Below are positions 1 to 41,987 of a DNA stretch of 41,987 nucleotides, in pieces (position 1 is the stretch's first letter; each line of letters starts with the position of its first letter). Both the position numbers and the translations under genes were made by a program. The notes beneath the pieces are model-generated. The model was given only the letters and a program-made list of their open reading frames with translations. It did not search any database and had not been told where the DNA came from. Source of the DNA: a virus; IMG/VR virus record IMGVR_UViG_3300027985_000907, positions 1 through 41,987 of that record, one strand, 5' to 3'.

Positions 1-1
1 A

Positions 2-154
2 ACGGCAAAACAGAAGGGTGTCAGGGACAAGCTCACAATCATGGTTGGCGGCGCACCTGTCACAGATTCATTCTGCAAATCAATCGGCGCGGATTATTAC
101 ACACCGGATGCGGCATCGGCGAGCGATGTGGCACTGCAGGTCTGCCAGGCTTAA
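2..154 (+). CDS. Corrinoid (B12-binding) methyltransferase subunit, C-terminal end only
   Basis: Only the last 50 codons are in the window. The residues MVGGAPVT, then IGADYYTPDAASA, match the last strand and helix of the cobalamin-binding Rossmann domain of corrinoid proteins that serve methylamine, methanol or glycine-betaine type methyltransferases in anaerobes. The upstream cobalt-ligand motif DxHxxG lies outside the window, so the substrate cannot be named. The gene ends at TAA 152-154 and is followed by a terminator. It is host DNA and supports an anaerobic, methyl-group-using host. Confidence 0.75.
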   Translation, partial: TAKQKGVRDKLTIMVGGAPVTDSFCKSIGADYYTPDAASASDVALQVCQA

Positions 155-232
155 AGGCAACGCTTGGCAAGCTACCGCCAATGGCTTGGCTTACAAGTTG
201 CTGAAAAAAAGCAGACATCATAGTCATTATGA

Positions 233-258
233 AAGGACTCTTAGCGGAGTCCTTTTTT
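233..258 (+). terminator. Rho-independent terminator after corrinoid gene
   Basis: An 8-bp stem AAGGACTC / GAGTCCTT with a 6-nt loop is followed by a run of T. It separates the corrinoid operon from the peroxiredoxin gene. Confidence 0.8.
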
Positions 259-338
259 AGCTTGTCGAAAAAGCACACACACGATGCTCACCTTGAATAT
301 AGTAAAGAGAATAAATGTGAAAGGTGAGTGTCAAAGAC

Positions 339-540
339 ATGAGCTGCTATCAAAGAAGAAACGTCCCAATGCAGCAAACGCAGGCTCCCGTAGTGGACGC
401 AATGGTGACAACCGCGCCTCCAGGACTGGGCGACCCGGCGCCTGAATTTACAGCTATGACAACGGACGGCGTGAAAAGCCTGTCCGAATACCGCGGTAAA
501 TGGGTGATTCTGTTCAGCCATCCGGGAGACTTTACACCAG
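339..540 (+). pseudogene. Peroxiredoxin, 5' fragment split by prophage
   Basis: This encodes the N-terminal part of an AhpC/TSA-type (Prx6/1-Cys-like) peroxiredoxin: GDPAPEFTA, then the strand [14 protein letters not shown]. Peroxiredoxins reduce peroxides through a cysteine that follows this strand (PVCTTE motif). The fragment stops one codon before that cysteine, where prophage DNA begins. ATG 339 is preferred because AAGGTGAG lies about 10 bases upstream; GTG 324 is an in-frame alternative. After 540 the frame runs into phage DNA and ends at 578, so a lysogen could only make a short peptide without an active site. The rest of the gene is at 37800-38308 and joins in frame. Confidence 0.9.
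523..540 (+). other. attL, host side of left prophage junction
   Basis: The 18-base segment CGGGAGACTTTACACCAG matches CGGGAGAATTTACGCCAG at 37782-37799 at 16 of 18 positions. After this segment the two junctions diverge. Joining the left flank to the right flank here rebuilds the peroxiredoxin reading frame. The exact crossover could be at any shared stretch (CGGGAGA, TTTAC or CCAG). Confidence 0.8.
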
Positions 541-555
541 ATTCAGAAAGGCTAA

Positions 556-2052
556 CTAGATATTCCACGATATTTTGATCGAATCTTGCCCAATGTAAAC
601 GGCTTCTATAAATGTAGAGGCCCATTCTGACTTTGTCTGAACATCTGCGCCATCCCATCCGGAAAGCAGTTTCTTCGCGGTATCGAGCATCTTCTGGACA
701 TTAAGCGGCGGCGGCGGATTCAGGGATGTTGATAGCTCCGCCTTTTGGTTATCCAGCCCTTCAATACGCTTTATGATATGTTTACTGGCAGAGCTTCCGT
801 CTGCCATAGACAGAGCTTCAACAAGCTTACCGATCTCTTGATCAATCTTTATAAGCTGTTGGCGAATATGTATGCTCGGTTGACCCGTCTGCTCGGGGCA
901 GAGCTTGTCCACATTGAGATTTCTAACGGCGTCTAAAAGCTCCCTTTCAACAAACAATTCAACTTTCTTCTGGGGGTGCATTTTATTATTCTTACAAACA
1001 CCAGTATGTCGGTTTGCGCTACATTTAAAATAATGATAAGACCTTACTTTCATAACGGTTGCGGAATATCCGCATTTTGCACATTTGGTTAACCCGGTAA
1101 GCCAGCTGCGCTTCCCTGTGCCGGCACGCTTTAACGACTTATTCTTACTCATTTGGTATTGAGCATCAATAAAAGTATTCGCATCGATGAGCGGCTCGTG
1201 GGCGCCTTTAACGAGTATCTGTGATTCAATAGGATTGTAAGACCTATTAACATGGCCTACCTCTTTTCCAAAAAGCAAACAGCCTGTCGTGCCGTCAAAT
1301 TCTTCGACAGGATTAGATATCTGATATCCTTTACTAAAAAAATAATCGTACATCTCCGGCACGCATGCCACGTAAACTGGATTTGTTAAAACACGACCTA
1401 CGCCCACTCCTGTAAATGGTTTTTCTGTTGATGTCTTTATGCCTCTCTCGTTTAGTGACAACGCGATAGCTCGTAATGATGTGCGGCGTGCGGTATAAGC
1501 TTCAAAGATATCTTTTGCAATCGGGGCTGTAATCGGATCAGGGTGAAGAATAGACATTGTCTTTCCATTAAGATCAGCTTTTGCTGTAGTATATCCAAAC
1601 GGGCACCCGCCACCTAAGAATGCGCCAATCTTGCCGCGGGCAAAATAGGCGTCTTTTATACGTCCGGCGATCGTCTCGCGCTCGAGCTGGGCGAACACCA
1701 TGACAATATTGACCATGGCGCGGCCCATGGGGGATGTGGTATCGAGGTTTTCTGTCGCGGAAACATAACCACAGTTATGCTTTTTGAAGAACTCCTGAAG
1801 GTTTGCAAAATCAAGAATGTTGCGCGATATACGGTCCAACCGATAACTATAGACCGAGGTAATTAACCCGTTCTTTATATCCTCCATCAGTTGCTCAAAC
1901 GCGGGGCGATTTATGTTTGATCCGGAATATCCACTGTCTACATATTCTTTAATATCACCTTTGGTGATGATATTTTTGCAATGCGCAATCTGCGCATCTA
2001 ACGATATGCTGTTTTCTTTTTCTACGCTCTGCCGTGCATATATGGCTATCAA
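556..2052 (-). CDS. int: Large serine recombinase (site-specific integrase)
   Basis: This 498-aa protein cuts and rejoins attP and attB through a phosphoserine intermediate. The N-terminal resolvase domain has the nucleophile at Ser9 (YARQS) and the arginine-rich RLDRISRN motif, then MVFAQLERE and the start of the recombinase domain (FGYTT). A zinc ribbon follows near the middle of the C-terminal half (CAKC ... FKC ... GVC), then a predicted coiled coil. The start is TTG at 2052 with AGAGGT upstream. The stop lies 16 bases from attL, the usual place for an integrase. It is the last gene of a leftward operon. A recombination directionality factor is not recognisable in the window. Confidence 0.97.
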
Positions 2053-2063
2053 GTTACTTACCT

Positions 2064-2489
2064 CTATTCTGTGGCTTCTTGCAGTATCGTATCCAATGCT
2101 TCTGTATTAGATAAATCGTAATCTATAGCAAATTGACGGACGGGATAGGCCATGTCGTCGTATTCTTCGCCGGTGTATCTATTTAGCTCTACAAGCTTAT
2201 TTGCCATATCAATAGCCTCTTGGCTGTCGCTTGCTTCGAGGATTTTCATAGAGGCAATCAGTGCCCGTGCTGCATCTTCCAGTGACTTAGGGTGACTTTG
2301 TTCATATACGTTAGATATTTGAATTTCGATAATATCTGAATTTAAATCATAATCACTGCTAAAATTGTTCCGTACGAGAACAACCGCATATTCCATTTCA
2401 ATATTATGTTTTATAGCAAAATATCCGACCAACATACCCACGATGATCATAAATGTAATAACAAACCAAATCCATTTATGCTTTTTCAC
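2064..2489 (-). CDS. Single-pass membrane protein in lysogeny operon
   Basis: This 141-aa protein has a short basic start (MKKHK) and one hydrophobic segment at about residues 6-26 (WIWFVITFMIIVGMLVGYF). The rest is acidic and soluble, probably outside the cell. The start is GTG, directly after the stop of the ImmA-like gene, with GAGGAG in the end of that gene, so the two are translationally linked. Integrase follows 11 bases later. No family is recognised. Its place between ImmA-like protein and integrase suggests a lysogeny-expressed accessory role such as superinfection exclusion, which is inference only. Confidence 0.7.
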   Translation of the reverse strand: MKKHKWIWFVITFMIIVGMLVGYFAIKHNIEMEYAVVLVRNNFSSDYDLNSDIIEIQISNVYEQSHPKSLEDAARALIASMKILEASDSQEAIDMANKLVELNRYTGEEYDDMAYPVRQFAIDYDLSNTEALDTILQEATE

Positions 2490-2939
2490 TTATGCTAACT
2501 CCTCATCTAAAAACATCGTCTTAAACCCCGACACTCGTGCCTCATAATACGCAAACACCCACGTCAGAAACTCTTCAGTGACGCCGAGATATTCCGCGCA
2601 TTCAAACGCATTTCGCACACCTACGTCATGGGCCTTATACAATTTTTCAAGCGGCACAACCAGTTCAATAGCATATGCAATGGCGCGAGCTTCTTGGCGC
2701 GTCATTTCTGCCGGATCCATTGATCGCGCATCGCCCCAAGATGTGATGACATGGCCGTATTCCTCGGCCAGTGTACATAGGCGGCGGCAAGCGCTCATGC
2801 GCGAACGCAGACAGATGATTTTCTTATTATTTCCTTTGCAGAATAATCCATCCGCGCTATTTGGTATTTGTGTGCTTTCGATAATAGAAATGCCTTCGTC
2901 AACAATTCTTTGCTCAAGAGCCTCATCTGCTGATATCAT
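2490..2939 (-). CDS. ImmA/IrrE-like metallopeptidase
   Basis: This 149-aa protein has a zincin-like helix LAEEYGHVITSWGD. The glutamate and the last histidine of an HExxH-type motif are kept, while the first histidine is replaced by Glu (EEYGH), as in many phage ImmA relatives with LAEELGH. ImmA proteases cleave the phage repressor and so trigger induction. Here the gene follows the CI-like repressor on the same strand, as expected for such a pair. A downstream region, ARAIAYAIELVVPLEKL, fits the family helix. Whether this copy is still catalytic cannot be told from sequence. Confidence 0.8.
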   Translation of the reverse strand: MISADEALEQRIVDEGISIIESTQIPNSADGLFCKGNNKKIICLRSRMSACRRLCTLAEEYGHVITSWGDARSMDPAEMTRQEARAIAYAIELVVPLEKLYKAHDVGVRNAFECAEYLGVTEEFLTWVFAYYEARVSGFKTMFLDEELA

Positions 2940-3040
2940 GTAAGTCTCCTGTTGGTGTCGAATGTGTGTTCTTTAATTGTAGTCCAAGATGTGGTAAATG
3001 ACAAGCCGCTATATATTGTGTCACAATAAAGCGCGAATAA

Positions 3041-3358
3041 CTATTCTTTATCGCGCTTACTTAATATGTATTGGATAAAGTTATCGATTTCTTCTTTTTC
3101 ATCATCGGTAAAATCGCCGGGTGTATTTTTATGGAATGCAACAACCTCGGGTTCGATCATTTTAGGTCTTCCTAAAAGATAATCAATTGAAACGCCAAAA
3201 AATTCAGCTATTGTTTTTAGAGCCTCGAAGGAAGGCTCGGTTCGTCCAGCCTCATAATTAGCAATAGCAGTTCTCCCGTAATTAAGCTTTTTAGCAAGTT
3301 CTGCTTGAGTAATATTATTATTTAGCCGTAGTTCTTTAAGGCGATTTTTAAAATCCAA
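3041..3358 (-). CDS. CI-like XRE-family repressor
   Basis: This 105-aa protein has an N-terminal helix-turn-helix at about residues 5-60 (LKELRLNNNITQAELAKKL, YGRTAIANYEAGRTEPS) and a short acidic C-terminal tail, so it lacks a LexA-like self-cleaving domain. It probably holds the lysogenic state by binding the operators to its right. The start is TTG 3358 with AAAGGAG 8 bases upstream. Its partner for induction is probably the ImmA-like protein encoded next. It diverges from the Cro-like gene. Confidence 0.9.
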   Translation of the reverse strand: MDFKNRLKELRLNNNITQAELAKKLNYGRTAIANYEAGRTEPSFEALKTIAEFFGVSIDYLLGRPKMIEPEVVAFHKNTPGDFTDDEKEEIDNFIQYILSKRDKE

Positions 3359-3378
3359 AACGACATCTCCTTTAATTC

Positions 3379-3483
3379 ATTATAACTGTGAATGTCACGA
3401 AACAAAACATATGGTCACAAAATCGAGAATTTGTTGTTGACATGTCATGAAGTGTGACGTATAATCAAGTCATAAAATGTGAC
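3379..3483. promoter_or_regulatory. Divergent lysis/lysogeny promoters and operators
   Basis: A full-consensus rightward promoter, TTGACA (3437-3442), 17-base spacer, TATAAT (3460-3465), drives the Cro-like gene. The spacer contains GTCATGAAGTGTGAC (3444-3458), and a near copy, GTCATAAAATGTGAC (3469-3483), follows the -10 box. Each has inverted GTCA / TGAC arms. Two more GTCAC half-sites lie at about 3394 and 3414 toward the repressor gene. A leftward -10 (TATAAT on the - strand, 3379-3384) without a clear -35 serves the repressor. The layout fits competitive binding of CI-like and Cro-like proteins. Confidence 0.8.
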
Positions 3484-3495
3484 GTTGGGGGAACC

Positions 3496-3720
3496 ATGGC
3501 AGCTCTTAATAGATTGAAAAAGATTCGAGAAGAACGTGGCTATACGCAACAGCATGTTGCTGATTATCTTAATGTATCTCGATCAACCTATACGCAATAT
3601 GAAACAGGTGTCAATAATATTGGATTTGACAAGATCGTTTTACTAAAACGACTATTTAACATAACAGACGACCTTATTTTTTTACCTGACAACGACACAA
3701 AACGTGACCTCCTAGCTTGA
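3496..3720 (+). CDS. Cro-like XRE-family regulator
   Basis: This 74-aa protein is almost entirely a helix-turn-helix domain (LKKIREERGYTQQHVADYL, NVSRSTYTQYETG). ATG 3496 is chosen over the upstream in-frame start because GGGGGA precedes it and because translation from 3454 would begin inside the promoter. It is the first gene of the rightward transcript and is expected to oppose the repressor at the shared operators. Confidence 0.85.
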   Translation: MAALNRLKKIREERGYTQQHVADYLNVSRSTYTQYETGVNNIGFDKIVLLKRLFNITDDLIFLPDNDTKRDLLA

Positions 3721-3832
3721 TATCAGTATACCCAAAGCTAGGACGATATACCACGTGATGAGCCTGCCGGACGGGTGACCAGAACGGCAGAGATTATACC
3801 GAAAGGGAAATTTAAGCGGCGGGAGGTAGACC

Positions 3833-4288
3833 ATGCAGGATAAAAAGAGAAACATCTATCAGATCGCGCGAGCCGACAAGGGCATCACGCAAGAAAAATC
3901 GGCGGAGCTGCTCTGTGTGTCCGTTGAGAGCCTCCGCGCTTATGAGACAGGCCGCACAGTACCGCCAAATGACATTGTATGCGCCATGATCGAGATTTAC
4001 GGCACACAGTATCTTGCATATCAGCACCTTGTCTTTAGTTCGGAAGTGGCGCGACATTGCCTGCCTAAGATCGAATTTAAAGACCTTCCTGAAGCGGTGC
4101 TCAATGTCCTCAAAGAAGTATCTGATTTCGTGAAGTGTAGAGATGGGCTTATCAACATTGCAGCTGATGGAAAAATCAGCGAAGAGGAACGTCCTGAGTT
4201 TGAGCGTATCATGAACGAATTTGAAGATGTGGTGTCCTCATATTATGCGCTCCGGTTCTCACCCGACAGAACACGCGAACAGGGGTGA
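3833..4288 (+). CDS. XRE-family DNA-binding protein
   Basis: This 151-aa protein has an N-terminal helix-turn-helix (IYQIARADKGITQEKSAELL, SVESLRAYETGRTVPP) and a C-terminal helical part rich in acidic residues. GGGAGGT precedes ATG 3833. About 110 bases separate it from the Cro-like gene; I see no strong promoter there. Similar proteins are common as early phage regulators in Clostridia. Its target is unknown. Confidence 0.8.
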   Translation: MQDKKRNIYQIARADKGITQEKSAELLCVSVESLRAYETGRTVPPNDIVCAMIEIYGTQYLAYQHLVFSSEVARHCLPKIEFKDLPEAVLNVLKEVSDFVKCRDGLINIAADGKISEEERPEFERIMNEFEDVVSSYYALRFSPDRTREQG

Positions 4289-4292
4289 TGGT

Positions 4293-4613
4293 ATGCCTGA
4301 TCGATATGAGGCAATGGATAATTTTCGCATTGAAATGTCGCTGCGAGATAAATCGCAAATAGTACGCGTCACAGTGGTTGCGGATAATGAAAAATCTGAA
4401 TTCGAGCTCGAGTCGTTGGTGATGGTCGGTATTAAAAGCGGAAGTCACAAAGAGACCGACAGCGAGAGCAGGTGCATTATACAGGGCACGGTAATCGGAA
4501 ACTTTGACAATGCGCACAGCCGCCACATCACATTTGGAATAAAAGGTATTTTAAGATCGGCAAAGCTCCGCCTGGTTAAAAAGTTTTTAATCGGTCGGCG
4601 AAGAGACAATTAG
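4293..4613 (+). CDS. Hypothetical early phage protein
   Basis: This 106-aa protein begins MPDRYEAMDNFRIEM and ends with a basic tail KFLIGRRRDN. AGGGGTGATGGT precedes ATG 4293, four bases after the upstream stop. The central part alternates polar and hydrophobic residues and suggests a small beta-rich fold. No family is recognised. Longer in-frame starts from 4221 would overlap the XRE gene by 68 bases and lack a ribosome site. Confidence 0.65.
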   Translation: MPDRYEAMDNFRIEMSLRDKSQIVRVTVVADNEKSEFELESLVMVGIKSGSHKETDSESRCIIQGTVIGNFDNAHSRHITFGIKGILRSAKLRLVKKFLIGRRRDN

Positions 4614-4663
4614 ATGGCAAAATGGACAAAGCAAACGGAATATCTATTAACGAGGTGATTGAT

Positions 4664-4840
4664 ATGTCAGAACCCATCATAGTTGAAATGCATGGTCAAA
4701 AATACACACAGGAGCCGCCTATTAAAATGGACGGATATAAAATCATCAATCTGCATCCGGTGTTAACGCCCGAGGAACGCGAAAGGCGTGAAAAGATTCT
4801 GTACCGCAAGGTTTACAAGCTGTTAAAGGCCATGCAATAA
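4664..4840 (+). CDS. Hypothetical small early protein
   Basis: A 58-aa protein starting MSEPIIVEMHGQKYTQE. GAGGTGAT lies just upstream of ATG 4664, favouring it over ATG 4622. The C-terminal half (LTPEERERREKILYRKVYKLLKAM) is a charged helix. Function unknown. Confidence 0.65.
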   Translation: MSEPIIVEMHGQKYTQEPPIKMDGYKIINLHPVLTPEERERREKILYRKVYKLLKAMQ

Positions 4841-4897
4841 GCATGGCGGCGGGACTGCCGGTTTCAAAGCTGCTGATAATTGGACAAGGAGTAAGTC

Positions 4898-5143
4898 ATG
4901 ATCTCAATCCATGAAAACACAATCTTATCCGTCCCGGGCGTCTCGATATGGGACATGCTTGCCGGGCGGCGGACGGGTAAAGCTATGGCATTTGCGCTCG
5001 TCGTCAAGTCATGCGGCGAAATTGCGGTCGATTTTGTAATGAGTTGCGATACATTAGAAGCTCGTATCCGGTATCGCCATATTGCAACCGAGGCTAACGA
5101 TGGCCGAAAGGCCGTGCTCGTCTATGAAGGTGAGAAGTCATGA
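4898..5143 (+). CDS. Hypothetical early protein
   Basis: An 81-aa protein preceded by AAGGAG. It begins MISIHENTILSVPGV and has no recognised domain. Its last codons overlap the start of the next small membrane gene (ATGA), so the two are translationally coupled. Confidence 0.65.
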   Translation: MISIHENTILSVPGVSIWDMLAGRRTGKAMAFALVVKSCGEIAVDFVMSCDTLEARIRYRHIATEANDGRKAVLVYEGEKS

Positions 5144-5268
5144 TGGGACAGTTTATAGCGTGGCTGATCTATGGCGGCATCGCTCTGGTGGTGATCGTCG
5201 CCGGTATAGGGATTATGGAGAGGAGGACGAAACATGAAAGTTTGCATTGCAGGAAAGATAACAGGTGA
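5140..5268 (+). CDS. 42-aa single-pass membrane peptide
   Basis: A small open frame starting at the ATGA overlap with the previous gene. It encodes MMGQF followed by a hydrophobic segment (IAWLIYGGIALVVIVAGIGI) and a basic tail. It overlaps the start of the DUF4406 gene by 35 bases in another frame. The coupling and clear membrane segment support it, but its shortness leaves doubt. Confidence 0.5.
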   Translation: MMGQFIAWLIYGGIALVVIVAGIGIMERRTKHESLHCRKDNR

Positions 5269-5518
5269 TCCAAATTACAAAACAAAGTTTGCAGAGGCCG
5301 AGACAGTGCTCAAGGCCGAAGGGAACGTGGTTTTAAATCCGGCGGTTCTGCCAGAAGGTATGCGCCCGGGTGACTATATGAGAATTTGTCTCGCGATGCT
5401 CGATGTTGCCGATTATGTATACTTTCTATCCGATTACGGTCAAAGCAGAGGATGTGGGGTTGAATATAGTTACTGCCAGTACGCGAGCAAACAAACAATG
5501 TACCAGCAACCGCAATAA
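5234..5518 (+). CDS. DUF4406 domain protein (nucleoside deoxyribosyltransferase-like fold)
   Basis: This 94-aa protein begins MKVCIAGKITGDPNY and continues with VVLNPAVLPEGMRPGDYMRICLAMLDVADYVYFL, the typical sequence run of DUF4406 phage proteins, distant relatives of nucleoside 2-deoxyribosyltransferases. GAGAGGAGG precedes ATG 5234. The real substrate of these phage proteins is not established; a role in nucleotide metabolism is inferred from the fold. It ends 54 bases before the first tRNA-type gene. Confidence 0.8.
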   Translation: MKVCIAGKITGDPNYKTKFAEAETVLKAEGNVVLNPAVLPEGMRPGDYMRICLAMLDVADYVYFLSDYGQSRGCGVEYSYCQYASKQTMYQQPQ

Positions 5519-5572
5519 GCGGTTTCATATATACCTCCATTGACACGGCCGGACTAGTCACCCGGCCCATAT

Positions 5573-5645
5573 GCCGAACGTAGCTCAGCGGATAGAGCGC
5601 TGGCCATATCAGAGGTCGCAGGTTCGAATCCTGTCGTCGGCACCA
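5573..5645 (+). tRNA. Degenerate tRNA-type gene, apparent CAT anticodon
   Basis: The D arm (GCTC / GAGC), the T arm with TTCGAAT loop and an encoded CCA end are clear. The acceptor stem pairs GCCGA-CG with CGTCGGC only if one extra A is bulged. The anticodon arm is about 4 bases short: CTG-GCCATAT-CAG gives a 3-bp stem and a 7-base loop, reading CAT but lacking the usual U33. It is either a decaying tRNA or a tRNA-like RNA. Length with CCA is 73. Confidence 0.55.
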
Positions 5646-5733
5646 TGGGAACATTGGGAGATGAAGTAGGAATTAGGGCTGCGGGCCGTCGTGGTGGTGC
5701 GGCGGCCAAGACAGCCAGAAAGTGAGGTCAAGC

Positions 5734-6063
5734 ATGGGTAACAAAATAGGAATTTTACAAAAGATCAAGATTGCATTGTTTTGGTTCACAAGCCCCACAA
5801 GAAAGAATATTTTAACCGTTACTTGTGAATTTTGCGGCGGAACAAACATTATTAAAGAATCCAGCTTTGGCACCATCGATGCTGAAAATGATCAAAAGCT
5901 AATCAAGGAGTATTCCGCACGGTACGTATGTATGAATTGCAAGGCGACATGTCAGTGCTTACAGACATGGTCAACATACAAGAGAGAGCATATTAATGCG
6001 GTCGAGAAGATTATACAACAAATGGCTAAAAATCAACCCGAGGATGCCGATCATGTTTCCTGA
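5734..6063 (+). CDS. Small zinc-ribbon protein
   Basis: This 109-aa protein carries two cysteine pairs, CEFC and CMNC, about 40 residues apart, plus a further Cys in CKATCQC, consistent with a zinc-ribbon fold. The N-terminus is basic and hydrophobic (IGILQKIKIALFWF). GAGGTC precedes ATG 5734. It lies between the two tRNA-type genes. Nucleic acid binding is plausible but not shown. Confidence 0.65.
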   Translation: MGNKIGILQKIKIALFWFTSPTRKNILTVTCEFCGGTNIIKESSFGTIDAENDQKLIKEYSARYVCMNCKATCQCLQTWSTYKREHINAVEKIIQQMAKNQPEDADHVS

Positions 6064-6148
6064 TGTATGGGCTTATATATGCGGCGGTCTGCTGCTCGTG
6101 GCAGCCTTGATAATCGTATTCTGGCCGCAGAATCCACGGCTGAAATAA
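6053..6148 (+). CDS. 31-aa membrane peptide
   Basis: The frame overlaps the end of the zinc-ribbon gene. It encodes MFPDVWAYICGGLLLVAALI followed by IVFWPQNPRLK, so it is nearly all one membrane segment. It ends four bases before the second tRNA. GAGGATG lies upstream. It resembles the 42-aa peptide at 5140 in architecture. Support is limited to coupling and composition. Confidence 0.4.
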   Translation: MFPDVWAYICGGLLLVAALIIVFWPQNPRLK

Positions 6149-6152
6149 ACAT

Positions 6153-6229
6153 GGGGGAATACGCAAGAGGACAAGCGTAAGGGCTCATAACCCGAGCATG
6201 GCGCGGTTCGAGTCCGCGCTCCTCCACCA
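6153..6229 (+). tRNA. tRNA with CAT anticodon (Met or Ile2)
   Basis: The acceptor stem pairs GGGGGA with TCCTCC (one G-U). The D stem is CGC / GCG. The anticodon loop is CTCATAA, with U33 present and anticodon CAT. The T arm is CGCGG-TTCGAGT-CCGCG, followed by discriminator A and an encoded CCA. CAT could be elongator methionine or, if lysidine-modified, isoleucine ATA. Length is 77 with CCA. Such tRNAs are common in phages and may match their codon use. Confidence 0.85.
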
Positions 6230-6241
6230 AAAACCTTGAAA

Positions 6242-6489
6242 GATGGCGCGGGTGTACAACAGATTTGATTGCGCGTCAATGCATGCGGCCTTCGTGAGTT
6301 TCCGCATGTGAACGCGCATGATAGGAGCCATCGTTGTGATGAAATAGAGCGGCAAAGGATAAAACTCACGATCAGCCGACGGGCTGAGAATCCAAGGCCG
6401 CTCGATCATGGAGATACCTTCAGCATCGGCTTGCTTAGCGGCTCGGCCATGCCAAAGGGCGCGGGCGCATGAGCCCGCAATCTCCACCA
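6242..6489 (+). ncRNA. Candidate structured noncoding RNA with tRNA-like ACCA end
   Basis: Between the tRNA and the next gene lie nested complementary arms. Domain 1: GATGGC (6242) with GCCATC (6327), GCGCGT with ACGCGC, and CATGCGG (6282-6288) with CCGCATG (6302-6308). Domain 2: GAGCGGC (6347) with GCCGCTC (6397), GGAT with ATCC, and TCAGCC with GGCTGA. Domain 3: GGAGAT (6409-6414) with ATCTCC (6480-6485), enclosing GCAT-C-GGC with GCC-ATGC and a GCGGGC / GCCCGC hairpin, then ACCA. The apical loop of domain 1 (CGTGAGTTT, 6293-6301) is fully complementary to AAACTCACG (6362-6370) in domain 2. The T loop of a true tRNA is absent. Function unknown. Confidence 0.5.
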
Positions 6490-6508
6490 GTAAGACTACC
6501 CCTTTACA

Positions 6509-6543
6509 TTGTCGGCGGCGGTCAAGCGCCGCTGCCGGCACAA
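6509..6543 (+). promoter_or_regulatory. Strong hairpin just before a ribosome site
   Basis: GCGGCG-GTCAAG-CGCCGC, extended by outer TTGT / ACAA pairing, ends about 8 bases before GGAGG of the gene at 6561. It could mark the RNA processing end of the tRNA region or control translation. Confidence 0.5.
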
Positions 6544-6560
6544 TCTTTTTGGAGGTCATT

Positions 6561-6968
6561 ATGAAAGTTTTGCTTATTATCTCTCAGTATAGATGGTCTC
6601 GTCACATGTTCATAGTTGAGTCAAAAAGTGATGATCAGGAATATCTCAAAGTGTCACAGAAGCTTATCGAAGAGCTCGAGGACTATAAAAGGATATCCAT
6701 TAACAGGGGTGACTATAATTACGGTGATATGCAAGAGCCGTTCTTCGGTGGAATGAAGCGCCGACACAACGTGAACGACTCTGGTGACATTTACTTTATA
6801 CCCTGTATCTCAATAACGCATGCATTAAAAGAAATTAAAGAATATTGGGATACGTCAAGACGTGAATCTCGTGGATATAAAAAGCGCGAGCTGGAAAAAT
6901 CCGTCGACGATCATCACAATGTTGCAATTATCAGAGACATTGTATCACGACATTTTAATATTCTTTGA
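6561..6968 (+). CDS. Hypothetical phage protein
   Basis: This 135-aa protein starts at ATG 6561 after TTTTTGGAGGTC. It begins MKVLLIISQYRW and has a charged, mostly helical C-terminal half (HALKEIKEYWDTSRRESRGYKKRE). No family is recognised and no membrane segment is seen. It is the first gene after the structured RNA stretch and is followed by a GC-rich hairpin. Confidence 0.65.
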   Translation: MKVLLIISQYRWSRHMFIVESKSDDQEYLKVSQKLIEELEDYKRISINRGDYNYGDMQEPFFGGMKRRHNVNDSGDIYFIPCISITHALKEIKEYWDTSRRESRGYKKRELEKSVDDHHNVAIIRDIVSRHFNIL

Positions 6969-6980
6969 AGCCCCACAAGC

Positions 6981-7010
6981 CCCGCCGTGAGACGCGGCGG
7001 CGGGATTTTG
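6981..7010 (+). terminator. Possible terminator hairpin
   Basis: CCCGCCG / CGGCGGG form a 7-bp stem followed by ATTTTGG. The T tract is short, so termination may be weak. A smaller inverted repeat, CACGT / ACGTG, lies at about 7060-7075. Confidence 0.45.
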
Positions 7011-7093
7011 GCTGGGTATGTAGGCTGACACGGTAAAAACGCCGTAAATTGCCCATCCACGTACTAGGACGTGTAAAAAGCAAGGAGGAAACC

Positions 7094-7357
7094 ATGGCAA
7101 AAATACGCAAGAGCATGTCATTTGATGAGGAAACGCTTTTAAAGCTCGAAGAGCTTGCGCTCGTCCGCCATGATACATCACCGTCTGCGCTGACAAATAC
7201 GGCAACGGCAGCTATACATGCCTTACACTCAAAGCTTTCTGCACAAACCAAGAATGAAATCAAAGAGCAGGGAAAGCGGCCTAAGTTTTATGCCATGGTC
7301 CTTGAACTTTATAAATGGATGAAGGAGTGCAAGAAAAACGGAGGGCAGCCGGAATGA
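7094..7357 (+). CDS. Possible ribbon-helix-helix DNA-binding protein
   Basis: This 87-aa protein begins MAKIRKSMSFDEETLLKLEEL, which fits the short strand and first helix of CopG/Arc-type ribbon-helix-helix proteins, followed by a longer helical tail. AAGGAGGAAACC precedes ATG 7094. The stop overlaps the next start (ATGA). A regulatory role is inferred from the fold only. Confidence 0.6.
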   Translation: MAKIRKSMSFDEETLLKLEELALVRHDTSPSALTNTATAAIHALHSKLSAQTKNEIKEQGKRPKFYAMVLELYKWMKECKKNGGQPE

Positions 7358-7476
7358 ATATACTCAGAGTCATTCTCTTTCCGGCGGTGGTGATCTGCCG
7401 ACAGATCGAGATCGGGAAGTACAGCAAGGCAATGCGCAAAGCACACCGGCGGCCTAAAGCCGTCCGTTACAGATAA
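7354..7476 (+). CDS. 40-aa basic peptide
   Basis: It starts at the ATGA overlap with the ribbon-helix-helix gene. It has a short hydrophobic start (MNILRVILFPAVVIC) and a strongly basic end (KAMRKAHRRPKAVRYR). The coupling supports translation; no function is apparent. Confidence 0.5.
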   Translation: MNILRVILFPAVVICRQIEIGKYSKAMRKAHRRPKAVRYR

Positions 7477-7486
7477 GGAGGGTGTC

Positions 7487-7819
7487 ATGTTTTTACCAAA
7501 CTTCGCAGACGTTGAAAAAAACCCAAGCATGCATGATATGTATCACCAGCAATGGCTCTGGTTGCTCGATCATTACGGTAAAGAAGTCAACGGAAAGCTT
7601 GTTATTAATCCGGAAGATGTGATTGATCACTTTAACCATTCTGTCATTAAGACGGAAGCAGGAAACAAACATAAGTTCACAGGTGATCTCAAGCCAGAGA
7701 TTGATGATGTTGGAGCCTTGGGTGTCGGGATGATCTGTGCCGGCGGATATGAGCACGGCGGCGGCAAAGCTGAGCTGTTCGGAGATCGCGGCATCTACGT
7801 GATGGTGATCAAGTCGTAA
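7487..7819 (+). CDS. Hypothetical phage protein
   Basis: A 110-aa protein with AAGGAGGGTGTC before ATG 7487. It begins MFLPNFADVEKNPSMHD and has a Gly- and His-rich stretch (CAGGYEHGGGKAELF) near the end. No family recognised. Confidence 0.65.
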   Translation: MFLPNFADVEKNPSMHDMYHQQWLWLLDHYGKEVNGKLVINPEDVIDHFNHSVIKTEAGNKHKFTGDLKPEIDDVGALGVGMICAGGYEHGGGKAELFGDRGIYVMVIKS

Positions 7820-7875
7820 GTATACCTTGTGGCATCATACCACTTTGTATAGATAGCAGTAGTAGAGCCGGACAA

Positions 7876-7905
7876 GCCCCGGGCGGCTACAAAAGAAACC
7901 GGGGC
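7876..7905 (+). promoter_or_regulatory. Hairpin upstream of recU-like gene
   Basis: GCCCCGG (7876-7882) pairs with CCGGGGC (7899-7905) across a 16-base loop, just before the GGGGGTGA ribosome site of the next gene. There is no T tract, so a translational or RNA-stability role is more likely than termination. Confidence 0.4.
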
Positions 7906-7918
7906 AGGGGGTGACTTT

Positions 7919-8554
7919 ATGGCAGGATATACGCAGCGCGGGGGAGCGTTTAAAGGCGCATTCTTAGAGAATGTCGTAAACAGAGCGAACGAAGGATACC
8001 TGTTTCGCGGTATTGCTAAGGTAGATAAAACAGAGACAAAAGTCTCGGTAAGGCGCAAGTACAATACAGAAACACATAAAAGTGAGATCGTCGGCGCAGA
8101 GTTCCGCGGAGGCCCTAAAGTAGATTTTAACGGAATTTTACGCGGCGGCCAAGCAATCGGCTTTGATACAAAAGAAACAGCGGATACGTTAGGATTACCA
8201 CTCAAAGAGATCCGCGATAATCAGATCATGTACTTCCGCTTAGCAGTTCCTTTTGGTGAGACTTGTTTTCTCGTTGTCTATTCATCTGCGCATGACAGGT
8301 TTTACCGGATCCATGCAAACAAAGTTCTCATGTATTGGGATCGATGGCAGGCCAACAAAAGAAAACACGGTTACAATCTCATACCTTATAAAGACGAAGA
8401 TATGGCCGAGATCAAACCTCAATACGGCCTTACCCTCGATTATCTTGCAGGGTTATACAATAACGCCGATGTCTTGGCAGGCTCAAAACTATCGCAATAC
8501 TTGGACGAGCGAGCGGTATATGCCTTTATCAATCGCGGAAAGGGAAGGAGGTGA
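7919..8554 (+). CDS. recU: RecU-like Holliday junction resolvase
   Basis: This 211-aa protein has the RecU pattern: N-terminal NRGxxFE-like start (RGGAFKGAFLENVVNRANE), the core VDFNGILRGGQAIGFDTKET with acidic metal ligands, then LPLKEIRDNQIMYFRLAVPFGETCFLVVY. RecU resolves four-way junctions in Firmicutes. Phage copies support recombination-dependent replication. The helical C-terminal extension (about residues 150-211) is longer than the minimal fold. It ends four bases before the methylase gene, sharing the AAGGAGGTGA ribosome site, so the two are coupled. Confidence 0.85.
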   Translation: MAGYTQRGGAFKGAFLENVVNRANEGYLFRGIAKVDKTETKVSVRRKYNTETHKSEIVGAEFRGGPKVDFNGILRGGQAIGFDTKETADTLGLPLKEIRDNQIMYFRLAVPFGETCFLVVYSSAHDRFYRIHANKVLMYWDRWQANKRKHGYNLIPYKDEDMAEIKPQYGLTLDYLAGLYNNADVLAGSKLSQYLDERAVYAFINRGKGRR

Positions 8555-8558
8555 GAAG

Positions 8559-9575
8559 ATGCCCGAAGGAAAGATGACGCTCGGCAATCATTATGAGTAT
8601 TCGGCCATCTATAACGACTTTGGCCATAACCCGAATACGCAGAAATTTTTCAAACAGATGGACTTTCTGACACCTAACCTGCTGCGAGCTCTTCGCCCCG
8701 GCCGGGTGATGTGCATTCATGTAAAGGATCGTGTGTTGTTCGGGAATGCAACCGGCACAGGCATGCCAACAATCGAACCTTTCCACGCACTATGCATACA
8801 GCATTATATGAATCACGGATTTCAATACTTCGGCATGATCACCGTCGTGACAGATGTGGTGAGAGAAAACAACCAGACATATCGCCTTGGATGGTCAGAG
8901 CAGTGCAAGGACGGCACCAAGATGGGCGTAGGCTGCCCTGAGTATATTCTGCTTTTCAGGAAACTGCCAAGCGACACCAGCAAGGCCTATGCGGATGTCC
9001 CTGTGACGAAAAGCAAAGATGAGTACACCCGGGCACAGTGGCAGATTGATGCGCATGCATTCTGGCCATCGTCAGGAGCGCGGCGGCTGACAAAAGACGA
9101 GCTGTCCGCTATGCCTGTAAATAGGCTTCAAGCGGCTTATCGCAAATACAGCCGCGAAACCATCTACAACTATAACGAGCATGTGGAGCTTGCAAAGAAG
9201 CTCGATGAAAAAGGTAAGCTTCCCGCGTCGTTTATGGTGGTCGCGCCGGGCAGCTGGTCAGATGAAGTGTGGGACGACATCAACCGCATGAAGACATTAA
9301 ACACATCACAGAGCAGAAAGCGCCAGCAGATGCACGTTTGTCCGTTGCAGATCGATATCGTGGAACGGCTCATCAATCGGTATACAAACGCTGGCGATGT
9401 GGTATATGACCCGTTCGGCGGTCTCATGACGGTGCCTGAATGTGCTGTGAGGATGGGGCGGTACGGGATAGGCTGCGAGCTTAATGCTGGTTATTTCAGA
9501 GACGGTGTTGGGTACCTAAAGGCGGCGGAGCTGAAGGTGGATATGCCGACATTGCTTGATTTTTTGGAGGCTTAA
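8559..9575 (+). CDS. DNA (N4/N6) methylase, N-terminally shortened
   Basis: This 338-aa protein matches the C-terminal part of phage DNA methylases that are often fused to an N-terminal helicase: LGNHYEYSAIYNDFGHN, LRALRPGRVMCIHVKDR, GFQYFGMITVVTDVVRENNQTYRLGW, CPLQIDIVERLINRYTNAGDVVYDPFGG (AdoMet-binding motif I, DPFGG) and GIGCELNAGYF. The region where related proteins carry the catalytic S/D-x-P-F/Y motif begins here as MTLGNHYEY, so motif IV appears lost or changed. The start is well supported by AAGGAGGTGA. It may be inactive, or work as a partner of the C5 methylase encoded next. Confidence 0.8.
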   Translation: MPEGKMTLGNHYEYSAIYNDFGHNPNTQKFFKQMDFLTPNLLRALRPGRVMCIHVKDRVLFGNATGTGMPTIEPFHALCIQHYMNHGFQYFGMITVVTDVVRENNQTYRLGWSEQCKDGTKMGVGCPEYILLFRKLPSDTSKAYADVPVTKSKDEYTRAQWQIDAHAFWPSSGARRLTKDELSAMPVNRLQAAYRKYSRETIYNYNEHVELAKKLDEKGKLPASFMVVAPGSWSDEVWDDINRMKTLNTSQSRKRQQMHVCPLQIDIVERLINRYTNAGDVVYDPFGGLMTVPECAVRMGRYGIGCELNAGYFRDGVGYLKAAELKVDMPTLLDFLEA

Positions 9576-9578
9576 CAC

Positions 9579-11327
9579 ATGGGTTATATTCATGAATTGG
9601 TTATCGACAATTTTGCAGGTGGCGGCGGCGCCAGCGAAGGAATTGAACAGGCTATCGGCCGCGCGGTGGATGTTGCGATAAATCACGATCCGATGGCTAT
9701 TGCCATGCACATGGTCAACCATCCGCAGACAAAGCATTACTGCGAGGACGTATTTTTGGTTGATCCGAGAGAAGTGGCGGCGGGACGGCCTGTCGGGTTG
9801 GTGTGGCTTTCACCTGATTGCAAGCATTTCAGCAAAGCCAAAGGCGGAAAGCCTGTCGAGAAGAAAATACGCGGGCTTGCGTGGGTTGGCGTACGCTGGG
9901 CAGCCACAGTAAAGCCTCGCGTGATTATGCTTGAAAACGTCGAAGAGTTCAAAACATGGGGCCCTTTACTTGAAAACGGTAAGCCGGATCCTAAGCAAAA
10001 AGGCCGCACATTTAATGCTTTTGTGAATGCGCTAAAAAGATATGGATACAAGGTTGAAACGCGCGAGCTTCGGGCATGTGATTATGGTGCGCCGACAACG
10101 CGCAAACGCCTGTTTTTAATCGCGCGGCGGGACGGTCGCCCTATTGTATGGCCTGAACCTACTCACGGCGATCCAAACAGCGAAGCGGTTAAAAAAGGAA
10201 AGCTTAAGCCATGGCGGACAGCGGCAGAGATAATCGATTGGTCTATTCCGTGTCCGTCAATATTCGAGCGTAAACGTCCACTGGCTGAAAACACCCTGCG
10301 GCGGATCGCGCGCGGCATTCAAAAATTTGTTATCAATAATCCTGAGCCTTTCATAGTACAGGTTAACCATAATGGTGATGGATTCAGAGGACAAGATGTA
10401 AAAGAACCATTACAAACCGTAACAGCTAAAAATGGATATGGTGTCGTCACTCCTTATATCACAAAGTTTCAGCAAAACAGTATTGGGCAGGTGCCCGGGA
10501 AACCTATTGATACCGTCATGGCTGGAGCGACGCGCTTTGGCTTGGTGACGCCGACAGTTATGGCTATAGGACAAACGGGCGGCGGAGATCGGACGGCGGC
10601 GGCAGACGAACCGCTGCGTACAGTTGTCTCAAAGGCGGAACATTGCCTGGTAGCGCCTACGCTGATTCAATATCATACCGAACAGGCAAAATGTGAACAT
10701 CGCGGTCAAAGTCTTGAAGAGTCCATCATGACCGTTGACGCCGCGCCAAGATATGGTCTTGTTGCCGCTTTTATAAGCAAATATTACGACGGTACATATA
10801 AAGGCGCAGGAAGCGCGGCGGATGATCCTCTGCATACCGTGACAGCTCATGATCATAACGCACTTGTTACATCTCACATCCTTAAAATGAAGGGTACGAA
10901 CATTGGGCAGCCTGATAAACAGCCGCTTCAAACAATCACTGCCGGCGGCTTACACTTCGGTGAAGTTCGCGCATTTCTTATGAAGTATTACGGCACTGGT
11001 GAAGGACAAGCTGCTTCTGATCCACTCGGTACTGTGACAACAAAAGACCGTTTTGGTCTTGTCACTATTCACGGTGAAGAATATATGATCTCCGATATAG
11101 GTATGCGCATGCTTGAACCGCGAGAGTTATTTAATGCACAGGGCTTTCCTTTGTCGTATGTGATTGATAAAGATATTGATGGAAACCAGATATCGAAAGC
11201 ATCTCAGGTGGCTCGTTGTGGCAATGCGGTACCGCCTCCTTTTGCGAAAGCGCTGGTTATGGCAAACCTTCCAGAACTATGTGTGGGCGGACAGGTGACA
11301 TTTGATCTGAGCGAGGGGCGACACTAA
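9579..11327 (+). CDS. DNA (cytosine-5) methyltransferase with repeat-type recognition region
   Basis: This 582-aa enzyme has C5-methylase motifs in order: I (DNFAGGGGASEGIEQA, residues about 10-25), IV with the catalytic Cys (LSPDCKHFS), VI (ENVEEF), VIII (TTRKRLFLIARR), IX (PRELFNAQGFP) and X (GNAVPPPFAKAL). Between VIII and IX (about residues 260-505) are seven imperfect repeats of about 35 residues built around PLxTVTAxxxxGLVTPxIxKY. This takes the place of the target recognition domain. It probably protects phage DNA from host restriction. It overlaps the next start by TAATG. Confidence 0.93.
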   Translation: MGYIHELVIDNFAGGGGASEGIEQAIGRAVDVAINHDPMAIAMHMVNHPQTKHYCEDVFLVDPREVAAGRPVGLVWLSPDCKHFSKAKGGKPVEKKIRGLAWVGVRWAATVKPRVIMLENVEEFKTWGPLLENGKPDPKQKGRTFNAFVNALKRYGYKVETRELRACDYGAPTTRKRLFLIARRDGRPIVWPEPTHGDPNSEAVKKGKLKPWRTAAEIIDWSIPCPSIFERKRPLAENTLRRIARGIQKFVINNPEPFIVQVNHNGDGFRGQDVKEPLQTVTAKNGYGVVTPYITKFQQNSIGQVPGKPIDTVMAGATRFGLVTPTVMAIGQTGGGDRTAAADEPLRTVVSKAEHCLVAPTLIQYHTEQAKCEHRGQSLEESIMTVDAAPRYGLVAAFISKYYDGTYKGAGSAADDPLHTVTAHDHNALVTSHILKMKGTNIGQPDKQPLQTITAGGLHFGEVRAFLMKYYGTGEGQAASDPLGTVTTKDRFGLVTIHGEEYMISDIGMRMLEPRELFNAQGFPLSYVIDKDIDGNQISKASQVARCGNAVPPPFAKALVMANLPELCVGGQVTFDLSEGRH

Positions 11328-12607
11328 TGTATATCAGCTATAAAGATTTAATCAAAGAACAGCAGAAAAACCTTGACTATAAGATTGATACTGCCGTCAA
11401 AGCTATTGCGTCAGGTTTTAGCGCATCTAAGCATAGCGCTGCGATAGCTTTTAGCGGGGGAAAAGACAGTACTGTGCTGTGGGATATTATACGGCGTTTC
11501 TTTCCTGAGGCGGCGGCCAAGGTATATATCATTTTTGGAAATACGGGCGTTGAGTACCCGGAAAGTTTAGTCTTTGCCCGTCAGATCGGACACAAATGGG
11601 GCGGCGGCAATTTTTATGAAGCGACACCTCTTAAGACTGAATGCGCAGGATTTAAATATGCTGCACAGCAAGAGATATTACAATATTACATCGACAATAG
11701 CCGTGTCAGCGACCTGCTGAAAGATGATGGCAAACTTAAGAGCACAGCCACACTGGAAGCCGCTTGCCCGGTACACCTGATGGACAAGTTTCAGCGTGAA
11801 CACCTTATCTGGCACGAAGGTCAGAGAAAGAATTACTGGTGGTGTGTCGATCAGTACGGATGGCCGCTTCTTGGCAAGGCTTTTTCAAAGCTTAAGGCGC
11901 ATCGTATCAATATCGACTGTTTTCTCAAGTTTTCAAAAAGCGAGAGTGAAGATCCGAAGCTGCACGCATACTATGACATTCTACGCGAAGTGAAGATATC
12001 ACAGGCCTGCTGTGACACACTCAAGAAAGAGCCAAGCGAGAAGCTTCAGGCAGAGCTTCACGTTGATGTGATATTTAAGGGGCTTATGGCCGCGGAATCA
12101 CGCTCACGCCAAACAAACTTTATATCCCGTGGATATCTGTTTGAATCATCAAGACCACATCTTGGCGGCGATTCATTTTATCATTGCAATCCATTATCAA
12201 TATGGACGGATGATGATATTTGGGAATACATCAATCGCTATCACGTTCCATATTCGCCCCTTTATGACATGGGGTGGACGGATGATGAAGGTGTATTCCA
12301 TAAGATTCAGCGCAACGGTTGTATGGGCTGCGGGACTGATCTTCTTTATCCTAACAACCACATGGCCATGCTGAGGCGTACGCATCCAAAGTGGTGGGAG
12401 CTGTTTATGCGTAAAGGGATGGCGGCGGAGCTCAATAAGCTGCGCATTGCAAAAAGCAACGGTCAGTTGTCACTTTTTGATCTTTTGGAAATAAACAGGC
12501 TGATCGATGAGCAGCCATGTATCTTTGACCGCATTGATAAGCTTGTGATGTTTGATAATACAGTAAACCCGGACGATATGCTTGAATACGATCCGGATGT
12601 AGCGTGA
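11327..12607 (+). CDS. PAPS-reductase-family (PP-loop) protein
   Basis: This 426-aa protein has a PP-loop SGGKDST at residues 43-49 (AFSGGKDSTVLWD), which binds ATP or an adenylylated substrate. It has FGNTGVEYPE in the position used by PAPS reductases and related sulfur-transfer enzymes, and CMGCG near residue 331. Family members reduce PAPS or transfer sulfur, and DndC in phosphorothioate DNA modification is related. Its start overlaps the methylase stop (TAATG), so it works with, or at least is made with, the modification genes. The substrate is not known. Confidence 0.85.
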   Translation: MYISYKDLIKEQQKNLDYKIDTAVKAIASGFSASKHSAAIAFSGGKDSTVLWDIIRRFFPEAAAKVYIIFGNTGVEYPESLVFARQIGHKWGGGNFYEATPLKTECAGFKYAAQQEILQYYIDNSRVSDLLKDDGKLKSTATLEAACPVHLMDKFQREHLIWHEGQRKNYWWCVDQYGWPLLGKAFSKLKAHRINIDCFLKFSKSESEDPKLHAYYDILREVKISQACCDTLKKEPSEKLQAELHVDVIFKGLMAAESRSRQTNFISRGYLFESSRPHLGGDSFYHCNPLSIWTDDDIWEYINRYHVPYSPLYDMGWTDDEGVFHKIQRNGCMGCGTDLLYPNNHMAMLRRTHPKWWELFMRKGMAAELNKLRIAKSNGQLSLFDLLEINRLIDEQPCIFDRIDKLVMFDNTVNPDDMLEYDPDVA

Positions 12608-12614
12608 GGTCTAT

Positions 12615-13523
12615 ATGAGCGATAATAACAGCACCAAAAAAGGCACAATTATATATAACGATCTGCTTGATAAATGCAAACGCATGGACGACGCACAGTT
12701 CGGCCGTACCATGCGCCTTATACTACAATATGCCGAAGAACAGCAGCTTCCAAACTTAGATGATGAAGATCCGTTCATCGCCACGATCTTTGAGTTTGTG
12801 CGGCCGTCTATAGATAGTGATAGGGCTAAATGGGAGGCTCGCCGTGAAGTCAATCGTAAGAACGGTAAGAAAGGCGGGCGACCTAAAGCGACAGAAACCG
12901 AAACAAACCCACAAGAAACCCACGAAAACCCATCGCATAAAAATGAAAGCGAAATAAACCCAAAAGAACCCGATAACGGTTATCGGATAACGGATATCGG
13001 AGAACGGAAAGAAGATAGAGATATTCCGCCTGCCGGCGGTGAGCCTTGCGGCTCGCATCAATCCATTTTCGATCACTATCTGGAACTTGGACTCATAAAA
13101 CACAAGGCTCTCACTCCCGAGATGAAAAACTCGATCGATAAAGCGCGGCGGCGCGGCAAATACTCGTGGGACGATCTCAAGAAACTGCTTGATCGGCATG
13201 CGTATGTCGTGAAACTGACAGCAGGAAATGGCGATTTTGCAGTCAAACCGCGTGGCATCAATGAGTTCTTTGGACAGGGGATTCACGGTGGCACGGCGCT
13301 GATCTGCTCAGAATATGCCGATGAGGGGGCAAAGTGGCAAATGTACAAAGACGGTAACCCTCACAAACCGCGGAGCGATACACCGAAGCGCGAGTCGTTT
13401 GAGAGACCTGTGAACAGCGGCGGCGTTACGCATTACGTAGATCCGTTCGCTGACGAATACAGCCATCTAGCGGAAGATCTATTTGCAGATGAAAAAACGG
13501 CGGCGGGAGGGAGCAGCCCATGA
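12615..13523 (+). CDS. Replication-type protein (DUF6291-like N-terminus, phage C-terminal domain)
   Basis: This 302-aa protein starts GTIIYNDLLDKCKRMDDAQFGRTMRLILQY, typical of DUF6291-like phage proteins, then has a basic patch KNGKKGGRPK and a low-complexity linker rich in N, P, E and T (about residues 93-140). The C-terminal part, LTPEMKNSIDKARRRGKYSWDDLKKLL, with FAVKPRGINEFF, resembles the conserved C-terminal domain of phage replication initiators. It is the best candidate replication protein in the element. It overlaps the next gene by ATGA. Confidence 0.7.
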   Translation: MSDNNSTKKGTIIYNDLLDKCKRMDDAQFGRTMRLILQYAEEQQLPNLDDEDPFIATIFEFVRPSIDSDRAKWEARREVNRKNGKKGGRPKATETETNPQETHENPSHKNESEINPKEPDNGYRITDIGERKEDRDIPPAGGEPCGSHQSIFDHYLELGLIKHKALTPEMKNSIDKARRRGKYSWDDLKKLLDRHAYVVKLTAGNGDFAVKPRGINEFFGQGIHGGTALICSEYADEGAKWQMYKDGNPHKPRSDTPKRESFERPVNSGGVTHYVDPFADEYSHLAEDLFADEKTAAGGSSP

Positions 13524-13903
13524 GCACAGCGAAAAAACCGTCCAAGGACGACAGCTGCCATATCCCAGACGGACAGTCACTCTATGCGCGTCGGCAGAAG
13601 TGTATCCGCAACATGTACGTGGCAATTAATAAATCGGCCGAAGCCGGAAAGCGCCGGGCAAAGCTCCAGATGGATTACCGCATAGAACTTGCCCGAAAAA
13701 CGGCAAAGCTTCGGGATGCTGGCACGGCGGCGGCTCTTGTCACAGTAATGGCAAAAGGTGATCCGGATGTCGCAAAGCTTGAGTACGACATGGAGGTGGC
13801 GACGGTGGAGGAAGAGCAGTACAGCGAACGCATTAATGCATACAAGGCTGATGCGAATCTCACTGAGGCGCTGATCCAGCGCGAGTGGGGGAAATCGAAA
13901 TGA
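13520..13903 (+). CDS. Hypothetical coiled phage protein
   Basis: A 127-aa, strongly helical protein rich in Ala, Lys and Glu. It begins MSTAKKPSKDDSCHIPDG and overlaps the replication-type gene by four bases. Central LARKTAKLRDAGTAAALVTV and KLEYDMEVATVEEEQYSE suggest a coiled coil. No family is recognised. Confidence 0.65.
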   Translation: MSTAKKPSKDDSCHIPDGQSLYARRQKCIRNMYVAINKSAEAGKRRAKLQMDYRIELARKTAKLRDAGTAAALVTVMAKGDPDVAKLEYDMEVATVEEEQYSERINAYKADANLTEALIQREWGKSK

Positions 13904-13913
13904 GGAGGAACCT

Positions 13914-14870
13914 ATGAATAAAACTAAGATCGACTGGTGTGATATGACATGGAATCCGGTTACAGGCTGCCTGCATGGGTGTGAATACTGCTATGCAAAA
14001 GGTATCATAAACAGATTTAAGCCTGCTGACTGCTATTGCAATAATTGTGTTAATGGACCGTGCTGCACTTCGGAAGATTATAAAAAATGCGGTCTTTATG
14101 CTCCATATGAAAAAATCCACAAGTTAGAGCAAAAGCAGTATTTTTTTAATCCGAAAAGGTATATAGCATATCCATTTGGATACGAGCCTACATTCCACAA
14201 ATATCGCTTGGACGAACCTCGGTATGTTAAACAGTCACAAAAGATATTCGTCGTTGACATGGGTGATCTGTTCGGTGAATGGGTACCGGATGAATGGATA
14301 AAAGAAGTCTTCAAGGCCTGCGCGGCGGCGCCATGGCATAAATATTTGTTTCTCACGAAGAACCCGGGACGATACGGGAAAATCAACGGATGGGATCACC
14401 GCTATGATTATGGTTTTGCAACCGAAAACATGTGGCTTGGAATGACCATAACAGGAAAAGACGATATCCAAAAACTAAGACAATTGCCTTATGGCCATGC
14501 GAACACATTCGTATCAATCGAGCCACTGTCGGCAGAGATAAATCTGGAGCCGTTCTTTCCGAAACCGACAACACGATGGAAATGCTCGTTTTGTGGACAT
14601 TATTCGTCGGGTTATTCACTGCACTGCGGCGGATGCGGGAAAGAAGGCGGATATAGCGGCAGTTTCAGGAAGCAGCCAATCAACTGGGTTATTATCGGCG
14701 GCGAGACGGGAAATCGCAAAGATAAGATCGTGCCGCGGCGGGAATGGATAGAGTGCATTGTCGATGATTGCCGGGCGGCGGGTGTACCCATATTCATGAA
14801 ACACAATCTGGCGGCGGCTTGGGGCGATGATCTGATACAGGAATGGCCGGACGGTTTGAAAGGAGGATGA
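13914..14870 (+). CDS. DUF5131 / phage Gp37-Gp68 family protein
   Basis: This 318-aa protein opens with KTKIDWCDMTWNPVTGC followed by LHGCEYCYAKG, the CxxxCxxC signature of DUF5131 proteins, which resembles radical-SAM iron-sulfur sites. Family landmarks LFLTKNPGRY, VSIEPLSAEI, WVIIGGETG and GVPIFMKHNL are present. Two extra cysteine clusters (near residues 39-60, CYCNNC and CC, and near 223-243, CSFC and CGGCG) suggest added metal sites. Its reaction is unknown. GAGGAACC precedes ATG 13914. Confidence 0.9.
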   Translation: MNKTKIDWCDMTWNPVTGCLHGCEYCYAKGIINRFKPADCYCNNCVNGPCCTSEDYKKCGLYAPYEKIHKLEQKQYFFNPKRYIAYPFGYEPTFHKYRLDEPRYVKQSQKIFVVDMGDLFGEWVPDEWIKEVFKACAAAPWHKYLFLTKNPGRYGKINGWDHRYDYGFATENMWLGMTITGKDDIQKLRQLPYGHANTFVSIEPLSAEINLEPFFPKPTTRWKCSFCGHYSSGYSLHCGGCGKEGGYSGSFRKQPINWVIIGGETGNRKDKIVPRREWIECIVDDCRAAGVPIFMKHNLAAAWGDDLIQEWPDGLKGG

Positions 14871-14873
14871 TCC

Positions 14874-15410
14874 ATGCTGACACTTATCAAAAGATCGCAG
14901 CTCGAAGGCTGCCTGACCGATGGTGATAACGTGATCTGCCATGTGAGCGCAGAGGTGCCGGATTATGAGTTCACAGCACTGAGTGAAATCATAAAAAAGT
15001 ATAACGAGCTTATATCTGAACCGGCGGCGGGACACAGCGGAATGCTCAAAATTAAGCCTGGGACGTACAGCGAGTTTCAACTGCTTGAAAACGAGCGGCA
15101 CTTGATCACGTTTAAGGACAAAGGCATCGCGGAATATAAGCGATTCAAAAAGCTTGTCGACTGGCATAACTACGTATCCCGCGAAACAGAGCAGGGCCGA
15201 ATGGTGCCTATGCCGGCGGCGGTGAGTGACACGGTTCGGCGTACCGGCTTCGGCAGCAACATGACAGTGCTCGCTCATGGTCTGCTTGTTGAAATCGACG
15301 GCAAGCCGCAATGGATCAGTGCGGCGGATTACAAGACGCTGGTAGTCGAATGTGATAAGCAGGAAGAGTTAGCACGGATGAATAGATTGTTTGGAGGTAC
15401 AAAGTTATGA
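14874..15410 (+). CDS. Hypothetical phage protein
   Basis: A 178-aa protein with GGAGGATGATCC before ATG 14874. It begins MLTLIKRSQLEGCLTDGDN; the second half includes FGSNMTVLAHGLLVEIDGKP. No family is recognised. It overlaps the next gene by four bases. Confidence 0.65.
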   Translation: MLTLIKRSQLEGCLTDGDNVICHVSAEVPDYEFTALSEIIKKYNELISEPAAGHSGMLKIKPGTYSEFQLLENERHLITFKDKGIAEYKRFKKLVDWHNYVSRETEQGRMVPMPAAVSDTVRRTGFGSNMTVLAHGLLVEIDGKPQWISAADYKTLVVECDKQEELARMNRLFGGTKL

Positions 15411-15811
15411 ATGATATTGAGAAAGCGATAGCGTATCTTGAGGACGCGGTTAAGGAAACGGATGAGATTATAGTCGATTGTTCACAGAGACTACAAGCGG
15501 AATTGAGAGAGCAAAAAGAATATTTTATCATTGCTGTTCTAGCCCTCCACGAAAAAACAGAGCGCGAAAACCCGAAGCCGCTCGCTCTAGATGAACTGAA
15601 AGAGCGTGTGGGTAAGCCGGTATACAGGCGATGGAAGAATGGAAATGGAACTTGGGAAATCGTCAAGCAGGTAACAGAGGAAACACTACCGCTTGGGTCG
15701 CGAGGAAAAACAATTGCAAAAATACACTTTAATGGCGCATACAGCCCTGAGTATTTTAAAAGCGCAGACTTTTACGATCACGAACCAAAGGAGGTGCGGC
15801 AGGATGCCTAA
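15407..15811 (+). CDS. Hypothetical phage protein
   Basis: A 134-aa protein with an N-terminal coiled helix (IEKAIAYLEDAVKETDEIIVD) and a C-terminal part, LDELKERVGKPVYRRWKNGN, of a kind seen in small Clostridia phage proteins that precede ASCH-like genes. Its last eight bases overlap the next start. Function unknown. Confidence 0.65.
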   Translation: MNDIEKAIAYLEDAVKETDEIIVDCSQRLQAELREQKEYFIIAVLALHEKTERENPKPLALDELKERVGKPVYRRWKNGNGTWEIVKQVTEETLPLGSRGKTIAKIHFNGAYSPEYFKSADFYDHEPKEVRQDA

Positions 15812-16445
15812 ACTCTCACCAATACTTTTCAGCACTGAAATGGTGAAAGAAATCATGGACGGCAGAAAGACAATGACGCGGCGGATAATCAAGCAGAAAT
15901 ATAACAATACGGTAATTGAGATCGTACGCGGCAACGTATGGGAACGCCAAATTGTTGCACCGCCAGAAAAGCTTGAAAATGGAATTGAGAGACATCAAGT
16001 CGCCGCTGTAGAGATAATAAAGCCAACATACCAAAAAGGCGATATTCTCTGGGTGCGCGAGACGTGGACAAAGGTAGCGGGCGAATACGTGTATAAAGCG
16101 AGTGAACCCGAATGGTATACTGACGGTTATCGCCCATCCATCCACATGCCGAAAGAAGCGGCTCGAATCTTCCTGCGCGTGACGGACGTGAGGGCGGAGC
16201 GGGTGCAAGATATTACGGTAGATGATGCCATAGCTGAGGGTGCATGGGGTGGAGGAACACCAACGATACCTATGTCTCTGTTATGGGAAGAACATCCGAA
16301 TGCTTCCTGTAATGCGGCTGTATCGTTTGCACATCTTTGGGACTCATTAAACGCAAAGCGCGGTTACGGATGGGACACCAACCCTTGGGTGTGGGTTTAT
16401 ACCTTTGAACGCATCGCAAAACCGGCAAACTGGTGCGCTGCATAA
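15804..16445 (+). CDS. ASCH-like (PUA-superfamily) phage protein
   Basis: This 213-aa protein starts LSPILFSTEMVKEIMDGRKTMTRRI and contains KGDILWVRETW, FLRVTDVRAERVQDITVDDAIAEG and a closing NPWVWVYTFERI. These are the hallmarks of ASCH-like phage proteins, a fold proposed to bind RNA or modified nucleotides. The start at ATG 15804 follows GGAGGTGCGGCAGG and overlaps the previous gene. Its role is unproven; an effect on RNA or modified bases is suggested by the fold. Confidence 0.8.
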   Translation: MPKLSPILFSTEMVKEIMDGRKTMTRRIIKQKYNNTVIEIVRGNVWERQIVAPPEKLENGIERHQVAAVEIIKPTYQKGDILWVRETWTKVAGEYVYKASEPEWYTDGYRPSIHMPKEAARIFLRVTDVRAERVQDITVDDAIAEGAWGGGTPTIPMSLLWEEHPNASCNAAVSFAHLWDSLNAKRGYGWDTNPWVWVYTFERIAKPANWCAA

Positions 16446-16477
16446 GCGTTAATATAAAAAAATCAGGAGGATACCAA

Positions 16478-16864
16478 ATGTTTAAAGCAATAAAAACGTT
16501 TATCGAATGGTTAGACACGCGGCGGCGGGACAGGGAAGAGGAAGAGCGCCAGCGCGATGAGGACAAGCACTTCGAATGGCTTTCCAGAAATACGGATCCA
16601 TCAGCGATGCTTAAAGAAACGGCAGGTATGATCGGTGATGCTATATCCACGATCGATATCAACAAAGGGTTCAACGCGCTTGCTGTCCAAAAATATGGAC
16701 TTGACCTCAAAAGCAAGTATCAACATGCGCTCATTATACTCACATCTCTTGTCGACATCGTATCGGAGGCTGACGCGATTCTGGAAGAGACAATAAACGT
16801 GTATAACCAAGGGGAGAAGGTGCCAGAACCTGAGAAGGCGGCGGAGCTGCAGCAGGCGGGGTGA
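16478..16864 (+). CDS. Hypothetical phage protein
   Basis: A 128-aa protein with CAGGAGG before ATG 16478. It begins MFKAIKTFIEWLDTRRRDREEEERQ, a charged helix, followed by a second helical part. A longer in-frame start at 16433 lacks a ribosome site and overlaps the ASCH gene. No function assigned. Confidence 0.65.
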   Translation: MFKAIKTFIEWLDTRRRDREEEERQRDEDKHFEWLSRNTDPSAMLKETAGMIGDAISTIDINKGFNALAVQKYGLDLKSKYQHALIILTSLVDIVSEADAILEETINVYNQGEKVPEPEKAAELQQAG

Positions 16865-16868
16865 GATT

Positions 16869-17171
16869 ATGCAGACGTTGTCAGAGGATCCGTTTGAGGA
16901 CAACTGGTTAGCACTCGCGGCGGCAATCATGGCAACGGAAGAGCGCAGTGTGGGCGAGATACTGACCTTGATAGGACTATCGGTGCCGTATGTGCACGAA
17001 GGTCAAGAGAAAAGGCGGCGGCGGGACGCTGAAATAGTGCGGCGGCATAAGGAAGGCATGAGTGTTATCGATATCGCTAATAATATGGGCCTTAATAAAA
17101 AGATGGTATATGACGCGCTGCATAATGTAGGGATAAGGCTGAGAAAACCGAAATACGGAGAAAGGAGATAA
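16869..17171 (+). CDS. Helix-turn-helix protein
   Basis: This 100-aa protein has a likely DNA-binding helix-turn-helix at about residues 58-85 (EIVRRHKEGMSVIDIANNM, LNKKMVYDALHNVGI), similar to resolvase-type or Trp-repressor-type arrangements. The N-terminus is acidic. It may help control the late genes together with the regulator at 17504. It ends on the base that begins the next start (TAATG). Confidence 0.65.
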   Translation: MQTLSEDPFEDNWLALAAAIMATEERSVGEILTLIGLSVPYVHEGQEKRRRRDAEIVRRHKEGMSVIDIANNMGLNKKMVYDALHNVGIRLRKPKYGERR

Positions 17172-17467
17172 TGATGAAAACAGCTATACCGCCGAGTAAA
17201 TACGGCGATCTGATCTATAAAGAGAATGCAGAAATGGCAATTGAGGCTTTAAATGAAAAGATCAACCGCGAAAATCAAGAGCCATGCATGTATTGCAAAA
17301 TACTCGAAAAGAAAAGCGGACCGTTTCCTTCGCCTGTTGGCGAATTTGCATTAGATAATAAACCGCTTTTACCAATCATAAGCATTAATCTTGTTGAGCC
17401 TGGCATTAAGATAAAAGGCTTAATCGCAAAATATTGTTTTAGTTGCGGCAGAAAATTACAGTCATAG
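17171..17467 (+). CDS. Small zinc-ribbon protein
   Basis: A 98-aa protein with CMYC and CFSCGR motifs separated by about 50 residues, the spacing of a small zinc ribbon similar to proteins that begin MEEREVQPCKYC in other phages. AAAGGAG lies directly upstream; ATG 17174 is an alternative start. Function unknown. Confidence 0.65.
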   Translation: MMKTAIPPSKYGDLIYKENAEMAIEALNEKINRENQEPCMYCKILEKKSGPFPSPVGEFALDNKPLLPIISINLVEPGIKIKGLIAKYCFSCGRKLQS

Positions 17468-17503
17468 TAATATCGTTTGGGGTTTTATTTTGGGAGGGAT
17501 GGC

Positions 17504-17956
17504 ATGAAGAAGAATCATGTGAGGGACTATGCAACAGCTGCTTTCAGGTTTTATGCGTGCACCGGCAGCAGCATTAAATATAAGAAGAAGATATATGATG
17601 AGGCTATTGCCCAGCAACGCAGACTCGAGGGTAATCAAGGCGGTGTTTCATGCCCAACCGAAGCGGCCATAATACACGCTGAAGATGCTCTTGACGCGGC
17701 GGCGGCGGAACTCAAAGACCTTGAAGCTGTTGAAAAAACTATTGCTTTTATTGAGCGAAATCGTGATGGTAACAACATGATGAAAGCGCTCGAGATGGTA
17801 TACATGGCGGAACCTCTTAAGAATATTGAGTGGGGAGAAATATCAGAACGTGTGCATCATGCAGAAATTAATATTCCGGCAAGCGAAAAAACAATATATC
17901 GCTGGTTGTCACTAGCTGTTACGACATTTGCAAAAGAACGTGGGCTGAGAATATGA
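17504..17956 (+). CDS. Probable ArpU/RinA-type late transcription regulator
   Basis: This 150-aa protein has a helical N-terminal half with a low-complexity alanine and glutamate stretch and a C-terminal sigma-region-4-like helix-turn-helix (IPASEKTIYRWLSLAVTTFAKERGL). Its position, just before the packaging genes, is that of ArpU/RinA activators of late transcription. GGGAGGGATGGC precedes ATG 17504. Assignment is by position and weak motif, so other DNA-binding families are possible. Confidence 0.55.
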   Translation: MKKNHVRDYATAAFRFYACTGSSIKYKKKIYDEAIAQQRRLEGNQGGVSCPTEAAIIHAEDALDAAAAELKDLEAVEKTIAFIERNRDGNNMMKALEMVYMAEPLKNIEWGEISERVHHAEINIPASEKTIYRWLSLAVTTFAKERGLRI

Positions 17957-18303
17957 TATGCATACTCGGAACTAATTACAAAATTATTACTAAAAAGTAC
18001 GATGAGGAAGAATCATTTAAGCGCCGCCAGATCGATGCGTTCTGTGATGGATGTGCTAAAGAAATCATCCTTTGTGACATGTCCACTTATGAAGGATGGG
18101 AACATGCAACTCTTGATGAGCTGTCTCTATATCGTAAATATAAGCTTAAACATGAAATTGTTCATGCGTTCTTGTTTGAAAGTGGTTTGGCTCAGCACTC
18201 TGGAAATACAGACGCTTGGGCACTGAACGAAGAAATGGTAGATTGGTTCGCTTGGCAAGGCTCAAAAATATACAAAGCATGGGAAGAAGCCGGATGTTTA
18301 TAA
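17953..18303 (+). CDS. HExxH zincin-like phage protein
   Basis: This 116-aa protein contains HEIVHAFLFESGL, a complete HExxH zinc motif, with an acidic region EEMVDWFAWQ downstream that could supply the third ligand. Two cysteines (FCDGC) lie before it. It resembles small phage metallopeptidase-like proteins encoded just before the terminase. It overlaps the regulator gene by four bases (ATGA). Confidence 0.7.
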   Translation: MICILGTNYKIITKKYDEEESFKRRQIDAFCDGCAKEIILCDMSTYEGWEHATLDELSLYRKYKLKHEIVHAFLFESGLAQHSGNTDAWALNEEMVDWFAWQGSKIYKAWEEAGCL

Positions 18304-18395
18304 AAATAAAAAATATTCTCAAAAGATGACAGTAACTTAACTAAAATGCATGCTATACTACATATAGTCAACAATCGTATGAGAACACAACATAG

Positions 18396-18423
18396 AGAGC
18401 ATTGCGGCGGCGGTGCTCTTTTT
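18396..18423 (+). terminator. Terminator at end of middle gene block
   Basis: AGAGCA / TGCTCT with a 12-base GC-rich loop, followed by TTTTT. An extended -10-like box, TGCTATACT, lies at about 18350, but no convincing -35 goes with it. Confidence 0.65.
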
Positions 18424-18465
18424 CCGTTGAGAAACAACATAATTTACCTATTGTCTTTCGGAGAT

Positions 18466-18783
18466 ATGGCGAATATACTTTCTATAGAACAAATATTCGC
18501 AAAGGTGTTGGCATATATGGTAGAAAGGCGATATGAAAACAGCTGCAAGGTTTATGTCAAAGTCGAGGCTATCTTCTATCCAAGCGGACAGATTGAGCCC
18601 GTGGCATTCTGGTGGGAGAGTGGGCGGCGGTATGAGATCGACGCGGTTATCGACGTATGCCGAGCGGCAAGCCTTAAAGCTGGCGGCATTGGTACAAGGT
18701 ACACGATCTTGGTTCGGAATCACCAGACGTTCATGTGGCTGGAAGAGGATCGATGGTTTATGGAGCGGCGGGACCCGAACTGA
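18466..18783 (+). CDS. Hypothetical phage protein
   Basis: A 105-aa protein starting MANILSIEQIFAKVLAYMVERR, with CGGAG just upstream of ATG 18466. The sequence EAIFYPSGQIEPVAFWWESGRRYEIDAV suggests a compact alpha-beta fold; small proteins of this kind occur before packaging genes in Clostridia prophages. It ends two bases from the convergent gene. Confidence 0.6.
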   Translation: MANILSIEQIFAKVLAYMVERRYENSCKVYVKVEAIFYPSGQIEPVAFWWESGRRYEIDAVIDVCRAASLKAGGIGTRYTILVRNHQTFMWLEEDRWFMERRDPN

Positions 18784-18785
18784 TG

Positions 18786-19070
18786 TTATTTTCCCTCTTG
18801 CCGATATAAAGCCAATAATTCTTCTTGATCAGGTAATATAAATTTAGATGAGGGATTTAAAGAAACACTTCTGCTAATTTGGCGAATACGGAAAGGACCA
18901 CCATCAGGGTTGCTATAATTATTGTTAACCCACCACTCAATAGCATCAATGCATTCGTCGTTAGGCCCTACATCTTGATAAGGAAGTTGAAGAAACAACA
19001 CAAGGTCTTTTTGACCGAGAGGCTCACCACCGTAACCACTTGATAATAAAAGCTTAGCATAATATTTCAT
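18786..19070 (-). CDS. Reverse-strand moron-like gene, unknown product
   Basis: This 94-aa protein begins MKYYAKLLLSSGYGGEP and includes a Trp-rich stretch IDAIEWWVNNNYSNPDGGPF. It lies opposite to all surrounding genes, has its own near-consensus promoter and a good ribosome site (GGAGTG), and is flanked by terminators. This is the layout of a moron gene expressed from the lysogen. No family is recognised. An upstream ATG at 19082 is less likely because the ribosome site lies between the two. Confidence 0.7.
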   Translation of the reverse strand: MKYYAKLLLSSGYGGEPLGQKDLVLFLQLPYQDVGPNDECIDAIEWWVNNNYSNPDGGPFRIRQISRSVSLNPSSKFILPDQEELLALYRQEGK

Positions 19071-19102
19071 AACACACTCCATAAATAGTATTTGATACTC
19101 TA

Positions 19103-19131
19103 ATTATGAGATATAAAAAAAGAGGTGTCAA
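19103..19131 (-). promoter_or_regulatory. Promoter of the reverse-strand gene
   Basis: On the - strand, TTGACA (19126-19131), a 17-base spacer and CATAAT (19103-19108) give a near-consensus promoter about 33 bases before the start codon. Confidence 0.75.
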
Positions 19132-19154
19132 ACGGTAAGAGAAATTTAAGAACG

Positions 19155-19182
19155 AGAAGCGAGAAATATCGCTTCTTTTTTA
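19155..19182 (+). terminator. Terminator before packaging module
   Basis: AGAAGCGA / TCGCTTCT with a 6-base loop and a run of T. It isolates the reverse-strand gene and its promoter from the packaging operon. Confidence 0.75.
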
Positions 19183-19197
19183 TTTGGAAGTGATGAG

Positions 19198-19365
19198 ATG
19201 GGACGTAAGAAGATTACACTGAGGCAAGAGAAAAGCGATGAGCAGAAGCGGCTCGAAGCACGGCGGCAGCATAGATGCTATCATTGCCAGTGGGCAAAGT
19301 GGGCTGATGATGGGCATGTGAGTTGCTTCTGGCGGCAATGCGTCAAGTTAGCGGGTAAAAGCTGA
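19198..19365 (+). CDS. 55-aa Cys-rich small protein
   Basis: A short basic protein (MGRKKITLRQEKSDEQKRLE) with CYHC and two later cysteines (SCFWRQC), so likely to bind zinc. Its stop overlaps the HNH start (TGATG), which shows coupling. Similar small proteins sit before HNH genes in other phages. Confidence 0.6.
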   Translation: MGRKKITLRQEKSDEQKRLEARRQHRCYHCQWAKWADDGHVSCFWRQCVKLAGKS

Positions 19366-19763
19366 TGCCATATCTTCCGTTAAGACCATGCAGATATTCA
19401 GGATGTATCAGACTTGTTCACGGTGGATACTGCGAGCAGCACCAACATATTATTGATGATCAAAAACGAGCTAAAGAAAATCAATACAATAAACAGCGTC
19501 CAACATGGCATAAGCTCTATGATCGCAAGTGGCGCGGCTATACAAAGATATATCTTGCTAAGCATCCGTATTGTGTTGAGTGCTTAAAAAATAACAAGCA
19601 CACAACGGCGGAAGAGGTTGATCACATTGTTCCTCATAAAGGTGACTTGAATCTCTTTTGGGATCAAAAGAACCACCAAGGTTTATGTAAAAAATGTCAT
19701 AGTAAAAAAACTGCGAGAGAAAACGGATGGTCACGCAGATCCCCCCACCCTCAAAAAGTTTAG
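19365..19763 (+). CDS. HNH endonuclease
   Basis: This 132-aa nuclease has an N-terminal Cys/His pair region (CRYSGC, YCEQHQH), and the HNH core VDHIVPHKGDLNLFWDQKNHQGLCKKCHSKKT with the paired CVEC. HNH proteins encoded next to the terminase of HK97-type phages stimulate cutting at cos sites. This suggests cos-type packaging. It is the second gene of the packaging operon. Confidence 0.93.
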   Translation: MPYLPLRPCRYSGCIRLVHGGYCEQHQHIIDDQKRAKENQYNKQRPTWHKLYDRKWRGYTKIYLAKHPYCVECLKNNKHTTAEEVDHIVPHKGDLNLFWDQKNHQGLCKKCHSKKTARENGWSRRSPHPQKV

Positions 19764-19841
19764 TTTGGGGAACGTTGAACGTGAGGGGGAGATACGTACG
19801 AAAAAAACTCCCAGATCAAGTTTTTAAAGGAGGTGAGCCGA

Positions 19842-20426
19842 ATGCCGACGCCACCCAAACCATTTACGGTATTAAAAAGCGAGGGTAAATCTCATAGGAC
19901 CCAAGATGAATTGGAGCAAAGAAAAAACGCGGAAGCAGCGCTCATCACCGGAAGTCATATGAAATGTTGGCCGGAAGTAAAGGCTAACGCTGTGGCTAAA
20001 AAGGAATTTAACCGAGTAAAAAGTCTGCTAAAAAAAATAGGTAAAGATGATGCGCTTCATGAAGGTCCAGTAAATCGATATGCATTGCTTCGTGCGGAGT
20101 GCGCAGAGTTTGAGGAAAAGCGTGAAGCTTTCTATGAATCCAAAGAAGAGCTTCAAAACGAATATCATGCCGGTGGAAAGATCCAGGATGAAAACAATGG
20201 CGGGTTGTCGCCATCGCAGTATTATAACCTGCTCGCGAAAATGCAGCAGAGTATTATTGCACTTGACCGTCAGATACAGGCTAAACGAAAAATGATGCTC
20301 GATATAGAAAAAGAAAACATCATGACAATAGCATCCGCATTACGATCCATTCCCAAGAAAGTCGATAAAAGCAAAGAGGCGAACGATCCAATGCGAAAAC
20401 TTCTCCAGCGGAATCAGCGTGGATAA
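19842..20426 (+). CDS. terS: Terminase small subunit (P27-type)
   Basis: This 194-aa protein lies directly before the large subunit (stop and start abut at 20426/20427). It begins MPTPPKPFTVLKSEGKSHRT and continues with a helical domain, LITGSHMKCWPEVKANAVAKKEFNRVKSLL, typical of phage terminase small subunits of the P27 type. It recognises the packaging site and presents it to the large subunit. AAAGGAGGTGAGCCGA favours ATG 19842. Confidence 0.85.
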   Translation: MPTPPKPFTVLKSEGKSHRTQDELEQRKNAEAALITGSHMKCWPEVKANAVAKKEFNRVKSLLKKIGKDDALHEGPVNRYALLRAECAEFEEKREAFYESKEELQNEYHAGGKIQDENNGGLSPSQYYNLLAKMQQSIIALDRQIQAKRKMMLDIEKENIMTIASALRSIPKKVDKSKEANDPMRKLLQRNQRG

Positions 20427-22016
20427 ATGTATAGCGCAGAACATGCGGAATATGCAGTCAATTTTATCGAGTGCCTAAATCATGTCGACGGCAGATGGTA
20501 TGGAAAACCGTTTGAGCTTCTCGAATGGCAGCGCAAACCAGTTGAAGAGTTCTATGGGACACTCAAGCCCGATGGAACTCGCCAATATGAATATCTATAT
20601 TTAGAAGTTCCAAAAAAGAACGGCAAGTCAGAACTTGCAGCAGGCCTTGGCCTCTACCATACATACGGCGATGGGGAAATGCATGGTGAAGTTTATGTCT
20701 GCGCCGCTGATAGAGAGAACGCAGGTATCATTTTTGGCGTAGCTCTCGAAATGGTCAAGCAATGCCCGGCGCTAGAAGAAAGATCGATTATTCGAGAGTC
20801 GACAAAAGAGATTGAAGATATTGAAACTGGAACCGTCTTCAAGGTCCTCTCTTCTGAAGCATTCAGTAAGCATGGTTACAAACCATCTTGTGTGATATTT
20901 GACGAGTTACACTCACAACCAAACCGTAAATTGTGGGATGTTATGACGTTTGGTGCTGGCGACGCACGTGAACAGCCTGTGTGGATTGTATTAACAACAG
21001 CAGGTGATGACCCGGACAGACATAGTATAGGCTGGGAGATTCATGAAAAAGCACGTGGCATACTTGATTATCGCAACGGAAAAGGCGGAGACAATGACCC
21101 AACGTGGCTGCCGGTGATTTATGGAATGCCAGATGATCCGGATGAATGCGCAAAAATCGATATTTACGATGAAAAAGCATGGTACGAGCTTAATCCGTCA
21201 CTAGGCATAACTATCAAGATAGATAAGTTGCGGCAACAGGCTGAGAATGCTAAGAAAAGCGAAGCGGCTGAACGCTTGTTCCGGTGGCTTCGCTTAAATC
21301 AATGGATAGCGGTGAAGGCTGTCGGATGGCTACCACTTACCCTATTTGATAAAACGGTCAAAACAATTCCGAGAGAAAAACTGAAAGGGAAGAAGTGTTT
21401 TGCGGGTCTCGACCTTTCAAGCACAACAGACTTAACCGCGCTGGTTCTTCTTTTTCCGCCTCAAGATGGCCTTGATTTTTGGTACAAGATCTATTATGCC
21501 TGGATACCTGAAGAAAAAATGAACGAGAGATCTCTTCGGGATCACGTTGATTTCGATAAATGGACAAAAACGGGTTACATTAAAACAACGCCGGGAGATG
21601 CGGTCGATTACGATTATGTCGAAAGCGAAATTATAAAGGCTTCGCAAGACTACGAGATAATCTTATTAGGTACAGACCAATGGAATAGCCGCATGCTTAC
21701 TCAACATTTGGCTAAAGAACAGATAAATGTCGCAGAAATACCACAAACAATGAATGGCATGTCGCCAGCAATGAAAGAAACCGAGCGGCTGACGCGCAAA
21801 GGTGAAATGTATCATGAGAAAAACCTTGCAGCTCGTTGGTGCTGGGGTAATGTCAGGGTTGCCACTGACGGTAATGAAAATATTAAACCAATGAAAAATA
21901 GAAGCATTGACCGTATTGATATTACCGTGGCCGAGATAAATGCTATGGCCGCTGCGCAACTCGGTGAACAACTGATTGATGTCAATAAAATCATAGAAGA
22001 AGGGTGGACCCTATGA
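20427..22016 (+). CDS. terL: Terminase large subunit
   Basis: This 529-aa packaging motor has Walker A at residues 61-69 (VPKKNGKSE), Walker B at 155-160 (CVIFDE) followed by LHSQPN, and coupling motif VLTTAGDD. The C-terminal RNase-H-like nuclease shows GLDLSSTTDLTA, LLGTDQWNS and IDRIDITVAEINAM as acidic sites. It pumps DNA into the head and makes the terminal cut. Length and order fit HK97-type phages. It overlaps the next start (ATGA). Confidence 0.97.
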   Translation: MYSAEHAEYAVNFIECLNHVDGRWYGKPFELLEWQRKPVEEFYGTLKPDGTRQYEYLYLEVPKKNGKSELAAGLGLYHTYGDGEMHGEVYVCAADRENAGIIFGVALEMVKQCPALEERSIIRESTKEIEDIETGTVFKVLSSEAFSKHGYKPSCVIFDELHSQPNRKLWDVMTFGAGDAREQPVWIVLTTAGDDPDRHSIGWEIHEKARGILDYRNGKGGDNDPTWLPVIYGMPDDPDECAKIDIYDEKAWYELNPSLGITIKIDKLRQQAENAKKSEAAERLFRWLRLNQWIAVKAVGWLPLTLFDKTVKTIPREKLKGKKCFAGLDLSSTTDLTALVLLFPPQDGLDFWYKIYYAWIPEEKMNERSLRDHVDFDKWTKTGYIKTTPGDAVDYDYVESEIIKASQDYEIILLGTDQWNSRMLTQHLAKEQINVAEIPQTMNGMSPAMKETERLTRKGEMYHEKNLAARWCWGNVRVATDGNENIKPMKNRSIDRIDITVAEINAMAAAQLGEQLIDVNKIIEEGWTL

Positions 22017-22270
22017 AAATAATTACTGCAAAACAGAAGGTAATCACCACGCTAAAGGCCGTCCTTAAGGCCTTTTTTGTTATCGGGAGTTGGGTGTTAA
22101 GAAACCTTGATGATCTTTGTATTATTGGCGGGATCGGATGCCTGTCTGCTGGCGGGTTCATCTTCCATACTATTGCTGGGCTTGGCGTGCTTGGCTCAGG
22201 ATTAATCGGATTTGGTTTTTTAGTGGCGAAAGGAGGCGGCGTGAATGCTTCTAAGAAACGCGCTGATTAG
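22013..22270 (+). CDS. Small membrane protein between terminase and portal
   Basis: This 85-aa protein has a basic N-terminus and two or three hydrophobic segments (VLKAFFVIGSWVL, LCIIGGIGCLSAGGFIF, GVLGSGLIGFGFLVA). It overlaps the terminase stop by four bases and the portal start by 26. Small membrane proteins at this position are seen in some Firmicute phages. Its role is not known. Confidence 0.6.
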   Translation: MKIITAKQKVITTLKAVLKAFFVIGSWVLRNLDDLCIIGGIGCLSAGGFIFHTIAGLGVLGSGLIGFGFLVAKGGGVNASKKRAD

Positions 22271-23465
22271 ACCAAGAAACGAAACAGAAACATTATTATC
22301 ACTTACTTCAACTGATGGATGGACAGATGCTCTCACAAGCTCGGGCGTCACACTTACCAGAGATAAAGCAATGGGGCTGTCGGCTTTTTATGGGGCAGTC
22401 AGGATACTTTCAAACTCGATGGGCAAGCTCCCTATCCATGTCTTTAAGGAGACGGACAAAGGAAAAGAACGAGATAAGAAGCACGTAATTAACAGGCTTC
22501 TCAATATACGGCCAAACCCGCATATGGCCGCATTTACTTTGCGAAAAGCTGCAATGATTCAAAGCCTATTATATGGATGCGCTTATATCGCATTGTTTTT
22601 TGATAACGCTGGATACCCAAAAGAAATGTACTTGCTGCCAAGCGAAAACACAATGGTTATCCGCGAAGCCTCAGATGGAACACGTTTCTTTGATGTCTCA
22701 ATAAAGGGTAATCTATGGCAGTTTAGCGAGGATAGCATTATTGAACTTCCATGGCTTACGTATGACGGTCGGACAGGTGTTGGTCTTTTAAAATCGGCAA
22801 GTGAGACTCTTTCAACAGACTATGCCTCACAGCAATACGCGGGCAAATTCTATCGCAATGGTGCGAGAATGAGCGGCCTTATCGAAACAGCCGCAACTGT
22901 GAACTGGACAAATAAAGAGAAGGTCAGACAGCAATTTGAAGAAAAGTACGGCGGCCTTGATAATGCTTTTCGCGTCGGCGTTCTTGATCTCGGTATGAAA
23001 TATACGCCAATGGGATTAGCTCAGAAAGATGCTCAGTACATTGAAAGCAGAGGGTTCACTGTTGAAGAAATTGCACGGTTCACAGGGGTGCCGCTGCACA
23101 AGCTGCAAACAGGCAAGCAGTCATATAATTCAAACGAGCAGCAGGGGTTAGAGTATGTTGTTGATACTCTGCTTCCCATCGTCACGCTTTGGGAGCAAGA
23201 ATACGCATACAAGTCTTTCTTAGACCGAGAACTGGACCTGGGCTATTATCTCAAGTTCAATCTTGCTGCCGAGATGAGGGGTGACAATAAAGCTCGCGCA
23301 GAGTTTCACGAAATCATGTTCAGAAACGGATTCAAAAGCATCAATGAAATCCGCGAGCTTGAAGAAGATAATGCGATCGCTGGCGGTGATGAGCATTTCG
23401 TGACAAAAAACTATTGGACCCTTAAACAGGCTATAAAAGGTGAAGGAGGCGACAAAAATGCCTAA
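22245..23465 (+). CDS. HK97-family portal protein
   Basis: This 406-aa protein forms the twelve-part portal through which DNA enters. Family features include LSAFYGAVRILSNSMGKLPI, HVINRLLNIRPNPHM, GTRFFDVS-type middle sequences and ESRGFTVEEIARFTGVPLHKL. AGGAGG lies 8 bases before ATG 22245. The end overlaps the protease start by eight bases. Length is typical. Confidence 0.96.
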   Translation: MLLRNALIRPRNETETLLSLTSTDGWTDALTSSGVTLTRDKAMGLSAFYGAVRILSNSMGKLPIHVFKETDKGKERDKKHVINRLLNIRPNPHMAAFTLRKAAMIQSLLYGCAYIALFFDNAGYPKEMYLLPSENTMVIREASDGTRFFDVSIKGNLWQFSEDSIIELPWLTYDGRTGVGLLKSASETLSTDYASQQYAGKFYRNGARMSGLIETAATVNWTNKEKVRQQFEEKYGGLDNAFRVGVLDLGMKYTPMGLAQKDAQYIESRGFTVEEIARFTGVPLHKLQTGKQSYNSNEQQGLEYVVDTLLPIVTLWEQEYAYKSFLDRELDLGYYLKFNLAAEMRGDNKARAEFHEIMFRNGFKSINEIRELEEDNAIAGGDEHFVTKNYWTLKQAIKGEGGDKNA

Positions 23466-24189
23466 AAAGTTTTGGACTTTTAAAATTGCAGAGGATTCAA
23501 TTGGCGAGCTGCTTATCTATGGTGATATTTCTGATACCTCTTGGTGGGGCGATGAGGTGACACCTAAACAGTTTAAAAAAGATCTTGATGCTCTCGGGGG
23601 CATCACACAGCTCAATGTATATATAAACAGCGGCGGCGGCGATATATTCGCAAGCCAAGCCATTTATTCAATGCTGACGCGGCATTCGGCAACGATCCAC
23701 GTTTATATCGATGGCCTTGCAGCGTCCGGGGCATCGCTCATCGCCATGGCTGGGGATAAAAGAATTATGCCGGAAGGATCCATGTTAATGATCCATAACG
23801 CATGGACGATTGTTCTCGGAAATGCCAATGAGCTTCGAGAAATGGCGGATAAACTCGAAAAAATTTCTGACAGCGTTTTGTTGCCGGCGTACGAAACGAG
23901 TGGACAAACTCGTGAGAAAATCAAAGAGTTGCTGGATGCTGAGACCTGGCTCACAGCTCAGGAAGCATTAGACCTTGGATTTGCAACTGAAATAGAGGAA
24001 GGTAAAAAGGTGGCCGCGTCAATCAATGGGGACAAGCTTAGCATCAGCGGCAATGTTTACGATCTCGGCAGATATAAAAACAGACCTCATGGCTTGGTCG
24101 AGACAGACCCAAATGATGGTGGAGATGAGCTGCAAATTACGGAGGCCGACAAGCTCAAGGCCGAAATTGAGCTGCTTTCTATAATCTAA
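23458..24189 (+). CDS. ClpP-like prohead protease
   Basis: This 243-aa serine protease has the ClpP fold landmarks YINSGGGDIFASQAIY, the nucleophile near Ser90 (GLAASGAS) and His113 (MIHNAW). It cleaves the N-terminal scaffold region of the capsid protein during head maturation. AGGAGG precedes ATG 23458, which overlaps the portal gene. The C-terminus ends soon after a helical tail and is not fused to the capsid. Confidence 0.95.
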   Translation: MPKKFWTFKIAEDSIGELLIYGDISDTSWWGDEVTPKQFKKDLDALGGITQLNVYINSGGGDIFASQAIYSMLTRHSATIHVYIDGLAASGASLIAMAGDKRIMPEGSMLMIHNAWTIVLGNANELREMADKLEKISDSVLLPAYETSGQTREKIKELLDAETWLTAQEALDLGFATEIEEGKKVAASINGDKLSISGNVYDLGRYKNRPHGLVETDPNDGGDELQITEADKLKAEIELLSII

Positions 24190-24210
24190 AATAAATAAGG
24201 AGATGAAAGG

Positions 24211-25428
24211 ATGAACAAAAAACTGAGAGAACTCAGGGCTCAAAAGGCCCAGCTGGCCATTGATGCGCAAACTGCTATTGATGCGGGCGATATGAAAAAG
24301 GCCAAAGAACTACGCGATCAGATCAAGGAGATTAATGACTCCATTGAAACGATCGAGGCCCTGGAAGCGGAGAACAACCGGAACGCAAAACCGCTTGATG
24401 TTGATGATGTGAAGAACAACAAAGAAAAAGATGAGGCTATCGGCCAGGAGGTCGATAAAATCAGAGGGACAAATGAATACGCAAACGCATGGGCTGATGC
24501 AATTCGGAACGGGGCGACAAGGCGTGACATTTTCACAAAAGAAGAGTACGCGCCACTCAAGGCTGCGCTGACCGAAGGCGGAGGCGATCCGGCGGGATCT
24601 GATGGTGGGTTCTTAAACCCGATTGACTTTGACAACATGGTAATTGAGCTTCAGAGAGAACTCATCGACCTCGGCCCTATCGTGAATGTCGAAACTGTGA
24701 ACACAAACAGCGGCTGGAGGGTTGTTGAAAATGCGAAGGCAGCAACCGGATTTACTAAATTCGATCCCGACAGCTCGGAAGATGTACCGGCATCTGAGCA
24801 GCCGAAGTTCAACAAGGTGTCTTATGCGCTAGAGGATTACGGCGGCATTCTCCCGATCAGCAATGATTTGCTCGCGGACACTGCATACAATTTGATGCAG
24901 TATCTCGCCAAGTGGTATGCTCAAAAGTCCGTGCTGACTTGGAATGGGCTGATCATCACTGCTCTGAAATTGCTGACACCGACTGCTTTTAACAAAACAA
25001 AGGGCATCTCTTCACTGAAAACAGTGTTGAACAAATCGCTGGATCCGGCACACAGCAAAAGCGCAAAGATACTTACAAATCAGAGCGGTTTTGACTACCT
25101 TGATCAGCTCGATGATCTTAATGGCAGGCCGCTGCTTCAGCCTGACCCGACAAATGCGACGCAATATAGGGCGTTGTCGCGGGATGTTGTCATGATGTCT
25201 GATGGGCACTTAACAAACCTGACGGGTACTGTCCAATATCCTGTGTTTGTAGGCGACTTTAAGTCTATGTTCACACTGTTCAAGCGTGGCGCCACTGAGA
25301 TTGCCAGCACAAATATTGGCGGCACCGCGTTCACAAAGAACCAGACGCAAGTGCGTGCAATCGTAAGATTAGACCTTGAGACTGTCGATTCAGCTGCTAT
25401 CAAATACTTGACGATAGCCGAAGCGTAA
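24211..25428 (+). CDS. HK97-type major capsid protein
   Basis: This 405-aa protein has an N-terminal helical delta domain (about residues 1-95, MNKKLRELRAQKAQLAIDA onward) that acts as a scaffold and is removed by the protease. The shell domain includes GGFLNPIDFDNMVIELQREL, FNKVSYALEDYGGILPISNDLL, GRPLLQPDPTN and PVFVGDFKSMFTLFKRG. Length and order fit the family. AGGAGATGAAAGG precedes ATG 24211. Confidence 0.97.
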   Translation: MNKKLRELRAQKAQLAIDAQTAIDAGDMKKAKELRDQIKEINDSIETIEALEAENNRNAKPLDVDDVKNNKEKDEAIGQEVDKIRGTNEYANAWADAIRNGATRRDIFTKEEYAPLKAALTEGGGDPAGSDGGFLNPIDFDNMVIELQRELIDLGPIVNVETVNTNSGWRVVENAKAATGFTKFDPDSSEDVPASEQPKFNKVSYALEDYGGILPISNDLLADTAYNLMQYLAKWYAQKSVLTWNGLIITALKLLTPTAFNKTKGISSLKTVLNKSLDPAHSKSAKILTNQSGFDYLDQLDDLNGRPLLQPDPTNATQYRALSRDVVMMSDGHLTNLTGTVQYPVFVGDFKSMFTLFKRGATEIASTNIGGTAFTKNQTQVRAIVRLDLETVDSAAIKYLTIAEA

Positions 25429-25435
25429 AAACTGT

Positions 25436-25455
25436 GGGCGCGGTTCGCCGCGCCC
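25436..25455 (+). terminator. GC-rich hairpin after capsid gene
   Basis: GGGCGCGG-TTCG-CCGCGCCC is an 8-bp stem with a stable UUCG-type loop and no T tract. It probably stabilises the capsid mRNA end or partly reduces read-through, giving high capsid expression. Confidence 0.55.
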
Positions 25456-25477
25456 ATGATGCATGGAGGTGATGAAT

Positions 25478-25771
25478 GTGGCCCTGCCAGATGGGGTGCT
25501 TGATGCAGTTAAAAACTACTTAGATATCACATGGCCAACATCACAAGAAGAGGATGCTAAACTGACGGGTATAATCGAGCGTGGCATGAGTTTCCTAGAT
25601 ACAGTTGTTGATAAATCATTAGACTACAGCTTAGAAGAAACTCCACGAGAACTGCTATTTGAATATGTGCGTTACACAAGGTTGAATGCGCTTCATGAGT
25701 TCATCACTGATCATTTAGCGAGGATCACACACCTTCAAATAACCTCGCTGGGTGAAGAGGAGGTAATTTAG
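25478..25771 (+). CDS. Head-tail connector (Gp6-like)
   Basis: This protein of about 97 aa begins VALPDGVLDAVKNYLDITWPTSQEEDAKLTGII and continues with ELLFEYVRYTRLNALHEFI, the helical pattern of HK97 gp6-type connectors that dock under the portal. GGAGGTGA best serves the GTG at 25478; ATG 25463 and 25472 are in frame but too close to that site. Confidence 0.8.
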   Translation: MALPDGVLDAVKNYLDITWPTSQEEDAKLTGIIERGMSFLDTVVDKSLDYSLEETPRELLFEYVRYTRLNALHEFITDHLARITHLQITSLGEEEVI

Positions 25772-26131
25772 GTGAAAGATGCACAGACGTTCAATGACGG
25801 CACAGTGAAGATCCACGGTATCACAAACAGTGCGGCACCCGGTGATGCCTCAAAAGACGCGCTTGCACAGTCGCCTAAATTCTCGCTGCGTTTCGAAGAG
25901 CGCACCGTCGGAGTGAACCGCTACTATGCCGCCATGCAGAACAAAATCAAGGTGGATATGCTCATTCGGTGCCCGCGGCAGCGCAGCGTATCAACCGACG
26001 ATGTGGCGATTATCAACAACATAGATCAGTACCGCATCAGGCAGGTTCAATACCCGCCAGATGTGGAACCTCCGTGCATGGACTTATCGCTGGAAAAGGT
26101 GGTGCATCCGTATGGATTTACAGGGGTTTAA
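25772..26131 (+). CDS. Head-closure (head-tail adaptor) protein
   Basis: This 119-aa protein starts at GTG 25772, right after the connector stop, with GAGGAGG upstream. The sequence SLRFEERTVGVNRYYAAMQNKIKVDMLIRCPRQ, then YRIRQVQYPPDVEPPCMDLSLEKV, fits SPP1 gp16-type head-closure proteins with a small beta-barrel. It plugs the connector and joins the tail. Confidence 0.8.
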   Translation: MKDAQTFNDGTVKIHGITNSAAPGDASKDALAQSPKFSLRFEERTVGVNRYYAAMQNKIKVDMLIRCPRQRSVSTDDVAIINNIDQYRIRQVQYPPDVEPPCMDLSLEKVVHPYGFTGV

Positions 26132-26135
26132 AACG

Positions 26136-26423
26136 ATGATTCTCACTGTGGATCCGGCTGCTACACACGGGAAACCGAGCGGAGCAGAAAACTACACGGT
26201 ATGGCAGGAGTATGGCGATAACTCGCTTTTTGCGGATGGAAAAAGAGCGGCTTCGGCTCAAAAGGTACAGGTCGACAGATATACGACAGTCGAATATGAC
26301 CCTGTGGCTCAAAGCTTGACTGACCTGTTCGAGGAAAACGATATACCGTACGACTACATACCCGAGACTTGGGATCCGGAGGCCGAGCAGTGGCGGCACA
26401 TATGGACCTGTGAGGTGATCTGA
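26136..26423 (+). CDS. Hypothetical neck/tail completion protein
   Basis: A 95-aa protein with ACAGGGG upstream of ATG 26136. It begins MILTVDPAATHGKPSGAENY and has no recognised motif. Its place between head-closure and gp10-like genes suggests a neck component. The stop overlaps the next start. Confidence 0.6.
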   Translation: MILTVDPAATHGKPSGAENYTVWQEYGDNSLFADGKRAASAQKVQVDRYTTVEYDPVAQSLTDLFEENDIPYDYIPETWDPEAEQWRHIWTCEVI

Positions 26424-26842
26424 TGGCGCGGTTCGATACACACGGTTTTGATGGGCTTATCAATGACATCAACAACATGGATTTGACTGATGATGAAACT
26501 GATGAGATTCTTATTGCTGGGGCAGAGCAGGTAAAAAAGGCGTGGCAATTTGCCGCGGCGATACACGGCTTAAAAGACACTGGCGACATGATCGATTCAA
26601 TTGAATATGCCAAGCAACCAAAACAAGCTGCCGGGGTTAAATACGTTGATATTTATCCTCAAGGCATAGATCGCAAGGGTGTCCGTAATGCCCAAAAAGC
26701 TTTTATCCTACACCTTGGATCATCGAATATAAGCGCTACACATTGGATAGACGATGCGGACGCATTATGTGAAGGTGAGTTTTCTGTGCATGGTGCAATG
26801 CATGACAAATTTAACGAAATATTAAATAGAAAGAGAAGGTGA
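26423..26842 (+). CDS. HK97 gp10-like tail-head joining protein
   Basis: This 139-aa protein has the pattern of HK97 gp10 family members: DDETDEILIAGAEQVKKAW, GLKDTGDMIDSIEY, then IYPQGIDRKGVRNAQKAFILHLGSS, THWIDDADA. The gp10 family acts at the tail end during joining. It overlaps the previous gene by one base. Confidence 0.88.
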   Translation: MARFDTHGFDGLINDINNMDLTDDETDEILIAGAEQVKKAWQFAAAIHGLKDTGDMIDSIEYAKQPKQAAGVKYVDIYPQGIDRKGVRNAQKAFILHLGSSNISATHWIDDADALCEGEFSVHGAMHDKFNEILNRKRR

Positions 26843-26847
26843 AGTTA

Positions 26848-27636
26848 ATGCCTGAGATTGATCTCCGAAAAATCAAATATGCTAAGTATGACGACTCGAC
26901 AGGCTCGATCGTATACTCTGGCGGCCGCCAGATGGGCGAAGCGATATCTGTGGATATGCAGATTAATGTTGAGTCTGCGCCTTTTTATTCTGAAGGCGGC
27001 ATGAGTGAAAACATAGTCGGATTTACCGATGGAACGCTCGGTGTTGGCGTAAAAGAACTTGACTATCAGGCGCAGTCAGATTTATACGGCCACGCGAAAA
27101 AAACGATATCTATTAATGGCGCGTCTGCTGATGAGCTTATTTCAAACAAAGATGATAATGCTAGCTACTTAGGCGTAAGCTTTATAGCTCCGGCCATCCG
27201 AAACGGTGTGAAAAAATATCGCGCATTGAATTTGCGTAAGCTTATTTTCTCACCACCGGGCATGTCGTTTAAAACAAAAGAGAAAACAATCACCTACGCC
27301 ACGCCAACGACAACTGGTGTTATAATGCCCGATCTCAATGGTGATTGGAAACGTGAGGTCACTGTTGACACAATGGCCATAGCGGAGGCATATATCGACG
27401 GTAAGCTTGCTATCGGCGCCAGCGGCGATGTTGTCAATAAAACAATACTCGCTGCGCTTATCGATTCGTATAGTGATCTCGTTGAAGTAAGCTATACGTC
27501 GGCAAGTTGGGCAGTGTTCTCTGCGGCATATACGGCGGCGGGCACTGTTAATGACAATAGCTCGGCGACTCAGGTTGAGGTCAACGTAGCCGTAGCGAAT
27601 CTTTTGGACGCCTACGAGGCGTTAGTAACGGCATAA
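26848..27636 (+). CDS. Major tail protein with C-terminal FIVAR-like domain
   Basis: This 262-aa tube protein has the phi13-type N-terminal part (MPEIDLRKIKYAKYDDSTG, GRQMGEAISVDMQINVESAPFYSE, GVKELDYQAQSDLYGH). The last 60 residues (IDSYSDLVEVSYTSASWAVF onward) match the FIVAR pattern (Y-T-x-x-S-W near the start, a LxxAxxAL helix at the end), a surface-exposed binding module. It would be displayed around the tail tube. AGAAGGTGAAGTTA precedes ATG 26848. Confidence 0.88.
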   Translation: MPEIDLRKIKYAKYDDSTGSIVYSGGRQMGEAISVDMQINVESAPFYSEGGMSENIVGFTDGTLGVGVKELDYQAQSDLYGHAKKTISINGASADELISNKDDNASYLGVSFIAPAIRNGVKKYRALNLRKLIFSPPGMSFKTKEKTITYATPTTTGVIMPDLNGDWKREVTVDTMAIAEAYIDGKLAIGASGDVVNKTILAALIDSYSDLVEVSYTSASWAVFSAAYTAAGTVNDNSSATQVEVNVAVANLLDAYEALVTA

Positions 27637-27649
27637 AGAATCATGGACT

Positions 27650-27687
27650 GAAGCGCGTCTTCTCGGGCGCGCTTCTTTGCATTTTTG
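27650..27687 (+). terminator. Terminator after major tail protein
   Basis: GAAGCGCG / CGCGCTTC with a 10-base loop, followed by TTTGCATTTTT. Confidence 0.7.
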
Positions 27688-27689
27688 AA

Positions 27690-27709
27690 ATTCCCAAGCG
27701 CTTGGGAAT
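27690..27709. repeat. 20-bp perfect palindrome
   Basis: ATTCCCAAGCGCTTGGGAAT reads the same on both strands and ends four bases before the GGAGGATAAT ribosome site of the tail chaperone gene. It could be a protein-binding site or a small RNA hairpin. Confidence 0.7.
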
Positions 27710-27721
27710 ATGGAGGATAAT

Positions 27722-28090
27722 ATGAGCAGCATAAAAGATAAACCCGTCGAGATTATTCTGAACGGGATCGAGTACAAACTCGTTTTTAACCTCAATGTGC
27801 TTGAGGTGGTCACAGAAAAATACGAATCTATAAAAGCTTTTTTAAAAGCGCTAAGAGGAAATGAAAAAGGGTCGGTTCTGGCTATTAAAACAGGCCTCAA
27901 GGCGCTTCTCGATGAAGCGATCGATATTCACAATGAATCGGCCCATGAAAATGAAAAATTGCCGCATTTAACAGCAACTCAAATCGGCAGAATGTTGGCG
28001 CCATATGACAGGCCGATTATTGTGGCTTTTATAATGGAAGCTCTCAACAGAGCGCTTCCCTCGCCTGAAAAAGGTGAATCAAAAAACTAG
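27722..28090 (+). CDS. Tail assembly chaperone, short form (gpG-like)
   Basis: This 122-aa protein has GGAGGATAAT upstream of ATG 27722. It begins MSSIKDKPVEIILNGIEYKLVF and has a helical C-terminal half, YDRPIIVAFIMEALNRAL. It sits between the tail tube and tape measure genes, the universal position of the chaperone that coats the tape measure during tail assembly. Its last codons (TCA AAA AAC TAG) contain a slippery site. Confidence 0.88.
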   Translation: MSSIKDKPVEIILNGIEYKLVFNLNVLEVVTEKYESIKAFLKALRGNEKGSVLAIKTGLKALLDEAIDIHNESAHENEKLPHLTATQIGRMLAPYDRPIIVAFIMEALNRALPSPEKGESKN

Positions 28091-28290
28091 GAAGCCACGC
28101 GGATGAGGACTGGAACTTCGCGTGGTTTTTGTGTGTCGGCGTATCTTTGCTCAAGTATCACGAAAAAGATGTTTGGCGAATGACGCCTAGAAAGCTTTTT
28201 ATGCTCCACAAAGAATACTGCCGAATCATGGGCATAAAGCATGAAAACAAAAACCAGTCAATCGACGATATCATACCGGAGGGGCTATAA
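27722..28290 (+). CDS. Tail assembly chaperone, frameshifted long form (gpGT-like)
   Basis: A -1 slip at AAAAAAC (28081-28087) joins the short form to a second frame that reads LGSHADEDWNFAWFLC, then VGVSLLKYHEKDVWRMTPRKLFMLHKEYCRIMG, ending at TAA 28288-28290. The second part has no good start of its own and matches gp14-like chaperone partners (WRMTPRELF motif). The fused product would be about 189 aa. Long and short forms are needed in a fixed ratio in related phages. Confidence 0.88.
28081..28125 (+). promoter_or_regulatory. Programmed -1 ribosomal frameshift site
   Basis: The heptamer A AAA AAC is in the correct frame (TCA AAA AAC) immediately before the TAG stop. Seven bases later, CCACGCG (28095-28101) pairs with CGCGTGG (28119-28125), giving a 7-bp stem with a 17-base loop, a fitting stimulator. 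Confidence 0.9.
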
Positions 28291-28291
28291 G

Positions 28292-30568
28292 ATGGCAAAC
28301 AATATCAGAACAATAGGTGCCAGAGTTGTTATTGATGGCGAAAAAGAATCAAAAGCCACTATAGCCTCTATCAATACCGGTTTAAAAACTTTAAAAAGTC
28401 AGATGGCCGCTGTGTCGGCTGAATATAAAGGCAATGAGGACGGTGTTGATGCTCTCAACGCCAAAAACGAGCTTCTGAAGAAGCAGTATGAACAGACGAT
28501 CAAAAAGCTTGAAGAGCTCGAAAAAGCGCATGCGAATGCAGCTAAGCAGGTTGGTGAAGAGGACAACCGTACACAAAAGTGGGCACAGTCTGTAAACTAT
28601 ACCCAAAAGCAGCTTGCCGAGCTGGAACGGCAAATGCAAGAGGTTGAGCGCGAGCTTGATCCGTTGAACCGCTCGATTAAAGAATACGAAGATGCATCCA
28701 AAGATGCAACGACGCGGATCGGCTATATGAACAGCGAGCTGAAAGCGCTCGATGCTCAGTATGCCAATAACCGCGAATCTGCCGATTATCTCACAAAACG
28801 GCAAGAGATTCTTGATCGCCAGTACCAGGAGAGCATAAATAGGGTTGACTCGCTTCGCGCAGCTCTCAAACGGGTCGAGCAGCAAAGCGGCAGAAACAGC
28901 GATGAATATCGTCGCATGGAAGGTTCACTGAATGAAGCGCGGGCTGAGATGTATTCGGCTGAGAATGCCACAAAAGATATGGACCGTCAGTCGAAGGGGC
29001 TTGGTGACACAATAAATGATCTTGCTTCGAAGTTTGGCTTTCAGCTTCCGGATGGCATAGCCGAAACCCTGAATCATCTCGGTAAGCTCAAAGATAAAAG
29101 CACAGATACGGGCGGATCCGTTAAAACCAGCGCCGATGGGATGGGAGATGCTTTCAGCGGTATGGGCGGGCCGATAACTGCGGTAGTAACTGCAATAGCG
29201 GGCATTGCCATAAAAGCAGCAGAAGTAGCATCGGACGTAGAGTTTTCAGCCGCAAGAATGAAGGTTGCGCTTGGTCTGACTGATGAAGAGGCCAAAAAAG
29301 CTGAAAAATCATTAAGCAAATTATATACGAGCGGTCTTGCAGATTCGCGAGATGAAGCCGAGCAGGCGCTGACTGCGGTCATGCGGTTGATGGGGGCATC
29401 GGGAGAAGAAGCAGAAAACTTCAGCCTGAAGCTGCTGACAATACAGAAGGTGTTTGGTGAGGACTTTGCAGAGACAGCACGTACCGCCTCAACGCTTATG
29501 AACACATTTGGAATCACGGGCGGCCAGGCGCTAGACATTATTACAACGGGACTTCAGACGTCAGCCAATAAGAATGGCGACTTACTGGATGTCCTGAATG
29601 AGTATTCTCCATCATTTGAGCGGCTTGGGGATGACGCGCAAACATTTTTGTCACGAGTTACAGCCGCAACGGATGCTGGGGCATTCAGCGCAGACAAGGC
29701 CGCTGATGCATACAAGGAGTTCTATAACAAGGCTGCTGGGTATGATACGACTTTTATGGAAGCGCTCGATGCTCTTGGTTTGCAGTCTGATACGGTTATC
29801 AGATCGTTACTCAGTGGTGGAGATACGGCCAGCGTTGCAATGGACAAGGTCATAACAAAGCTTGAAAACGTGGGCACACCAGCGGAGCAGGCGCGGCTTG
29901 CAGCTGCCCTATTTGGATCACAGTGGGAGGACGTTGGCACACAGTCAATTTTGGCGATGAATAAAATTGAGGGCAAGATTTTTGAAACGAAAGATTCTGC
30001 CCGTCAAGCTGTTAGCGAAATTCTCGACACAACCTCTGTGGAATCATCAAGCTTTTGGAAAATATTCGAGACGCTTGCTTTTACTCCGGATATCATAGGA
30101 ACATTTTATTCCTTTGGTAATAGCGCCGGAGAAAATTCGGTCGATGGATACGTTCAAGGCATAGAAAACAAGATTGATGAAGGCGAAGAGGCCATGCGCA
30201 AAGCGGCGGGCAAGTTTTCAGCCGCATTCGATGAAGAGCTTGATATCAATTCTCCTTCCGGTGTGTTTGAGGATAGCGGTGAATATAGTGCTGATGGGTA
30301 TATCAAAGGCTGGCAAAACAGGCTTGAGCAGATAAAACGACAGATCGCAACCGCGACGTCTTACATAGCCAGCGCGGCAGTCCCAACATCACAGGGACCG
30401 GCATATAAAGCATCTACTGTACATACGCCACCAGCTCAGCCCCAATATATTTTTCAAAAGGGCGCCTTTGTTATCGATGCTCAAAATGTCAGAGAGTTCA
30501 ATGACATAATTAATATTGTTCAATCAGCGCCACAAATACAACGTGCTGGCGGCGGCCGTAAATACTAA
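28292..30568 (+). CDS. Tape measure protein
   Basis: This 758-aa protein begins MANNIRTIGARVVIDGEKE and has long coiled-coil stretches (residues about 20-240), hydrophobic segments (AVVTAIAGIAIKAAEVA) near 300 and tape-measure-type repeats (DAGAFSADKAADAYKEF, KLENVGTPAEQARLAAALFG). It sets tail length and is injected with DNA. GGAGGGG precedes ATG 28292, one base after the chaperone stop. Length suggests a tail of roughly 110 nm by the usual 1.5 angstrom per residue rule. Confidence 0.96.
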   Translation: MANNIRTIGARVVIDGEKESKATIASINTGLKTLKSQMAAVSAEYKGNEDGVDALNAKNELLKKQYEQTIKKLEELEKAHANAAKQVGEEDNRTQKWAQSVNYTQKQLAELERQMQEVERELDPLNRSIKEYEDASKDATTRIGYMNSELKALDAQYANNRESADYLTKRQEILDRQYQESINRVDSLRAALKRVEQQSGRNSDEYRRMEGSLNEARAEMYSAENATKDMDRQSKGLGDTINDLASKFGFQLPDGIAETLNHLGKLKDKSTDTGGSVKTSADGMGDAFSGMGGPITAVVTAIAGIAIKAAEVASDVEFSAARMKVALGLTDEEAKKAEKSLSKLYTSGLADSRDEAEQALTAVMRLMGASGEEAENFSLKLLTIQKVFGEDFAETARTASTLMNTFGITGGQALDIITTGLQTSANKNGDLLDVLNEYSPSFERLGDDAQTFLSRVTAATDAGAFSADKAADAYKEFYNKAAGYDTTFMEALDALGLQSDTVIRSLLSGGDTASVAMDKVITKLENVGTPAEQARLAAALFGSQWEDVGTQSILAMNKIEGKIFETKDSARQAVSEILDTTSVESSSFWKIFETLAFTPDIIGTFYSFGNSAGENSVDGYVQGIENKIDEGEEAMRKAAGKFSAAFDEELDINSPSGVFEDSGEYSADGYIKGWQNRLEQIKRQIATATSYIASAAVPTSQGPAYKASTVHTPPAQPQYIFQKGAFVIDAQNVREFNDIINIVQSAPQIQRAGGGRKY

Positions 30569-30583
30569 AACTCGGAGGTGCCC

Positions 30584-32608
30584 ATGTCTTACTTATTTAC
30601 GATAGACTGTAATGACTCTTGGGTTGAAGATATAAATACTCACGTTCAAACTAGAGACACGTCACTTGTCCTAAACGGAAACAATTTCGCAAAAATAACT
30701 ATCCCGAGATTCAAAAAAGAGATTGTATATGATACTTGGTATTATGCGGAGTTTTATCCAACCCAAAAACCTAGCAATGACCTTGCTAAACTTAGGGCAT
30801 TCTCTGATGCGTCGCCTGAAGTTGAAAAATATGCTTCGAATATCATACTCAATACATTTAATCAATATGCGCTGTATATACCTACAAATCTTTCAAAACA
30901 ACAGAAAGATGCGGGCTATAATAATCTTCTAACAAACGGGATAACGATCCACTCCTTGCTTGAGGGATTTATAATTGATTCAACACGAGCCGCAAACAAG
31001 CCGCGCATAAAATTCTATGTTAATGATATTGTGCCCGTGATATCAAACATATCTCCTCAAGCTGGCGCAATTGACCATGCAATTGAGAATGTGTTTTCAT
31101 GGTCGTTTGCTTTGCCGGAGATGACCGGGTTCGTCTATCAGCTGCCCGTTGAGGCGGGTGCAGAGATCGAATGGAAGCTTGCAAGTGGTGGGACGGTACA
31201 CACGCTGACATCATCACAGCAGGGCCGCATTACTATCCCAGCAAACACATTCATTGACGGCACTACCATTCAGTGGCGCCTGCGAGTCAAAACGGACGAT
31301 AACATCTGGAGTGCCTGGTCTGATGTAGCTGCTGGCAGCTGGTTTACACTCACAATCGGTGACGCCGCGCTGGAAGCATCAAACCTAAGCCCGTCCGGAC
31401 AGTACATCGATGCATCAAAGCCGTATACGTTCAGCTGGGATTATTCTTCTGGCCTTGGACGGCCGCAAGCGGCATATGAAGCTCAAATCAATTATGATAA
31501 TAATCCGGGCTGGGTGCCGTTTTTCAGCGGGACAGGAACAGCGCAAAGCTATATCGCGCCAGCAAATGCACTGACGGGCGGCGGTATGCGGTGGAAAATC
31601 AGGGTTACAAATGACCGCGGGACCGTCAGCAATTGGTCGGAAGAAGCTCAAAACAGAGTTGTCGCAAGGCCTGATACGCCGGATATAACCGGCCCTGACA
31701 CGCCTGCGATCAACGCGATCATCAGTGATATTTCCAGACCAACGATCACATGGCAAGCCGCCGGGCAGCTCGCGTTCCAGCTCCTTGTTTTATCTGAAGA
31801 TGGATCAACGCTGCTGTATGATAGCGGCATTGTCAACACAAAGGTGACGTCATATAAAATACCGATATTCCTTGATAACGGGCGCTATGTCGTAAAAGTG
31901 CGCGTTATGAATGAGTTCGCGATGTATTCGGAGTATGGCGTGGTTAATGCTTTTATTGAAGCGGATAAGCCGTCGCCTGCAAAACTGGTGGCATCGAGCA
32001 TGCCAAACGGCGTGAGACTATCAGTTTCCGAAATTGATAATAGCACCACATCGCTGATTATTTACAGATATTCAGACAAAGGCTATATTCCCGTGGTAAA
32101 ACTGGACCCGGGCGTACATAGTTGGGTGGATTATGCCGGTGTTGGCCTGACAACCTACTTTGTTCGCACGGTAGCCGGAGATCTCTTTGCTGATAGCGAA
32201 AAAGTGACGGCAATTCCACAGATACGGTCAAGCATCATTGCGACCGTATCTGCATTATCTGACGTTTTGCCGCTCAAATACCTGCAAGGCGACTTTAAAA
32301 CCTACTCGGGGAATGAAACATATGGAGTGGTTCTGCAGCAGTTTGACGGACGTGAGCTGCCTGTTGCTGACTTTTCACAAGGTATGAGCCGGCCGTTTAC
32401 CTTCTCCGCCACTCTTACAGAGGATGGCCAGCTCAAAAAGCTCCAAAGCTTAGCGCGTCAAAAGCGCACGGTACTCTACCGTGATAATTCAGGCAGAAAG
32501 ATATTTGGCGTGATAAATGTGTTGCCATATAAGGAATATAGAGGCCGCACAGACGTCACGATCACTATTGAAGAGACACATTACAGTGAGGTGATTAGCA
32601 TTGCTTAG
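30584..32608 (+). CDS. Tail-tip protein with fibronectin-like domains
   Basis: This 674-aa protein follows the tape measure and is in the position of a distal tail protein. The N-terminus is MSYLFTIDCNDSWVEDINTHV; several beta-sandwich units with WSAWSDV and NWSEE-type signatures (about residues 150-480) resemble fibronectin type III repeats. The C-terminal part, FGVINVLPYKEYRGRTDVTITIEE, resembles the core of distal tail proteins. It may form the baseplate ring and bind carbohydrate. ATG 30584 has CGGAGGTG upstream. Confidence 0.8.
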   Translation: MSYLFTIDCNDSWVEDINTHVQTRDTSLVLNGNNFAKITIPRFKKEIVYDTWYYAEFYPTQKPSNDLAKLRAFSDASPEVEKYASNIILNTFNQYALYIPTNLSKQQKDAGYNNLLTNGITIHSLLEGFIIDSTRAANKPRIKFYVNDIVPVISNISPQAGAIDHAIENVFSWSFALPEMTGFVYQLPVEAGAEIEWKLASGGTVHTLTSSQQGRITIPANTFIDGTTIQWRLRVKTDDNIWSAWSDVAAGSWFTLTIGDAALEASNLSPSGQYIDASKPYTFSWDYSSGLGRPQAAYEAQINYDNNPGWVPFFSGTGTAQSYIAPANALTGGGMRWKIRVTNDRGTVSNWSEEAQNRVVARPDTPDITGPDTPAINAIISDISRPTITWQAAGQLAFQLLVLSEDGSTLLYDSGIVNTKVTSYKIPIFLDNGRYVVKVRVMNEFAMYSEYGVVNAFIEADKPSPAKLVASSMPNGVRLSVSEIDNSTTSLIIYRYSDKGYIPVVKLDPGVHSWVDYAGVGLTTYFVRTVAGDLFADSEKVTAIPQIRSSIIATVSALSDVLPLKYLQGDFKTYSGNETYGVVLQQFDGRELPVADFSQGMSRPFTFSATLTEDGQLKKLQSLARQKRTVLYRDNSGRKIFGVINVLPYKEYRGRTDVTITIEETHYSEVISIA

Positions 32609-33710
32609 TCTGGCCGTTAATGGCTATACAGAGGAAGCGGTTAAAAATGCGCTGCACTATCAATCTGAGCGGCGTGTTTCTTTTCGTTATGAGCTGATCG
32701 ATGGGAACAACATCCCGAAAGGATCGCTTGAGGTGGCGCCCGGCGGTAGTATCACATTTGATGCTGATGCCGATATTAAGCGTGTCGGTAAGTACTTGAT
32801 CAAGGAAGATGAGCGGATCAACTGGCAAACGGATAAAATCAGGCCATACTTCCAACTCACAATGCCTGATGGTGGCGTGTGCGAATGGCCGCTTGGCACG
32901 TTTTATATGCCGACACCTCGCAAAGCCAAGGGGATTGCCGGGATGTGGTACGATGTCGACGCCTATGACATGACATACATCTTCAGCAGTGACTCAACCG
33001 CACAGAGGACGTATTATCCCAAGCTGACCTATTACGTTGATGCGGTGTCGTCGATACTTATTGATTCCGGTATCTTAAATGCGATCGTTACACAATCTTC
33101 GCTACAGCTTCAAAATGACCGTGAATGGCTGCTCGATACAAAAAAGCTGGACATCATAAAGCCCCTGCTCACGGAAATGAACTATGATGATCTTTTCGCG
33201 GATGCCAACGGAATAATGATTGCACAGCCTTTTATTCACCCGGGAGATCGCGTTGCAGACTACACGTACCAAAACAATGAATTTTCGGTGCTGTATGAAG
33301 GTGCGAGCACGCTGCGCGATGACTTTGACGTGCCTAATGTGGTAATCGGCATTGTGAATAATCCGGACATTGGAAATGAGATGTCATATGTCTATACGAA
33401 TATAGATCCTGCCAGCCCCGTATCCATACCGGCCAGAAACGGACGGCGTGTGACAAAAAAGGTTGAGTTTGAAGACATCGCATCGCTTGCCGATCTGCAG
33501 GCCGCAACAACGAGGTATGCAAATACCGTAACAGAAGTTTATGAGCAGGCCACATATGAGACGGCGCTCATGCCGCATCACGGTTATCATGATCTGCTCT
33601 ACCTGCAGAATGACACGCTTGACGGACGATACCTTGAGACATCATGGTCTATGACACTCAAGGCCGGAGAGCGTATGAGACACACCGCAAAGAAGTTGGT
33701 GATATTATGA
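32601..33710 (+). CDS. Tail hub / baseplate protein (tail-associated)
   Basis: This 369-aa protein starts at TTG 32601 with GAGGTGATTAGCA upstream and overlaps the previous gene by eight bases. Sequence features (ALHYQSERRVSFRYELIDGN, GYPLGTFYMPTP-like WPLGTFYMPTPRKAKG, YDVDAYDMTYIF, MNYDDLFADANGIMIAQPF) match siphovirus hub proteins related to XkdQ or gp44. It would close the tube tip. No peptidase domain is seen. Confidence 0.8.
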   Translation: MLSLAVNGYTEEAVKNALHYQSERRVSFRYELIDGNNIPKGSLEVAPGGSITFDADADIKRVGKYLIKEDERINWQTDKIRPYFQLTMPDGGVCEWPLGTFYMPTPRKAKGIAGMWYDVDAYDMTYIFSSDSTAQRTYYPKLTYYVDAVSSILIDSGILNAIVTQSSLQLQNDREWLLDTKKLDIIKPLLTEMNYDDLFADANGIMIAQPFIHPGDRVADYTYQNNEFSVLYEGASTLRDDFDVPNVVIGIVNNPDIGNEMSYVYTNIDPASPVSIPARNGRRVTKKVEFEDIASLADLQAATTRYANTVTEVYEQATYETALMPHHGYHDLLYLQNDTLDGRYLETSWSMTLKAGERMRHTAKKLVIL

Positions 33711-33937
33711 TGGATCCAAGCTTTTTGGTTAACCCAAAACCAGATACAAAAAAGACATACACGCTCGCCACTGTGGCGGGCGTTTCTGCATCAGGCGTCA
33801 CGCTCAAATTTGATGGGGAAGAGGCTGGGCAGAAAAGCTATAAGCGGCTTGCATCTTATAGCAGCCCCGCACAAAACGACCGCGTGCTTGTGGCCATCGT
33901 CGGAGGTTCGGCTGTTGTACTCGGAAAGCTTATATAG
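33707..33937 (+). CDS. Small OB-fold-like baseplate protein
   Basis: A 76-aa protein starting MMDPSFLVNPKPDTKKTYTL, overlapping the hub stop by four bases. The alternating strands (ATVAGVSASGVTLKFDG, YKRLASYSSPAQNDRVLVAI) suggest an OB-like barrel of the kind found at tail tips. The exact function is unknown. Confidence 0.65.
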   Translation: MMDPSFLVNPKPDTKKTYTLATVAGVSASGVTLKFDGEEAGQKSYKRLASYSSPAQNDRVLVAIVGGSAVVLGKLI

Positions 33938-33948
33938 GAGGCATTTAA

Positions 33949-35136
33949 ATGGATAAAAGAATAATCGGCCTGTCTTTGTCGACACAGCCGGACGAGCCGC
34001 TGCTCGCGGCTTTTAAAGTCACAAAGGGTGATGTTGGCGCATATCGGCTGGATATAAAGATTTATGATGGAGATGCTGAGTTTCCTTATAGCCAGGCCAC
34101 GACAGCCCGTATGGTTTTTGCTCATGAGGCAGATGGCCTTATCACGACAAATGATAGGGGAACCGTTTCGGTCAACGGTATCGCATACAATGTTGAAGCG
34201 ACTGAAATATCACGTATTGGCAAGATGATTGGATCCGTGCAGCTGCTCGATGCTGACGGGAACCGTCTGACAGTCAGCCGTTTTACCTTCGATGTGCTCG
34301 CTGATCCGCTCGATGCCGGCGGGCCGCTGTCGACCGCGCCCCAAGTTGAACAGCTTTTGGCTTACATAGCGGCGGCAGAGCAAGCGCTTAACGATGTCTA
34401 TGGCGGCGTACATATCGCAGGTGCATATCAAACCTATGAAGACTTTATCGCCGCTCATCCGACAGGAACGGAGGGAGATATCTACCTAGCCGGAATTGTG
34501 CTATATGTTTGGGTTGACACAATTAGTGCATGGATGAATGTTGGTCAGATACAGGGCTTTGGTACGCCGACTGATTCAGATACTATTGAGTTTGAGTATG
34601 ACGTGGCATCTGGAAACCTTAAAGCACACCTTAAGTCCACACTGAAAGAGATAATAAACACAGTGCCAGGGATAAATAATAGAGTTGTACAACTTGAAAA
34701 TTCACCTGCTTGCACTGCTTATCACAACACATATCAGTTTGTTCCCAATTCTGAAATGACCTATCTAGCATTAAATTCTGATTCTTTTGATAACGATGAT
34801 ATGCATAATACATCGACAAATAATTCAAGATTAACATGCAAAACGACAGGGGTGTATAAAATTGATGGTTGCCTTGAGTATGACCTAAACGGAACAGGAA
34901 TACGAGTTATAGCTATACGCAAAAACGGATCCGCGTTGTTAGCGTCTAATACAACTGGGACAGCACCGCAAACTGTTGGATATACGTCGTGTACTATAAG
35001 CGTGCCACTATGTGTTATGAACGAAGGCGATTATGTTGAGCTTTGTGCATTTCAAAATTCAGGAGCACCACTTAAAGTTGGTGTTTACATTCCGCCATCA
35101 TTAAGTATGACAAAGGTAGCAGAAATACCGTCATAA
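33949..35136 (+). CDS. Baseplate upper protein (BppU-like) with C1q-like head
   Basis: This 395-aa protein begins with a BppU-type domain (TQPDEPLLAAFKVTKGDVGAY, TARMVFAHEADGLI, GKMIGSVQLLDADGNRLTVSRFTFDV). A linker follows, with a short helical part. The C-terminal 130 residues (SRLTCKTTGVYKIDGC, then VIAIRKNGSALLASN, EGDYVELCAFQNSG) have the jelly-roll pattern of C1q/TNF-like heads found in receptor-binding proteins. It is the best candidate for host recognition. AGGAGG precedes ATG 33949. Confidence 0.85.
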   Translation: MDKRIIGLSLSTQPDEPLLAAFKVTKGDVGAYRLDIKIYDGDAEFPYSQATTARMVFAHEADGLITTNDRGTVSVNGIAYNVEATEISRIGKMIGSVQLLDADGNRLTVSRFTFDVLADPLDAGGPLSTAPQVEQLLAYIAAAEQALNDVYGGVHIAGAYQTYEDFIAAHPTGTEGDIYLAGIVLYVWVDTISAWMNVGQIQGFGTPTDSDTIEFEYDVASGNLKAHLKSTLKEIINTVPGINNRVVQLENSPACTAYHNTYQFVPNSEMTYLALNSDSFDNDDMHNTSTNNSRLTCKTTGVYKIDGCLEYDLNGTGIRVIAIRKNGSALLASNTTGTAPQTVGYTSCTISVPLCVMNEGDYVELCAFQNSGAPLKVGVYIPPSLSMTKVAEIPS

Positions 35137-35170
35137 TAACTATGGATTAATTATAAGAAAGGAAACATTT

Positions 35171-36214
35171 ATGAATCTTAACGAGATTTTTGACAGAGCT
35201 GAATCGTATGCCAAGAATCAGAAGCCGTTCACAGGGTATACGCTCAATGTTGTGCAAACTGTTCGCCAAAAGGTTGAACGCGGAGAATATCCGGACGGTA
35301 CAAACATTGGCGTACAGATCGCTCTTCAGTTTGACGGGAAGGAAACGCCGGAGGATTTAACACTGGAGATCGATGAAAAGCGCCTGCCTTACGGCGCAAG
35401 TTACAGCCTGGACGCAGCAAATGACTGCATGGACTTCTATCGTAACATCATGCTGATGCTGTTCGGAATCAACCCGGGAAACTGGACGCAGGGGGCTTAT
35501 GGGCAAAACAAGGACAAGCAGGTGCCGTGGGAACAGCGCCGCGAGTTGGATCTTTTATTGAACAAACTCAGCGACAGAAACCCCGATGCGACACATGCCA
35601 TGATGCAGATCAAACAGGGGCGCATGCTGCATACCACAAGCAAGAGCAATCCGCTACGCGTAGAAGCCGATACCAAATATTCAGCGACTACGCGTACAGG
35701 AACGGGCGTTTTCCGCATACTAAACGACGAGCAGTATAACGCGCTTATCTACCATGCAAGCGGCGCTCGGGAGCCGACACAGCCAACAGAGGCGACTCAT
35801 ATTGTTGTGAAAGGCGATAGACTCGGCGCTATTGCTAAGAAACACGGGACAAGCGTTTCTGCGCTCGTGGCGCTGAATAGCATCGCAAATCCGGATATAA
35901 TCTACCCGGGGCAGATCATTCGGCTCGGCATAGAAACGGATAAGCCAGCATGGGCGCTCGGACGTGTGCTTCAGTATAAGGATGAGTGGGGAGACAACTA
36001 TATGTCTGGCGCTGACGTCGAAGCTGCGCAAAAAGCACTTAAGACCATGGGATACGATCCGGGCCCGATCGATAGTGAAGCAGGACCAAGATTTCGTGCG
36101 GCGGTTCATGAGCTGCAGCTCGACTATCCGGATTGTGGAACAAGGGGTAAGCCTGATGACAAGCTCGGCCGCAAGAGTTGTGAGAAACTCGGCGGGACTT
36201 GGATAGGGAAATAA
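35171..36214 (+). CDS. LysM and peptidoglycan-binding protein, candidate endolysin
   Basis: This 347-aa protein lies between tail and holin genes. Residues about 209-254 form a LysM domain (HIVVKGDRLGAIAKKHG ... NPDIIYPGQIIRLG). Residues about 278-320 look like a peptidoglycan-binding repeat (GADVEAAQKALKTMGYDPGP). The first 200 residues match no amidase, lysozyme or NlpC/P60 motif that I recognise. It could be a novel lysin or a tail-associated wall-binding protein. AAAGGAAAC precedes ATG 35171. Confidence 0.8.
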   Translation: MNLNEIFDRAESYAKNQKPFTGYTLNVVQTVRQKVERGEYPDGTNIGVQIALQFDGKETPEDLTLEIDEKRLPYGASYSLDAANDCMDFYRNIMLMLFGINPGNWTQGAYGQNKDKQVPWEQRRELDLLLNKLSDRNPDATHAMMQIKQGRMLHTTSKSNPLRVEADTKYSATTRTGTGVFRILNDEQYNALIYHASGAREPTQPTEATHIVVKGDRLGAIAKKHGTSVSALVALNSIANPDIIYPGQIIRLGIETDKPAWALGRVLQYKDEWGDNYMSGADVEAAQKALKTMGYDPGPIDSEAGPRFRAAVHELQLDYPDCGTRGKPDDKLGRKSCEKLGGTWIGK

Positions 36215-36236
36215 ACGAAGGGATGGGCAGTGTTTA

Positions 36237-36494
36237 ATGAATGATATCATGACATCGATCGCTGCGGCGGTCGCGATTGGCATAATAGGCTGGATCGGCG
36301 GAAGGTTCTCCATTAAAACAAAATCTCAGGTTAAGAGCGAAAATATTGATACGAGACTTAAGCGTATCGAAGCGGCTCAGCCTGTTATTTTGGAGTGCCA
36401 TCTTGCGACGCTTGTGGCCTTAAAACGCGGCAAGGTGAACGGTGAATGCGACGCTGCCCTTGAAAAGCTCAACAACTATTTATTAAATAAGTGA
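36237..36494 (+). CDS. Single-pass membrane protein in lysis cassette
   Basis: An 85-aa protein with an N-terminal membrane segment (SIAAAVAIGIIGWIGGRF) and a cytoplasmic charged tail. It lies between the lysin candidate and the holin-like gene, so it may be a holin partner or spanin-like factor. No family is recognised. Confidence 0.6.
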   Translation: MNDIMTSIAAAVAIGIIGWIGGRFSIKTKSQVKSENIDTRLKRIEAAQPVILECHLATLVALKRGKVNGECDAALEKLNNYLLNK

Positions 36495-36508
36495 AAGTGA
36501 GGAAATCA

Positions 36509-36937
36509 ATGAAATCAATGAAAAGAGTATTATTCATTCTGTTGGTGGCCATCATGATGATGGTCGTTTTTGTATCCGTTGCATTCGCTGCTGCGCCCGA
36601 TCAGGAGTATCCGGCAGCGCTGGATGCCGAAGCCACAGGGGCTGAAGTGGTGAGCGCGATGGATGAACCGCCTGATGTGTGGGGCGATTATATCATTGGG
36701 CAAGCCTATGGGTTGATCCCTGTATTATATATCATTGGGCTTGTTATTAAAAAGATACCCGGCATTCCTGATTGGATCATTCCGCTTGCATTACTGGCCA
36801 TTGGTGTCATTTTTGCTATGGCATCTATTGGATGGACAATTCAGGGAGCTATACAGGGAATTTTGGTGGCTGGCGCAGCGGTTTTCGGAAACCAGCTTTA
36901 TAAGCAAATTACAAGTGGCATCACCGGCGACTCATAA
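36509..36937 (+). CDS. Holin-like membrane protein
   Basis: This 142-aa protein has an N-terminal signal-type segment (VLFILLVAIMMMVVFVSVAFA, cleavable AFAAAP) and two or three further hydrophobic segments (GLIPVLYIIGLVIKKIPG, WIIPLALLAIGVIFAMASIGW, GILVAGAAVFG). Helix pattern and position fit a holin that permits lysin access. GTGAGGA precedes ATG 36509; GTG 36491 is an alternative. The last gene before the late terminator. Confidence 0.75.
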   Translation: MKSMKRVLFILLVAIMMMVVFVSVAFAAAPDQEYPAALDAEATGAEVVSAMDEPPDVWGDYIIGQAYGLIPVLYIIGLVIKKIPGIPDWIIPLALLAIGVIFAMASIGWTIQGAIQGILVAGAAVFGNQLYKQITSGITGDS

Positions 36938-36970
36938 GGATCCTCCGATTGATTTATTTAATTTGATTTA

Positions 36971-37005
36971 TACCTCGGTCATCAAGGCCGGGGTATTATT
37001 TTTTT
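36971..37005 (+). terminator. Late operon terminator
   Basis: TACCTCGG / CCGGGGTA (one G-U pair) with a 9-base loop and a run of T. It ends the phage late transcript before the toxin-antitoxin cassette. Confidence 0.85.
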
Positions 37006-37022
37006 GCACATTTTTAAATAAA

Positions 37023-37065
37023 TTACGTAAAAATGCTTGACATTACGTAAATTACGTAATATAAT
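37023..37065 (+). promoter_or_regulatory. hicAB promoter with three TTACGTAA operators
   Basis: TTGACA (37037-37042), a 17-base spacer and TATAAT (37060-37065) are full consensus. Three palindromic TTACGTAA boxes lie at 37023-37030, 37043-37050 and 37052-37059; two occupy the whole spacer, so binding by HicB should block polymerase. Confidence 0.85.
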
Positions 37066-37086
37066 AGGAGCATAGAGAGGGGGTTA

Positions 37087-37269
37087 ATGATGAAGCGCAA
37101 AGACTTGGTAGATAAACTGGAAAAGGGAGGCTTTGAAAAGGCCAGAGAGGGAAGCGAACACAGCATATATCGAAACCAGAAAACAAAAATCCAAGTGAGC
37201 GTTCCAAGACACCGAGAACTCAATGAGATAACAGCAATGAAAATCCTAAAAGAAGCGGGGCTGAAATAA
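37087..37269 (+). CDS. hicA: HicA-family mRNA interferase toxin
   Basis: This 60-aa toxin has a double-stranded RNA-binding-type fold with the catalytic histidine near residue 25 (EGSEHSIYRN) and the end motif ITAMKILKEAGL. HicA cleaves mRNA. GAGAGGGGG precedes ATG 37087. It is paired with HicB 43 bases downstream, in the usual toxin-first order. It lies between the lysis terminator and attR, the place of a lysogeny-maintenance cassette. Confidence 0.95.
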   Translation: MMKRKDLVDKLEKGGFEKAREGSEHSIYRNQKTKIQVSVPRHRELNEITAMKILKEAGLK

Positions 37270-37312
37270 GCCCCGACCTTTGGGATATTATATATAAATG
37301 GAGGTAATAGAT

Positions 37313-37702
37313 ATGGTTTATATTTATCCAGCGATATTTCAACGGAACGATGATGGCGGCTACTCTGTCAGCTTTCCTGACTTGAAGGGCTGCGTGACTG
37401 AAGGTGATACCTTAGAAAAAGCGGTGTATATGGCGAAAGACGCAATGGCTCTTTGGCTGGATGTTGCCATTGAAAACAGTGATACAATACCAAACGCGAG
37501 CAGCCCGGAGTCGGTAACTGTAGAGAAGGGAAACTTTGTATCTCTCGTGGATATCGATCTTGACGCCTATCGTAAAGAGCACGACACACAACCGATACGC
37601 CGAACAATTTCGCTGCCGAACTGGATGGACATCAAAGCCAGAGATGCTGGTTTAAGCTTATCCAAAGTATTGCAAGATGCCCTGGCAGAGCGTTTAGGGT
37701 GA
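37313..37702 (+). CDS. hicB: HicB-family antitoxin
   Basis: This 129-aa protein has the degenerate RNase-H-like HicB fold (YPAIFQRNDDGGYSVSFPDLKGCVTEGDTLEKA, AKDAMALWLD) and a C-terminal ribbon-helix-helix DNA-binding part (RRTISLPNWMDIKARDAGLSLSKVLQDAL). It neutralises HicA and probably represses through the TTACGTAA boxes. GGAGGTAATAGAT precedes ATG 37313. Confidence 0.95.
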   Translation: MVYIYPAIFQRNDDGGYSVSFPDLKGCVTEGDTLEKAVYMAKDAMALWLDVAIENSDTIPNASSPESVTVEKGNFVSLVDIDLDAYRKEHDTQPIRRTISLPNWMDIKARDAGLSLSKVLQDALAERLG

Positions 37703-37718
37703 ATTCAAGGTTAATAGG

Positions 37719-37747
37719 GCCTCGAGAACATCGGGGCTTTATTTTTT
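37719..37747 (+). terminator. hicAB terminator
   Basis: GCCTCGA / TCGGGGC with a short loop and a run of T, 35 bases before attR. Confidence 0.8.
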
Positions 37748-37781
37748 AGGTTCTAATAATTTATAGTAAGCATTACTGTAA

Positions 37782-37799
37782 CGGGAGAATTTACGCCAG
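37782..37799 (+). other. attR, right prophage junction
   Basis: CGGGAGAATTTACGCCAG, matching attL at 16 of 18 bases. The next base (37800) resumes the peroxiredoxin coding frame. Confidence 0.8.
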
Positions 37800-38308
37800 T
37801 CTGCACAACGGAGTTTATCGCGTTTGCGCAAAGGTATCAGGATTTTAAGGACAGGAACGCGGAGCTGATGGGACTATCGATCGACTCAAACGCGTCACAT
37901 ATCGCTTGGATCATCAACATATACCGGAATACGGGCATTGAGATACCGTTTCCGATTATCGAAGACAGAGACATGGCCATTTCCAGAATGTACGGTATGA
38001 TTCAGCCCGGCGTAAGCGGTACGGAGACGGTGCGCAATGTGTACTTTATTGATTCGAACGGCATCATCCGCGCCAAACTGATTTATCCGCTGACAAACGG
38101 ACGCAATATCGGAGAGATTTTGCGCTTGCTTGACGCACTGCAGACGACAGACAGGGAGAAAGTGGCGACACCGGCAAACTGGCGGCCCGGTTATCCCACG
38201 GTAATTCCTCCGCCAAAAACGGTGGAAGGCGCGATGAAGCGGCTGGACTCGGGCGATAATTGTATGGACTGGTATTTGTGTTACAACCAACCAAAGGAAT
38301 TGACTTGA
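37800..38308 (+). pseudogene. Peroxiredoxin, 3' fragment with the peroxidatic Cys
   Basis: The frame TC-TGC-ACA-ACG encodes the active-site motif (P)VCTTEFIAFAQRYQDFK, then GLSIDSNASHIAWI, FPIIEDRDMAISRMYGMI, and a Prx6-type C-terminal part, ATPANWRPGYPTVIPPPKTVEGAM. The 217 bases counted from GTG 324 to 540 plus the 509 here equal 242 codons including the stop, an unbroken frame. The first internal ATG (37868) lacks the catalytic Cys, so no active enzyme is expected in the lysogen. Confidence 0.92.
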
Positions 38309-38362
38309 GGATATGAAAGCACTTGGCAGTTAAGGAGTTTGGTGAATTAATATGTGGTGAAT

Positions 38363-38404
38363 AAGGGCTTGCCGCCTGTGAGATAGCGGGCATCAAGCCC
38401 TTTT
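38363..38404 (+). terminator. Terminator after peroxiredoxin
   Basis: AAGGGCTTG / CAAGCCCTT, a 9-bp stem with a long loop and TTTT. Confidence 0.75.
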
Positions 38405-38528
38405 GCGTTGCCTGTGACCTATATGGCAGTGGTCAAAAAGCCACGCAAAATTTGCTAAACAACCTTTATATCACAACGTTTTTTAACCGGTGTGAGGAAT
38501 AGCCGGTCTGCAATGTGGCGAAAAAGTG

Positions 38529-38557
38529 TTGACGTTACATTTTTTATTTATTATTAT
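38529..38557 (+). promoter_or_regulatory. Possible promoter of the two-component genes
   Basis: TTGACG, a 17-base spacer and TATTAT lie about 210 bases before the kinase gene. The stretch 38309-38768 contains only this, the terminator before it and AT-rich sequence; no gene is supported there. Confidence 0.55.
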
Positions 38558-38768
38558 TTGGGAAAGAACATGCATGAACAAGTTGGCGTGGAATTATTTT
38601 TCTATAGTTATAAAAATCCGTGTTTGTGAAGAAAGAAATACCACTGCGTCTTATCATTTAATCAGATTGACATTAATTAAAATCTATAAATACATTTGGT
38701 TTGGCAACAATATAAAACTTAAAACGTCAGATTTTAAGTTTTCAATAATTTAGAGGATAAAAGGAATA

Positions 38769-40499
38769 ATGCTAAGCAGAGTCAGGGATTTTTACTTAAG
38801 GCTGTCTATCAAGATGAAGCTGATTTTAGCGCTTATGATGGTTGCGATAATCTTTATCAGCATTCTTTCGTGCGCTTATTATTGGTATATGAAAAAAGAG
38901 GTGGTCTTGAGGACGGAAAAAACACTGGAAAACAATATCGAAATAATGAGCGAACAAATGACGTCATTATTATCGGAAATAGACAGCTATGCTGAGCTAA
39001 TTGCGGGTGATGAGGAAGTGCAAAAAGCAATTAGAGAAAACGACTCATACAACCTAATAGAATCTATCAATGCGAAAAATGAAATGGGCATTACGCTGAG
39101 CCATATGATCAATACGAGCAAGTCAATCGACGCGGTAATTGTATATACTCAAAATCATAACGGATATTCGTCATATCCTGTTGAAGACGAAAAAATGAAA
39201 GAATACTTTTATAATTTCCCTCAAGATATTAAGCCCATTGGAAACAGAAAAAAGATGATGCTAGACGAAACATTTCGCAATTCCGTTATTCACTATAATG
39301 GTATTTTACTTTTTAATTATGATATTAATGACAAATACACCGGTAAAAAAATCGGTAATATTAATTTTATTGTATTGCAAAGCCAGATCAGCGGTTATTT
39401 TTCGCAATTCAGTACACATCCAAATGATGTGGTTGGAATAATTGATAATAGCGGGAACGAGATTGTTACTTATCCATATAAATTTGTTGAGGATATCAAT
39501 TTGTCTGCGATCGATAACGATATTATTTTTGAAAACAATGCACTGATGATGAAAACCCCCATAGATAACGAGTGGAATTTATATCAAAAAATGTCTTTGC
39601 AAGGCATGAATGAAGAGCTGAGAAATCTCGTTATCATAACAATTTTGTTAGCGTTTGTTGTTTTGGGATTGTTGTTTTTTTTCAGTAACTGGCTATTCAG
39701 TATCAGTTTATCGCCCCTTAGAATTTTACGAAATGCTATGGTCAATGTATCGAAAGGAGATATGAAAACAAAGGTATATATACAGAATAAAGATGAAATC
39801 GGGAGTCTTGCTGATATTTTCAACCAAATGATTGAAAATACAGATTTATTGATGATGCAATTGGTTGAGGAGCAAAAAGCGAAAAGAAAGTATGAGTATA
39901 TGTTGGTTCAAGCGCAAATTAATCCTCATTTTTTATACAATACATTGGAAACCATTTGTGGCTTGGCAGAGTTAGGTGAAAACAAAAAGATATTAAACAT
40001 GGTCGGCGCATTGAGCATGTTTTATAAGAACATGCTTACCAGCGGAAGAAATATTATCACTTTAAAGGAAGAAACACTCGTTGTTAAAAGCTATATGGAC
40101 ATCCTAAATATTAGGTTCCCCAATAAGTTTTCCTATAAGATCAATATTCCGCAAGAACTCAGTGAAGTCAAGTGCTTAAAGCTGACATTGCAGCCCGTGG
40201 TTGAAAATGCGATCATTCACGGTTTTAAAAATATTAAAAACGGCGGTCTAATTCAAATAGATGCAATTCATGAAATAGACAAAGTGATTATTAAAGTGCA
40301 AGATAACGGCTGCGGTTTAACAAAAGATTTGGTTGAAAAAATAATGCCAGAGAAAAAAGAAACAAAGAAAGAAAGCTTTGGTTTATGGAGTATTGATGAG
40401 AGGATTAAGCTTTATTTCGGCGAAGAATACGGTTTGCGCATTATGAACGCACCCGAAAAAGGAACCTTGGTAAAAATATCGATACCATATAATATATAA
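38769..40499 (+). CDS. YesM-type sensor histidine kinase
   Basis: This 576-aa kinase has TM1 at about 17-39 (LILALMMVAIIFISILSCAYYWY), an extracellular sensor region, TM2 at about 285-310, a HAMP segment (SPLRILRNAMVNVSKGDM), and a LytS/YesM-type kinase core: His387 in QINPHFLYNTLETICGL and ATP-site motifs PVVENAIIHGF and DNGCG, KESFGLWSIDERI. Such kinases usually sense extracellular sugars. AGAGGATAAAAGG precedes ATG 38769. The response regulator follows five bases later. Confidence 0.93.
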   Translation: MLSRVRDFYLRLSIKMKLILALMMVAIIFISILSCAYYWYMKKEVVLRTEKTLENNIEIMSEQMTSLLSEIDSYAELIAGDEEVQKAIRENDSYNLIESINAKNEMGITLSHMINTSKSIDAVIVYTQNHNGYSSYPVEDEKMKEYFYNFPQDIKPIGNRKKMMLDETFRNSVIHYNGILLFNYDINDKYTGKKIGNINFIVLQSQISGYFSQFSTHPNDVVGIIDNSGNEIVTYPYKFVEDINLSAIDNDIIFENNALMMKTPIDNEWNLYQKMSLQGMNEELRNLVIITILLAFVVLGLLFFFSNWLFSISLSPLRILRNAMVNVSKGDMKTKVYIQNKDEIGSLADIFNQMIENTDLLMMQLVEEQKAKRKYEYMLVQAQINPHFLYNTLETICGLAELGENKKILNMVGALSMFYKNMLTSGRNIITLKEETLVVKSYMDILNIRFPNKFSYKINIPQELSEVKCLKLTLQPVVENAIIHGFKNIKNGGLIQIDAIHEIDKVIIKVQDNGCGLTKDLVEKIMPEKKETKKESFGLWSIDERIKLYFGEEYGLRIMNAPEKGTLVKISIPYNI

Positions 40500-40504
40500 A
40501 GGAT

Positions 40505-41846
40505 GTGGGCAAATTGAGAAGTGTTTTATTGGTCGACGATGAAATATACGTATTAGAGAGAATAAAACGAATCATTCAGTGGGAGAAATATGGTTATGAG
40601 GTTGTGGGTGCTGTCACGAGCGGCGAGAAAGCCATATCGTTTTTAAAAAATACAAAAGTCGATGTTGTGATATCCGATATTAATATGCCTATGATGAGTG
40701 GGCTGGAATTGTATGACTGGCTGAATAGACAAGCCGATTTGCGAATATATAAAGTGATACTGACAGGATATGCTGATTTTGAATATGCGAAACAAGCCAT
40801 ATGCTATGGCGTAAAGGATTATTTATTAAAACCGATCAATACAGAAGAATTGATTTTATGTTTATCAAAAGCGAAAAAGGCGATTGATATGGCAAAAGAT
40901 CAATATTCACATATAAAAGCGACAAAGACGCTCACGGATAATAAGAATAAGAACTGCTTACTAAACTTTTTAAAGTGGAATATCACTTTAGATGAGCTTA
41001 AGAACAATACAAAACTGCCGGAAATGCTCCGTGAGGATATTAAGGCAGTTTGCTGCATCATTACAATAAATGCTGAAGAAAAATGGAGAGACAAGAAAGA
41101 GCAATGCAAGCAGAACGTTATTAATTTATTTAACAGCGTGTTGAAAGAAAAAACGGCAAATTTCTACATGGTTGAAGATCAAATGGATATAATCATTCTA
41201 TTCAATACGGATATGTTTAAAGACAGTCTTTTTAAGATTTTAAAGCCGTGTATAGATAAGATAAATACGAAGTTTATTGATGTTCATGTCATTTGCTACA
41301 TTGGAAAAACAACAACGGGATTGGAAGATTTGCCGAAAGCATACGGTACCGCGTTGTACGTGATGAGGAATCATGTGTTTTCAAGTTCAAAAAGTGTTGT
41401 CACATTTGCTGATTTGGTTTTTACAAACAACACGAAAGACATGATTCAAAAGCATCTGCTAAGAATCAAAGTGTTTTTTAACTGCAAAGATAGCAGCAGT
41501 CTCTGTCAAGAAATAATGAAAATTTTTGAGCCAAAAGAAGAATCAAGCCCATCCTATAATAATATTTTGTGGATTGTCGACGCTTTAAATGATATGATTC
41601 AAGAAATTGCGTTTGAAAACGGGATAGACAAAGCTGAAATCATTGAGAACTACTATCCCGCTGAAAAATTACTGACTAACAAAATAAACACTCAAGATTT
41701 GGTGCGATACTTTAATGACAGGTTTCAAGCATTAAGTGAAACGCTCAAAGGATTCAATAAAAACAAGAGCTATTCAGACATAATCAAAAAGGTCATTTTA
41801 TATATAGAAAACAACTATATGGTGGAAGACTTGAATGTTAAAAAAA
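40505..41846 (+). pseudogene. YesN-type response regulator, truncated by an insertion sequence
   Basis: The N-terminal receiver domain is intact (VLLVDDEIYVLERIKRII, phospho-acceptor Asp58 in VVISDINMPMMSG, LTGYADFEYAK, KDYLLKPI). A long middle region follows. The C-terminal AraC-type DNA-binding domain should begin at about KKVILYIENNYMVEDLNVKK, but insertion-sequence DNA enters at about 41847, adding a foreign tail that ends at 41893. The regulator therefore lacks its helix-turn-helix. Start is GTG 40505 or TTG 40514 (MRSVLLVDDE). Confidence 0.88.
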
Positions 41847-41987
41847 GAGAGCGTATCGGAAATTGTGTAAAGCTCCATTGTCAGATAAAATAACAACTGA
41901 CGATGGAGGTTTTTAATTATGGCACAAAAACGAGAGAAAAGTGCACTTCGAAGACTAATCGACGAGCGCGGTATCAATGACTTGGCC
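41847..41987 (+). mobile_element. Left end of an insertion sequence, probably IS256 family
   Basis: The response regulator coding sequence stops resembling its family after the A run at 41840-41846. From GAGAGCGTATCGGAAATTGT the sequence is noncoding and looks like an inverted-repeat end, then a ribosome site and a transposase start. The right end is outside the window. Confidence 0.65.
41919..41987 (+). CDS. Transposase N-terminus, probably IS256 family (partial)
   Basis: Only 23 codons are visible, beginning MAQKREKSALRRLIDERGI and ending at the window edge. GGAGG lies upstream. The sequence resembles the start of IS256-family transposases, but the catalytic DDE region is outside the window. 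Confidence 0.55.
   Translation, partial: MAQKREKSALRRLIDERGINDLA

Follow-up and report, generated by a model that had tools for sequence, protein, structure and literature searches.

What kind of element occupies positions 6242 to 6489 of the window analysed here, a 41,987-nt stretch (IMG/VR record IMGVR_UViG_3300027985_000907) that is a prophage within a 2.97 Mb bacterial draft genome? The original prediction saw in this segment three helix domains, an exact pairing between two loops and an encoded ACCA end without a convincing gene, and suggested a phage tRNA-like RNA, a decoy or a processed regulatory RNA. We favour, at a probability of about 0.4, a transcript from a tRNA cluster that tRNA-processing enzymes would cleave, in which a tRNA-derived 3′ domain would be preceded by an orphan pseudoknotted RNA.

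A structured segment in the early operon

The gene map of the prophage places an integrase near one end and a holin towards the other (Table 1), and the histidine kinase and response regulator genes past 38.7 kb are host-like. The exact promoter consensus TTGACA-17-TATAAT matches twice in the window, against 0.02 matches expected by chance. The first match points right into a Cro-like open reading frame starting at 3497, and the segment lies about 2.8 kb downstream of it on this strand, surrounded by small genes and tRNAs. The second perfect match is found at 37037–37065 (+), after the holin gene and near the prophage end. Elsewhere, 11327–12607 (+) encodes a phage protein with a PAPS reductase domain, adjoined by a DNA cytosine methylase gene.

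Table 1. Positions of the features discussed, in window numbering.
Feature	Position	Strand	Description or source
Serine-type integrase	556–2052	−	prophage gene map
Early promoter	3437–3465	+	consensus TTGACA-17-TATAAT; likely PR of operon
tRNA1	5573–5645	+	tRNA searches; anticodon CAT, C at position 33, acceptor mismatches
tRNA2	6153–6229	+	ARAGORN; anticodon CAT, encoded CCA
D1	6242–6332	+	GATGGC/GCCATC closing helix, 7-bp and 9-bp helices, 13-nt hairpin loop; z −0.97
5′ loop partner	6292–6301	+	TCGTGAGTTT, in D1 hairpin loop
D2	6333–6409	+	7-bp, 4-bp and 6-bp helices, asymmetric internal loop; z −4.72, 0/500 shuffles
3′ loop partner	6362–6371	+	AAACTCACGA, in D2 internal loop
D3	6410–6489	+	tRNA-derived, encoded ACCA; z −3.56
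Intrinsic terminator	6510–6550	+	13-bp stem, then CAATCTTTTT
Next gene (135 aa)	6561–6968	+	Shine-Dalgarno GGAGG immediately after terminator T run
Terminase	20427		prophage gene map
Tape measure	28241		prophage gene map
Holin	36491		prophage gene map

The segment 6242–6489 is structured beyond chance. Its minimum free energy is −102.2 kcal/mol (z −3.2), none of 200 shuffles being as stable, and the three helix domains, D1 to D3, are borne out, with D1 alone folding no better than chance. In a coarse sliding fold scan, the best window of the region (6451, which takes in the end of D3 and the terminator) ranked second of 558. The minus strand is just as well folded (z −3.06), as helices should be, so that the strand cannot be chosen from energy alone.

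This equal folding would also suit a protein-coding or DNA-level element, such as a small gene, an operator or a replication origin, as would the open frames of the region (67 aa at 6269–6472 and a 124-aa minus frame) and the inverted repeat made by two 10-mers. The frames, however, find no support: those at 6269–6472 (+), 6185–6559 (−), 6073–6369 (−) and 6408–6560 (+) matched nothing in Pfam or PHROGs, and tblastn of the first two in phages returned nothing better than E 3. The 10-mer has no other exact copy within the window, and the tRNA similarity of D3, described below, favours the plus strand. We consider such an element very improbable and the segment, as far as this can be tested, apparently noncoding, in agreement with the absence of a convincing gene noted originally.

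Loop complementarity and the search for relatives

A 9-bp pairing had been proposed between the D1 hairpin loop and the D2 internal loop. The complementarity of 6293–6301 and 6362–6370 is indeed exact, but its length is 10 nt, each partner being longer by one base (Table 1). All 10 nt fall within the hairpin loop and the internal loop once helices shorter than 4 bp are taken out. Opening the loop costs about 1.5 kcal/mol, and the duplex formed by the 9-bp core contributes about −10.6. Among 1000 shuffles of the whole region, two reached 9 nt and none 10, and none of 3000 dinucleotide shuffles of D1–D2 (6242–6409) reached 9 nt between a hairpin loop and another loop, figures that are optimistic because the test was devised after the feature had been seen. 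Independently of any shuffle model, we compared 354 prophage windows, and 10 nt occurred only in the one containing this RNA, all others having 8 or fewer. These statistics show that the complementarity between the two loops is far beyond chance.

No known family had been recognised in the segment, and Rfam agrees: at gathering and permissive thresholds, on the whole window and on sub-regions, nothing was found over D1–D3. Searches for the RNA by blastn in phages, plasmids, the family and the phylum gave short chance matches only. One match to D1, in L006, was rejected as an RNA homologue, as it falls inside a UvrD-like helicase gene, and the 80 viral loci of helicase relatives that were searched held no copy of the RNA. 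The exact gapped kissing-loop pattern selected nine stretches in viral contigs, none of which fitted the model, and scans based on open frames in viral and genome contig collections returned no homologue. A covariance model, R1, recovered itself and three weak matches from 41, 381 and 381 partly overlapping genomes of the order and class, and no second copy within the prophage window; these large-genome searches combined strict filters with a single-sequence model and could therefore miss a distant relative. The three weak matches all lie inside protein genes and were discarded as homologues.

The 3′ domain and its neighbouring tRNA genes

The tRNA said to lie upstream of the segment in the same direction is tRNA2, and another, tRNA1, precedes it (Table 1). 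Both are unusual, and both carry the anticodon CAT. The closest host tRNA to tRNA1 is tRNA-Val(CAC); tRNA2 falls below the cut-off of the tRNA model and has the anticodon arm GGGCTCATAACCC, as is typical of initiator tRNA. A tRNA with an intron was also considered and found no support in the tRNA search. A further stable hairpin (5646–5733, +; z −2.6) stands after tRNA1 and before the next gene. Directly before tRNA2, an open reading frame at 6053–6148 (+) encodes a 31-aa peptide, MFPDVWAYICGGLLLVAALIIVFWPQNPRLK, with one hydrophobic stretch, resembling small phage membrane peptides.

In D3, reading the sequence confirms the GGAGAT/ATCTCC helix (6410–6415 with 6480–6485) and the ACCA that follows directly (6486–6489), with the start of this last helix corrected to 6410. 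Where a T arm would be, a 6-bp stem capped by a GCATGA loop stacks next to the closing helix. We compared D3 with 36 host tRNAs, read from the loci that a tRNA search of the host genome returned. The best match was tRNA-Val(CAC), with a score of 54 that none of 5000 shuffles with the ends kept could reach; with the last five bases of D3 removed, one of 1500 shuffles reached the observed score. Random prophage stretches reached 54 in 2 of 5000 cases, presumably by overlapping real tRNA genes. Alignments of D3 to tRNA1 and tRNA2 point in the same direction, and the similarity of D1 and D2 to host tRNAs is not above the null.

D3 retains about 12 bp of acceptor and T stem in its minimum free energy fold (a 6-bp acceptor and a 6-bp T-like stem), together with the ACCA end. 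One T-stem pair shows a compensatory change from T-A to G-C; in the acceptor, a G-U has become A-U and one pair is disrupted. In the T loop, CGCATGAG takes the place of TTCGAAT, and one long hairpin stands where a tRNA has its D and anticodon arms. The stems are not retained significantly better than other parts of the tRNA (Fisher 0.17). ARAGORN made no call on D3, and the Rfam tRNA model (RF00005) did not match it even at E 10, since the T loop and anticodon arm are lost. Judged by sequence, D3 is a remodelled or decayed tRNA, nearest to host tRNA-Val(CAC), a similarity that explains its ACCA end, which would otherwise be an isolated resemblance. D1–D2, without tRNA similarity, may be a separate unit.

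Whether this tRNA was remodelled or simply decayed is the point on which the main rival turns. In a decaying tRNA cluster, D3 would be a broken tRNA gene and D1–D2 a chance-folded spacer, with nothing functional among them. The C33 and acceptor mismatches of tRNA1 and the low score of tRNA2 would fit such decay, as would the failure of Rfam and ARAGORN to see D3 and the lack of a homologue of the RNA in the collections searched. A decayed tRNA should, however, fold worse, and D3 folds better: its z of −3.56 is more extreme than that of all 36 host tRNAs examined (mean −1.87), which leans towards remodelling over plain decay. D2 has a z of −4.72, and chance would seldom produce a loop pairing of 10 nt. 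Decay alone does not readily account for how D2 and D3 fold or for the loop pairing, and we judge it somewhat unlikely.

Terminator, proposed processing and possible roles

The terminator begins 21 bases past 6489 and is the first strong terminator-like site in the operon. Between it and 8474, inside a recU-like gene, no promoter-like sites were found on the plus strand, so that the downstream replication genes seem to need read-through. The order of structured RNA, terminator and gene, with a Shine-Dalgarno sequence directly past the T run, is what a riboswitch or attenuator for the gene at 6561 would show. When the terminator hairpin was forbidden, though, no alternative pairing arose: the cost was 26 kcal/mol and D1–D3 were unchanged, and this lack of a competing pairing makes an attenuator unlikely. 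Rfam held no riboswitch or T-box match either. The only relative found of the 135-aa product (36% identity, in a genome of the same class, L136/L137) lies in one reading frame with an N-terminal cysteine-rich segment, and the RNA is absent beside it. Control of this gene by a riboswitch or attenuator is therefore highly improbable.

Read-through could also be achieved in cis, if nascent D1–D3 modified RNA polymerase so that it continued through 6510–6550 into the replication genes. The model for this is the put RNA of HK022, about 70 nt with two stem-loops, present in two related copies for the left and right operons (PMC9378689). As in HK022, a structured RNA would lie on an early phage transcript upstream of terminators; here it sits just before the operon's first strong terminator, no promoter-like site was found ahead of 8474 for the genes beyond, and the absence of a competing antiterminator hairpin would suit processive antitermination better than attenuation. 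The differences are that the segment has 248 nt and a single copy, with no second one for a left operon in this window, that the two-stem-loop architecture of put is not found, and that a tRNA-derived CCA end is unexpected in such an element. By analogy, put-like antitermination is allowed by the position without showing the features of put (PMC9378689), and we regard it as distinctly unlikely.

We return to the tRNA-cluster transcript. The segment 6242–6489 would be a noncoding part of the rightward early transcript of the prophage, within a small tRNA cluster, transcribed from the promoter at 3437–3465 to the terminator at 6510–6550. RNase P and 3′ enzymes mature tRNAs. Since such enzymes recognise tRNA-type minihelices that carry CCA, those of the host would cut the transcript behind tRNA2 (6229) and in front of D3 (6410). 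An excision of this kind is suggested by where the segment lies, with a tRNA on one side and a tRNA-derived CCA end on the other. D3 would then serve as a processing and stabilising end, and D1–D2 would either remain attached to it or come free, giving a compact RNA of about 180 nt with a pseudoknot. The likeliest role would be that of a decoy or regulator RNA, made by the phage in early infection and acting in trans; this is the weakest step, and both words are guesses. Of the phage tRNA-like or processed RNA first suggested, the structured and noncoding character, the setting in a phage tRNA cluster and the tRNA descent of D3 hold, and a tRNA-like nature of D1–D2 does not.

A more ambitious reading treats the whole segment, about 250 nt, as one pseudoknotted regulatory RNA of the phage that has taken in a remodelled tRNA as its 3′ domain. 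This would be a new RNA class derived from tRNA, which might act on the early transcription complex or decoy host factors that target tRNA. We find it unlikely. The segment is better regarded as a variant among phage tRNA-cluster RNAs than as a demonstrated new class. Like phage-encoded tRNAs (e.g. PMC10264068), which tRNA1 and tRNA2 exemplify, D3 lies in a phage operon, has an encoded CCA and is tRNA-derived by sequence. It differs in having neither a T loop nor a recognisable anticodon arm, in escaping tRNA models and in the 168-nt structured segment in front of it. Measured against tRNA itself (RF00005), D3 has the sequence homology, acceptor stem, T stem and CCA, and lacks a cloverleaf with a T loop. 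The tmRNAs (RF00023, RF04321) also combine a tRNA-like end with a longer structured RNA containing a pseudoknot, but the segment has no T loop, no match above the model cut-off and no tmRNA call by ARAGORN; the permuted-tmRNA model matched weakly (18.3 bits, cut-off 47), mostly over tRNA2, and the host genome has its own tmRNA. GOLLD and ROOL occur in the neighbourhood of tRNAs. They are reported, in PMC12286853, as large structured phage noncoding RNAs with loop-loop contacts; 6242–6489 is far shorter and matches no Rfam model.

Phage tRNA clusters are usually annotated with tRNA finders, and remodelled tRNAs such as D3, together with intervening RNA, are missed. If D1–D3 works, it would represent a route from tRNA to new phage RNA, and the gaps of tRNA clusters would deserve structure-aware searches. 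If there is only decay, the locus is a warning that a CCA end and a stable fold do not make a new class.

As a separate observation, stretches of 10–14 nt in the RNA are complementary to neighbouring genes (6278–6287 with 6817–6826, 6419–6428 with 5877–5886 and 6329–6342 with 6911–6924), perhaps slightly above expectation, and these could be antisense contacts.
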